Shown: one piece after another, positions 1-64,000 of the stretch | Numbering within the stretch: the stretch's first letter is position 1 | Layout of the letters: every line of letters starts with the position of its first letter | Made by a program: the position numbers and the translations under genes | Source of the DNA: Ectocarpus siliculosus | Taxonomy: Eukaryota > Sar > Phaeophyceae > Ectocarpales > Ectocarpaceae | DNA length: 64,000 nt | Direction: 5' to 3' | NCBI GenBank assembly: GCA_000310025.1 | Contig: FN649742.1 | Location: 4,564,492-4,628,491, forward strand | Notes under the pieces: model-generated | The model's input: the letters and a program-made list of their open reading frames with translations, nothing else | Database searches by the model: none | Told to the model about the DNA's origin: nothing

Positions 1-1696
1 TTTTTTTTTTTGGCTTTGGGAAAGGGTGGAAAAAAAATTGGGTTTTCAGGGTGGGGGTGGCACCACCAAAGGCCTTCATTTTCTTTTGGAGAGGGGGTTT
101 ACCAATAAAAATGGGTTGGGGCGGAGTGTTTTCCAACCGGGCCTTTTGGACCCAATGTTAGGAGGACGCTTAGGCCACGCCCCCATGCTCCTGGCATACC
201 CCAAAAGGGTTGAAAATATTTTTGGAGGAGAAATGTAGGGACCAAATTTTCCCAAAAAAAAATTTCTTCGGGTTTTTAAAAAGTTTTACAATACAGGGTA
301 GACGTCCACCAGTTTCCAATAGGGTTAGGTCCCCCAGGAGGGGGGGGGGGGGGGGGGCGTACTCATTTGTTGCTTGCCGTAGTCATTTGACCATTGACCA
401 CGCGTCCCTTTCGAGACGGAGCACCGTTCCTACACCTACTTGAGACACCACCAACATTTGGGAGCTCTTTACGTTTCTGCCACAAACGACGGGGGGGGGG
501 GGGTTAATGGAGGCCCAACCTCAAACCCAGGATAAAACTCGCGTATGCATACCGCACTAAGTACCAAAACACATACAACGGGTCTTGAAAACTTTTCCGA
601 CGCTTGTACATGTTGTACACCACATACAATGAACGTACTTCGAAGTTATCGACTTGAACCACTTTCTGGTCGGTGCAACTCAAACAGATATACACCCGGA
701 GGTTCTTACAAGCTGGTCTGACCAAGAAGCAAACTTGAAGGTTGGAGCGGATTTCCCACGCGGTTTTTTCGAATTAGAACCTGAAATTTTGACACGGCAT
801 CTGCATGAATACAACAAATAAAAAAGCCACTTGCGCCATTTGGATTTTTTTTTTTCATTGAGTTAGGCCGATATTAGTATTCATGGGGAACATTTGCTAA
901 GCGAAAAATTCGCAGGAAAAAAAAAAAAAAAACTCAAATGGCGCAGTGGCTAATATTTGTTGTACTCATGAGGATGCCGGGTCGAAATTTCAGGTTTTAA
1001 TTCGAAAAAACCGTGTGGGGATCGCGATATCCTCACATTCCCTCAGGTATCTTGTGTGTTGTATCGGATTCTTTACGAGGCCATAACTTCTGATGAAACA
1101 TGCCGTGAGCCTTGAAACTACCATGTATCCTCTCGCGATGTTCCCAGGTACATGCACAGCAATTTTTAGCTTGATCTGAGAAACTTTTTTTATGCTGATT
1201 TCAGTACGGGAAGTATCCCCCACCATGCCGCCAATTGATAATTATATACCTAAATCCTTAAATGAACCCAGATCCGAAAAATTCCGGCACCTGCGCGTCC
1301 CCTATCGTCTTACAATATAAAGAGCAGCCGCCAAATTTGAAGTCTAAATTCGTAGAAACAGCCGAGTTGCACGTGAAAGAACGAAAGTTAGCTTCTTGGT
1401 CAGACCAGCTTGTACGGTCGAGTCCTGTATGTACCAAGTACCTTCAGTTAGCCTGGATTTCGAGTTTCGTTCCTTCAGCAGTGGTGAGGATGACTCCCTC
1501 GTTTCTCTGTCCTACTTTGTCCTATCTAGACTAATTCGTACGGTATGATATAGGTGGTAATGCGGTCTGCATGAAAATGGACTGCACTCTGTATGCGGAT
1601 ACTTGCGCCAACACAAGCAATTTTTTCTCCGCGACACGCAAAACAATGCGCACCAAAAACCCATCAAACACGTGCTCAAATTGGCACCCCCAGGCC
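1..1696. other. Gene-poor left edge; no gene supported
   Basis: No reading frame here has homology I recognise or a convincing exon structure. The stretch holds homopolymer runs (T at 1-11, G near 341-357 and 491-502, A near 917-932) and one copy of a poly-G-anchored repeat. If the minus-strand gene at 1697-2848 is spliced onward, its next exon would lie here, but I could not identify it. Confidence 0.5.
341..445 (+). repeat. Poly-G-anchored dispersed repeat, copy 1 (diverged)
   Basis: A run of about 17 G is followed by CGTACTC and then by a segment that aligns to 5090-5175 and 35940-36035: a CCATTGA(C/G)CACGCGTCC block, a TCGAGA core and a GACGGAGCA block. This copy is the most diverged: its stem arm reads CGTCCC instead of CGTCCT. 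The right boundary is approximate. Confidence 0.6.
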
Positions 1697-1954
1697 TCAC
1701 CTCTGACACCCGTAGGCGCGTAGACGTTCCGCGCGATTGCGCTTGTGCCTCTCTATCTCGGCCTTTGTTTGGGCCGCTCGCCTGCTGCTGCCGGCCCTGC
1801 TGCCCTGATTTGCTTCTTGTTGAGCTACCGTGGCAGCAGCGGCGACGGCGGCTTCCCGCTCCTCCTGCTGCTTGAGCTCCGCCAGCTCGTCTTCCTTCGT
1901 TTCCTCCTCCTCCTCCTCCTTTCCCCGTGCTGCTTCCTGTGACGCCGCGGAGCT

Positions 1955-1992
<38 letters not shown>

Positions 1993-2848
1993 CAGAGGAC
2001 GCCAGTAGGGAGGCCGCCATCGAGTCGAGACCACCTGCTGGTGTCCTGCTGGTCTTGGCTGTGGTCTGACTACTGCTACCTTTAATACTGACAGTGGAAA
2101 TGCCGGCCGCTGCATCTGCTGAAGCGGTGGTGTTATCTCGGCGACGCTCCTGAGACGACGGCGTCATCGTGTCCGTCAGGGGCGTGCTGGAGCCGATAGC
2201 CAGGGAGATATCTCCCTCCGCTCCCCCTTCTGGCCTTCTTCTCTCGTCGTCGGCGGTGGCGGGCGTACTTTCGTGTGTCGTTGTCGGCGACCGGGATGCG
2301 GGAGGATGATGATCATTCTCCTTCCTCTCACCCAGAACCTCCTGCAAGCCATCGCCGGCCTCTTCTGCTGCCGCCCCCATTCTAACTAACGACCGACTCA
2401 CGTCCCCGCCTTGCTCCTCCTCCACGATCGCCAGGCCTTCGGACAAGGCGGCTGCCTTCCGCCCGCCCTGGGGTTGGACTGCCGCCTGCAAGAGTAGTTC
2501 CGTGTCTACGAAGCCATACCTCGCCCAGCTCTCCAGCTGCCTCTTGTCTGGAATCGGCAACTTTTCCTCCTCTATTATGTCTCCATGCCCCACCCTGATG
2601 GCGGACGTCGATGCGTAGGTCCGGTTGGGTGGAAGGCGGCTAGACCTCGTTCGTGCGGCTCGGGCTGTGCTCTCCGCATCAAGAGGCGCCGTGAGGGTGG
2701 CGAGGGATTCCATGCGAAAGCATTGTCTCGGGGTGTTTGGAGAGGGATCTCTCCCCGGAGGAGGGGGGATGGGTGACGGGCTCGCCGTCGACGCCAGCGC
2801 CACCTCTTCGGACGTGTCCTCCATGAACCACACCGCCGTATGAAACAC
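1697..2848 (-). CDS. Hypothetical low-complexity protein, probably 3'-incomplete
   Basis: A 383-codon frame reads right to left from the ATG at 2848; a second in-frame ATG lies eight codons on at 2824. I recognise no domain. The N-terminal third is Ser/Pro/Thr-rich. A more ordinary segment around residues 85-140 contains LPIPDKRQLESWARYGFVDT. The C-terminal part has an Ala run coded by a CTG/CAG microsatellite, a Glu block and a basic helix-like end (KAEIERHKRNRAERLRAYG). The last codons read CAG AGG TGA, and CAGAG|GTGAGG is a good splice donor with GT at 1700-1699, so the stop is probably inside an intron and the true C terminus lies in an exon I did not find. The start faces plastid recA 289 bases away. 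The long frame and helix-like tail favour a real gene; function unknown. Confidence 0.55.
1954..1994. repeat. CTG/CAG microsatellite (coding, poly-Ala)
   Basis: About 41 bases of CTG repeats with a single TTG interruption. Read on the minus strand in the 383-codon frame it gives an alanine run; in other frames it gives poly-Gln or poly-Ser, so frame choice matters for length variants. Confidence 0.85.
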
Positions 2849-3137
2849 AGACAGAGGACAGTCTGCTCACCACGCAGAGCCAGCAGGCACTTTCTTTCCT
2901 GATTTGCCTATGTAATGGATACGCACATCACTCGCGCTGTCTGCTGTCTGCTGTCTGTGTCTGCAGCTTTGTGAGAATTCATTCCACGTCGCCCCGGCTA
3001 CAGGTACCCCCCCTCCTTCATGTGGTGTTTTACCCCGCACTAATAATAAACACATTCGCGCTGTCCTGCGCTGCGCTGCCTTTCGACACACCTGTCTGTC
3101 TGGCTGTCTGGCGTGTCGCAGATCAGATCGAGACGCG
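2849..3137. promoter_or_regulatory. Shared upstream region of a divergent gene pair
   Basis: The 289 bases lie between the start codons of the minus-strand hypothetical gene and recA. No TATA box is obvious at a useful distance. The stretch is rich in GTCTG/CTGTC direct repeats (2937-2962 and 3090-3117). The spacing implies that both promoters and both 5' leaders fit in this interval, so co-regulation is possible but is inference only. Confidence 0.45.
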
Positions 3138-6100
3138 ATGACGAAATTCCAGGTGATGCTCGCTGTGGCCGGGCTGGCCTCTCACGCGGCGGCCTTCGTT
3201 CCCGTGCCTGCCTCGTGGTGGAGGCCGTCGGCCGTGGCGGCCGCATACTCGACGTCTGCTGATAGACACTCCAAGACGAATCGCGCAAGCTTGGCCATGA
3301 AGAAGGAGCCTGCTGCTGGTGCTCGAGGCGGCAAGGCGGGGGCGAAGGGCGCGGCGGACGAGGCCATCGACCCCAGGCGGCAGGCCCTGGACGGGGTGCT
3401 GCACCAGATCGAGCGCTGCTACGGGAGGGGGAGCATTCTCAAGATGGGCGATACCACCTCCATGGACGTCGAGACTTCGTCAACAGGTGCTGGTTGCAGC
3501 AGCAGTGGAATATGACGGCTACACACTCCATTCTAACGAAGTCTGACATGTCATGAACAGATAGCGCGGGATTCACTTCGAGTTGCAAGACCGCGTTGTA
3601 TCATGAGTACAGCAGGTGCAACTGCTATGACGGGGTAGGCACGTGAAAAGCAGATCTTTCAAGCATGATGGCGTGCGCGGTTTGATTTCGGCGCGGCGCT
3701 AGCGAGTGTGCTTGTACGGCCGAGGCAAGGCCAAAGCTTGCGGTGTAGACTTGGACTCCCAACCAGTAGACCAGTACTATATAGTTGGCTGGCAAGCTGC
3801 AACGCTCTTGGACTGTGAGCATTCGACGTGATCACGCGCGTATCCCACATGTGGGAGAGGCTGTCGCTCAAGTATTGTTTGTGAGGCAGCACAAGCAGAT
3901 AAGGGAGCGTGACCACAGACACTGCCGTCGACGAACCAGATGCTGCTGCTCTCTAAATATACTGCTGTATAGCACCCGGTTTGAACGTGGTATATGTAGC
4001 TAAGCTCATGGTTTCCTGGTTGCCCTGAAGTTCTTGACTGCTGTACCGCTCTTTCCCGAGGTAGACAGCTATTTTGCATCAGGCAAGCCTTCCTTGCATT
4101 CAACCCCGTTCGCGCTGCTGAGACCAAACACGTCCACGCATACACTGTACACGCGCTGTGCAATGCCGGCGGTGCGTCAGACTGCTGTCCAGCTGCAAGC
4201 GTTTCTCTTCTTTTTATTGATGTTCAAATTTGAAATCGATGCAAAGGCGCACGGCGGGAAGAAGGCGCGAATTCGTTTTCTTCTTCTTCGTTACCCGATG
4301 GACAAAAATAAACTACATGTAGGACTAGGCGATGCTGCACGCGGGCAGACTTGGACACAGAGGTTTGAACTGCTGTTGGCAAGCGCCTCGACTCCATGTA
4401 CCAGTAATAACAGCTTGACAGCGAACTCTGCTCTGGATCAAGCGGACTGTGGACTTGTCCAATCAATATTTCGCGCACTGTTACCCCGCCTCTCATGTAT
4501 GTGCCAAGTGGGCAGCAAGCACCTGGAGCAGAGGTACTGTGGGGACCAATTTAATAGCGTAACCGTCTCGATCAAAGCGCCACCCACGGAGAGAAGTTGG
4601 ATCAACACAGGTTCGAGAGAAAATCAGAACAATCGGCCGATTGCGACGAAACCTGTCCATTCACCCTCCGCCTCCCCTCCCCTCCCGTCAAAACAGGGTC
4701 TATGACCTTGGACATCGCCCTTGGTGGCGGCTACCCCAGGGGGCGCGTGGTGGAGATCTACGGCCCGGAGAGCTCGGGCAAGACCACCCTAGCCCTTCAC
4801 GCTCTCGCCGAGATCCAGAAGACGGGGGGAGTGGCAGCCTTCATCGACGCGGAGCATGCACTCGACCCGGCGTACGCGGACAGGCTCGGGGTTGACGTGG
4901 CGGACCTACTCGTCTCGCAGCCGGACTCAGGTACCGACCCCCTTGCGTGCGTGCGTTTTTTTTTGTGGCTGTGGGGCGGGAGGTCAACGAATGCTTATTT
5001 GGGGTTTGTTATATTTATACTCCGAAGTATGCACGAGATGGACGCCGGGGATGAACGGAAGTGGGCTGATGTTCGAGGCGCCGCGGGGATAGGGGGCGGG
5101 GGAGGCGTGATAATGTGTTTGCATGCCTTAGCGGTTAGACCAACGATCACGCGTCCTCGAGAGGACGGAGCATAAATAGCGGGGAGACGGGGGGGGGGTT
5201 CACTTTTGTGAGATGGCGTCTAGAATTACCGCTCGCTCCTGGCCGTCTCGCATCGCGTTTCCTCGGGACGCATGTCGGCTGTCTATGAAAAAGTCGCGGT
5301 CGAACCCCCCCTATCCCACCACCGCCCCCGCTGCCTTGGTGCAAAACCCAAATACCGCCGTTGGGCACGACCGATCCGATCCGCGTGCGCTGCTTGCCTC
5401 AGGCGAGATGGCCCTGGATGTCGTGGATCAGCTGGTGCGTTCGAACGCCGTCGACATGGTAGTGGTTGACAGCGTGGCGGCGCTCGTGCCCCGTGCTGAG
5501 CTGGAGGGGGAGATGGCCGACATGCAGATGGGGCTCCAGGCCCGCCTCATGAGCAAGGTGGGTGTAGCGTGCGTGCGGAGAGGACGAAAAAAGGGGACAA
5601 CAATATGGTAGACCGTAACAAGCGTTGTAACCGTAGCGGCATGCGGTTGTACATGCGTCTTCGTACTCCCGTGGATGGCATCTCGCAGGCCTGTTCATCT
5701 CCCCGTTGGTTGTACCCATCGTACGTAAGGTTAATATTGAGTGCTGGAAGGACCGCTCCCGCGTGCGTTTGCTGCTAGGATAGGACTCACCTGTTGTTTT
5801 GTGTTGTCCGTCGATTGTTGTTGTCGACCAAGACTGGAATTACGGAACGAACGACTTGTCGAGCTAACTCCACCAGCGCATCTCGGTACGCGTATAGGAA
5901 GCAGCTACGTATTGTGCATGAATACGTTTTTTCGTGAATGCGTTTATCTTGCCATCAAGTATGTTTTCGGTTTCGTAGCGGCTTCGGTGCTAAGGCGTTG
6001 ACTACCTCCCCCCCCCCCTCCCCCACGATGCACAGGCCATGAGGAAGGTTACCGGTTCTCTCTCCAAGTCGCAGTGCACGGTTGTGTTCCTGAACCAGCT

Positions 6101-8770
6101 TCGCTCCAAGATCGGGGTGATCTACGGCAGCCCGGAGGTTACGAGCGGTGAGTGTCCATGTCGCTCTTCAGGGAGGCAGCTGCCGCTGTTCATGGCACAG
6201 CTGTTGCTTTTTGATATTCTCACTAGGCCGTAAGCAGGATCATGTCGACGTCCGAGTTTCTAACGAAGCAGAGGGGAGACGTGCGTGCGTGGGCGTGAGG
6301 CCGAGCGAAAGTTTTAAGCTAGTCGGTTGAACGCGTGACGGCGCGCGAGGAAAAACAATCATGGTGCTAAGTGCCTTCGGATCGTACTGGATGCCGCCCA
6401 GCGCAGCTCGGCAGCTCCCGCTGCTGTGACACGATCGTTTTGTACCCGAACGAAGTGGAGCAGAATTTGGATGTTCGTTATGTTTGGTGCCGCTGGTACA
6501 AAAAGATGGGTTTGGACTTGGGACTAGGTGAGCAATGATATGCTGATGGCGACTCTCTTTTTTTTCTTGGGGTGTGCGTGTGCGTTCGAACGCGTCGCGT
6601 GCCGTCCCTAGGCGGGAACGCGCTCAAGTATTACTCTAGCGTCCGGCTGGACGTGCGACGCAAGGAGTCTCTCCGCGACAACGCCGGCATCACCGTCAAG
6701 GTCAAGGTGAGCGAGCACAAGCAGGAATAGGTTACTGGCACGGAGATGGGGAGAGGTTTGAACGGCATTATGGCGTCCCTTCTTTCCCATGGGCGTTTGG
6801 GGAGGTGGTGAACACGGAACGGGAGGGGGGGACGCAGGTGGAAAAATGGCCGGGAGAGGATGGGGTGGGATGGGGTCCCCGTGCCTTGCCTGCACCTCTA
6901 CATTTGTTTTTTGCTTTTCAAGAAAGTTGGGGCTCACTCATTGATTCTTTCTGACTGCCCGCGCGGTTTTGTTGCGGCCTTGGTTTTTGTTGCCTGTGCG
7001 CGTGCTTGGGAGCAGTCGCGACGCATCCGGTTGGTTCTTCGTTTACCTCCTCTCCGCGCGCGTGGTCACAATCATGAACGCTCTTTGTTCCTTCGCCCAT
7101 GGTTGTGGGATTTGCTCAACTGCTGTGTCGTCTCTTTTTTGTTTCTGCTGCTGTGTGGTGCGTCTGCCTCTGCAAGGTGGCGAAGAACAAGATAGCGCCA
7201 CCATTCCGAGTGGTGGAGATGGACATCCTGTTCGGCACTGGCATCGACACGGTCAGCTGCCTGCTCGACGCGGCGGAGGACGCGGGTTTCTTCACTCGCA
7301 AGGGCTCGTGGTACAGCTACGAGGGGAAGAACGTCTCCCAGGTACGACGCCGCCAAAGCTGCTGTACCCGTCGATGCAACTACAACAAACTGCGTAATAT
7401 CTTTGATAATAACGCTGAAAATATGAAAATCAGCTTCTACGTAAAAGAGTGGAGTGGCAATATATTTCGTGCGGCCCGCAACTTTTTTTTTCCCACAGCT
7501 TCTGCTGTTGGCGTTTTAGTGTTTCCAATAACCCAAACCCTCTTGGCTGGGGACAGGTGTTGTATGCGTGTGTCTCGTTGGGCGTTTTCGGCATAAATTA
7601 GTGTTTGTCACTGTGTGCGTAGTATACGGAAGTGCATCACTACACGAGTGCGGCGTATAGCGAGTTCGCGCTGTGAAGGTCTCTCGCCTTTTGTTCGCTC
7701 CCTGTGTTGTCTGTATGTATCCCGCGGGCCTCGCAGTTCCAAGACACACAATTGTGACGAGGGGTTATTGGCTCGCGTCTCTCTCGTTAGTCTTCGCCCA
7801 GATCTTTTCTCTGACGCTGTTCCTGATGTGCTTGCCTCCTCCCCCGTTTGTTTCGCGGTTTATTTACCGGTTATTTCCGTGAACGGGTGTTGTTCCAGGG
7901 TCGCTTGAACACGGTGGCACACCTTAAGGAGAACCAGGCGTTGAGGGAGACGTTGCAAGACCAGGTAAGAAAGACTAGCATCAATACGAGCCGCAAGAGA
8001 CAGCTGGCGGCTGCTGCCGGCTCAGCAGTAGCAATATGTGGGATTTTAATGACAGCGCTGCGGCACACACAACAATGCCTGTCCAGATTTGAAGACAGGA
8101 GCCTCCTTAGATTGATGATGCAGAGAAAGCAGGGGGTGAATGGATTCGAACGGTGCGGTTCTCTCTCTCCCGTTGCTCCTGTCCAAATGTTTGAAAACAT
8201 CTGGTTGTCTTCGACCAAAGAGCGGTGGCGCCGTTTCCTTACGCAGGAAGATGTGGAAGAACGTGTTTGTGTATCTGCTTGCAACAGGAACTGAAGTTGC
8301 TTTGTCGAGAGACACCGGTGTGGTCATGTCAACGGTAGAACGGCTTCGAGGCAAAACGAAACAACGTGAGGGCCCCCCGCTCCACCTCCCGCCCTCGTTT
8401 CTGCACAGGAACACGAACGGACCTTGCGGATGTATGGTTGCTTGCACAAACGCCCCCCCCGTCTTTCCTCTCCCTCTCTCCCCTTACAAAACGCCGCCGC
8501 CTTTTGTTGGCTCCGTTTTTCCCAACCTTTGTTCCGGCGTTCCCTCTCCCCCCCCCCCCCCTCTCAACTAAATCGTTTTACAAGGTCCGTGCTCATCTAT
8601 TGGAGAAGGCGATCAAAGACCGCGAGGGCGGAGTGGCAGACACCCCCATCACGGACCTCGAGGATGACGTGTTTGCGTCGTCGGCAGACGGGGGAGCAGC
8701 GGCAGCGGCCCCTGCCGCAAAGCCTCGCCGCCGGACGGCGGGTTCCGTTGAGGAGACCTTGGGCGTTTAA
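3138..8770 (+). CDS. recA: Plastid-targeted RecA recombinase, 8 exons
   Basis: Exons 3138-3486, 4697-4930, 5403-5557, 6036-6147, 6612-6706, 7177-7341, 7899-7964 and 8585-8770 join in phase, with GT-AG at every intron, into a 453-residue protein. RecA coats single-stranded DNA and drives ATP-dependent strand exchange. The N terminus is a hydrophobic signal peptide ending in AAAFVP, the F-containing cleavage motif of heterokont bipartite plastid targeting, then a Ser/Lys-rich transit stretch, so it should act in plastid DNA repair. Seen in order: MDVETSSTG, Walker [19 protein letters not shown], Walker [10 protein letters not shown], loop 1 around [16 protein letters not shown], loop 2 [20 protein letters not shown], then [10 protein letters not shown] and GSWYSYEG. 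All key residues of the bacterial family are present, and the end is the usual variable, here Ala-rich, tail. Cyanobacterial descent through the plastid is the expected origin. Intron 2 carries a dispersed repeat. Confidence 0.95.
5087..5176 (+). repeat. Poly-G-anchored dispersed repeat, copy 2, in recA intron 2
   Basis: A G-rich stretch (GGGGGCGGGGGAGGCG) leads into a core shared almost base for base with 35958-36027: GCATGCCTTAGCGGTTAGACC followed by CACGCGTCCTCGAGAGGACGGAGCA. CGTCCT and AGGACG can pair as a 6-bp stem around a CGAG loop. It lies wholly inside intron 2 (4931-5402). Confidence 0.8.
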
Positions 8771-9383
8771 TTCATGGTCTAGTATGTGGCTTCACGTTTT
8801 ACGGAGTTTTGCTTGCTGTCTTGATTAGGATGGTGCGGCTGGTAGGCATGAGAGAGCGGGCGGGGGCTTGGACAGCTGGGAAGAAAATTGTACGTGGTGC
8901 AGAAGTACCGTGGCCGCTGACCGTCATGTGTTGATCGTTTAGTTTTTTCGTCCCTTTTGGCGTGTGAACCCCCACGTCTCTGCCAGCTGGCTTGTCTTAC
9001 GAAGATTTTCCGTCTGGTCTTAAATGGCGGCCGGCGAAGGTTAAGGCGAGGCCACTCGAATTATGGCATTCCCCTTTTTATTTCCCCGGGTTACAGTTGC
9101 GGCCTGGTATCATCCACCGCCGCCTGTTGTAGTTCTTGTTGGTAGTGTTGTTGGTGTACTAGCGTAGTGCCTTTTTGTGTCGAAGGTGGAAATTTGTGTT
9201 GAGGAAAGAGAGAGAGAGGTTGGCCCTTGTTTTTTTCTCTGCGCTACGATGGTATGTAGGAGGGTGGACTTCGTTGGAAAGTTTGTAAATAGTTGGAGGA
9301 TGCTATGTGTTACGCTATTTTTTTCAGGGTACACCTCGGGAAAATTCCCGCCGTTTTTTTCCCGCCGTGGTGGGCGGTCCCGG
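8771..9383. other. recA 3' flank; no gene seen
   Basis: GT-rich sequence follows the recA stop at 8768-8770 and should include its 3' UTR. No AATAAA is seen close downstream, and no convincing frame follows before the repeat cluster at 9384. Confidence 0.5.
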
Positions 9384-9722
9384 TACTGGCGGGAATTACC
9401 GCCACATTCGGTGGTACCGGGAACCGCCGAAGGCGGTACCGCCGAAAAACGAAAAACCGCCGACCGCCTAAAAAGTACCGCCACATTGCAGTACCGCCGA
9501 AAAAGTACCGCCAAAAAACGGAGTACCGGGAACCGCCTAAAAAGAACCGCCATATTGCAGTACCGCCGAAAAAGTACCGCCGTACTGCAGTACCGCCAAA
9601 ATGGTACCGCCAAAAAACGAAGTACCGGGAACCGCCAGAAGAGAACCGCCATATTGCAGTACCGCCGAAAAAATACCGCCGTACTGCAGTACCGCCAAAA
9701 TGGTACCGTCATACTCCAGTTT
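9384..9722. repeat. PACCG-like repeat cluster A
   Basis: A tandem-like array of short modules: GTACCGGGAACCGCC, AAAAGTACCGCC, CATATTGCAGTACCGCC and CGTACTGCAGTACCGCC, recurring in the same order two to three times. The spacing between successive GGGAACCGCC modules is about 95-115 bases, so there is a higher-order unit. Perfect palindromes such as GGCGGTACCGCC occur (9431-9442). All six frames stay open here because the array lacks stops, which produces long spurious ORFs on both strands. Confidence 0.85.
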
Positions 9723-10236
9723 TGCCCTCTAAAGTAGCATAGGGCACCAGCTCCAACGTCATGTCTCGCGCAGAACAGCGGTTCGAGTCCAACTGGCGTG
9801 CGTCTTTGTTCACATTTATTCTTTTTTCTTTTTCTCTTTCGTTATACATATATATATATATTTTTTTTTTGGTTCTGCCTTGTTCCTCTTCGGCGGAACT
9901 TCTTTCATCTGTCGCCGATCGTCAGCTACCCGTGGCATTCGACGGATCGCGTTTTGGCGCACTGTTCTCTTTTTGCATTTTCTTTCTTCTTTTGGTTGCC
10001 TTTCGTTTGTCCATGAACAGCTCGATTTGACCATGGGTATGCATCGCATCGTGAAATCACGAAAATCATATGGGAGATGCAGGCGCTCAAGCGTACATAC
10101 AAGAGACAAAGAGAGACCCATCCTGAAAGAGAGGAAAGAGGTTCGCCGGTTGATGGGGCGCCAAGGGCACCGAAATGTAGTTTGGCATCGCCATATTTTA
10201 TATTTTGATATTCTGGTCTACTCGCAACCCTCGAAG
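9723..10236. other. Spacer between the two PACCG-like clusters
   Basis: About 510 bases without a recognisable gene. It holds a short (TA)n tract near 9845-9860 followed by a T run, and otherwise unique sequence. It could be the body of a small element whose ends are the two repeat clusters, but nothing in the sequence proves that. Confidence 0.5.
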
Positions 10237-10592
10237 GCGGTGCCGCCATATTTCAGTACCGCCACAAAAAACCCGCCATATTTGGCAGTACCGGGAACCG
10301 CCGAAGACTGTACCGCCATATTTCAGTACCGCCAGAAAAATACCGCCATATTTGGCAGTACCGGGAACCGCCGAAGGCGGTACCGCCATATTTCAGTACC
10401 GTCAGAAAAATACCGCCGTATTTGGCAGTACCGGGAACCGCCTAAAAAAACCCGCCATATTGAAGTACCGCCAAAAAAGTACCGCCATTATTGGCAGTAC
10501 CGGGAACCGCCAAAGGCGGTACCGCCGGAAAACGAAATACCGCCAACCGCCAAAAAAAGTACCGCCACATTGACGTACCGCCCCGCCTGGAT
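10237..10592. repeat. PACCG-like repeat cluster B
   Basis: This is the same module family as cluster A, in the same orientation, with CCATATTTCAGTACCGCC and CATATTTGGCAGTACCGGG variants. Three units repeat with a period near 68 bases (GGGAACCGCCGAAG at 10301, 10369 and, as GGGAACCGCCTAAA, 10434). GGCGGTACCGCC palindromes lie at 10377-10388 and 10516-10527. Cluster B units are closer to each other than to cluster A, suggesting local amplification. Confidence 0.85.
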
Positions 10593-12537
10593 CCGCCTAA
10601 AAAACTAGTATCGAGGTGTACCCTGATTTTTTTGGACGTAACGAATCCCGCCCGACAATGGTTGTTCACCTCTCCGTATCGTGACTCTGTCATGTGCGCT
10701 GTGTTTCATGAAGACGGGCGAACAATACTGCTGGCAAAAGAAGAGACCACGGTTCGGGTAGTTCCACTGACGTACTTCTGTAGCTCGTACCTGCTCCAGC
10801 TGACGAAAAGTAAAGTAAACGCCACTCCGTTCCAAACGTGTCCCCCAACATTATCTCTATCGCGTCGAGGGAAATACGTGCATAGAACCAAACGGCTCGA
10901 CGAACTTGAGCGGCGGAGCTACAGTACTTTCTGGACTGACGCAGGCGACACCTGCACAACATCCATCTGAAACGCATGCACGTCGCACCTCGGCGAGGCC
11001 TCGCACCGGCCACTTGTCGGAAGGTGTTGGTTGGCCTTGCTGGACGAAGCCCTCGAGAAAAATCTTCTCGGTAGGTCGACCTTCACTGCCAACAATTTGA
11101 TCGCGTTGCTCAGCGCGATGACGTGGTTGTGTGGCAAGAACAAACGCTGACATACGGGCACGTCATGGCATCACGCGTTCGTGCACGCTGTGGGCCAAGG
11201 GTGTAATTCTGGACGGAACGCGAGGCATTTTCTGTGTCGCGATGTGTGGTTTCCCCGCATCCATCCTTCTTGTCAGCACCCGTCGCTTGCTGATTACAGT
11301 AGTGATGGAATTCACGGGGTAACACCAAAAGGAGAACACGATCACCCGGACCATCACGTTTGGTTTTGCGTTCAGTCCTGAATTCCGCTTACAGTACAAG
11401 CACCATCCTACTCTCGCGGTGTCTCGTCCAGGTCTCTTTCCTGCGTTTGCACGGGCATGTATTGCTGCATCCCTGCCGGGGCTACCACACGATTCTTGCT
11501 TCTCCGCTGCCGCTGGAGCAACCGAACGCCCTCGCGAGTCCATCGTAGCCACGCTCCACCGTTCGCACGCCCTCAAAGGCTGCCAGAAAGTCCTCGTCTT
11601 CCAAACCATGTCGGTAGTACCTCGAGGGACAGAGAACGAGGAGAGAAGGAAGGAAGCAGTTCGGTGCCCGCAGAAACTAGGCGAACATACATACGTTAGA
11701 GGTCCGAAACTTGCCTCATGTTAGTTGCATCTATATGAACGTGTCATTCCTTCATCAGCGTGGGGTTCAATTCGATGCATCATGCCGGATTGCCAAGGTT
11801 GTTCGCATACCAGATGGCAACACGCGTCGCAGAAACACGTTTTCCCAGCACGATTTGAAGATCAGCGAGCATGTTTTTGTTTTGGATTGAACGAACGAAC
11901 GAATGAGCGCAAGCGTCTCACAAAGTACTTGTACGAATAGGGGCCTGCTATCTGTTCTCGATTGCGGTAAGTCCCGACGCTTCGACGTATTGAATAACCA
12001 ACCGTCCTGTACAAGTGAAAGGCGGGCACTCTCCGCCCCTCTCTCAACATATCACTTCGAAGGAGTTTTGGGTCGCCAAGAACCACAAACAATTCTTGGG
12101 CCTCTCAAGCTTCTCGAACGACTAACGAAGGTTGTCCACCCCGTCGATCCACTTTCTAAAGCTCTCGCTCTCTATCCCTCTCTCCACGATCTCACGGCGA
12201 AGGTTGTTGGAAGTCACACGGGCGACAGAACGGTCCACACGCTCCTCTTCCGTTTTCGCCTAAACTTTGAGAATGCTCAGAATTCACTCTCGGAACCCCT
12301 CCCAACACTGTCAACCTTGACAGAGAACCCGAACCCGGTGCAACCCGTGTCTACCGGTGGTGCGGCAACTGGATAATACGGAAGCAAGTGCTGTTACGGG
12401 TCAGTATTGACAACTGTTGAGGTCTGTCTGAGACCATGGGTTCAACTATCGGGAAACCTTTGATCCCTTCTCTGCAGGTTGATGTTATGTTGTGGGTTTG
12501 TGACGCCGCATTTGTAGTAACAGTAACCTTCACCTAC
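10593..12537. other. No gene recognised; probable decayed sequence
   Basis: Many short frames exist on both strands, none with a family I can name. A stop-flanked minus-strand segment at about 12122-12262 (contains NNLRREIVERGIESESFRKW) has protein-like composition and could be a transposon relic. The last exon of the tubulin gene should also lie here on the minus strand but could not be placed. Confidence 0.4.
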
Positions 12538-15500
12538 CAGTGTAGGTATGCTCTCGCCCGAAACTTGCCCTCCGCTCGCTTGACAACGTCGCGGAGGACC
12601 CCACGTATTCTCGTCTGGTTGCACACCGTCGTCACGGACCGCAACACCCCTTGGGAGCGTAGGGCTGCGGGTGTCGTCGTGTGTGCATGGAAGCGAGCGC
12701 GTGTGAAGACGACGAGGGAGTGAAAAAATGATGGTGCAGCACAAATACAAGGCTCCGTTCCATACCAAGCGCGTTGAGCTGGGCGGGCTGTTCTCTAGCT
12801 CTATGTAGAGCAGTACTTACTGGACCATTCGTCGTTTCCATCTAACGCCCCGGCGATCTGCTACGGGCCCCGAGAACCACAGAAAGTGCAACCGCGCACT
12901 CACCTGAATGAACCAACGTACGCACCCATTCACTATGCTGAGCGCAACCTAGAAAGGGATCATATATCATTGTCAACTGAGTGAGTGGGCTCGTCCGCGT
13001 GGCAAACATGTGCTTCTTGAAAATTAAACTCTGCATGAAAGGTGTTTGCCCCCTCCCCCCGCCCCGCCGATTTTCCGTCCCACATTCCCCGGGACTGTAA
13101 TTCTTCGTACCGGGAGCGCAAGAGACATCGCTCGCAGTCCGCCACTTCTGGCACTCGTGATGCCGTCGCAACGCCTCGCCGGCTTCCTGGGCCGCCGCCG
13201 ACATCGCCCCCGCTCCAGCCGCCACTGCTGAAGCTACCACAGGAGGGGTCCCTCCAACGCGCCCGCCACCGCGGCTTCTTCGCCGTCGGCTGTTGGACTC
13301 CAAGGAACGTCCAGCGCTCATACCTCCACCGTTACGGGCAGCCGCAGCAGCGCCGGTTCCTGCCGCGCCAAAGGTGGCCCCGCGAATGAGGTGGTGCGCC
13401 GCGACGCAGGCGTCGTCGTCGAGCCCGCCCGCCCTCCGCGGGCAGAGAGGCACCTTTCTCCCGTGGTCGTTGGCGAGCGCTGCCCAGTCCTTCTTCGTTG
13501 TCGACGAAGACGGTAGCGATGACGACGAGAACAAGCCCTGACCAATACCACCACTATCAGAAGCAAGGGGTCCGGCGGAGAGCGTCGAACGCAAGTCCAC
13601 GAACTTCGCCGCAGGGAGGGGGACGGCAGCTGCCATCAGAGAGCCCCCATCGAAGGGCCTCTGCGCCATCTCTTGACGTTGCTGCTGCTGCTGCTGCTGT
13701 TGGTGGGAGCGGGGGCGGCCTTCTACCGTCGGCGGCGCGGGTTGGAAGCGGTCAAACGGCCGGCTGGTCGGGAAGAAGTAGGACGCCATGTCCAGAGATA
13801 GGGAGGCGTTCATATCCGCCGTGGAAACGACCATCCTTCCCCTTCCCGAGGCACCACCACCACCCCCACCGCCGCCGCCGCCGCTACCGCCGTGTCTCGA
13901 CAAAACACCGACCGGGCGCCACCCCGCGGCCCCGCCGCCGCTTCGGGGTCCGCCGCTCGCGGCCCACCGTGAATCGGACACCGCCGGCGAAGACGTCGCC
14001 GCGCTTATCCTGGCCGATGCCTCAGCGGCCCCTCGGAGGAGATCGTCGTTCCCTCGGTAGATCACGCAGTCGGCGTAGGCCTGGAGGTGCTGGAGAGCCA
14101 GCGCGGAGTTGTAGTGTTGCAGGGGGGTGTCGCCGGTCCCGAAGGGTCCCACGCAGGCTGATATGAGGTACAGGGATGGGTACTCGTCGCGCAGCGCCTT
14201 TTTTTCCCCGTGGGATTCGCGTTTGTTTCCCAGAGGGGGGGGCGGGGGGGGGCAGCGAGGTGATTGATCGGGACCCTGGGCACAAGGAAGCGACGTATCA
14301 ATTGCAACTTACGACTGCAACGACTTGTACACGCTAGTTTCTCCTTCTGCTCGTAGCGTCGTGCTCATGATTCCCCTGCGCAACGTTCGCTTCCGTGAAG
14401 ACCTCTGGTGCAAGCCACCATTCTGAACCTTAACTCTCGTCAAAGATCAGCACTGCCGCAGTTGCAGCAACAAACACGGCAGTGCAGCACGGCGTCGAGT
14501 GTACCGTCTCATCTCACCTGGAGCAGACCCGAGCCAAGGCCTGAGCCCGTCCCGCCCGCTAAGCTGTGCGTCATCACGGCGCTGTTGAGCCAGCAAGACC
14601 GCTCTGCCTCTTTCCGCATCCCCTCCATGCAGCGAGAGAACGGGCCCTCTTCCCCTCTAACATCGGATCTGGAGCATTTCGCGGCGATATATTCTAGATG
14701 TCGTGGATTATTTATAGCCCGACATGCATCCACCTGCTGCTCACGCAAAAGCGTTCGAGCCCCTGCTGTTGAGTACATACTGCAGGAGACGTGGAGCCGA
14801 TGCCAAAAATTTCTATGCCCAACGATGCAAAAAACTGTCGATGGTAAGGATATACACACGCATCCCGTCGTGGTATGTTTCTTGTCACCCTCGATTTCTT
14901 GATGATTTTACATCCTGGAACATCATGGGTACGCCCTACTTGCAGTAATAAAGGTTTTCAACACTTGAATACAAAATAAAAGGTAGCTAGTCTCGCCAGC
15001 TAAACACGCGTTCATACAAGCCTCCCCACTGTTACTGCCCCCGCCCCCGCCACCGACGCGGCCATGCCTGCAAGAAGCGAAACCCATGGCCCAGTTGTTG
15101 GCCAGACCGCTCTGCGAGTAGATAGCGTTCTCGGGCCGAAGTGACTCCAGGCGACCTTGGAAGCCTTGCACCACCTGTCGAAAAACGGTTCTGCAATATC
15201 AAGGGTACACTACTGAAGCGAATCGATTCAAAACACGGGGATGGTTTGGTGCTCCAATTTGTGCCCGCAAGGCCTTTTGGGGCTCTAAGTGGGGAAACCC
15301 CGTGGAATAGATGGCACCTCCAACAGTCCTCTTACGCGCGACTTTGCCCTCCGAACTCCTCCTGACTTCGAACTGCGCGGCTGCGTGCCTGCCCACAGTC
15401 GTGCGCATCTAGTAGCGAGAGCTACATTTGCTGTCTGCACCTAGACGGAACTCCAAAACATGGGATGCAAACATGCGCTGTCAACAGGCCAGGATATTCC

Positions 15501-15802
15501 ACAGCCCCCTCTCCCTCCCCAACGCGCGCTTGGATGCCGACCTTGGGCTCGCTATCCACCACCAGGCACCTCGCCCAGCCGTCGTCTTCGTGGAACATAG
15601 CCGTCCCTCCGGGCCGCATCCGCCGCATTGGTGGCTTTCTCGACGGCAGTGCTGCGCGGCCGCTACCCCTGCCACTGTAGCTGCCGTCGCCTCCGCCTCC
15701 CGCCCTCACGTCGTCGACGAGAAATTCTTCCTCCGCTAGCCTCCAAAACGACTCGCCCAGCTGGATTCCGGCCTGGCCCAAGTGGAGGTGGATGCACGAC
15801 AT
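12538..15802 (-). CDS. Delta/zeta-class tubulin, at least 5 exons, 3' end unplaced
   Basis: Exons right to left: 15802-15542, 15174-15054, about 14648-14518, 14197-13111 and 12664-12538. Reading phases agree; the start of exon 3 is provisional and a short last exon is missing. Tubulin landmarks appear in order: LGQAGIQLGESFW (nucleotide-binding start), VVDSEPK, QSGLANNWAMGF, the signature loop AGGTGSGLGSGLLQ, then GPFGTGDTPLQHYNSALAL and AYADCV, and the C-terminal-domain segment VVKRAEGKFRARAYLHW. NNWA and the GTGD..LQHYN pattern separate it from alpha and beta tubulin and resemble delta and zeta/eta forms, which serve basal-body triplet microtubules; brown algae make flagellate cells. Exon 4 carries long Gly, Gln, Ser/Arg and Ala inserts that make it far longer than a normal tubulin. 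The exact class needs a tree. Confidence 0.82.
13681..13885. repeat. Coding microsatellites inside the tubulin gene
   Basis: A CTG run (13681-13701) gives eight Gln on the minus strand, and a CCA/CCG run (13849-13881) gives a Gly tract in the same exon. Both lie between conserved tubulin blocks, in what would be a surface loop. Confidence 0.8.
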
Positions 15803-17342
15803 CGTCACCACTGCTGCAACTGCAACCCTGGTTGGCAGAAAAACGGCGCATGTGTCCGATACGCTTGGTGTTGACTGGGGCTAGGGTATTAGAGGAGAGG
15901 AGAGCAAGTGTGAGGGCGAGAGGTGAGGGAGAACGCTGCTTGACCTGTGGAACGTTGGGTGTCCTCTGCCTCATCGAGAACTTATCACCAACAACCATCG
16001 GATCAACAACGATGCTACAGCAAAATTGGTATAAGTCATCAACTTAAATTAGTGTCGTCGCAAAATGTACTTATACCACAAGGTAGGCACTGCTCTTTCA
16101 GCATAATCAGACGTACACGGCCAACCAATGTAACTGAAAATACCACATACCACGATGAAATTTGAACGTGATTCATACGTAATCACCGATGTACTTGTGC
16201 ATACAATGGTACCACATTGACCCAAAATACAAAAATACAAGGGCAAGCGTGCTCTGGGTACAGCAGTGTACTGTAGGCTAGGGAGAAAGGTTAGATGCCG
16301 CCCGTGATTTTCCGGCGCGGGGATGTGCAGCATCTTCAAACCTGTCAAACCTGTCCCCTGGGTGACTTCTGAGCAAATCTTGAGTGAACCTCTCTCACGG
16401 GCGAGGTGGGTCTTCGGGCGGGGCGGCGTGGTGCTTCCATCGATACAGACCAAACTCCATACAAACGTGTGTGTCCCTCACACAGCGGTTGTAAAGCGAT
16501 ATATGAAACCAGCAGCCGATCGAAGGGGAATCATGAACAGACCTGTCAAGGACTTCGACACCTTGTCTCCCTTGTTGTGGGTTTTGGCAGTGTTCTGTGC
16601 CGTCGCTCCCCGGGGGAGAGAGATTTGAAAGATTGTCAATCGTGTCTTCGCGGGAAGAAGGTGTTGCACGTTTTCTGCTCTCGCCAAGTGTAGATCAATA
16701 CGCCGATAGACTTACACTGGGTCACGCGTTTGGCCCGATGATCCAATAGAAGGAGCGGTAGCAGAAGGAGCAGCAGCAGGAGACAGCTGCAACCAGCACT
16801 GCAACGCTGCAACGGGAGCGGCGGGGTGGGGCGTGGCAGAACCAGCTTGAAACACACGCCTCGCGAACCATTATTGAAACCTTGATCATACCGTCACCTC
16901 GCCCTCTACCAATATGCAGGTTGGTAGGCTCGACTCGCAGGGAGTTCTCCATCTCTACAGCCTTTTCGCGCCTCTCCTGCTGTTTCTCTTTCTCTGTCCT
17001 GTTTGCTGCCCACCGCCTTGTTGCCCTCCTGGTATCGCTCTGAGAGGCCCTGAGGCCTGCGGCTATTGGTCAACCAAAGAGGTTCAGCTACGACCAAATG
17101 TATCCATTCGGGTACGCGGGACAAAACGTGGGTTGCATGATGCCCAAAGATACGGCCATTTCCTTGCGCTCAGTATCCATCATTCACGAAGAGTGCATTT
17201 GCCGTGGTTTAAAGGATCTAGAGAGACCCATAAACAGCCGGGAGGAAGTTGCACGCCAAACAAACTGGTCCTCTTGTTGATCTTTGCTGCTTGTGCAGTA
17301 TCGCAAGCCATGGGATTTTCAGGGCAAAGATCAAGTCGCAAG
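15803..17342. other. Between tubulin and beta-helix genes; no gene supported
   Basis: This interval contains the 5' regions of two genes that point away from each other, tubulin leftward and the beta-helix gene rightward. Short frames on both strands show no family resemblance or consistent splicing. A run of CTG/GCA-type repeats lies at about 16752-16800. Confidence 0.5.
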
Positions 17343-20300
17343 ATGAAGCTTGCACCCGCTCTTGCCATGATCCTGGCGGCGAGATTCGCCGAAGGCGCTC
17401 GGACCGTGAGTACATGAAAGACAACTCGCAGGTTGGCGAAGTTACAACTACCTGCAGATTAGTAAGTGCGAGGTGCAGACTTCAGATGTCTGCGGAGGAA
17501 AATACAAAAGCAGCATAGCGCGGCTGTGTTGCACGCATGTTTTGGTGTCCCATGATACCATCGCCGACAGATTGCGGAGCCCAAACTCGAGACCGACCAG
17601 GATATATGTTCCCAGTCGTGTGCGGCAGTCTCCTCGCACAGCTACATGCAACCAACTGTAGAGTCGGTCCGTATTCAGCCAGGCTGAGAAACGGGACAAA
17701 GTGGGAACAACCAATCTCTGACCCGCCCATGACTTTGGACTTATGGTCTACAGGAGGAGCGTACAGCTGTAGGCGACAGATGTAGTCTAGACTACTGTTT
17801 TGGGTAGGAAGTTCGTCATGTGTATGATCATCTTGCGTCCCGAAGTAGACCTTTGGTCTGCAAGACGCTTCACTCTTCTGTTTTGTATTGGAATGATACA
17901 TAGTAGACCCCTGCATGAGTGTACCCATGAATGTACCCATTGGTCGGGTCGTAAGTAACAAAACACCACGAAATGACACTCGTTGTACAATGTCGTCCTT
18001 CATCTTCACATGGGCCCGCAACCCGTGAGAGCAACGTCTGGCGGATACACTGGTTCGCCTGTATGTCCAACAATATAAATCAAACACCGGGGGTTCTCCT
18101 CAACAAGACACACTGAAAGCGCACCAAATACTATGTTTGGTAGTTATACATACTACAGCATGACGAGTTGCATTTCCTTGGTGGGTGCTGCTACAGATTT
18201 GATGCAGTTCTGTCCTCAGCATATGTCAGTCTTGAGATAACCTTGAATGCTATTGAAAGGTTTTTATGAACGTGCAGGAAGCCACGGTGTGTAACACGTT
18301 ACAAATTACTAACAACGGCGTTGGACCCACAAAGCTTATGGCAGAGTGGGGGTGCTATTCACAACCACGTCAAGATGAACTCTGACACACATACATGGCG
18401 GTCGTGGGACAGATTGAGATCTCCGACGTCAGCGGAAGCAGCAACGCCGACGCACCGAACACCATTCAGATGGCTATTGATACGGCTGAGCCAGGCGACA
18501 CCATACTCCTGGCCCCAGGCATGGTAAGAGAGGCAACAGACAAGCAAAGAGAGCAAGCGGGCGGCGACAGCGTGCGTAGACGTACTTTCGATACAGGCAT
18601 ACAGTCTGTGCCTGTTTCAGTCCCTGTTGTATGAGTGTATCCATACGAGTCGCAAAGTCTTGGAACACCGTCACCTGCTAGTCCACGGTTGAGATAGTCA
18701 CATCCTACACAAATGCACGTGTTGGACTGGCCGCGAACACGGAAAAAGCGAGCGAAAATAAATGTGGTATATGAGTGGGTGGGTCGGTGTGCGGTTTCAG
18801 CGTGACCAATCAGCGGGGCACAAAACCCATACTCACCATCCTACGAAATGATAAGAATCACGAAATGCCGTGCGTACTGTTTGCTGATCCTTCTCCCCAA
18901 GTACTACGAAGATATCAAGAGCTCCCGCGATGGTACAGAGGACGCCCCTATCACGATCAAGGGCCCGAGGTCGGCCGTGGTGCGGGGAGATGGTGGCATG
19001 AACGTGGTGTCGATCACGCACCACCATGTTCATCTGGAGGGCTTCTCTATCGATGGATCTGGCGGGTGAGCCTCTGGTGTATCGTTGATGACTTTACAGG
19101 GTCTAGAAGACGTCAAAAGAGATCAACCGAGAGTGGCGTGGTTGCTGTTTCTACTACCGTTGTTGGTGACATTGGCGTCATTGATGTTTTCGACGCTGTT
19201 GTTGTTGTGGCGCTTCTCGCTGCCGATACCACCGTTGGTGTTGTTCATCACTGGCGGTGTTGATTTTGTTTGTGTTGATGCTGTTGTTCTTGGTGCTGCA
19301 TACAGGAAAAACGAGGACAACAGCGACCTCGATCCTGACAAGTTCCACCGAAACTTGCTCCACGTGCACGGAGACAGAAGGGTGGAGATGACATCCTTCC
19401 ACGGGCACAAGCACAGGTATGTAAGCACCACGGTTGGCATATTTAGGCAGGTCCCGTGTAAAACGACTCAGTTGCACCAGATTTGCGCTCATCAGCCTAC
19501 GAACACAAATGCCCCGTATTTGGGCAGCAGATAATCATTGGTACACGCACCACCCCCACATTTTGAGACACCTCGCCGGTGCCTTGACGATGAGTAAATT
19601 ACCCAACGAGCGGACGAACCAACCATCGCCGTCACAAAATAAGAACCGCAAGTAATCGGACCAATTCGACCAAACTCCAAACTCCCAAACTTGTATTTGC
19701 GCACGGCTACATACCACCACCAAACAGGTCGGGAGTGACTGGGTTCAAGGGTTCCAAGCTCAACCTCTCCTATGCCCGTTGCTCGTGTGTTATGGTGAGT
19801 GCCGCACGCGCGTCGTCGTATGTTCGATCGCCATGAAAGTACACTATTGCAGCGATCGGGAAAACTCGATGCAAGTGTCGTTGGCCCTCACTGTTGCATC
19901 CTTGATTCCGCTCTACAGTGAGAATGTGCCCCCAGGGCGAAATTTCTTAACCCAGAAACCAACATGTGTTAGATTCCACGTCGTTCGACTTTGTGTGTTT
20001 CACCCACACCATCCTGCGGTGTTACATATCCCACGGGTACAACTGTTCAACTCACAACTGACCATGGCCGATCGTATGCGTTTCACCTATTGGGAGATAT
20101 GGTAACTAACTTGAGGGAGACGGTGCTTCGTGAGCCGACCTTCGACGTTCGACACGTTCATGTAGTGTTTCTAGGCCTCTTGCTTGTGCTCATTCATTGT
20201 CCATACAGAGAGGTGGAGCACTCCGGGGTATCACCCTGGCGTAGTTATCATTTGGTTGGTAATCGCCTTACACCTGAGAAAGCCACGACGAACTCTCCAC

Positions 20301-23300
20301 CCAACAACGTTTGTGCGTCCCGCAGGGTGCTCTCAACGAATATTGCTACACACGTCTCTGCCCTCCATTTCCCAACCACGCGCAACCCCACTTTCCTTGC
20401 ATGTGTTGCCGCAGCTTTCGGACTTCGTAACCCACGCCGAGCTCAGGGACAACGACATCTCCGACTGCGGGATAACTTCGGTGAGCAGTAAGCAACATTA
20501 CTTTGGGTACCATAGCCCAAAAACTTAAGTTTGCGTACGATAGCCCGATAACTTTGAAAATCGGCCGTTGGAGTGGTGCGGACTGTGGGGATACGTTAAG
20601 GAATTTAGTTGGCCGTCAAGATGATACGTAGGATTCTTGAACACTCTTCTGACATCAGCGTATTTCCTACCCCTGCCCCGAGTGATAAATACGATAGACA
20701 CGGCCGCGATTTTGTTTTGGCCTTCTTCACACGAAGCACAGCGTCAGTAGAACAACTGTGAAACATTGCATGCGACGCACGGCACGCCCTTTCCCAAATC
20801 CATCTCTAGCCTACCATCCAAGCACAGAGATCCTTTTCCTTGAGACAATGGTTTCCTACCCGGCGTGTATTCATGTTTGTTCCTCACGCACAGACGGGAT
20901 GCAGGGCCGGGGGCGGTGGCGGTGGCGGAGAAAGCGGCAGCATCGGTCAGGGGCTGGAGGTGGGCACTCCGACGGCCGAAGTGATGGCCGAATTCGACGG
21001 CGTCGTGGATGAGACAGCCTGGAACAAGGTGGTTGGCAACAGGTGCGTGACGTGGCACTGCCTGTTGTGACGTTTCTTAAGTGTCATCGTTGGGCATTGA
21101 TATTTGTTCTTTTCACCGTGAGCATCAAGTTGGCCCCCCTTTCTGCCCCCTGGGTGCAAGCGGGTGATTTTTCTTCTGCTGCCTCCACCATGTGCGACCG
21201 TGTGATTTTGCTATTCCCATTGATTTCAAATATCGGGCCCGTACAATTATCTCTTTCGAGTGCAACCCAGAGTGAGTCTTGCTCCTGTACCTCTCCCCCT
21301 TTTCTTTCTCTTTTGTGGGACGACCGGACATCCCATTCTTTTTCCCCCTTGTCACCTGTCCGTACCCGGTTATACATACAGCTTTTCGACGATCGGCGGA
21401 GCGTGCGGCGTGGTGCACCAGGGTGCTCGGTTCAACCTTTTGGATGGAAACACTTGCACTGGCTCCAGGGATGCCGACGGTGCCGGTAAGAGGGCCCTCG
21501 CAGGTGGGCTTCGATCACCGTGTACAACGCCGACGTAGACTTTTCAGGGGAAATTGGAAACCGTTTAGTTGCAGGCGGGCAAGGCGATACGGGGGTGGTA
21601 GAATGAGTACGATCCGAGAGGAACCTACGTAGAACAACAGGCCTTGAGTGGGCGAAACCCCCAGAAAAGGAAAACCGAAAGCACTACGTCGAACGTCTGC
21701 GCAGCTTGAGTCTCGTCGGCCGTGCAATGCGCCTCTTGATGTGGCCACGCCTACCACCCCTCGTTAGGATTCATCCTGCTCGGCGACGCCAACACGTTCC
21801 GCAACAACTACGTCACTGGGGGCTCCGGGGCCGGCTTGGCTGTCGGGGGGACGAACTACGACCCAGAAGTCCACAAGTACGGCGTGTTTAACCAGGTGAA
21901 ACAAACAGTAAAATGGAGATAATGGATACAAGAGTGTTGGCGATGTTTTCTTTTCTGTCGAAATTCCAAGCGCCGTTGATCGTTGCATGTTGCTGCTACC
22001 GTAGTCCTCGTCCACAAAAGAAAAAACGCCTGGGTCGCCTTCGGTGCTCTTGTGCAAGGTTGACCACAACCAGCTCCAGACGAATGCCGGGGGCTCCCTT
22101 CTCGACGGAGCTCTCCCGCAGCCGTCCGGGGAGGTCTGCCAGAACAGCGTGGAGGAGAGTGCTCCTCAGAGCCTCGCCAAAGAATGCAGCATGAACAACA
22201 GTCGGGACAACGAGCACGGGAAGGTGAGAAAAGGGGAATTCGAGAGGGTGGACACGAACAGGGAGGAATGGGGTGCCACTCAACGCCATGGTGAACACGG
22301 AAATTCGTATTGTAACCAGAAGTTTACTACAGTACATTATCATCCCCACAGGACAAGGCCGGGCGAAGTACACTTTCTTTCTTCGCCAACTACGTAGCAT
22401 TGCGCGCCAAGCGCCGGGGGTAGTGGAAGCTAACTCCCCGATACTTGGTTCCCGGTTTTCTTCTGTTCCAAACGAGTCGACAATCAAACACGCGTGTAGG
22501 GTGCAGATCGCACCCAGAGAACTCAGACTCGAGCCACAAGGGCATGGAGGAGACATTTCTCGATGCAGGTTTTGTGCACTCGCCTTCAGCACGCGCAGTT
22601 CTGACCGTATACGGCAACACTCAATCCGTGAAAGTCTTGACCGTCCCATGCTGCTTCCAAGAACATGTTTTCCCCCGGAGACATCGAGCGTGGTGGTGGA
22701 GGTAGAACATACAGGTCAAGACATACATCCGTTGCCCCGTGGTATGTTCCCTGACAGATCTGTAGCAGACTTTTCCGAAATGCAAGACACTTCTACAACG
22801 ACAAACCGGAACTTGTGGTATCTACAATGCATGTCCAGGTGCTCGCATGCCATGCGAATGCTTATACCTAAAGTGACAAAACAATACATAAGTTCATCGT
22901 GCCTGTTCGAACATACAATCCTTGTGAGCTCGAGCATTGTCCAGATTTCTTGTCTAACTGCGACTGCTACAAACTGTCGGCTGTTCATCTTCTTGTTCTG
23001 CAGACAACGTCCACGAGGGGTGTCTCGATGAGTAAAGACGACAATCAATCCTATGCCGCAAGATTCGAGCGCGAGGCGACTGCAGGTGGCGAGGTGGTCC
23101 GGGGAGGTACCGCTGGCCCCAGATGCAAGTATCTCGCCGTACCTCGGTATCACGTCGCTCCTTGCGAACTATCGGATATCATGGATGAAACAGGGGTGAG
23201 TGTTGCTGCTGTTGTTGCAATATCTGTTGTGATTGTTGTCACTATATTTTGGTTGTCGGTACTAACCGTGATAGTTGTGGTTGCTTCGTTGAACATTGGT

Positions 23301-24374
23301 GGTACCCGTGGAACTATCATGGGCACTACTCTTGGCGGAATGTCGACGGTGTCTACAGGCCTGGATGGGGATATGTCTACATCTGCGTGGGCGAGATGTA
23401 GATCACTACAACCGTCGACAGACAGATCCTTGTTTGAGTGCTGGGTTCTATTAAGGAGACGAGAGGGGCAACGGCCCGATGGGCTCACCATTCGGCGATC
23501 AAGAAAACCATCCTCCGCTGGATTCGAACGCCAAAAAACAACTCTCAACGTTGCGTATGATGCCACAACTCAGTGTTTCGATGACGACGCTTTTCAGATG
23601 GAATCTCCTTCAGATGGTACACTGGGGTATTCTCTATGTGCTGATTCTGTAGCGTCGACGTTGCTACGTGACAGATGTCACCCACCAGATATCTACGTCT
23701 ATCGCCCCGTCGTATAGCTCACAAACTCCTGTGACCCTCTTTTCGTCGACCTCCTTATGCATATGTGCTTGAGGCTTTTAATAGCCTCCAAACTACGAGA
23801 AACTATTCCTTCTTGGCCCGTACTTGATGGGCTGTTCGCGGGTTCCAACCCTCTGCCTCGTGGGTGCCTGTCTGTCTGTCTGTCTGTCGGTCTGTCTACC
23901 TCCACAGCCCACAGGCACGCATTGGTCTCGCAACGGTGACAACAGCTGCCTCGAGTTCACCCTCGCCGACGACTCCGTCGTAGGGCCTCCCACAGTAGTG
24001 GCGGTCGAGATCACGTTCAACCACGGAGCAGATCGAGTCACCTATTTCGAGGCGAGTGGCGGTACCGCACGCTAGCGTTGCACGAGTAGCTGTCGGTGAC
24101 ATTTCAGTTCCCCGTTTCGAAAGGGAAGAGGGCAATGGCAATGATAAGCGGAACACGTTGTGCAGACCGAAGCGATACGTTGCGGTTCAACTACTCTTTT
24201 CCAATGGAACCGATTGATCAGGTAACCGCCGATGGCGAGAAGGTGGTCAGAGAGGGCAAATCCTCGGGCAGGGAAGGAAGCGCCGCAACCTCGGTGGAGG
24301 TGTTCACGTTCGCGGCTGGAGGCGTTGCGCCAAAGAAGATCCGATACACCGGTCTCAGCAACAGGCGAGAATGA
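17343..24374 (+). CDS. Secreted right-handed beta-helix protein, 12 exons
   Basis: Exons 17343-17405, 18413-18523, 18902-19065, 19306-19416, 19728-19794, 20415-20480, 20894-21042, 21382-21485, 21768-21895, 22059-22223, 23908-24051 and 24222-24374 join in phase to 474 residues. Exon 1 is a 21-residue signal peptide (MKLAPALAMILAARFAEGA). Then comes a pectate-lyase-like start: NTIQMAIDTAEPGDTILLAPG, YYEDI, DGTEDAPITIKGP, VVRG, HVHLEGFSIDGSGG, followed by helix rungs such as ELRDNDISDCGI and DANTFRNNYVTGG. The last two exons read as a discoidin-like beta-sandwich (HWSRNGDNSCLEF, VVAVEITF, EVFTF, KKIRYTGL). Such proteins are usually secreted polysaccharide lyases, epimerases or binding proteins; the substrate cannot be read here, though alginate is the obvious algal candidate. 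The intron before exon 12 starts with GC rather than GT. The start at 17343 was chosen because the signal peptide begins there; an in-frame upstream ATG at 17310 would add 11 residues. Confidence 0.85.
23868..23897 (+). repeat. (TGTC)n microsatellite serving as a splice pyrimidine tract
   Basis: About seven TGTC units, one changed to GGTC, lie directly before the CTACCTCCACAG acceptor of exon 11 of the beta-helix gene (acceptor AG 23906-23907). Confidence 0.8.
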
Positions 24375-26084
24375 GCGGCAGGGGGATCTCTATTGCTGAT
24401 AGGGAATCGATACACTACTCCAGCACTATGGCCGACATGTATTCGGAAGACTCAAACCTTATCTTGCTTCTCCCCTATGCACCCCCCCCCCTTTTCCCCG
24501 ATCGTTATGGTTTGAAACCCTAGGGAGGATGACTCAGATTCGGCCGAATTGGAGTTGGACCCCGACGCTTCGGAGACCGTTGCCCTATGCCATGGCACCC
24601 CGAGGGAGGGTACCGGGGCGGGAAGAACGTAACTGTAGAGGCATTGGACTACTGTGGGTAAACTTAGCAGAAACCTGTTGGTTTGCCTGTATTCTTGCAA
24701 GGGCTCTCATCAGGCAGCAAGGCGTTCCCTCAAACGCACGGAGACGATCTACAGGCAACCTGCAAGCTGCTTGACAAGTTCTCTGGGTGGACCTTATGTT
24801 GTGCAACACAGACTCTGTGTAGTATTGGTAGCAACGCTTGCTCTCGAAAATGTTTTTTGCCACAACGATCGGGTAAGGCCTTTCCATTAAAAGCTCTGCG
24901 TCGCACGCAGAAAGACAGAAGCCCATTGATGGCGATCATGGTTGTTTTGGCAGTTAGGTTGACCTCGTTGGAGTTGCACGGCTTCTGCCGGACGAGGTGG
25001 TCTCTTGCATCAGGGTTGCTAGGTTGACAGCATATTTGCATGAAGTTTTCGATTTTTCCTTGTGTTGTGGACAGGCCCTATCAAGGATGTTCGAAGCTGA
25101 CAACCGTCTACAGCAGAGTCTGGTTTATCGGTTGACTCGTCTCTAGGTGATGCCACAGTAGGAAGTGGAATTGGTAAACAAAGTACGAACTTCGCGTAGA
25201 ACAGGGGTGAATGGATGCAGGTCGTTCGGTAGAACGCGGGTGGAAACACGCTTTTTTGAAAGGCGCTTCAAATTGAATATGGACTTCCAAGATGTAACGC
25301 GGTGGGTCTCAATGGAGAGTCGGTAGTTTGCACATTCAAGTCATGTGATTGATCTGAGTCGCCTCAGATCAATACTAAGTCGGCAAGACTAGAATTATGT
25401 CGGCCAAGACCCTCACAACTCCGTCATCATCAGCCAGGTACATTCCTTCATTTGACAGGGCATCTGGAGGGAAACATCACGCATGACGTGGCGGACATAG
25501 CGAACACGTGTATTCACGCACAGAAGATTGCGAAAAAGCGAATCGACTCCCCCACCAGCCGGTCGGGTTCCGGTTACCCCTATAATAGAAGCCTTCTTGC
25601 CTGTAGCAACCAAGTGATGTGGAGTTCCTCTAAAATACTACTGAAAGGGTAAAATTTCCCCAAACGTCTGTCGAGGATGATTCCCTTTCACATGAACAAC
25701 GTTTATAATACAGTAGGTCCCTCTGCTTGGTTGGGGACAATGCACGGAAATTGCCGGGCAGCTCAAAGCCGAGAGAGGTAGGTTTTCGAAAAACTGATTT
25801 TGGTTGAATGCGAACAAGTTGGAGAAAGGCCAAGATCGTATTGTCGAAGGGCCGTGCGACCGGGGGGGGGTCCTCACATCCATTATTTTGTATTTTTGTG
25901 TGTTCTCACCGTTGACCACTCACTCACGCATGCATCTCTCGGCCAAGACCGGCAACACCCCGCCGTTGCCTTACCAGCTTGGTATGGTACTTGGATTTGA
26001 TTCAATCTGTACGCTCATGATGAGCGTCACAACCTACGTTGAGTGCCTTTATTATAATCAGCTAGATAATAGACTACATCATGT

Positions 26085-26720
26085 TTCCGAAGCGTTTCCG
26101 CTTTCCGCCGAATGTGTCTACTGTTAGTCACGCCTCCTTGAAAGCGAAGGCAAGAACAGCATTGAGGGACGACGCAGTCAGTGGCGGAGTTGTTTCTGGC
26201 GTCAACGGTAAACAGTGCATTATTTTTCGAAACAGGTCGGCGTCATTCCCGTTATTTAGACTCCTACATAAAGAAAGTAGCCTGCACTACACTGGCATGC
26301 ATGCTAGTGTACTCATCGTGGACCCATTCATACGCGTAGGGTGTGGGCGCCGTTCGGCACCCCAAGAATTACCGTATTAGACATCATTTTTGGATTGGGT
26401 TGTGGCAGTCGTTCGTTGTACTGCTGCTGTAGACAAACTACAACTGCTGCGCTGTACCTACACACGGCATGATGGGACTTAACGCTACGTCTCGGCTAAC
26501 AATCACATGTGTAACGAACGTAGCCTACAGTACATAGCATACACCGATTACAGCAAACATCTCAGAACCGCCCGAAGGTATCCACAGCAGTACGTACGGT
26601 AGATTGACGTAGACTTAGTCTACACGTCACCGCCCGTGGAATTTGACAAAGCTCGCAGTGTGGAAGATTCGTTGGGACGACACCGTTTCGCGGTGAACTG
26701 AGTGTTGGAGATTTATGCAC
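26085..26720 (+). repeat. Dispersed repeat family X, copy 1
   Basis: This aligns in the same orientation with 59675-60270. Shared blocks in order: CCGCCGAATGT.TCTACTGTTA, AAGGCAAGAACAGCATTGAG, GGACGACG, TATTTTTCGAAAC, GGCGCC.TTCGGCACC, ACATCTCAGAACCGCC and GTGGCGAACTGAG or its close variant. Identity is patchy, so this is an old copy. No coding capacity is evident and no terminal repeats were seen. Confidence 0.75.
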
Positions 26721-28144
26721 ACACCCCGAACGGTATTTCTCTTATTATTGCATCCCCACCACACCACTGTTACACGGACACGGACCCACCCTAAAAACGT
26801 GTGTTCCACCCACCTATCCGTGTTTTTTTATCGACCCCCGGCTCGGCTGCTCGGGATCTCGGGATGTGGATTGGTTCCCTTCCATTTTTCGACCAATCAA
26901 ATTCCTCCAAACCTTGTGGAAGAGAGAAGACACAAGAAGACAAGAGAAGACGACCGCTTGTTGTCCCTCACCCCCTTTTGCCTTCCCCTCCACCACCCTC
27001 CTTGGCCAACCTCAAATTTCAACACCCCCGAGACTTCAGGTAATCACGTAGGTGCTTTCAAACTTTCGCCAGGCAGTGAGCGTGTGATACGTTGTGTGTG
27101 GCGGTGAAAGCCGTGTCCGTGTGTCCAGCTTTTTTTGATCGATGTGGAGGGGAGAAAGCGAACGGCCCGCAGAAAAAAACGACCACAGAGTTTGGGTGGA
27201 TAGATCAGACCTACAGCAGTGCAACGGGCAGTACGGTTAGAGATACGATGGGCATGATTTTCTGGCGCGGTGAATGCAAGCGTGTGCGCAATATCAACGG
27301 AAGCGGTGATATTTTTTGTCTACACACACACGGAAGCTACACTGCAACAAGATGTATCGTGCTCTCTGGTCGCTACGCTTCTTCTTGGTAAAGACGGATC
27401 GCCCCAGCACCGCCGCGCTTAGATATTGGACGTAACTACGGAAGCGATTGATAGCGTTGAGTGTGCTACAACAACGGACGCCGTGCCGCAGGCATCTTGT
27501 AGTGTCGGTACCAGGACCTTTTGACTGATTCGCGCAAGTCCTACCACACTCGGTGTGCTGGTCGGCGCGAGTTGAAACCCAAATCGAAATACCGGCTGAA
27601 AAACTCCGCGCGCGTTTCGTTTTCTCACCTGCTGGCAAGCACGGCAGCAGTGGCAACAACACAAAACTTGCGGTGGCCAACTAATAGTAGCTAGATTGGG
27701 CAAGGGAGCAGAAGAATGCCTGGGCGGGCTTTCACCGTGTACCTGTTTCCGCACACCCAATAGTCTACTTTACCGACAGCAGTCTACTCTATTGATGAAT
27801 TCGAGACATAGACGCGGAGTGTTTCCAAAGGAGAGATCGTTGAAGCGACTTCGTGCGCAACTTTAGTAGCATGGTGTAGCGTTGGATGTACGACTTGCGT
27901 CTCGGCAGAGTTGCTGCTACTGCTGTGTGCTGCTGCAGCACATGCCTTTCTTCGCAACCACCTTTGCGAGGTCGTCACGTTTGTTTAGACTACAGAATGG
28001 CCCGTATTCGCCGACCAGAGTGCGACAAGGGCGTCGTGAGCACTGCTGTGTGTCATGGTGTAGTCGTGCGGCCGTGCGTACACTCTTGTCAAACATGCAG
28101 AATTGTCTGTAGTGGTGCTGCTGTGCGTATACATATACTGCAGT

Positions 28145-28272
28145 GCATTCCTCTCTGCGCTGTTCGATCTCTGGAAAAAATTCCGACCAAGAAGTCCTTC
28201 CCGGCAAAGCATTCCTCTCTGCGCTGTTCGATCTCTGGAGAAAACTCCGACCAAGACGTCCTTCCCGGCAAA
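28145..28272 (+). repeat. 64-base tandem duplication
   Basis: Two head-to-tail copies (28145-28208 and 28209-28272), both beginning GCATTCCTCTCTGCGCTG and ending CCTTCCCGGCAAA, differ at only a few positions. No gene is assigned across it. Confidence 0.9.
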
Positions 28273-28469
28273 GCACGAGGAGCGTGGACCAGCAGATGGT
28301 TGCCTCAGTGCTGCTCTCTGTCCATTGTCGTCCGGCCTGCTTACTTGCATGGACCAACGATCTTGTGACTCACCGACTTGCACCAGATAGCATAGTTCGT
28401 GTGTTTCAGGTACATAGAGCTCGGTAATCCTGGACATGTAGACTACAGTACTGCGTATTCTTTGGGTAC

Positions 28470-28915
28470 CGCCATGTGGGAAGTCTCATGTGTGGTCCAT
28501 GGGCCGCGCATGGGCTGCCATGAACAACCCATGGGTCGGTGGGAGACGCATGGGACCATCATTCCATGGGACGTCCCATGAGCCATGAGTTCGACCCATG
28601 GTCCAGTCTTCCGGTCAGATTCATTGGACAGCCATGGGCTCGAACCCACCGTCCATGTGCAGCTCGCAACGACCATACTACGTTGACCCAAGACGAGGCC
28701 TCTGTCCGCCGATCAAGATTCGCCATGAGTCATGGGTCGTAATTGGCCGCTTATGCGCCGCTCATGGGTCTCTCATGTGCGCGGACGGGTTATCGACCAC
28801 CCATGGGCCGCGTAATGGCCACCCATCTATGCTACAGAACTCGCCAGACGTCCCAGGTTCGCCAATTGTGGCATCATGGGACGACCACGGGTCGACCACG
28901 GGTCGCCCATAAGCC
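28470..28915. repeat. Block dense in CATGGG/CCCATG motifs
   Basis: About 450 bases contain roughly twenty CATGGG or CCCATG hexamers or single-base variants, on both strands, often inside GACCCATGGG-like palindromes with irregular 15-30 base spacing. A weaker continuation runs 28985-29200 as CCACGGG/CCCATGG variants. It is neither a clean tandem repeat nor plausibly coding. Confidence 0.7.
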
Positions 28916-29715
28916 GTCATTGAAAATTGTCTTATAGTACGCTATTCAAATTTCTCTTTGTCTTTGCGTTTATGTGATATCCCTGGATGGTCCACGGGTT
29001 GCCATAGATGTTTGGCCGGCTCGTAGGCAGACGATGGGGCTAAATCACGGTAGGCACGGTCTTCGTCAGCCCACGGGCGGCCCATTGATTTTGGGTACCA
29101 ATGGAACGACCGGTTAAAGGGCAATCCATCGCGCGTCCAACAAAACGGCCCGTCGGCGATCCATAGTCCACGGACAGCCCACAGCGACCCATGAGAGGCA
29201 GGCTGCGTGATGTCGACTACGTTGGCGAAACTTGCACCATGCACACAGTACGGAACAGAGGTCTGGGCTGAGAAGTCTTTGAAGTAGCCTTCTCAACTAT
29301 TCCGAAGCGCATTGCGGGAATAGCAGGAGGGCAAAGTGTCGAAGTTGCCAGTCTTTTTTGTGATGTAACGACTTGATTATCATATGTAGGCGATGAGACT
29401 ATTGGATGGTGGCTGGAGATTTCGTCGTTCTAAAATGTTGCCCGAAATGCGTTTCCAAGAAAAATGTAAACCTACCTCTTTCAAGGGGTAACGATGATAT
29501 CTTCTTGATTCAAGATCTTTCCAATTCAATATATTTCGCCCCAAGAGTTGTTGAACATGAAGTTGTTGAACATGAAGTTGTCTGGACACCTCGCTTTGCC
29601 ATTCGGTGCATACATTTAGGGTTCCTCTAGGGGAGGTACATGTGCTCAATATCCCTCGCCACAATAAACCTGCATGCTCACACACCATACCAACACATGT
29701 CCCCTCAGACACAAC

Positions 29716-32700
29716 ATGGGCGGCAACGACACCTCCACCACCTCGAAGAAGACCCTGCAAGAGCCACTGGCACCGTCAGCATCGCCTGCGGCTTCTACTG
29801 ACGACGCCAGTCACGAACTACGCAACAACTTGCCCAGCGGGTGTTCACAGAAGAAGCCGTTGGCATCGGCATCGTCAGTGGCAGGTACCATGGTCAAGGC
29901 CTGTGTTTTACCGTGGGGCAATGGATGCCCAAGTTTGTTTGTGGGATAGGCTGGCTGATTGGGTTGTTGCAGGTTTGAAATATGACGACGTTGTTTGGTT
30001 TGATTTCTCGCCTAGACGCGGGAGAACTTGGACTGCTCTGCTCACGGTCGAATGACTGAATGTGACGCTGTTGCTGGTTATCTCGCGACAAGCTCGTGGC
30101 GTGACTACAATACTGTCCGGGGTTATCGGTGGCCCTTCAATTGACACGTTACTGCATGGTGACAAAGTTTCCGACCTCTACCTGTTCTCCAGGGGGTAAA
30201 ATGTCTGGTACCCGCAAAGGCCGCTTACCTAGAGGGGTCGCGCAGGCCGGTCGTCGTCGGCTATAGTTGAAACAGCTGTGTTGGCCGGACTCAGCAACTT
30301 CCTGCACCCCTGCAGAAATATCGGTGCTGTTGTCATTACGTGACATGTTCAACAGCTTGCCCTCCTTTCCAGGTCACGTACTTTCTGGCCTTACCGAGAG
30401 GTCTGCTTTGCCTGGTCGTAGTGGCAGAAAATACAGAAACAACGGCACGCGCGGCAGCCGTGCCCCCTGCGCCCAGAAGTTGCGCAGGTCGAGATCTCGA
30501 TAGAGGTTCAAGCGCAAACGCTATCAACGGAGGACGCATTGAATTCACCCTTGTTCGCGCTTGCGAGATGTGGTATTAGTTGAGTTGCTTCCTTGCGCGC
30601 TCTGACCTCCCGGCTATCGTACGCGAGAAACAATACAGGCCTGGTCCATGCATAGTACGAGGTAGACACTGTAGATTAGGGGGCATCCGCGGCATCGTGC
30701 AACTATTGAGCTGATTCGTTCAATGAAGGCCTACTACCGGCGTGGAAAAACCCACCATGATGCCTGACAAATACCCAAACCCAAACACCCGCACTTTCTC
30801 CTCTTGCACCCTCCTCACGGTCCGTCGCCTGGCGGGAAACGGTTTTGGCTATTACACCACCACACAGGTTACGACCTCGACCCCAACCCCATGTCGTCAA
30901 GGCCTAAAACTGCCCCGGCACACGAAACATGCGGCACATCCTCCTCGCAATCGCCCGGCGTTTCCCCTACATCCTCCCTGTCGCCACCTCCGACATCTAC
31001 ATCATCTCCGAAGACGCTGCTGGCCCCAAAGGCTCCTCGCTGCGAGGTACAGACACACGTGTTTCGGTGATGCTGCACTCTTCATTCACCTCCACTTGTT
31101 CATGTGTGGATGAATGCAATTGTTAACCTCTTTAGAAGTTTGTGTGGTCCGTGGTTGTCGCATCTAGGAAAAGGCCAGCATATTTTGAGGAGTGTGCTGA
31201 GCAAGTGGGTAGCGCTACACCGCGCACACCGAGGTACCATGTGGCAAGACCGACAAGTTCATGGTCGAGGAAGTTTGTTTTGCAGTTTCGAAAAGTGTAT
31301 GGTTGACACGGTGTCCCATTGGGCATCGTTGTGTTTTGTGCTTGTGCATTTATGTGTGCTGTGCCCGTTTCAAGTAGTAAATGAGACCGAAACAGAAAGG
31401 GTGAGCACTATACGCTCTCACAGTAGCTTTATGTCCACAGGTCGTACCTCCCTTTACGAACATGTGTTCTTAGTGAAAGCGAACACACAAGATAAAAAAA
31501 TTGATTAGGTATCACCGCTCTTTTCGCATTCTGTTTATGCATGCGTTCATCCCGAACAGTATCCGGGGTGCCCGAAGTATGCAAAGTATGGCCTGAGGGA
31601 CGCCCCGCCCAGCAAGTGTCAGGCTCACAAGAGGGCCGGTCAATACACCACCAATCGCCACGGAGAGCTGCTGATGGCAACCCGTGACGGCGACGGTAAG
31701 TTACAACCGTGAACCCTGCTGTTGTTGCTGCTGCTGCTGTTGGAAACGTTCCTCTCGCGTCCATGTTTTCTCAGTCAAGCCCTATCCCGAAACGAAGTCA
31801 TCGGGTAGGGGAGGCCTTGCGGGATTGTGGGTACGCCTTCAGAGTAACGGGACACGCTTCCTCTTTCTTATCCTTACCGAATTGCTTTCCACCGTAAGCT
31901 ACAGATTATTTCCGATGCTTGCTCAACGTCAGAGCATCAATCGCGCATCCCCAACCCGGTCGTTTACCCGTGCAACGTTGTACTCCAGCGTTTCGTAGGG
32001 TGAGTAGTGCCGGTTGAACCTTGAGTTCCACACCGTACTCATCATTGAAGAGAACCCCCCCGGCGCCCGCGCCGTCTCATACTTCGCATCTTTTCGTGTT
32101 TCGCGTCATTCTCAAACGGCGGCCATGCCTTTCCCGCTGTGCTACCGTAGCGTTCCGGACACCGGCGGTGGCGGTGCCAGTGCCAGCTGTGACGGTGCCC
32201 CTCTCCCCAGCCAGCAGTGAAATTGCAGGTGAAATATGAGCGCGGTGTCTGTCTAATGTGTGTCGCCCCTGTGTTTCAGCCTTGGCCCCTAGGGCAGGGC
32301 GGAAGTATGCGTTGACCAGAGCATAGAGCGTGTCTTCCACTTCAATGTATGCCCTTGCTTCCGAAGTGGTGGTGGTGTTGCCGTGTCCGGCGGCGTTTTT
32401 TTGAATTTTTTGCCGGTGGTGCGCTCGCGCCCTGAACCATTGCCATCCGTTCCATGGAAATTGTTGTGTGAGTCGGCTTCAAGCAAGTCTGACGGACTCA
32501 ACTGGGGGATAGCAAACCTGCTCACGTATTTCCAGCCTGGCAGTTCCATCCCACCCGGCGGGTACCCGACCAACGTTAACCAAGAGAGATTAAGATACAT
32601 CGCCTAATGGATGTATGACGAAGTATGTTTGCCACATGTTTTCCGACTTCTTTCTGCTCTCGAGCAGGCAAAGCGGGTAGTAGCCAATCGGTCGGTTCGT

Positions 32701-34487
32701 CAATAACGTCCTTTCCAACCGAAACTGCCCCTTTATCACCGTTCTTTCGTTTGCCGCCGTCTATTTCCACGATCTTCTTTCTCTCTTCGGCTATTTGACA
32801 GGGACGGAAGCGGCATCCGCCCAACCGCGGCGGCGCTCTACAGGAAGCAGCGGCCCCTCTGTACCCTCTCAATGCAAGCCCAAGGCGAAGCTTTCTTCGT
32901 CGGTACACACGTTGAAACGTAAGATACTGGGGGGTGACCAACAAGTGGCTCTGGCCGGCTGTTGTTTCGTGCGCATGTATGATACAAGAAGTTGGATGTT
33001 TCTGAATGCATTGAGCAATGACACACGGGTTAGCCTGACGACCTAAACCACTCCCACATATCACATGACATTGAGCGTGCGGAGGGATAGCGTTTGTATG
33101 CAACGTATTCACTCAATTTTTGACGCATAACGCCGACACTAGTCCTACTCTGAGTAGGAAACACCTACTTGCGCCAGTTGACGCACTGCACTCCGATGCG
33201 GCAACATTGCGCTCTGCGTGTTCCCAACGCCGGGTTTTGCTCTACAACTCCAATCGTGCTACAGGCAAGAACCGACCGGGGACATCATCAAGCGGACATG
33301 AAGAAAGTCCGGCACCACAAAACCGCCCCTGCCTCTTTCCAGGGTGAGACAACGCATAGATCAAACCGAAGCTTTCTTTTGGAGCACAGAGTTGCAGTGG
33401 ATGCTGATCATGCGTGTGCTTGAGAGCTGCGATTGAGGTCGAGGTGTCTTTGAGTCTCTGTCTGTCAAATCGTGGAGGTCATAGATCGTTTTCACCGCAG
33501 CAGCTGCAGTAGACTGAATGCAACGGCGACAGACCTCGACTTCTGTTTCAATTTATTGACGAACGATTGGCCCTCGTTCGCGGGGATATTTGCAGAGGTG
33601 TTTCGAGTGCTGTCGAGAGATCATATTGTGCTAGTTCGCAACGTTTCTTCTCTTCCGCCTACAACCTGGTGGCAATCGTTTTCTGTCTCAGGTGTGGCGC
33701 TCGCCCTATCTACGGCCTGCCGGGGGCGGCGCACGCCGTGTACTGCTTCTCCCACAAGAAGGGCTCGATGGTCAACCTTTTCAGCCGAGCGCCAGCTGTG
33801 AACAACCACGAAGAGAAAATGGTCACCCCCGCGGCACCTACCGAGGGCAAGAGGAAGAAGCAGAAGAAGGAGCAGGAGGAGCGGAAAATGACCGGCATGA
33901 CCGCCGACCAAAGGGGAGCGAAAAAGGCTCGCCGCGAATCAAGCATCAAGGAGGACAACAAAGGCGCCACAAGCAAGGATGACGGCGGCCACCGAGGTGC
34001 CAAGAAGAATCGTGGCAACGAGACGAAAGTGAACAGAGGCACGGGCGCCTCGGAGGGGAGCGTTGGCGACGTTGCCACCGCTGCCGCCGCAGGTACCTCT
34101 GAGATGAGCACGAAATTACCAGCAGCAAAACCACTGGTGAAATTGACCAGCAAAGCGGAAGAACCCGCCGACACTATGGCACCGCCTCCTCAACCGACCA
34201 GCCGGCCGTCGGAGGGAATGGCTCCCTCTGTTGAGATGCTCATTCTGAGGCAGGCGAGGGAGGCGGCCAAAACGGAGGCGGAGGCCAGCGGTGGCGGTCG
34301 AAGGGCGCGCGCTCCCTCACGCCGCGCTCTGGAAGCCTCCGGTCAACTGAAGGGCGACGGGGCTCAGTGGATGACCCGGGAGAAAAAGGCCGAGCAAGCC
34401 AGGGTCAACACCGAGCTCCGGGAGAAGAGGAAGAAATCCCGGGAGGCGGGGCTTAAGGTTGGGGTTGTGCTCGAGGCGTTCGTGTGA
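29716..34487 (+). CDS. EsV-1-7 domain protein with two Cys/His motifs, 8 exons
   Basis: Exons 29716-29884, 30428-30487, 30868-31046, 31560-31695, 32151-32228, 32802-32918, 33265-33343 and 33692-34487 join in phase, with GT-AG ends, into 537 residues. Two EsV-1-7 motifs, each assembled across an intron, are visible. The first, C-EYPG-C...C-QA-H, has spacing C-X4-C-X15-C-X2-H; the second, C-LFPG-C...C-FS-H, has the canonical C-X4-C-X16-C-X2-H. That both motifs only appear when exons are spliced supports the model. The N terminus and spacers are Ser/Thr/Pro-rich; the last 250 residues are Lys/Arg/Glu-rich and probably disordered or helical, with nuclear-localisation-like KRKKQKKE. The domain is a presumed zinc-binding module named from Ectocarpus virus EsV-1; the founding algal member, IMMEDIATE UPRIGHT, controls early filament development. 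A role for this paralogue is not known. An upstream in-frame ATG at 29674 could add 14 residues. Confidence 0.88.
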
Positions 34488-35563
34488 TCGCCGGCACCGA
34501 CCGGAACAACACCGGCCGATGTAGAGAGTCAGGGGTGGGACGGTGGTGGTGGTGGAAGAGGAGGGGTTGTGGGCACAGAGCCGACATTGCCATAGCACCC
34601 CCTCGGCAGCAGCGGCAGTCGTAGACGGGGCGAGGGTTTCTTGCCCGTGCCGCGTGAGATAGGCCAGGAAGCGAGCCAGACGATTCTCAGCGGCAAGACA
34701 GGATATGGTCGTGGTGTGTGTCGCTCACGTGAGGGCAGATGCCTTGTCGGGTGGAGAGCTCACGGAGCTATTGTACGGCTGCTGTTGCTGCAATGCAGCA
34801 ACCGATGCGGGGATGCTGTTGGGCACGAAAACTGTCGTAATGCAACACGAAAAGAGTACTAAACAAAGCGGTGCGTCATCAGGTGTTCGAGAAGAGGGTA
34901 AATTTAATACGGATATCTCATGCGGCGACCGTGGTGCACGTGTTTTGTGAGAACGACTACCTGCGAGAGACAACGTGCGCTAATCACGCTGTGTGGACAC
35001 AGGGGGGATATTCCATATGGGAAATTGACGAACAGAATCATCGTGTCGCGCCCGTTTGGGTGGTCGTCTTCAGAGATACGAGGATGCGGCTATCTGTCTG
35101 TACCAAGCGTTTTACAATGGGCTGATGTGTTTCCCTGTCGTAGAGACGCGTCTTTGACTTTGATCCATATGTTTCGCGCATGTCTGTGAGGGATTCGGTT
35201 CTCGTTGGCGGGAGCGCTCTCTGTTTGTAACCCTCTCTTGCCGTCACGATGCGACGTGGGGTAGAAGGCACCCCCTGGGACGTTATTGTCGTGTGGGTTT
35301 GTATCTCCACGCGGTAGGCACTATGGGTAGTAGGTTTCTCGTCGGGAGCTTCACTAAGCACGGCACTCGGTGTTGGAGGGCCCTACATCGAGCCAAGACA
35401 TTGGTCCATCCAGTGTGTGGTAAACGTGTGTTGCGTTCGTGTGCGGCGCGTGTCGTGAGTCGTGAAACGTACGCACAGGGCAGGCACGAGAAGGGGACCG
35501 ACCCTTACTAGTTGCGCAGGGGACTTTGTGTTCTTTTATCTCGGGAAGGACTAACCAAGTAGC
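34488..35563. other. 3' flank of the EsV-1-7 gene; no gene seen
   Basis: The first 200 bases should include the 3' UTR. Only short, unrelated frames follow up to the repeat next to the first gap. Confidence 0.5.
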
Positions 35564-35752
35564 CGCTGCCGTCAGTTGCAATGAGACGGTATGGGTTGAT
35601 TTGTTTTGTGGATGCAATGTTTCGTGTCGAGTTGCAACGTAGCGGGGAGGTCGCGAAATAGTAGTCGCTGCCGTATTTGTAATGAGACGGTACGGGTTGA
35701 ATTGTATTGTGGATGCAATGTTTGGTGTCGGGGTTCATTGTAGCGGGGGGGG
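35564..35752 (+). repeat. 102-base tandem duplication beside the assembly gap
   Basis: CGCTGCCGT starts copies at 35564 and 35666 (period 102); both carry AATGAGACGGTA.GGGTTGA and GTGGATGCAATGTTT. The second copy runs into a poly-G tract and the N gap, so its end is cut. The TAGCGGGGAGGTCGCGAAA motif at its end recurs in the 182-base repeat at 36104-36463. Confidence 0.85.
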
Positions 35753-35764
35753 GGGGGGGGGGGG

Positions 35765-35864
35765 NNNNNNNNNNNNNNNNNNNNNNNNNNNNNNNNNNNN
35801 NNNNNNNNNNNNNNNNNNNNNNNNNNNNNNNNNNNNNNNNNNNNNNNNNNNNNNNNNNNNNNNN
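35765..35864. other. Assembly gap (100 N)
   Basis: Exactly 100 N, preceded by about 19 G. The round length suggests a gap of unknown size, and the homopolymer probably caused the break. Confidence 1.
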
Positions 35865-35929
35865 CTCATTCCGGAATTGGGTGGGTTGGGGTTAATTTTT
35901 TTTGGGGTTGAATTTTTGGGTGTGGGGTT

Positions 35930-36035
35930 TGGGGGGGGGGGGGGGGGGGGGGGGGGGGCGTACTCTTATGCTTTGCATGCCTTAGCGGTTAGACCATTGA
36001 GCACGCGTCCTCGAGAGGACGGAGCATTGTTCCCA
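35930..36035 (+). repeat. Poly-G-anchored dispersed repeat, copy 3
   Basis: A G run of about 28 bases is followed by CGTACTC, as in copy 1, and then by the intact core of copy 2: GCATGCCTTAGCGGTTAGACC and CGTCCTCGAGAGGACG. It links copies 1 and 2 into one family. Confidence 0.85.
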
Positions 36036-36103
36036 CAGAACCGATCACCGATGGCCAATCGTTCCTTCCTACTTTGCCAAAGGTGGCTCAAAAATGGCTT
36101 CCG

Positions 36104-36463
36104 TAGTCTGTCTATCCTAACGATATCCCTTCTCGCCTTTTCAAACCACTCATGGTAGCGGGAGGTCGCGAAAAATAGTACCTGTACTACTTTGTTTTCT
36201 TGTGTTGTCGTTGTTATATGACATGACAAAATAACGATATGATCGCAAACCGAATCGAACCTAATTGAATACGTGATGGTTCCCTAGTCTGTCTATCCTA
36301 ACGATATCCCTTCCCGCCTTTTCAAACCACTCATGGTAGCGGGGAGATCGCACAATGTAGTGAAGGTACTACTTTGTTTTCTCGTGTTGTCGTTGTTATA
36401 TGACATGACAAAATAACGATATGATCGCAAACCGAATCGAACCTAATCAAATACGTGATGGTG
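36104..36463 (+). repeat. 182-base tandem duplication
   Basis: Two head-to-tail copies begin AGTCTGTCTATCCTAACG at 36104 and 36286. They share GGTAGCGGG, TACTACTTTGTTTTCT.GTG and ATATGACATGACAAAATAAC and differ at a handful of positions. No coding potential. Confidence 0.92.
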
Positions 36464-36714
36464 TGCATGTGGCATACTTGGTCATGCTGGCGAGGTGGAA
36501 AAATCTATGGGTGCATACATGAAACTTTTGGCATTCCGTGTTAACAGCGAGGGACAGCGGGAACACACAAAGAGTACACAACAAAGTGCTGTTTTCATCG
36601 AGTGCCCAATCTTTCAAGTTTTGCCATGAACAGTCTCTAGCTTGCGCGCCCTGCTGCGTGCATACACACAACCGTGACTCAAAGATGGGTGTTCCACGTG
36701 GTGACTTGTTGGAG

Positions 36715-36895
36715 GCCATGTCGGTGGGCCTGTCTGTCTTTCTTCTGAACGAGCTTAACCTCGACACAAGGTTGGCCGTGCGTGCTGCACCACCCGCCCG
36801 GTAACATGGCCTAACTGGCCGCGACGCCAGCGAGCACCGTGCAGAGTAGAAACACGTCATGATGTTGGGAGTGTCAGAAGCCGAGTGTGTTAGCC
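36715..36895 (+). repeat. Dispersed repeat family X, 3' fragment
   Basis: This aligns with 60400-60575: CCTGTCTG.CT.TC, the GTGCTGCACCACCCGCC or GATGCACCACCCGC block, CAGCGAGCACCGTGCA or CAGTGAGTGCCGTGCA, and AGAGTAG or AAAGTAG. Only this end of the longer copy at 59675-60575 is present. Confidence 0.6.
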
Positions 36896-37111
36896 GCACG
36901 GTTGTGCCGGCCGCATTGCCAGCTGTGGTTTTGATTCATACACCGAAATCCACGAAGCACATGAAAGGACGAGACCGCCGCTTGCTTTGAGCGCAACCCA
37001 GCCTGCTCGAAAAACACAAAAACATCGGTTCCGGTTTTTCTTGCACCGCAAAGAAACAGGTGACACACAATCTGTCGCAGTCCATCGCAGACGACGACGC
37101 GACCCCAAGGT

Positions 37112-37333
37112 CTAACCGCGCTTGGCGTAACGCAGCACGGCCGCCCGTGCGGTGAGCAGGTCATAGTCGGACAGGTTTTCGCCGACCCTGTCGTTGTTGT
37201 AGTAGCCAGTCCACGTCCCGCCTGGTCTACGCGTGTAGGCGACAGCATTCCCAAAAGTAGCAAATCGTCCGTGGATGACACCGACCAGATCGTACAATAA
37301 CACGACCGGAGGATCTGCACAAAGTAGGCGCAT
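37112..37333 (-). pseudogene. Ubiquitin-specific protease C-terminal fragment, His lost
   Basis: A 73-codon minus-strand frame matches the last box of USP-family deubiquitinases: YDLVGVIHGRFATF, then AVAYTRRPGGTW, the YYNNDRV acid box, and LLTARAAVLRYAKR before a stop. USPs cut ubiquitin from proteins with a Cys-His-Asp/Asn triad. The catalytic His normally sits in G-H-Y just before the AY..R segment; here the triplet is G-N-A. The DD-type acid position is kept as ND. No Cys box or finger domain is found to the right (upstream on this strand). A CAG at 37317-37315 could be a splice acceptor. It is either the end of a decayed gene or a captured fragment; I cannot tell which. Confidence 0.6.
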
Positions 37334-39333
37334 ACGGACAAGTGAAATTGGGGGCGGGATATGGCCTGGGTCTTTGCTTTGCTTTGCTTTGTCAATGAAA
37401 TCGTCGTGTTCTGTTTATCATGCGTCCCGTTGAGAACAAAATCAACACCATCACGACAAAAATCCTTTCTTCGCGAGAATATCACGGGCATAGCCCTGTT
37501 CGCCGCTTCTAAAGTTCAACCAAGGTCGGTTGTGCTCCACCTTTATTTTCTTCGATTTCGGGAGAGTTCCTGCTATGTTCTCCTATCCTCTACCCGGACA
37601 TACATTTATCCAGAAACACACAACTTTGCTAGGTCCTTCGAATTTCTTGCCATTTGGAAACCATTGGACGTTCTCTTTGTGTCGTTTGCCACAACCGACC
37701 ACAAAGGAACGCCACCACTGTTGGCCACCTCGGAATCGCAATCAAAGCTTCTAGTAAACATAAGACAAGACGGTTCCCTCTATAGTCGACTGGTACACGT
37801 CGCCCTACAGCAAGGGCACGCAGTTGGGTTACTCCAGCCTAGGAAAGCAAGCCATTATATCGAATTATGTAGCACCGGGATTGGCTGCACGGCAACCAAA
37901 TGTATGATGATCGCCAAGAAGACATATGATTCACTCGGCAAGGGTGTATATTCCTTGTGCTTTGTGTTCCGCACTGCTTCCCAAGTGTGCTACTCCCCCT
38001 CGTTGTCGAATCTACAATTGGCCTTAGCGACGTGCGCCTACCGACACCTGCCTACAGAGGAAGCAATCACCAAGCGGCGGCTCGGAACCACATCTATCGG
38101 TGAGTTGCATGGTCCCTAACCAACACCGGACCGAGGTCTAAGTATCTCCGACACGCTGTTTCGTATTGAGCCACAAAGGTGTTGTGAATTGCTTGTGATT
38201 GCCCTCCATTGTGACGTTCGCTTGCTGCTACGCTTTGTGGTGTCGATTTTTACTACGGCAAGTTGACTACGGGTAGAGCAAAGTGCAGATGTTTTGATTA
38301 TCGCTTCGTGCAGCACTGCTTGTGTTCAATATTGCTTGATTTTCTTGCGTGGCTTCGTTCTCAGCAACACTTTTGTCGTTATTGCTCGGAATGTCCGCGT
38401 ACCCTGCGGGTTCGCGTCCTGCACTGAGGAGCCCCCATCCAGAATTCAACGAGAGGATTCCTCTGCGGCACGCGGGTCTTCACCGAAAACGTTCCTTCCC
38501 TCAGGGAAATCCAAGAATTCCGCGATACAATCATGGGAAGATGTTGGATAACCTCTTGACCTGTTTGTACTTACTAATATGTACGGCGAAGTCCTACTCG
38601 AAACCATTCAGTACGTTTGGACTCACCGCTTGTCTCTATGAACACGGCCATGTCCAGACTGGACGGGATCGTTGACGTGCTGCGGGGTAATAGGACAAAT
38701 AGACAGGGAAAAGCAGGAGTTAGTTTCCCCGTCACGACACTCCCCAATAAAAACGCCTTAACCTTGCCAAGCTACGGCGCCATGGGGATTCATCCACGGC
38801 ATGCAAGAAATACTATCGTCGCATTTTGCGCGAACTTTTACTTCGGCATGAGGGCGGCTCGTCGCCAAAGCGGCCCGTCGGACAAAACTCCGGAAACGAG
38901 TCGGGCGGAACAGGAACGATGCTTTTGTTCTCGACCACGAGGCGTGACTAGTGGTCCGAAAGAGCGAAACAGGCCGCACAGCTTTGTACTTTTCCCACCC
39001 GCCTCTCTCTGGGGTGGGAAGACACAAAGGTTTCGCCTAAACACGATCAATTTCTCGACAATAAACGTTCCATATAGACAACGAGCGCATCCCCTACTTG
39101 TAGATAGATTTGCTCGAGATTCTATGAAGAGGCCGGAGAACGATGACAGTGGTCCCATTCCATGATTTGGTCCGCCAATATCGGGACACACATCAACTTC
39201 TTTGGTGTTCCGCTCTAGAGAGATGGGGACTTTGGTGCCCGTGTTCGAGGATGCAAGCGAGGAGAAGTACTGTACGCCGCCGGAACTAGCGATAGCGCCT
39301 ACGTGCTCAAGGGACACGTGTCAAACGCAGCGC
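37334..39333. other. No gene supported
   Basis: The longest frame (37361-38119, plus strand) has no recognisable family, an uneven composition and no flanking splice logic. A small open segment at 39219-39407 after a CTCTAG acceptor-like site ends in a stop and might be a terminal exon, but it has no upstream partner. Confidence 0.4.
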
Positions 39334-39384
39334 AGACCTTGGACCCCTTGACCCACGTTGGATTAATCAAGGGGTCCAAGGTCT
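39334..39384. repeat. Perfect 18-bp inverted repeat with 15-base loop
   Basis: Arms 39334-39351 (AGACCTTGGACCCCTTGA) and 39367-39384 (its exact complement) flank a 15-base spacer. This is far longer than chance pairs at this spacing and would fold into a stable hairpin in RNA or single-stranded DNA. Confidence 0.9.
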
Positions 39385-41849
39385 ACAACATGCACCTGTC
39401 GCCCTGAAGCACGCACCCGTTGTCGGGGGCTGGGGAGGCGCAATCTCTCTATCTCTCTAGCGCGAGACAGAGGGTTTGTGTGTGTCCCGAGCTTGATGAA
39501 AATAATCAAGGAACCGCAACGCTGTCATCGCTTTCGGGGTCCTCATAGAATCTCGAGCAAGTTATCACACCTTTCTGTAGCGACTGATATCCTCTCTCTC
39601 GACTTCTTTAGTGGGTGGGGTCAGCATTGTTGAAATGCTTTTTGAAGCATCGCTCCGCAGCTTTCCTCAGGTGCGGCGACTACCATCGATGGCAAGGAAC
39701 CAAACCAGCCCCCACGCTCGAGACACACACACACACACACACACCTGGCATGCTCCTGGTGTAAAGCGATGATGAGGTTCGCAGGGCAGCCCATTGGGTA
39801 CTCCGCCGTCGTGTTCTTGAGAGAGTCCTGACGACAGAAAGACAGGGTTCCCAAAACAAAGTACCAGCAAGAGCGCGGGGGCGAGATTCGTCAGGATCAT
39901 GTTTAGTGTGTACAATAGTCTAGAAGCTCGACGACGGGATGCATCGACTTTCGAAGCATCTTCAAGGGGTCGGCTAACACTGAGTGTCAGGCGCAGCGAA
40001 GAGCGTTGCAATGGGGTGTGTAGTAACGGTATGCACCAGGTAACCACTTCTGGAGAGACACAATGACAACAAAAATGCTCTGTGTGTAATTGTCTGAGCA
40101 CAAGACAGTGGTCACTGTCACACCAACCCTTTTCTATACGGGCCCCCTTTCTGCAGTTGCACGAACACGTGCAGTAGAGTGGAGGATGGCCTTCGTGGGC
40201 AGTGTGACGTCTACAGCTAGCGTTATGGAAACCCGGGGCTGTCGGATATTTGGAATGCTATTTTCGACGTATTTTTTGTGTGAGAGAGGAAGAACTAGAC
40301 AGACAGGCAACTGAAGTGTGACGCCAGAAAGAACCGTTTCTGGAGGGGGGTATCGGATGTTGAAATATCTCACGAGACATACATGGCGAGGAGAGAGAGA
40401 AGAGAGAAGAGAGAGGAGTGGTAAACCTATTTTCTCTGTAACTACGAACTGAATAGAACGAGTGGGTGCCGAGCACATAGTGCAGGGAAGCTTCCTAAAC
40501 ATCCCCAATATCGCGGTAACTATAGGCAAGTAGGTCCAGGCAGCGGACGTAGGTAATCCCCAAAACACCAATCAGAGCGTTACGTATCTCAGTAGCGTTG
40601 TTCCAGGAAGTGCGACATATTCTGTGATGTCACATCGTGCCTAGGGTCTGTCACTGCCGAGTGTCGGAAATGACCGCAAACGGCAATTGAGGCTAGCGAT
40701 TGCGGGTCGAGAGCACCGATGTTCTTCGGACGCTACGCGATAAGCACCGCGGCACGAGACCAACGCGAGTTTCCCACAGAAGGCGTTGTCACAGGTAGAT
40801 ATATGGTGTCAGCTTTGCGGTTTTCCACAATACCAGGCGTAGCAGAATAACTCGCAAGATTAGGGTGGGGGGCGGCACATGACGAATGAAATGCTTTTCC
40901 GCTGGAAGATAGGAGGGTGCAAACACGTCGCCGGCGGCGGAGTGAGCAGGTATCTCTTTCTCAAGATAAATGAAACTGCAGTATCCATCGCACATGGCAA
41001 GCCCACACCGACATCTTCCCCGCGGGTGCATCATCAAGCTGCCGTCGGGTTGACTCATACGGAGTAGGCTCGGCGAAAGTTGTCGTCCGCCCCATCAAGA
41101 CTCAATGCTACCGCTAACAACGTCCCACAGCGAAAAGTAGGCCCGGTGTTGTCCCGGCACGAGATGGTTGCAGCGACAACAACCTGCTGCGGCCTAAAGC
41201 CCTGCTGCTACACTTTCTCGAGGAGTTGATCGACTCCGCGGCTTTGCGGTCAGCCAGGATCCACAAAGAATCGCCCCTTCTCGCATCACACGCAGGCTAT
41301 TTCTGTAAACAAACGCAGAAAACGTGCAATATTGAGTTTGCTCCGTTTCAATGAAGGCACGTTTTTCCCACACCCGAATTCATGTCGACATCTCACGCGC
41401 TGCGCGGAACAGGTGATGCCCACTCCTCAAATACACGTACGCCTGACCGCATGATGCAAAGCTCAAGACAGAGGCGTGTTCACAACGGGAAAAGCTCACC
41501 TCTCGGCGGTTCGGTTCACCTCCGGCAATACTCGAAGGGCTGTTCCAACAGTGCCTGTGTTTGTGCACAAAACGGACAAAAACAAGCAGGGGATACCAGC
41601 GGGTTCGGTAAACAATGTCTCACCCAAACCACGGTTACTTGCGAAGGCGTGCCTACGAAGAGGGCAGGTGGCTGCACAGGGAAGTTACGATACTCTCTGC
41701 TTTACATCCCGGTTGAACAACCTCGGGGGGGCTACACAACGTAGGACCTATGCCCCAGGCTACTTGGTGTATGCACAGAGTGGTGCAGCTGGGACAGAGG
41801 GAGTGTGCAGAGGGGGTGTGAAGAGATCAACAGGTTCCCTCGCATGCAC
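39385..41849. other. No gene supported; simple repeats
   Basis: No frame with homology. A (CA)n tract lies at about 39722-39744 and a purine GAGA tract at about 40388-40418. Confidence 0.5.
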
Positions 41850-42295
41850 AAGCTTGGAGATCCCCACGGCGAAAGCCTCACGCGACGGAACCGGACCTTG
41901 CTATAATGATCGAAACAGCTTCGCGGAAAAACTGCTCCCATGCCCTTTCCGTGGAATTTATAATTACAAACATGCCCCAGACGACCGTGTTCAGATTCCG
42001 AAACCCGCTCCAGGGCTAAACCAACACCCAACTCTCTGCGGAGCGGTCCTCCTCTGCAGTACATGGCCAATAATCCACGATCGCAATAGCCTCGGCACCG
42101 GGGTTTGATGTTAACGAAGCGCTTTGTCGTATCACCTGCGATTTAGCAAATCAACGAGCGAAGCGCTCCAACCATATCCTCGTGCACGTGGCGGTACGGA
42201 ATCCTTTTCCCGGGCCAAGTGGAAGAGGAGGAACAGTCAACGTGTTCCGGGACGAGTGGACGAATATGATCCGACAGGTGCAGCGTTGAAGACAC
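41850..42295 (-). repeat. Repeat family Y, copy A (inverted)
   Basis: Read on the minus strand this aligns with 42296-42760 and 43205-43630. Shared landmarks: GTTGACTGTTCCT, GCCACGTGCACGAGG, GATTTGCT.AATCGCAGGTG, CGGTGCCGAGGCT, GTTGGGTGTTGGTTTAGCCC and AATCTGAACACGG. It abuts copy B head to head. The left boundary is approximate. Confidence 0.8.
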
Positions 42296-43150
42296 CTGTT
42301 GGAGCATATCGGTCCAGTTGTGCTCCAATACATTGGCTGTTCCTCCTCTTGCACTTGGCCCGGGAAAAGGATCCCGTGCCGCCACGTGCACGAGGTTGTG
42401 GCTGGAACGCTTCTTGATTTCCTGAAAAAACGTAAAGCAATTCATTGATTTGCTGAATCGCAGGTGGTCTGACCAAGCGCGCAATCAGCACTAAATCCCG
42501 GTGCCAAGGCTGACGTGATCGCGGATTTTTGGCCATGTACTACAGTAGAGAGGAATCCCGCTCTGCGGAGAGTTGGGTGTTGGTTTAGCCCAGGAAATGT
42601 TGGGGAATAAAAAATCTCCTGTTCTGTGTGGCATTCCTCCGGTGTGACGCGGCTGGCACGTCAAACAGGTTCAGAATACGAACACGGCCGTCTTGGACAC
42701 GTTTGTACTTCGAATTTCCGCGGAACGGGCATGGGCACGGTGGCGGAGTCAAGGAGCGGGGCGGTGTTCCAGAGCCTTCTGTTCACGGAGCGGTGTTACT
42801 CCTCCTCTCGGCGCAACAGCTAGCCCGTATCGCGCGGCGTTTGCGCGATATAGTGCATGCGTGCACCGCCAGAGAACACCACCGCAGCTTGACAGGTATA
42901 ATCAGTTCACGTTGTGCGATCCGACGAAGCCTCTTCATTTCGTGAGATGCGCTCCACTTGGGCGCATGCGCAATGATGGCTGCTTACAAACTGTGCTGGG
43001 CGAGAGAGTGGGCTGGGATTGTGCCCTGAAAAGCCCGAACAAACAAGAGGAAATCGCAACCGTTTCGTCACCAGAAACGTGGCGCTTCATTCGTGCAATT
43101 CGTTTATTCTGAACAAGGGTCACCGCTCTTAACACGACGGTGGTCAAGAA
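42296..43150 (+). repeat. Repeat family Y, copy B
   Basis: With copy A it makes an inverted repeat of about 300 bp per matched arm with almost no spacer. Its right half (GGAACGGGCATGGGCACGGTGGCGG, TTCCAGAGCCTTCT, GGCGTTTGCGC, GGCGCATGCGCAATG) matches copy C. Short frames exist on both strands, but no transposase motif is recognisable. Confidence 0.8.
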
Positions 43151-43156
43151 AAAAAT

Positions 43157-43960
43157 CTACTTTTCGATGATGTGTTGGCTAAACGGATGAGCTAAATAGC
43201 TTTTCCCCACGGCAAAAAACTCACACGACGCTACCGGACCATGCAAAAACAACACTGCACCTGTCGGAGAAGATGGGCCCACTCTGCCCCCAACACGTTG
43301 ACTGTTCCTGGCTCCCGTACCACCACGTGGGCGAGGTTGTGGCTGGAACTCGTCGTAGATTCCTGAGAACAACAAGAAGCACGTTCATTGATTTGCTGAA
43401 TCGCAGGTGATCTGGTACAGCGCTTAGTTAACACCAAATCCCGGTGCCGAGGCTGATGCGATCGCGGATTTTTGGACGTGTACTACAGAGGGCGACCCCG
43501 GAGAGTGGGGTATTGGTTTAGCCCTGAAGCGGTTTTCGGCATCTGAACACGGTCTTCTGGGGCACTTTAATACTTCGAAATATCACGGAACGGGCATGGG
43601 CACGGTGGCGGCGTGGAGGAGGGGAGCGGGGAGGTGGTTCCAGAGCCTTCTTTCTGTTCACGGAGCAGTATCCTTCTCGGAGAACCAACAATTTATAGCC
43701 CGCATCGCCCGGCGTTTGCGCAACGTATTGCATGCGCGCACCGTCAGAAAACGCCGCCGCAGCAGGCATCACTACACGACGAAACTCCTTGATTTCGTGA
43801 TGTGCTTTCGATTTCGGCGCATGCGCAATGGTAGCTGCTGACAGACCTGTGCTGGGCAAGAGTGCGTGTGACACCATCCGCATGACTGCGCCCAGAAAAG
43901 GTCGAAAACCTACGAGTAAATCACAACCGTTTCACCTTCAGCAGAAAAACGCCTTGCAAG
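43157..43960 (+). repeat. Repeat family Y, copy C
   Basis: A direct repeat of copy B, diverged by perhaps 20-25 percent, sharing all the landmarks listed for A and B. Three adjacent copies, one inverted, suggest local rearrangement or insertion into itself. The element type is unknown. Confidence 0.8.
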
Positions 43961-44368
43961 ACTGCATTCATGCCATTTGTATAATGTGTTTCTTCTAATG
44001 AGCGAGAGTCGCCGCTTTTATCATGACGATAGGCCAGACATTATCCGCAGGTGTGAATGACCTTTCAGAAACTTCAAAACATACATTTGTGATTTTGGTT
44101 TTCAGATTCAAAGCAAGCTGAAACACACACGTAACTTGCGCGAACACAAGAACCTCGCAAAAGACGTAGTAAATGTTTTGTAGCCCACCTTGAGCCCACC
44201 CTAGAATGTTTTTTTTTTTTTCTTAATATGACACAACGAATCCATCTCTATCATAGAAAAGAGTCTGAGACAGATTAGTAATGAATTCATAGCGTCAGAA
44301 AGTACCTGTGTCTGTCTACGGTTTCCCAGACAGCATATATTATATAGGGACATCTCCCCTGCGGGTAA
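43961..44368. other. Left host flank of the LTR element
   Basis: AT-richer sequence with a T run near 44209-44221. No gene. It continues across the element at 56812. Confidence 0.5.
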
Positions 44369-44372
44369 CAGG
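44369..44372. repeat. Target-site duplication, left (CAGG)
   Basis: CAGG directly precedes the first TG of the left LTR; the same four bases follow the right LTR at 56808-56811. Confidence 0.75.
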
Positions 44373-44440
44373 TGCGAAGGTGTACCGATTCTGGTAAAAG
44401 TCAATCGACGGATACCCTGCGAATCGGGTCCTCCTTAACA
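44373..44440 (-). repeat. 3' LTR, 68 bases
   Basis: Identical over all 68 bases to 56740-56807. Read in the element's sense (minus strand) it starts TGTTAAGG and ends CCTTCGCA, so it has the TG...CA ends expected of an LTR. A CCGATTC/GAATCGG inverted repeat lies inside it. Confidence 0.8.
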
Positions 44441-44450
44441 CTCTCCACCC
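44441..44450 (-). promoter_or_regulatory. Polypurine tract
   Basis: In the sense strand GGGTGGAGAG abuts the 3' LTR (TGTTAAGG), preceded by an A run. This is the usual place and composition of the primer for plus-strand DNA synthesis, and it fixes the element's orientation independently of the ORFs. Confidence 0.7.
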
Positions 44451-45685
44451 ACAGATTTTTTTTTTTTTTGAGATGAGAAAGTTGCTTGTTATTGCTGAGA
44501 GACGATCAGCAAGGGTCTGAGGTGAAGTGGGGATCCAACTTCACCTCAGGGGGTACGCAGACTAGACAAATCCTAAGAGGGTAGGTGTCTGAAGGGTATA
44601 CCTCCTGGGACCGACCCACATCCTATCAACAATAAGATGTACCCTATTTAAGCTAGCAGCCACTCTCCTTAACACTAGCCCACCCTGAATATCATATATG
44701 CAGATTCTATACTCAAATCAATGCCCAAATCCTAAAAGCTACAACGAAGATTTTAGCTGACGATTGATGCTCATGAATCGAAGATATGACTCTTCACAAA
44801 ACATCCGAAAAGGAGGGTGAGTTGTAGAAACATCCCCGAATCAACCCCCACACCATCATTGAGACGAAAGATGGATGCGAACGGCCACGAGACAACACAT
44901 CGACATCTCAATGACAACGCCCCTACCAATGAAGGGATAAGGCCAAGAAAAATACGTAGTGCTGCACAGCACGCTATCCGCAACAGACGACGGCAAGAGA
45001 AATAAAGTCAAAACCTAAACGCCACACACCACTCTTTTACGCGCACCCGCGCGTATGACAATGGGAGGAATGAGGGCGACTACCCGAGAGAGCCCCAAAA
45101 TACGGCAACAAAACTCAAAACCCAAGCAAATTTCCGAACGAATACGGCCTTTGATACTGGACGCGACGTAAAGGGGAAGATATCAACGCAACCAATCTAG
45201 GAAAGCGTCAAGAAGGGCAGGAGAAATGAATGACAGGCGAACACACTGACAACAATTTCCAGCGTGTCAGAGAACTCAAACCGTATAGAGAGGCGGCCAC
45301 GGCAAGACCTAAAGAAAACCAAGAATGCAAAGCATGAATGATCAACGTCTGAGAAGCGATCTGACGAACTTGCCCTGGCTCGCTGGCAACGCACAACACA
45401 GGAAGACTCAAACAACACAGAAAAGTCGCAGAGATACACACAACAACACAACGACTCAAGGGCTCGACGATGATGAAGGCGTCGCCTGCAGGTAGCGATG
45501 ACGACGGAGACGAAGTAGAACGAAGTGTGGATGACGACGAATGTCCACGGGAGAAGACGACGCCACGGGATGGAAGCCCGAAGTAACAGGCCTAGATGAC
45601 ACTTCGGCGACACGGTGGAGCTAAAAAAAAATGAGTTGGCGAAAGGCGAACCAAGGGAAACACGAGAAACTCGGTGTTTGCCTGG

Positions 45686-45955
45686 TCAGAGGCGAACATA
45701 CCGACGAAACTTGGGGAACTCGTTGTTGAAGTGTTCAGAGGCAAACAACACCGACGAAACTTGGGGAACTCTTTTTCCAAGTGTTCAGAGGCAAAGAACA
45801 CCGACGAAACTTGGGGAACTCTTTTTCCAAGGGTTCAGAGGCAAACAACACCAACGAAACTTGGGGAACTCTTTTTCCAAGTGTTCAGAGGCAAAGAACA
45901 CCGACGAAACTTGGGGAACTCTTTTTCCAAGTGTTCAGAGGCAAACCACACGGAG
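45686..45955. repeat. 50-base tandem repeat, about 6 copies
   Basis: TCAGAGGC starts at 45686, 45735, 45785, 45835, 45885 and 45935. Units contain ACACCGACGAAACTTGGGGA and CTTTTTCCAAG; the first unit is the most diverged. A (CAAA)n tract follows at about 45958-46020. Both lie in the untranslated 3' region of the element. Confidence 0.93.
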
Positions 45956-46057
45956 AAAACAAAAACAAAAACAAAAAAAACAAACAAACGAACAAACAAA
46001 CAAACAAACAAACAAACAAAATCCAAGATAGACCAACTCGAACCTAAAACGGCGACG

Positions 46058-49000
46058 CTAGGAAGAGATATTGGGAACAGCCGACGGTAAGGAGTCAGTA
46101 ATGGGAGGAGTGCGATCCCGGGCGCCGCCCAAAGGGCGCGAGCGATGTTTTTCTAAACACCACGATCCACAGACGGCGTCCAAGGCGGTGGAGTAGAGGT
46201 GCGCAGGCAGAGGGAGAACGCTGGGGCCCGGGTCATCCAGAAATCGAACGATGTACGAGCCGTCCTGATGAGCACCAATACGTCCTGTCCACCATAATCC
46301 GTCGCGGGCCTTGTACCACAGCCGCGCTCCCACTGGAAGGGGCGAAATGCTGAAGCGACGGAGCCAAGTCGCGTGAAGCACAAGGCCAGCCCCAGGAGGC
46401 AAATAGCGTTCGCCACGATTCCGGGCTAGCTCCCGTTGTGCCGCGCGTGTCCGAGCCACTCGATACGTGCGGTTACCCTGCTTGCTTTGGCAGACCTCTC
46501 GAGACCAGTACAAGAGGATGTGTCGACGGAATTGATCGAGGTCGGACTCCCGTTCCCAAGAAGGAGTAGTCAGGCCTAGCCAATGCGTCTGGTACAGGAC
46601 AGCGAGAACGCCGCTACGGCCCCGCACCAATTGGTGTCCCGAAATGTAGTCGACCTCGAGGCGCCCGACAGGCACCGACACATCATCTGCGGTGACGTGA
46701 AACGGTGGACATTTATCGCCGAAAGAGTGCAGGACATAACGCGAAAGCTCAGCGGGTAGAGATTGGGGCAGGTCGTCCGTCTCGTATGGATTGCGACAGG
46801 GCTTGCAACGAAGGACAGATACGCGACATCGAGCTGCTGGGCCGGAAAGATCAGAAGGCACGTCCAGGTAGAGGAGTTTACGCGCCAACGGGCTTCCATC
46901 TGGGGTGGCGTCGGCCGAAGCGGGACCCACCGCAAGAACTTTGTAAGGCCCCGTCCAGGAAAGCGCGAATTTGTCCTTGAGCACCTGTTGATCCGTGTCG
47001 TTCCGCACACCCTGTCGAATTGTAGCAGCCGTGATGAAGACCCAAGCCCACCCGCCAACAGTAAATTGCGGGAGCTTGTGGATGGCGTCCAGCAGGGATG
47101 AATTACGGCGTTCGACTCGCGAGATCTTCAGGGCGTTGTACTCACGGACCAGGTCGTAGGCCCGGCGCTGACGATCGACAGCCAAGTTGCAGTACTCGAG
47201 TTGGTCACGGGCTAAGCTTTGATGACCACCTACCGTTGGATGATCGAAGACCGAAAGCGGAAGCCGCGGAATGCGTCCGATATGGATCTCGTTCGGCGCC
47301 AATCCAGTCGACTGGTTCACGGAATTGTTGCAGGCAAATTCGACGTGCGGGAGATGTACGTCCCAATCGTTTTGCTGTTCGTTGACGACTACCGCAAGCA
47401 TCTGAGCCATCGTGTGATTGACGCGTTCCGTGCCGCTGTTGGTTTGCGGGTGGTAGGAGCTGGTGGTGACTTTCTTGATTTTCATCACCTCGTAGATCGC
47501 CATGGAGAGCTTCGAGCAGAAATGCAGTCCGTTGTCCGACAATAACGTAGTCGGACATCCCCACTTGGTCATGTACTGGTTGACGAAGATGTGAGCCGTC
47601 CCTTTCGCCGTAAATTCCGCCGCTGTAACCGCGAACATGTCGGCTCTCCGGCTGAAACGGTCTGTGAACAACAAAATGTAGGAGTTGCCCTTGGCAGTCA
47701 CGGGCAGGGGTCCGAAGAAGTCGACGCCGACGACCGTACCAGGCCCCTGTGGCAATGGCATAGCGATGACGGGCCACCGAGCGGTTTGACGCGAAGTCTT
47801 GCGAGCTTGACACACCAAACACGCTCGAAGCCACCAGCGCACGGAACGATCCAGACCAATCCACCAGTAGAAACGCTCAAGCAGACGTTGTGTACGATGA
47901 ACACCGAGATGGAAGGACGCGGCGGTATGGCAGGCATGAAGGACCCACGGACGCATCAGCATGGGCACGTAGACACGGGGCACACCAGGATCCGGTAGAC
48001 GAGTGGTCCTGCCGCCAGAGCGCCCGATCGGCGATGGCGCCGATTGATGTACAAGGAGGGTGACGTTATCATCGGTCGTGTGCAGCCTGGTTTTCGCCGC
48101 CAACGCAAGGACATCGTCTAACCGAGGGGAGCGGAGCGGGGCACTAAGGGTGAGCAAGTCAGAAGGGGGTGGGGAGGGAGAGCCACGAGACAGAAAACGC
48201 ATAGCCACCACGCATTCGCTCTCCCGCTGTTGTTCCCTAGCCCAGTCCACAGTGCCGAAGCTCTGAACGCAAGCTCGCAAATGTGAGGGGTCCAAGTCAG
48301 TCGGCTCCAACCCAGAGTCAAGCGATCCCACGGGAGAGGCTGTAGAACGAGGAGCCTCAACGACTGGTGAAGTTGCAGACAGCGGTGTCACCCTAGGAGG
48401 AGGCATCGGGAGGGGCGAAGTCCCAGGCGAAACCTGGATAGAGGGCAAAACCGAGGATGCAGCGCGCGCCGATGCCGGCGAAGGCACCAGTGGCGCAGAG
48501 GCAGTCGACGAAAACGCCGACGTTGGCTTCGCAGATGACGGCAGGGGACGCGTGCCGGTCCGGATGGTCTTGTTTGTCGAGCGGGACCTGCTAGGACGAC
48601 GGGCAGTGGACGATGCCCGAGGGACGATGGTAGCCCGCGGCTGGCGTCCGAAATAGGTGGGACCGGTGACGGTGCCTCCAGAAGCAGCGGTGGTCTTGGC
48701 CCGAGTTCGTGAAGAAATGAGCGGTCCCCGCTCCGGAAGCGAAGACAGGACGTGCACATATCTATTCGCCAGAGACGCGGCCGGAGACATTCCGCGGGAC
48801 GTAGCCGGAGCCAAAGAGGAAACAGGCACCGGAGACGCGGAAACATGTGAGACCACGAAGACTCCCGAAGACCTCCGAAAATCTTGATAATCAATCGGTG
48901 AGTTCGATCGAACATCCAGCCGGCGCGGGTGATGACGGCGAAAATCCCCCAAAATCGGATGGCTGTAGCGCTGGGGGTGAAAAGACTCCCGCCGAGCAGG

Positions 49001-49102
49001 GAGGGCGGAGCCCACCCAAACCGACCTCCGGCGTAGACGACGAGTGATAGTTGAGTCCACAAGCCCGAATGAGGAAGACACCAGCGTGATCGACACCATC
49101 AA
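46058..49102 (-). CDS. Integrase with chromodomain and Tudor-like domain
   Basis: A 1014-codon frame whose first 250 or so residues are a Ser/Pro/Arg-rich linker; the first 70 codons overlap the upstream pol frame. Integrase follows: a zinc-binding HHCC (H398, H402, C428, C431) and a DDE core with D461 (VDFFGPLP), D523 (LSDNGLHF) and E559 (NSGTERVN), giving DD35E. It would insert the cDNA into chromatin. A chromodomain follows at about 808-866 (EVDYISGHQ, then HWLGLTTPSWE and HILLYW), which in chromoviruses reads histone marks and directs insertion. The C terminus (about 921-985) has VGARLWYKARDGLWWTG and YIVRFLDDPGP, resembling a Tudor-type module, an uncommon addition. All catalytic residues are present. 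Expression needs a +1 (or -2) shift from the preceding frame, or a separate message; the first codon is not necessarily a start. Confidence 0.9.
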   Translation of the reverse strand: MMVSITLVSSSFGLVDSTITRRLRRRSVWVGSALPARRESFHPQRYSHPILGDFRRHHPRRLDVRSNSPIDYQDFRRSSGVFVVSHVSASPVPVSSLAPATSRGMSPAASLANRYVHVLSSLPERGPLISSRTRAKTTAASGGTVTGPTYFGRQPRATIVPRASSTARRPSRSRSTNKTIRTGTRPLPSSAKPTSAFSSTASAPLVPSPASARAASSVLPSIQVSPGTSPLPMPPPRVTPLSATSPVVEAPRSTASPVGSLDSGLEPTDLDPSHLRACVQSFGTVDWAREQQRESECVVAMRFLSRGSPSPPPSDLLTLSAPLRSPRLDDVLALAAKTRLHTTDDNVTLLVHQSAPSPIGRSGGRTTRLPDPGVPRVYVPMLMRPWVLHACHTAASFHLGVHRTQRLLERFYWWIGLDRSVRWWLRACLVCQARKTSRQTARWPVIAMPLPQGPGTVVGVDFFGPLPVTAKGNSYILLFTDRFSRRADMFAVTAAEFTAKGTAHIFVNQYMTKWGCPTTLLSDNGLHFCSKLSMAIYEVMKIKKVTTSSYHPQTNSGTERVNHTMAQMLAVVVNEQQNDWDVHLPHVEFACNNSVNQSTGLAPNEIHIGRIPRLPLSVFDHPTVGGHQSLARDQLEYCNLAVDRQRRAYDLVREYNALKISRVERRNSSLLDAIHKLPQFTVGGWAWVFITAATIRQGVRNDTDQQVLKDKFALSWTGPYKVLAVGPASADATPDGSPLARKLLYLDVPSDLSGPAARCRVSVLRCKPCRNPYETDDLPQSLPAELSRYVLHSFGDKCPPFHVTADDVSVPVGRLEVDYISGHQLVRGRSGVLAVLYQTHWLGLTTPSWERESDLDQFRRHILLYWSREVCQSKQGNRTYRVARTRAAQRELARNRGERYLPPGAGLVLHATWLRRFSISPLPVGARLWYKARDGLWWTGRIGAHQDGSYIVRFLDDPGPSVLPLPAHLYSTALDAVCGSWCLEKHRSRPLGGARDRTPPITDSLPSAVPNISS

Positions 49103-52100
49103 TGCAATCGGGGCCGGTTGTGTCCGTGTCTTGTGCTGGTAAAGGCAGCCGCGAAAGGAAATCCGCGTTGCCGTTTGCCGAACCTTTCCGATATTTCAGG
49201 GTGTAGGTGAAGTTGGACAGGAATTCGAGCCATCGTTGTACCCTGGCGTTGTGTTCTCCAACCTTGCCAATGCTCTCTAAGGCTTTGTGATCTGAATAGA
49301 TGATGAACTTGGTTGACCACAAATAGCCCCGAAGGCGCTTAATGGCCCAAACAATGCCACCAGCTTCCAGATCCAGAACAGTCCAGTTCCGCTCCGCCGG
49401 AAGAGTAGCGCGGCTGATGTACACAATGGGTCTTACCGAGCCATCGAGTTGTTCTTGTTCCAGGGAGGCTCCAAAGCCGTCAATGCACGCGTCGGAGCAC
49501 AAACGGAGAGGAAGGCTGTTGTCCTCGACCGCAGCCCAATCCGGGAAGACCAAAATCGGGGGACGCGCGAGTTCGCTCAACAACGTTTTGACAACCTTGA
49601 CCATGCCCGGGGTGTACTTGAAGGGGACGCCTTGTTTGAGAAGAGAGTTGAGAGGCCGCACCTTGGTGGCGAGATTCTGAAGGAATTTCCGGTAGTAGCT
49701 GAGGCCACCGAGGAGGCTCCTAAGCTGCTTAACATTCGTCGGCGGCGGCATGTGCGTGAGCGCCCGAACCTTGACGCCATCAGGGCTAACCCCAGCCGGG
49801 GAGATGGTGTGACCGAGGAAATTGGCGTGGGTGGCGCCGACACGAGCCTTCCCTGGAGACAGCTTGAGGTTGTACTGGCGCAGCCGTTTGAAAAACTCGA
49901 TCATGTTGAGCACGTGTCCCAGAGGTTCCTCATCGAAACAGATAACATCATCCAGATAGGCAAGCACACGCTCCAGACCGTGCACCACTCTGTTGATGAC
50001 CTTGACGAACCAAGACGGGCTTGCGTTGGCTCCTTGCGGCATCCGAAGCCATTCGAACAACTGCGTGGGAGTGCAAAAGGCGGTGAGCGGGACAGTGTCT
50101 TCGTCACAAACGATCTGGTGGAAGGCCGAATTGAGATCGAAGATGGAGAACACTTTCCCGGTGTAGAGAGAATCCAAGATACCGTCCACCCGAGGGAGAG
50201 GTTGTCCATCCAAGTCCACCAGGGCGTTGAGTCGTTTGTAGTTGACGGTGATGCGAACCGATCCGTCCTTCTTGGGGATGACGACCAGGGGAGAAGCCCA
50301 GGGAGAAGTGGAATGCTGAATGAGCCCTGCCGCCAAATACTGGTCCAAGACGGCATCCACTTTCTTCTGCATTAACGGGTTAATACGATACGGGCGTGAT
50401 GCGACGGGCTTCGTCCCTGCAGGGACAGAAAGAGTGAATGGCATGACGGTGCAGGAACCAAAATCGGTTTTCGAAGTAGAGAACACGTCAGAATACTCGA
50501 TAAGGGCGTCGGCCAAACGATCAATAGCCTCCGGTGTCCATCCCGGGTTGTGTAGATCGAAAGCGATGTCGTGCATATGTGCGGGCAGCCTAGTCCACAA
50601 TCGCAGAAAACTGGAGCGCTGGGCCTCGGAGAAGCGGTCAAGCAGTTTTTGTGGAGGCGGCTTCGGAGGAGGCGGGGCAGAGGCTGGGTCCGGAGAGCGG
50701 CGAGTCCCGGACTTGGGGCCAACGGCGTTGACCCGATGCGGTGATGTAGAGGACGGGGGGGCGGTGGGAGTCGAAGATGGAGCCGCCTTCAGGGTTTCTA
50801 CCGGTACTCGTAATAGCGGTGCAGCAGACACGCCAAGAACGTCGCCCGGCTCCAATTCGGCACAACCTGCAAGGGGAATACGCTGAAGACCATGGGAAAC
50901 AAATGCATCGGGGGACGAAAGTGCACCCACTTCAGGTCGGAACGATACGAGATATTCGCCGATCAGCGCAGGCATGCCCGAAGAACGGACGAGGTCCACC
51001 TCAACAAGGGCAGGCTCCGGCCCCAAGGAAATGCCCGAGCTCCCTGCATATTTGAGGTGAAACGAAGAGGCAGGAGCGTCGTCGTGTGTAGCGTAAACAC
51101 AAGCGCCAGCGGCGAAACGTGGAGAGAGCGTGAGCTCGCCCATAACCCGGCCGTCCGGTCCAGGGTGGGGGAGGGTGGTGAACACGCGAGAGTTGAACCG
51201 CATCCAGCTATCACGACCCAGAAGCACGGCGTGCCCCATGGCGGCATCTGGAACAACGCAGGCCCAGACCGCCAAAGAAGCGGTAGCTCGAGCTCCATGA
51301 AGAAAATTAACGGTGAGACGAACTGACCGAGTGGTCACAAGGGCGGGTCCATCACCAAACCCACCCCAACGACGAGAGGGCGAAACACGAACGCTGCCAG
51401 CTGTCAAGGCTCCAGCGGCGATCATGGCGGTGACCACGGAGTCGGACACAAAAGACGCAGGAGACCCAGAGTCCAGCAGTGCCACTCGCGCGAGTTGAGA
51501 AGTGGCTGTAGGTCCTCCATGTAGCAGAACCCGGGTGGTGTAAGAGTCCGAGTCCAACAGGAGCGTGCCGCCGACCAGATCGGGCCCGTGTTCCAGAAGA
51601 GGAGGTTGGTCTGCACAAGCGGAGGTCGAGGCCACCAGATGAACACCAGGAGCATGGTCCCCCGGAGCGTCCAAACGGAGACAAGCTGGGTCTTCACCCC
51701 GGTCCTCCCGTGACGACGAACCGGCCGCGGTAGCAACCTCGTGGATGCGTCTACGGCCATGGGGAAGAGGCTGCGAAATGGGGGGGGTGGGGGAAGTGGA
51801 GGCGGGGAGAGCTTCGCCAGACAGGGGATGATCCCGCAAAATGCGCCGAACTTCCATCAAAGCTTTTCCCAACAAGTTTTTACCGCTAGACGCCCACTTG
51901 GATGAAATGCTAGCCTCCGGAAAGCATGCAGACATGCCGATACCCCAAACACGATCAAAGGGGCTGGCTTCCGCAAGGAGGCGGGTACCCGTCTCCAGTA
52001 AATGTTGTTTCATGTCGTGGTTCTGAGCGAATTTGGCATACGACCCCGTAAGCACGATCTCTTCTCGACGACGCTCCCATTCGGCATAGTCAAAAGGACG

Positions 52101-52120
52101 TACGTTACGACTAAGTACTT
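48891..52120 (-). CDS. Pol: NADAR C-half, protease, RT and RNase H
   Basis: The open frame enters near 52120 and, numbered from a GTG at 52055, has 1054 codons. Residues 1-76 complete the NADAR domain begun in the previous frame (YAKFAQNHDM, EASPFDRVWGIG, GKNLLGKALMEVR). An aspartic protease follows at about 175-290 with ALLDSGSPASFV (DSG at 195-197) and VLLGRDSW. RT spans about 540-730: WASPLVVIPKKDGSVRITVN, FDLNSAFHQI and the catalytic AYLDD (700-703). RNase H spans about 850-970, with D855 in SDACIDGFG, E898, D922 in YSDHKAL and D965 in NADFLSR. Together these mature Gag-Pol and copy the RNA into DNA. The reading frame ends after a Pro/Ser-rich tail, 211 bases into the integrase frame. No stop interrupts the enzyme domains. 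Confidence 0.93.
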
Positions 52121-53395
52121 GTGTGTCTTAGGATCGGTTGCAGCCATGATTTTGTCATACGACGTCATATCCCCAAACAACTTCGCTTTTTCAGACATCA
52201 TAAATTGCTCACCACATGAATAACGTACCCCCAGTACGTCAAAAGCCGAGGGAGTCCATTGCGAGAACACAGACGGAGGTTTCCAGAAGAGGAGGACGTC
52301 ATCCGAAGCGTACTCGCATTTGTCATCAAACGGCGGAGCCGGTGCAGGGCAGAGGGGCAAAGAGCGGGCACCAGGCACGGGCGGGGGTGAGCCAAGCGGA
52401 CGGGTCCTCATCTCCGACGGGGAGGACCCAGAAAGCGAGGGAGGAGCGGGCGAAGTCGTTCCGGTCCATGATCCGGAGGGCGGCCTACGAGCGGCGGCTC
52501 CGGCGAGGTCAATGTTAGCAGAGGCCATTCGGCTATGAGAGACCCGTTCGTTAGGAGCAGTATTTCCTGCGGCAGACGGATGTGTGTGAATGGACGCAGG
52601 GCGCTCTGGACTACTCCCCCGTGACAAAGGAGCCGAACCTTCCACAGAATGGTGGGCACTACCATCCGATCCCGATGGCAGTGGTGCAGTCAGCACGTTG
52701 TGGGCAGCAGAGGAAGACGCATTCGTATCAGGTGCTGTCACACGGGGGCAGCGGACGGTCGAAGACAACGAAAGCTGCGAAAGAGAAGGAGAATCGACGG
52801 GATCCCCGGCGAATGTAGAAGAAGGCTCGTGTGCTATCCGAGAAGAGGCCCGGCTGACAACACCAGAAGAGTCTTGGCGAACAGTAGTAGACGAGGTTCT
52901 TGTTCCTTCTGTAACCCGAGACGACGAGGTGAGCAGGGGTGAACCGCTCGACGTCTTACCTCCCTGTCGCCCATACCACAAAGGTTGTGCCGGAGTGGGT
53001 TTGTCATGTCCAATACCAGCAGACGATGAGGCGGGCGACGAGGAGGCGGGCCGAGAAACTAAACGTGATTTGGGGACATCGGGAGTATCCAAAGAAGTAG
53101 GCTGTACACGAACATCTTGGGAGACTCCAAAAGGGTGCACGGTGGTTGCTGTTGACGGTAGTACCGGCTGAACTCCGCCATCGGCAAGTCATTTCTTACC
53201 CTTCCAGCCCCTCTTAGCCGAAGTGGAAGTCTCCGACGAGGATTCTGTGTGTGAGGACTGTTTCATGTCCGATGTGTCAAATGAGCGGCGGGCTCGTCCG
53301 GAGGAGTGATTACGGGGTGGGTTGCGTCCTGTAGGGCGTCTATACGAGGTCATGCGCTTTTTCCACCGACTCCAAAGTGCGGGATCTTTTTCCAT
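52010..53395 (-). CDS. Ser/Pro-rich region and NADAR N-half, one in-frame TGA
   Basis: One frame (starting with MEKDPALWSRWKKR at 53395) is interrupted by a TGA at 53191-53189 and then stays open to 52010. It begins inside the last 46 bases of gag in the -1 frame. After about 270 Ser/Pro/Thr-rich residues comes the first half of a NADAR (YbiA/DUF1768) domain: LLFWKPPSVFSQWTPSAF, VRYSCGEQFMMSEKAKLFGD, IMAATDPKTHKYL. The homology then leaves this frame and resumes one base back near AAGTACTTAG (52120-52111). NADAR proteins hydrolyse N-glycosidic bonds: YbiA-type enzymes act on riboflavin-pathway intermediates, and others remove ADP-ribose from nucleic acid. The conserved Glu of GEQF and the Lys cluster are present. 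What it does for a retroelement is unknown. Each frame break could be programmed recoding or decay. Confidence 0.82.
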
Positions 53396-56300
53396 GCAGG
53401 CTTGATGTCATTGTTAAGCAGGCCTGTGGCGTTAATGAAACCACGAGTACAGGATTTGAAGGAGTGATCTTCGCCTAAGCAGTTGAGGCACTTGCCCTTG
53501 TACAGCCGAAGCGCGTTGCGGCGGTCTTCAGCTGAGACCAAGGGGGTGAACAATGGCGGATCATTCTTGGTTAGAGCCATCTCACTAGCGACATTGTACA
53601 CCTCTTGAAAGTGTCCTTGCAACGGCCAGTCGCTGTAGTGCAACAGAAAAGGGTCCCGATCATCATTAGGCAGAGGGTCAACACTCATCACCGCAGCCGA
53701 AGAACCTCGGCTCCACGAAGGGGTCACCGACGAATGCAACGCCGAAGAAGCTACAGCACGCGAAACAGCAGACGCACTCCGAGCATTCGTGGAAGACACC
53801 GAAAAAAAATCGTCCCCATGTACCGCCGGCGTGTGCGCGAATGCACGCTTGTCCAACACATCCCACATATCGTCCAAGCACGAAGCATGTCGCCCAAAAG
53901 GGGCTTCCATGGAGAGCTGCTCATCCTTGTACACCTGTCCAGACACTACGGGAAACTGCTTCAACATGGAGTCTCGAACAGCTATCTGCACTTGCGCATC
54001 CGAAGGCTTGAACGCGTGGTGAGAAACCATGACGGTCATGGCCAGAGCCTTACAGCGACGAATGTATTCTCCGTAAGTCTCGCCGGTGGACACGCCAAAA
54101 CTACGAAGACGATCAATCCCCGAGCTCTTGTCTTGAGTGTCCCAGGCAGCCGCCAATTTCTGGATGAAGAACGCGTACGTCGAGGGCCCGGCCGGTGCCT
54201 TGCGCAGATGGTTTTCTACCTGTTGGAAAGTGGCATCAAGAAATTCCAGCGTGGCACGGTTGGTGGTTTGACCTTCAACGACAGCAGCACGAACACGTTT
54301 GCGCAACAACGGAAGCCATCCTGCGACCCAGGTGGAGGAAGTGAAAGTCTGCTTGCGTTTGACGTCGCTTTTGTTGAGGATCTCGGTGACCACGCCCTTG
54401 CAGCTAGACGCGAAACGAGCAAATTCATCGGGATCAGAACCAAGGGGCAAGCGTGTGACACTATCAAGTTGTTCCGGCTTCAGTTTGTCCATCTTGTCTT
54501 GAATGCGAATGGTGTCGGCCTCCGCTGCAGCGGCGTCCGCGGCGTCCAAAGCCTCCTGCCGCGCTCTCGCCCCCGTGGAAGACAAAGGCAAGCTAGCATC
54601 ATCCGGAGGCAACGGTGATGTCGCGTGGGCCGGTGACGCGATGACGTGGCCGGTCGCCAAGCAAGGATCGAGCAGGATAGACGGACGCGGGAGGGGGGGG
54701 GGCACCACCAAAGGCTGTTGTGGCAGAGCTGGGGCGGTCGACGCTGATGGCACCACCAAAGGCTGTTGCGGCAGAGCTGGAGCGGGCGACTCTGATGGCA
54801 CCACCAAAGGCTGTTGCGGCAGAGCTGGGGCGGTCGGCGCTGATGACGATGACACTGCCGTGGCCCTGGCAGCCGCCTCTTCATGAACCTCGTGCCCTGG
54901 ACGAACTCCCGAGGAACTCGAAGCGTGGTCTTGCAGTGGTGCCAAATGCGCTCGTGACGAAAAAGGTGGGGCAGAAAATGGTATGCTAGGGGCGTTCGAG
55001 GGCACAGAAGGTGGTACATTCGAGTCGGCAGCAGCATCCACAACTTGGCCAGGCGTTTGCGCGCGCAGGAGAGTGAGCACTTGTTCCAACAGCATTTCAG
55101 TACGGGAAGCCGAAGTCGAGGCGTGTGATGCAGCATTGTGCGGTGAACCAACCCGTTCGTCCAAAGGCAAGGAAGATGTGGGCGGATCTACGACGGTGTG
55201 TGTAGGGGCATGGCTTTTAACCGCGGCGGAATGTTCACGAAGTTGCATGTTGGCAAGTTTGAACGCCAAGGTAGACACGGGCGGCGGTCCTACATCAGCG
55301 GGGGGGCGCAAAACCCGTGGCGAAGAACAGAGAGAACCATCTTCTGAGGCATTCTTGCGTTCCCCCAACAGCCCAGAACTACGAAAATCACACCGATCAT
55401 ACTGCACTTGCCTGCGACCCCGACCTGACTTCCGTCGCCCTTTGCCCCCTCGACCGCTGTCCGAGCTGGTCGCCCTGCTGTTGCCCCCGCTCCTCGTCGG
55501 GCTCCGGCTGCGGCTACGCCTACGCGAAGGCGTGTTGCTCCCGCGACGGTCGCTGTTCCGGCTGCGACCACGCCGAGACGAAGGCGCGTGACGTTGCTGT
55601 CGGTCGGTGCTCCGGCTCCGGCTCCGGCTCCGGCTCTCGCGGTGTCGACGCTTGGACGAAGATCTGGGAGGTTGGGTTCCCGCGTACCCCCGCCCGCCAT
55701 CTTCGACACCCGGCCCTCGCGAAGTGCGCTCGGCCGTCCCGCTCTTGTCCGTGGGGGCTTGATCACCCCAACGGCTCCTCCGGCTGGTGGAGGCAGGAGC
55801 CGCCGACAGACTGTAGTCCTTGGTCCCTCCGGAAGCATGGACACGGCTTGCAGAATCCTGCTGAGGGAGCTGCAGATCATGCTGAAAATCTTCGTTAGTT
55901 GCAGTACGAGCTAGCGGCAACCGAATTCCCCCATTGTGTACCACCACCGCTGTTCCCTGGGGACCCTCGGTGAAAGAAGCCCTACGGAGAGCAGACACTA
56001 ACCGAAACACACTCTGTCGTAAGGACGGTTCAAGCTGGTCGAGGAATGGACTCGATACAAGATGTGCAAAACCACGGTCTGTATAAGAATCGGGACAGCG
56101 GTCACGCACAATTTGTTGGAGACCAGCCCACGCAAAAAGGGCACTAGTTCGATCAGCATCATGGAAGGTGATCACGTGTGTGGGCGTGGAAAGGGGACGG
56201 GACAGGACCGCTGTGTCTTCCGCGTGAAACCTGTACTCCTCGGCTTCGTCGTCCGACGCGCCGTCGGCATCCCCGGCCGGCCTACCCAGCGTCACAGAAA

Positions 56301-56791
56301 ACTGGGGAGCAGCAGCCACTTCCGGAGCCGCCTGGGGCGTGGGAGGGGGCACGACACGACGATGGGCGGGTCGCGAAAGCAAAGTTGAAGCTTGCGGCCG
56401 GTGCTCGAGGTCCTCCAGCCGTGATCGGAGCGCCCCCTGCTTCGCCCTAGCAGCCCGAACATACTCCTCGCGCGCCGCTAGTTCCGCTTTCTTCTGCGCA
56501 GCAGCCCGAGCAGCCTCGCGCTCCTCCTCCTGCTTCCTCGCAGCCTCCGCCAGAGCAGCCTGACGCTCCTCCTCCTGCTTCCTCGCAGCTTCCGCCAGAG
56601 CAGCCTCACGCTCCTTCGCCTGCTTCCTCGCAGCCTCCGCCAGAGCAGCCTGACGCTCCTCCTCCTGCTTCCTCGCATCATCCGCCAGAGCAGCCTCACG
56701 CTCCTCCAGCAGCTTCCGCTCTTCCGCCGCCGCTACATATGCGAAGGTGTACCGATTCTGGTAAAAGTCAATCGACGGATACCCTGCGAAT
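53350..56791 (-). CDS. Gag-like protein: coiled coil, SR-rich, CCHC knuckle
   Basis: The frame is open from host sequence at 56850, through the 5' LTR, to the stop at 53350, so about 1150 codons belong to the element. Just inside the LTR comes a long Glu/Ala/Lys heptad region (repeated EEERQAALAEAARKQ) expected to form a coiled coil, then an Arg/Ser stretch (SRSRSRST), Ser/Pro/Ala repeats including three near-identical units with LPQQPLVVPS, a conserved capsid-like part, and a zinc knuckle C-LN-C-LGED-H-SFKS-C near the C terminus. Gag packages the RNA and forms the particle. No ATG occurs in frame between the LTR and a Met about a third of the way in (NMQLREHS), so the start is unclear: a non-AUG codon, a spliced leader, or readthrough from the flank are all possible. 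The given start is the first codon after the LTR-internal GGA CCC. Confidence 0.85.
54700..54832 (-). repeat. Coding tandem repeat in gag (about 54 bases)
   Basis: Three consecutive units carry GGCACCACCAAAGGCTGTTG on the plus strand (54700, 54750 and 54798 approximately) and give LPQQPLVVPS-type decapeptides on the sense strand. Confidence 0.8.
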
Positions 56792-56807
56792 CGGGTCCTC
56801 CTTAACA
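56740..56807 (-). repeat. 5' LTR, 68 bases
   Basis: Identical to 44373-44440. In sense it reads TGTTAAGG...CCTTCGCA. Its 3' edge runs straight into the gag coiled-coil coding region (TATGTAGCGGCGGCGGAAG), leaving practically no leader. Confidence 0.8.
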
Positions 56808-56811
56808 CAGG
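56808..56811. repeat. Target-site duplication, right (CAGG)
   Basis: The first four bases after the right LTR repeat the four before the left LTR. Removing the element and one copy gives a continuous empty site GGTAACAGGCTCAAC. Confidence 0.75.
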
Positions 56812-58286
56812 CTCAACAAGACAGTTTGGTAGCTGTCTTGTGTGTCTCATATATGTTATGTTGGGAAGGTGTAGAAGAAATGTGTTAGGTACTGGTCGGG
56901 CGTTTTGTGTGTGGCACCCTTGTTGTAGTCGTAGGGCATGTAATCTCCCTCAGTTTTCAAACGTATTTTCGATGTGGTACGCGTATGTTGTATATTAATA
57001 TGTGCGGACACATCTCGGATCATGTGCGGACACACGGGAGTGGTGTCACCATTTTCTTACATTTTTGTGTAATTTCGTGTCGTTTAATGTGCAAATGGCG
57101 CGGGAGAACATTCTTTCATCATTGCCTCCTGACGTGGTCGCCGATAGAGGCGTGTGGTTGAGGTTTCATTACCGACATGTGGGTGTGTGTTAAATGCAGT
57201 GGGTATGGTTGCCTATCTCGCCCGTGTGTAGGCAGAAGGTATGGCTACCTCTCCCATTAGTAGGGAGCGTGGACCACAAGTAAAGACAGGGTCCATCATT
57301 TCATGTATGTTACAACATCAATTTGTATTTGGCATGAGAGGAATAAGAGGTTGTTCTAGTTTGTAAGGAATTTTGACGGTGCATGGGCACGAGGAGTACT
57401 CCCTGTGTCCGTGTTGTACCCAGGTCTTGTCGCATCATCAGTTGTCGCATCAGTTGGCGGCATGTGTCATGGACAGGTAGACGTGGAATGGCGGCGACAG
57501 GTGAAGCGCGGCGACAGGTGAAGGCAGCTGCAGTATGTTGTGCATGGTGGCATGTTGGGCTTGTACATAGATAGCGTAGTCCATCCTTCGACCACACACA
57601 AAGGAGTTTGTTCGTACCTGTGGGGATTTTTCGGAGTCCTGGGTCAGCCAAAAGCAGCAGCAAGGAGCAAACGCAGTGCAGTATGCTACTACAGCTTTAC
57701 AGTCCGTCCTCCTCAAGTCCTATCGGAGATGATAAGTATCGCACAACGGCTGGATCCGAAATGCCGGCTAGCTCCGCAATCCAAGAGAGGTGGGTGGCTG
57801 AGCTAAGAACGGAATGACTGCATGCGTGCTCCTCTCAGCAGATTGATGTGGCTGGCTGGCTCTTTGAAGTGCAGATTTCAGCGGAGTTTGTCGGAATTCC
57901 CAATTTTCCGTTTGCCACCTGGGTATATGGGAGTTTTTCATGAAAGGTGCACATAAATCGATTATCCTAATTGCAAGGGACACGTTTCATTTTTAGTGTT
58001 CCCCCTTGCGGTTTCGACGGTCAAATATGCGGTTGCCCACAGATTTTCGCATCGCTATAAGCTATCAAGCTCCTAATGAAGTATGTGTGTGTAGTTTTGG
58101 TAGCGCAAAAAGCAAATTGAACGGGAATTTTACGTCATTAATTACATACCAGCGAGCTTATTGATCATATAGACATTACACAACATAACAACATTTCAGG
58201 AATTGCTGAACAAAAGAATGAAACACTTCCTAATAAAGCGAAACATAATCAAAACAAAAACAACACATGATAGCACGTAAGCTAAT
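56812..58286. other. Right host flank; no gene seen
   Basis: AT-richer than the left part of the window. An AAGACAG...CTGTCTT inverted repeat lies at about 56817-56840, near the insertion site. Small frames only. Confidence 0.5.
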
Positions 58287-58975
58287 CTAACAAGAAGTCG
58301 TTCGTATCTTTTCATCCACCAAAAACTTATGTTGTCGGTCAATGGTCGTCTGTTTCACCAACTCCAACTCTCCGTGTACTGTCCTATACCCCGGTCCTTC
58401 AAGTTCTGCTTTGGCTAACCTAATATAGCACGCCTTACATGTGATACAAATGCAGTCGGCCGCTTTGTCGACTCTCGTAAACACCACCTTCTTGTGCAAT
58501 TGGTGAAAGAATGTCCTAGCTGCAGCAAAATCTATGTGGTTCGTAAGAGGCTTAAAACCTTCCTTCTCCGCGTCAGTCACTGCTGTTTGTTCTATCGCGT
58601 CGTACAAAGCATCTTCCCAGTCCTCACTGTCACCGCGTGGTACTTTGAGTTCATGACATAAGTCGCCAACGTACGATTCTGTGGCATCTATGAGCGATTT
58701 AAAGAAAGACAATTCATTCAAGGCCTCCGCGTTTTCTGCTCTAAAACCAGCTTGCAGGTTTAGCACAGCTGCAGCGTTGGCATCGTATGCACCAGCAGGG
58801 ATATTCCCTCTGTCTTTTGCAGTGGCTAACCAGATGTCTCGTCTTCTCCACAGCGAGTAGCATTGTGGGTGGTTGCTTTCCGACGCCTGTTTCGATCGCT
58901 CGTAAACCAAGCGCATTTTCCCGACCTTAGTGTTCGGGTCCCATGTGTGATTTGAAATAAACCTAGAATTCTCTC
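58287..58975 (-). pseudogene. Reverse-transcriptase-associated fragment
   Basis: A minus-strand frame opens after a TGA near 58978 and ends at 58287; from the ATG at 58916 it has 209 codons. It contains a helical middle and then VVFTRVDKAADCICITCKAC and CYIRLAKAELEGPGYRTV. The DKA...CK..Y...L pattern resembles the segment before the palm in a group of non-LTR/Penelope-type reverse transcriptases (a DK(A/G) motif, then CK..Y and a TY step). No palm motifs (FADD/YADD) follow, so if the assignment is right it is a 3'-truncated relic. The last codons after GYRTV look unrelated. The assignment rests on motif memory only. Confidence 0.4.
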
Positions 58976-59674
58976 AATGGTTTGGCGTAATACGAAAGGG
59001 GTGCACACAGACGGTGGCTCTTCCTCACCCACTGCGGCAAGTGCCAATCAAGTTCACCACGACGCTTGATTGGCTCACTGAAACTGGTATAGATTTTATG
59101 ATTTGCTGAGTCCATTGTTTTCCCCTTGTTATTTCAGAAATAAGTTCTGTGTGCACCCTGTTTTGGGTACATGTAGTAGTTGGCCTGTGACCACGGAAGC
59201 AAGGCGCCCGCGTCATTTGAACCGGTAGGTCGGCGGATGTTAGAACGTACTGAGCAGAGACCGGAACGGTTTTATAAATTCAATGTGAAGACAACAAGAA
59301 GAAGAACAGCCTCCCACTCACTTCCGGACGACTTCATACTTGCCAGTTCAAGATTATTTCTCCGAGGTTAGCGAAAATGTTACATCATCGTACGCCTTGG
59401 GCCCGTTGGATGGTAGAGAGGTCTCACGGGCACGGGGGGGGGGAGGGGGTGGCTGGATCGGGGAGAAGGGGTGCAAATGTGTCTAGGTTCCTCTACTAGT
59501 TGCTCCTGTACCAGTTTGGTATGCACTTGAAGCTGATATTTTGTACTCTCGGTGATGAGCGTAACTTTTCCAACATCGAGTATTTTAGAATCAGCTAGAA
59601 AGTAGAGTATACATTTTATTCCGTGTAACAGGGAAAACGTTAGACCACACGCTTGCTGAGCGCTGGGGTCTCCG
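58976..59674. other. No gene supported
   Basis: Unique-looking sequence with a G-rich tract near 59434-59450. No frame of note. Confidence 0.5.
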
Positions 59675-60575
59675 CTTCCCGCCGAATGTATCTACTGTTA
59701 TTCACGCCATTTTTAGGCCGAAGGCAAGAACAGCATTGAGGGACGACGTCGTCATGGAAGGTAGTTGTTTCTGCCAGCAATGGTATCTACGAGCGCTATT
59801 TTTCGAAACCGGCCAGCGTACTTCCCGTTAGAGTCCTAGGTTGCACTACCGTAGGCTGGCATGTATGCCATTAGTGTGTACATGCAAAGCAGACTTTCGG
59901 CCTTCTGAAAAAGTACGTTTGTAGTGGTCTCACTCACACGCGGAAGGGTGTTGGCGCCATTCGGCACCACCTCAAGAACTACCGTATGCATGCATTGCTG
60001 TAATGCGCACAACAAACAAATTGGGGCTTGGATGACAGTCGTTGCGCTGCTGAAAGACTGATGTTCAACATTTGGATGGTGTAGATACACAGCGTGGACA
60101 GGACTTGATGGGATACGTCTCAGCCAAACATTAAATACGCATGGTCTAATACACACCGATGACCGAAAAAAACATCTCAGAACCGCCAGCAAGGTATCTA
60201 TCTACATATGCAAGTTTCAACAGTTGTCGGCACGCCACCCTTCGTGGCGAACTGAGCGTTTGAGCTTCGGGTATCGAAACTATTTCAAGTTTTGCATACG
60301 AAAACCTCTACCTACATTAGCGCGCCCTTGCGTTCACCTTACACAGGCGGTGACGTACAGGTAGGCGGTTGTCGCATGCTGGCTGGTTAGGTGGCTACGT
60401 TTCGTGGGGTCGAGCTTTCCTGTCTGCCTCTCCCGAACGGACTAAAACGCAAAAACAGTGTTGGATGTGCGTGATGCACCACCCGCATAAAATAACGTGA
60501 CCACCGGCGACAGCAGTGAGTGCCGTGCAAAGTAGATCCACATCGCGATATTAGCAATCAATGTGCTCACACTGA
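59675..60575 (+). repeat. Dispersed repeat family X, longest copy
   Basis: The first 590 bases match 26085-26720 and the last 175 match 36715-36895, so the three loci define one family at least 900 bases long. Gaps and substitutions are frequent. No ORF longer than about 120 codons and no LTR or inverted ends are visible. Confidence 0.7.
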
Positions 60576-60597
60576 CTCTCCAATTTAGTGTAACCCA

Positions 60598-61440
60598 CCA
60601 CCACCACCACCACCACCACCACCACCACCCCTGTAGGTCCCGCTAGCACCCCTAGGGGGCGACGCCAACTGCTGCTGCTCCACAGTGTGTTCAGCCCCAA
60701 TCCACCTCCACGCAGTCCGCATCTGCCAGCTCAACCGGTCGCAACCACCACCACCACTACCACCTCGACCACCACCGCCATGACGACCACCTCTACCTCG
60801 ACCACCACCACCTCCTCGTTCACCACCATGGTCACCATCACCTCCTCCTCCACCACGACCACCACCACGACCACCACCACCTCGACCTCCACCGCCTCCA
60901 CCATGGTCATCATCACCTCCTCCTCCTCCACCACCACCACGACCACCACCACCTCGACCTCCTCGACCTCCACCACCACCATGATCGCCATCTCCACCGC
61001 CTCGACCTCCTCCACCACCTGGACCTCCACCTCCACCAGCACCTCCTCCTTCACCACCTCCTCCTCCACTACCACCTCGACCACCACCGCCATGACGACC
61101 ACCTCCTCCTCCTCGACCACCACCACCATCACGACCACCTCTACCTCGACCACCATCACGTCCTCCTCCACCTCGACCTCCTCCACCTCCACCGCCACCA
61201 TGATCGTCATCTGCACCGCCTCGACCTCCTCCAACACCTCCTCGTACACCACCACCAGCTCCACCAGCGCCTCGTACACCTCCTGCTCGACCACNNNNNN
61301 NNNNNNNNNNNNNNNNNNNNNNNNNNNNNNNNNNNNNNNNNNNNNNNNNNNNNNNNNNNNNNNNNNNNNNNNNNNNNNNNNNNNNNNNNNNNNNCCTCCT
61401 CCACCACCACCCCCTCCACCAGCACCTCGTCCACCACCTG
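60598..61440. repeat. Large CCA/CCT/CGA microsatellite spanning a gap
   Basis: It starts with a pure (CCA)n of about 30 bases (60598-60628). After about 115 bases of ordinary sequence it continues (60745-61294 and 61395-61440) as an imperfect trinucleotide array of CCA, CCT, CGA and CCG. It spells Thr/Ser/Pro on the plus strand and Gly/Arg or Val/Glu on the minus strand, with long open frames in several phases that I treat as artefacts. The 100-N gap lies inside it, so its true length is unknown. Confidence 0.9.
61295..61394. other. Assembly gap (100 N)
   Basis: Exactly 100 N inside the trinucleotide array; a collapse or break in the repeat is the obvious cause. Confidence 1.
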
Positions 61441-61614
61441 CACCGATTGCTTCCGTAAACCGTGTCACCTGAGACAACCCCCAGAGTTCCAACAAGTTCC
61501 AAAATACACGAGTTGATTTCGCCAAGTCCGCACGTCCGCAAGCATGTCCCGAGGTCATGGAAACAGCGGCGAGGGGAAGGAAAGATTTAAGTTTTGTGAG
61601 GTGAATAGTCTATC

Positions 61615-62187
61615 TTACAACGATTTTCGCTCCAAGGAAAAAAAGCAGCCGCATCCCGGTCCAGCCACAAGCCAAATGGCATTTCCTTCGGAACCTAGGC
61701 GATGAAACCCCATCGGAGTGTATTGAGACGATATTTCGCTGTGCGAGATTATTCCAAAATGAGGGTGGCCACGCATACCGGATCGCAGCGAGGCTGTGCT
61801 ACCTGAGGAATGCTTAGGCGTGGCATATTCACGATCGCATTTGCGCTCAAACCTCAGCACCGATTGTCATCTGTGCCTTTCTTCTGGCATCTCGACAAGC
61901 CTCGGCCTTACCATCGTCTCCAGCTTGGCCTGGGCGCTGTCTCGGTCATCGGGGTCGACTCTGGCCGTCAGCTGGAAGCCGTCCAGCCATAGGTGCTCTC
62001 CGATCTCCTCCGACAGTGAGGCCACGAAAAAGCTGGAGAAGTGGAACCCGCCAGCACTTCCGCTTGAAAAGAAACGCTTTCGGGCCTTATCGATGATTTC
62101 GGCGGTAAGGGTAACGACCAAGCGTTGCCCCCGCCACTCCTTCACTCGGCCCTCGAGGAAGGTGCACTGAATATACCAGGGCACCAT
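61615..62187 (-). pseudogene. Unrecognised protein with an in-frame TGA
   Basis: From an ATG at 62187 the minus-strand frame runs to 61615 with a single TGA at 61869-61867. Protein-like sequence continues in the same frame on both sides: CTFLEGRVKEWRGQRLVVTL, GGFHFSSFFVASL and LWLDGFQLTARVDP before it, and CDREYATPKHSSGSTASL, HFGIISHSEISSQYTPMGF and GCGCFFSLERKSL after it. The composition is even and the frame is otherwise uninterrupted for 190 codons, so this was or is a coding exon. A CAG before the CTFLEG segment (about 62173) could be a splice acceptor that joins the exon at 63025-62888 in phase 0. I recognise no family. A stop, a short unrecognised intron, or a sequencing error would all explain the TGA. 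Confidence 0.5.
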
Positions 62188-62887
62188 AAGCAACAAACGT
62201 GATGGGATGCGTGGGGAACATCAGAGAGAAAAGTGAAGATCATTTCGTCGTGAACAACCGTCAGTTTTCGGTGGCTGGCTGTACAAATTCACGTCGACGC
62301 TTGGCGGATCCGTATCGAAAGTGCGAAGTACTTGCTACCAACAAGTTCGTCACACCCTGTGCACTTGCCCCTTTCCACGGTCCCGCGTGCCGCTAACCCG
62401 AATCCCATTCAGTCCCTTATTAAGGTATGCCGACCAAACCCCAAGCCAGGCGTCGATCAACCTGCTTGGACGAGGTACATGGCCATCCCCAGCCGCACAC
62501 CACAAAATAATCTCCCAACAGGACGTTATCCCGTGGCGTTAGTGCGTGAGGGAGAGAGAGAGGAAGGTCACCACTACAGCTGCTTGTTGTGTTGACATGA
62601 GCACTCGTCTTGGAAGCTACCCGTTGCCTCCCCGCACCCACTTCCTCCTCCACCAACCGAACGAAAAGCAAGAGCACGTGAAACTACGCAACCAAAAGGG
62701 AACCAACACAACTCCCGTCGTAACAGTTCAGCTTGCAAGTGTGTCCTCGCCTAAGAGCACCCAACCTGCATACATACATACATGTAGAGAGCACGGAAAA
62801 TGCCTGGATTGGACACGAAGCGGGCCAACACTCGAGACTACTCACCATCCCCTGGATCGCCCCACGGTCGCCACCGAGCTTCAGCAC

Positions 62888-63025
62888 CTGCAGCAGCATA
62901 CACTTGTTCTGCCACTGCGGAGTGACTCTGACTTGCGACTGGTCGATGCCGCTGGCTTGGGCGATCTCATCGATAGCCCAGGGCCTGCTGAGCGCTCGCA
63001 TGGCGCCGGTGTACTTCATGTCCAC
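62888..63025 (-). CDS. Putative internal exon, 46 codons, unknown protein
   Basis: Between a TTCAG acceptor and a GCAG|GTGCTG donor lies a phase-0 exon containing VDMKYTGAMRALSRPWAID, EIAQASGIDQSQVRVTPQW and NKCMLLQ. The composition and intact splice sites suggest real coding sequence, and the phase fits the frame at 62187-61615 farther along the same strand, so both may belong to one gene. The competing 334-codon plus-strand frame over this region is basic, His/Thr-rich and looks like a shadow. No family recognised. Confidence 0.4.
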
Positions 63026-64000
63026 CTGAACGAGCCAAAGGTGTTTGCGACACGCAAGCACACCGCATTGCATCAGGGGGCTCGTAAACCAACATACCAT
63101 ACACGGTGCCGCACCATGATACAGTATATTCTCAAGGTCACCCGTTTAAACTGGGGAATACTCAAGGCACGAATCGTCCGTATGAGGCCGAACCACTTCA
63201 TGACTTCAGGCCGGGGGAGGCGGCGGCGGCGGCGGCGGCCAACGTACATACATTTAGTCGAGATCGTAGAAAACGTTGTCCCTCTCCCGACGAGATGCCT
63301 CCGCCACCACTCTTCATCCCAAAAAACGTTTCAAAAAACGTTTCGAGAAAGCAAAAATAGCACCCTCTTCGCTGGAGGTTGGCGTATTCAAGCAGCCCCA
63401 CGCATCTCATTCAGAGCTATTTCTTGCGATGTCACGACTTCGAAGATGAGAGACAAAAGATGTAGGGCGCCCGCGGAAGTGAAAAATACGAACGAGCACA
63501 CCATGATGCACACAACGTCTCCACAGCGTTGGATACATGAGCTTTGTTGAATTTCCTCTCGGCCATCGCCAATCCAACTACACTTTCCTCCTCAAATTAT
63601 TTCTCCAGCTTCCTGCCCCAAATCATTAGGTTAGGCACTTGTGTAGGTTCATCCAAGACGAACTTGTTTTTTTTTTTTTGTCTTCACTTCAAATCAGCGC
63701 TCACAGCACCAGTGCCGTTTTCTCCGACCCGTGGTCACACAGAAGGGCCCCTCTCTACCCTCCCCTCCTGCGGCACGTTGCCTTCGATTTTTAATGCGAG
63801 AAGAGTTCAGCACTCTCTTCCCTCTTTTACTCGCAGCTAATAACAATGTGCCCGTTTCGCCAGGTGTCTGCCAGATCTATGCAGATACTCATTCAACATC
63901 ACGACAGAGAGCGATCCTACCCAGACAAGATGTCATTTTCGGATGGATTTCTAAAATGTCTGAACACAGGACGCGTCTACTAGCGCCTTGGTGGTAGCAC
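63026..64000. other. Right edge; no gene supported
   Basis: A short GGC/CGG run (63220-63240), a duplicated AAAACGTTTC (63319-63342) and a T run at 63667-63679 are the only notable items. Further exons of the minus-strand gene may lie here but none could be assigned. Confidence 0.45.

What the first reader, a model, noticed from the sequence alone, without database searches (positions are those of the whole stretch)
51828..52318. NADAR (YbiA/DUF1768) domain captured by a Ty3/gypsy chromovirus
Between Gag and protease the element encodes about 163 residues matching NADAR along its length: FSQWTPSAF, CGEQFMMSEKAKLFGD, YAEWERRR, YAKFAQNHDM, EASPFDRVWGIG and GKNLLGKALMEVR. NADAR enzymes cut N-glycosidic bonds (YbiA-type), and some remove ADP-ribose from nucleic acids. 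A retroelement carrying one could use it to clear host ADP-ribosylation of its RNA or cDNA, or to manage nucleotide metabolites; this role is inference. The domain sits where some retroelements carry dUTPase or other accessory enzymes.
Basis: partly seen in the sequence, partly recalled or inferred. Interest (0 to 1): 0.88.

Follow-up and report, generated by a model that had tools for sequence, protein, structure and literature searches.

The report
Retrotransposon with an ADP-ribose-removing enzyme domain
A family of jumping genes in what looks like a brown alga carries, inside its replication polyprotein, an enzyme domain of the kind that removes ADP-ribose from nucleic acids; the domain is kept by selection, but such elements were already described in Ectocarpus in 2025 and what the enzyme does for them is untested.

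Summary
The NADAR domain is real. In the window copy it lies on the minus strand at 52288-51834, broken by a frameshift near 52,110; each half matches Pfam PF08719 above the cut-off. It is no one-off: the genome holds at least 150 NADAR matches, and 106 of 132 relatives of this element's reverse transcriptase have one upstream on the same strand. In 13 copies NADAR, RT and integrase tail report one identical open-frame length. Across five subfamilies NADAR is as conserved as the protease (58% vs 55% identity; omega 0.105 vs 0.088), the linker between them is not, and 32 of 34 loci that cover them keep eight ADP-ribose-contact residues. Such elements are already published for Ectocarpus (PMC12477816). 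New here: tests of selection and active-site residues, and a brown-algal host NADAR gene as nearest non-transposon kin. Best reading: an active YbiA-type ADP-ribosyl hydrolase at the start of Pol, probably acting on the element's RNA or cDNA; the substrate is inferred. 'Chromovirus' is not supported.

The parts
53350..56850 (-). Gag-like ORF (1166 aa from its first ATG) with internal tandem repeats and, near its end, a CCHC-type zinc-knuckle sequence; no Pfam hit. Homology with sibling copies stops at 56736, so the ATG at 56850 lies outside the shared element
   Evidence: ORF; no Pfam; homology limit; the knuckle is read from the sequence, motif recalled
52112..53188 (-). N-terminal part of the Pol frame in the window copy: low-complexity leader (first ATG at 52528), then the NADAR N half
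52112..52288 (-). NADAR N half (PF08719 profile 2-73), with the equivalents of E43 and K50
   Evidence: spacing against 8BAU
51834..52109 (-). NADAR C half (PF08719 up to profile position 163), in another frame, with the equivalents of R79, W89, R93, E125, D130, W133
   Evidence: separated from the N half by a frameshift near 52,110
51200..51600 (-). aspartic protease (LLDSGSP ... LLGRDS); no Pfam protease hit, assigned from its motifs; limits approximate
   Evidence: motif meaning recalled
49803..50279 (-). reverse transcriptase (RVT_1, E 7.3e-26)
49209..49520 (-). RNase H (RT_RNaseH, E 1.3e-27)
47447..47968 (-). integrase: H2C2 zinc finger (E 1.4e-14) and rve core (E 2e-7, 31.6 bits, just under the 32.6-bit cut-off); in a different frame from RT in the window copy
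46502..46657 (-). weak chromodomain-like segment in the integrase tail
   Evidence: window E 0.15; best of 6 members 0.0061

Best explanation
The domain is a working YbiA-type NADAR hydrolase that forms the first recognisable domain of Pol, just before the protease, in one Ty3/Gypsy lineage of what is probably a brown alga. It was in place before the sampled subfamilies split and has been kept by purifying selection since (shown, on the sampled copies). It has the residues that contact ADP-ribose in the Phytophthora NADAR (shown), so it probably cuts the bond between ADP-ribose and guanine (inferred from homologues). Made as part of Pol, it would be carried into the particle and freed by the protease (inferred), where its likely job is to remove ADP-ribose from the element's RNA or cDNA before or during reverse transcription (inferred, weakest step). 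It shares an ancestor with a brown-algal host NADAR gene more recently than with the other NADARs sampled.
For: Pfam match of both halves and of five intact siblings at E 7e-48 to 3e-47. 106 of 132 RT relatives have NADAR upstream on the same strand, 102 of these 106 at 1522-1825 bases, against 1 of the 150 best rve matches in the genome, among which the window's own integrase is not listed. 13 copies, counted by eye, report one identical open-frame length (2200-2580 aa) for NADAR, RT and integrase tail. Between subfamilies NADAR averages 58.3% and PR 54.8% identity over 77 pairs, linker 16-40%. Codon omega 0.105 (NADAR) and 0.088 (PR); NADAR log-likelihood -2596.9 against -2752.1 with omega fixed at 1. 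NADAR and PR trees join the five subfamilies in the same order. All eight ADP-ribose residues in 32 of 34 loci that cover them. Phytophthora NADAR (YbiA type) hydrolyses guanine-linked ADP-ribose (PMC11543638, passages). PMC9503650 says NADARs of RNA viruses tend to sit in polyproteins with the polymerase and proposes that in eukaryotic RNA viruses they mainly target macromolecular ADP-ribosylation by the host (passages). Database proteins join NADAR to an RNase H with a reverse-transcriptase-like part (P0020) and to an mRNA-capping enzyme (P0143).
Against: No activity, expression or particle data. No DarT and no PTS_2-RNA (Tpt1/KptA) match in the genome and only 4 short PARP-like matches, so no enzyme that would ADP-ribosylate nucleic acids is identified; these searches go exon by exon and can miss genes with introns, the PARP and ART controls rang in 0 of 14 genomes, and the ART answer (none) is uninformative. 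PMC9503650 also posits that viral NADARs, phage ones above all, may prefer soluble ADP-ribose derivatives. The fold could not be tested. The first 30 loci were the best NADAR scores, which favours conserved copies. Both halves of the window's own domain are cut apart by a frameshift.
Confidence: 0.5

Rival explanations
1. Metabolite housekeeping: the domain acts on small molecules (cyclic or linear ADP-ribose derivatives, NAD breakdown products, riboflavin-pathway intermediates), cleaning the nucleotide pool or blunting a host NAD-derived alarm signal, much as retroviral dUTPase cleans dUTP.
For: PMC9503650 posits that viral NADARs might prefer soluble ADP-ribose derivatives and says that NADARs act on riboflavin intermediates (passages). 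Position before the protease matches dUTPase in some retroviruses (recalled).
Against: Characterised NADARs hydrolyse ADP-ribosylated guanine (PMC11543638, PMC11125620, passages). For eukaryotic RNA viruses PMC9503650 itself favours macromolecular targets. Nothing I computed separates the two substrate classes.
Confidence: 0.27
2. Reader, not eraser: the domain binds ADP-ribose or nucleic acid and serves in RNA packaging or in targeting, without needing catalysis.
For: The lineage also carries weak chromatin-reader-like segments in the integrase tail, so reader modules are plausible here.
Against: The catalytic glutamate is kept in 49 of 50 loci and the E/K pair in all but one of those that cover it; a pure binder need not keep the catalytic glutamate.
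Confidence: 0.12
3. Passenger or one-off insertion with no function.
For: The window copy itself is broken.
Against: At least 150 genomic matches, five diverged subfamilies, omega about 0.1, conservation equal to the protease, uniform position.
Confidence: 0.01
4. On origin, a separate question: the brown-algal stand-alone NADAR gene descends from the transposon domain rather than the transposon domain from the host gene.
For: In the 35-row tree the host clade falls among transposon clades with 88/82 support; 86/82.
Against: Transposon NADARs as one clade are not rejected (AU p 0.461). The genome's own host gene matches in separate pieces, as a gene with introns would, and its relatives carry an N-terminal extension.
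Confidence: 0.3

Closest known systems
NADAR-bearing Gypsy lineage of Ectocarpus (e.g. Gypsy-12_Ec32), PMC12477816
   Same: [quoted passage not shown] the window element very likely belongs to this lineage
   Different: The parts of the paper that I read (section 5 part 1, other passages by search) give no test of selection or catalytic residues and suggest horizontal transfer, the hits outside Ectocarpus being almost all bacterial; here a brown-algal host gene is nearest. I do not hold the Gypsy-12_Ec32 sequence and could not compare
Phytophthora nicotianae NADAR (PMC11543638; I take PDB 8BAU to be this protein from its residue numbering, the listing names no organism)
   Same: YbiA-type; the eight ADP-ribose-contact residues at the same spacing (8BAU: E 3e-17)
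   Different: Described as an orphan NADAR, not part of a retroelement
NADAR in ORF1 of Tx1 LINEs of Pacific oyster (PMC12477816)
   Same: NADAR carried by a retrotransposon
   Different: Non-LTR element, ORF1 rather than Pol; seen only in the paper's text
NADAR in polyproteins of positive-strand RNA viruses (PMC9503650, passages)
   Same: Domain embedded in a replication polyprotein with the polymerase
   Different: RNA viruses of animals, no reverse transcription
AlkB m6A demethylase in orchid Ty3/Gypsy elements (PMC9289625, abstract)
   Same: A Gypsy element that captured an enzyme able to remove a modification from RNA; demethylase activity shown in vitro
   Different: Different enzyme and modification; carried in an additional ORF
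dUTPase between Gag and protease in some retroviruses (recalled)
   Same: Accessory enzyme between Gag and protease
   Different: Different fold and substrate

Membership tests
NADAR superfamily (PF08719) | Profile match above the curated cut-off | tested here: met
   Both halves above 35.1 bits; five intact siblings 161.4-163.4 bits
NADAR superfamily (PF08719) | YbiA fold | tested here: inconclusive
   Single-sequence model mean pLDDT 34.5, unusable; alignment-based job not accepted
YbiA subfamily | Glutamate at the last-strand catalytic position (Asp in BC4488, His in phage type) | tested here: met
   E in 49 of 50 loci at the aligned column; E in 88 of 88 rows of A1
YbiA subfamily | E43/K50 and the ADP-ribose contacts R79, W89, R93, D130, W133 | tested here: met
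   All eight (with E125) in 32 of 34 loci that cover them; exceptions L033 and L036. R93 is R in 49 of 50 loci but in only 36 of 88 rows of A1, so it is not a family-wide mark
YbiA subfamily | Hydrolysis of guanine-linked ADP-ribose | not testable with these tools
   Needs an assay
Ty3/Gypsy (Metaviridae) | Pol order PR-RT-RNase H-integrase, RT matching RVT_1 | tested here: met
   (PR from motifs only)
Ty3/Gypsy (Metaviridae) | Long terminal repeats | tested here: inconclusive
   Only a 69-base identical pair flanks the window copy, and it is a dispersed genomic repeat; homology with siblings stops at 56736 and at 44468-44470
Chromovirus | Chromodomain at the integrase C terminus | tested here: inconclusive
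   5 of 6 members match Chromo weakly, best E 0.0061; the window copy has 12.5 bits against a cut-off of 25.1
Chromovirus | RT inside the chromovirus clade | not tested

The most novel reading that the evidence does not exclude
The retroelement domain erases ADP-ribose that the host puts on the element's RNA or cDNA, which would mean that brown algae have an undiscovered nucleic-acid ADP-ribosylation defence against retroelements, with host and transposon versions of the same NADAR exchanged between the two sides.
Probability: 0.22. Interest if true: 0.88.

Novelty: already known. Interest (0 to 1): 0.5.

Why it matters
The physiological role of NADARs across eukaryotes is stated to be unclear (PMC11125620, discussion passage). 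A multi-copy retroelement that keeps a NADAR with all its contact residues beside its protease gives a concrete setting in which to ask which nucleic acid or metabolite the enzyme acts on. If the target is element RNA or cDNA, ADP-ribosylation of nucleic acids would become a candidate layer of genome defence in multicellular algae, and the tie with a host gene would point to exchange between the two sides. As a find, the capture itself is already in print.

Tried and rejected
Rejected: one-off insertion; neutral passenger; chance similarity. Rejected as stated: chromovirus. Bacteria as the direct source (horizontal transfer is suggested in PMC12477816): not favoured, because transposon and brown-algal stand-alone NADARs form one side of a branch against the 18 other rows (96/89; 90/84; 86/96 with 12 of the 80 fetched viral-contig relatives added). 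Viral donor: the best of the 80 viral-contig relatives kept (of 518 found, itself a capped list) are 50% identical to the window family, lower than the stand-alone algal proteins P0024, P0025, P0027 and P0029 (54-60%); none of the 12 put in the tree entered the clade.

Led nowhere: structure prediction (single-sequence model pLDDT 34.5). LTR search: ends not resolved. Host ADP-ribosyltransferase searches: DarT none, PTS_2-RNA none, ART none but silent in its controls too, PARP 4 short matches, controls also silent. Scan of viral contigs with the capping-enzyme protein P0143: no match.

Papers: among the rows listed (20 of 104; 15 of 15; 15 of 1,270; 15 of 5,549), PMC12477816 is the only one I found that reports NADAR in retrotransposons. 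Not all listed papers were opened; PMC7926851 and PMC6679389 contain the letters 'nadar' 9 and 7 times and were not opened (I guess an author name). (12 of 105 listed) shows papers on PARP-family proteins and retroelements (ZAP, PMC4441479; TASOR, PMC7532188; listing only); I saw none there on ADP-ribosylated retroelement nucleic acid.

Selection bias to bear in mind: L001-L030 are the 30 best NADAR scores of 150, and L031-L050 are ranks 121-140; ranks 31-120 and 141-150 were not read as sequence. The codon models use 15 of the 16 loci with both domains open (one duplicate dropped); the open-frame and motif filters dropped 22 of 50 loci for NADAR and 25 of 50 for PR.
Full report
What is there. 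On the minus strand the window holds a Ty3/Gypsy-type retroelement copy: a Gag-like ORF (56850-53350), an ORF ending at 52010 that contains the N half of a NADAR domain, a frame open from about 52127 to 48891 with the C half of NADAR, protease motifs, reverse transcriptase and RNase H, and an ORF to 46058 with the integrase. The two NADAR halves are in different frames that meet near 52,110, so this copy's NADAR is broken; RT and integrase are also in different frames here. I scanned the halves apart: PF08719 E 2.6e-9 and E 7e-21, both over the curated cut-off.

It is a lineage, not an accident. A scan of the window's own genome (189 Mb, 492 contigs) gave 150 NADAR matches, the number scored of 230 candidates. 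A search with the window's RT gave 132 matches (131 of 543 candidates scored). By coordinates, 106 of these 132 have a NADAR match upstream on the same strand, 102 of the 106 at 1522-1825 bases and the rest at 650, 684, 1375 and 2667; 106 of the 150 NADAR matches have a listed RT partner. The unpaired rows (26 RT, 44 NADAR) are not evidence of absence, because both lists are capped. As a control, 1 of the 150 best matches of the general integrase core profile (150 of 658 candidates scored; the window's own integrase is not among them) has a listed NADAR upstream within 8 kb. In the window's own subfamily, 28 full-length RT matches are at least 97% identical in protein to the window's, itself included; 22 of these 28 have a NADAR match over profile 2-163 without stops, counted by eye. 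In 13 copies, counted by eye, the NADAR, RT and integrase-tail matches report one identical open-frame length (2200-2580 aa): C27:2312434, C340:312890, C25:890665, C344, C36:378399, C260, C15:5110026, C23:3052651, C89:161521, C1:932147, C24:2694085, C25:3767898, C237. So in these copies NADAR is, in all likelihood, translated as part of Pol. In the window copy the Gag and Pol frames do not overlap and the first ATG of the Pol frame is at 52528, where the Ectocarpus database proteins P0001 and P0003 also start.

It is under selection. Among 50 loci read, five diverged subfamilies were compared (representatives L014, L020, L013, L029, L025/L030). Between-subfamily identity averages 58.3% in NADAR and 54.8% in the protease (77 pairs among 15 copies), while the linker between them is 16-40% identical between these subfamilies (L045, a closer relative of the window subfamily, has 56%). 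One-ratio codon models give omega 0.105 for NADAR and 0.088 for protease; for NADAR the log-likelihood is -2596.9 against -2752.1 with omega fixed at 1 and kappa fixed at 2, so the two models are not strictly nested. The NADAR and protease trees join the subfamilies in the same order, and the distance matrices correlate at 0.985 (0 of 2000 permutations as high; 0.71 among the 77 between-subfamily pairs alone). Codon-tree branches between subfamilies are longer than 1 change per codon, so the omegas are rough. Loci L001-L030 are the best NADAR scorers, which favours conserved copies.

The active site is complete. In the Phytophthora nicotianae NADAR the ADP-ribose contacts include E43, K50, R79, W89, R93, E125, D130 and W133, and the enzyme removes guanine-linked ADP-ribose (PMC11543638, passages). 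8BAU, which I take to be that protein from its residue numbering, is the best match among solved structures (E 3e-17; E. coli YbiA 2B3W E 2.3e-4), and the eight residues fall at the same spacing. Of 34 loci that cover all eight positions, 32 have all eight; L033 and L036 do not. The last-strand glutamate marks the YbiA subfamily (PMC11125620, passages). Structure prediction gave no usable model and the alignment-based job was not accepted.

Where it came from. In a 97-row tree the transposon NADARs and four stand-alone proteins of 209-252 aa (Ectocarpus fasciculatus, Ectocarpus sp. 13, Scytosiphon promiscuus and an unnamed EukProt entry), with P0021 and a Pylaiella fragment, form one clade (90/84); in a 35-row tree transposon plus host rows are one side of a branch against 18 others (96/89; P0021 and the Pylaiella fragment were counted as transposon there, which is my assumption); with 12 viral-contig relatives added, 86/96. 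The window's genome has its own copy of the host gene: separate matches on contig C24 at 81% identity to residues 1-103 and 92% to residues 178-241 of the Ectocarpus sp. 13 protein, as for a gene with introns; the letters could not be fetched. Whether the transposon took the domain from the host or the reverse is open: the best trees put the host clade among transposon clades (88/82 and 86/82), but one transposon clade is not rejected (AU p 0.461). This differs from PMC12477816, which found almost only bacterial hits after setting Ectocarpus aside and suggested horizontal transfer.

What is known. PMC12477816 (September 2025; [quoted passage not shown] it suggests a role in processing RNA intermediates. 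Ectocarpus sp. CCAP 1310/34 proteins match the domain at 81-92%, some over part of it, so the window genome is probably Ectocarpus or a close relative; its name was not given to me. The core finding is therefore already known.

How it probably works. Shown: a conserved YbiA-type domain with all eight contact residues inside Pol, next to the protease, kept since before the sampled subfamilies split. Inferred: it is an active hydrolase (from the studied homologues); it is packaged and released with Pol (from general retroelement biology); it removes ADP-ribose from element RNA or cDNA. For the last step the support is convergent: NADARs sit with polymerases in RNA-virus polyproteins, where macromolecular targets are proposed (PMC9503650), in retrotransposons of two kinds (PMC12477816), in a database protein with an RNase H match and, by my reading, a YIDD-type RT (P0020) and in another with an mRNA-capping enzyme (P0143). 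Against it: PMC9503650 also posits soluble ADP-ribose derivatives for viral NADARs, and this genome shows no DarT or PTS_2-RNA match and only four short PARP-like matches, so no writer of the mark is identified; genes with introns can escape these searches.

Noticed in passing
window 44373-44441 and 56740-56808: A 69-base sequence, identical in both places, flanks the element copy; it is a dispersed repeat with 353 candidate sites in the genome (40 scored), sometimes in close pairs. Next to the left copy is a run of about 14 T, and homology with sibling elements stops at 44468-44470 and 56736. True LTRs, target preference or a nested insertion are not resolved.
   Followed up: partly
window about 46220-46350 (minus): After the weak chromodomain-like segment the integrase tail has a conserved WYKARDGLWW...YIVRFLDDPG stretch that weakly matches a solved zinc-finger CCCH-type with G-patch protein (4ii1, E 0.29); it looks Tudor-like to me (recalled). 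The Ectocarpus paper reports Tudor only in a different Gypsy lineage.
   Followed up: partly
protein P0143 (database protein, 1167 aa): mRNA capping enzyme and cap methyltransferase domains with a C-terminal NADAR; my guess is a giant virus, not shown. Hints at RNA 5' ends as a NADAR substrate.
   Followed up: partly
protein P0020 (JGI, 924 aa): NADAR near the N terminus of a protein with an RNase H match and, by my reading, a YIDD-type reverse transcriptase: possibly another retroelement type that captured NADAR.
   Followed up: no
window 56444-56731 and 54701-54845: Tandem repeats inside the Gag-like ORF: units of 45 and 48 bases.
   Followed up: no
window 45650-46010: Tandem array with a 50-base unit just downstream of the integrase ORF.
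   Followed up: no
contigs C3:3913787 and C489:435177 of G000: Reported open frames of 10887 and 6365 aa around NADAR; L034 at C489 holds 1591 N, so masked stretches read as open may explain that one.
   Followed up: partly
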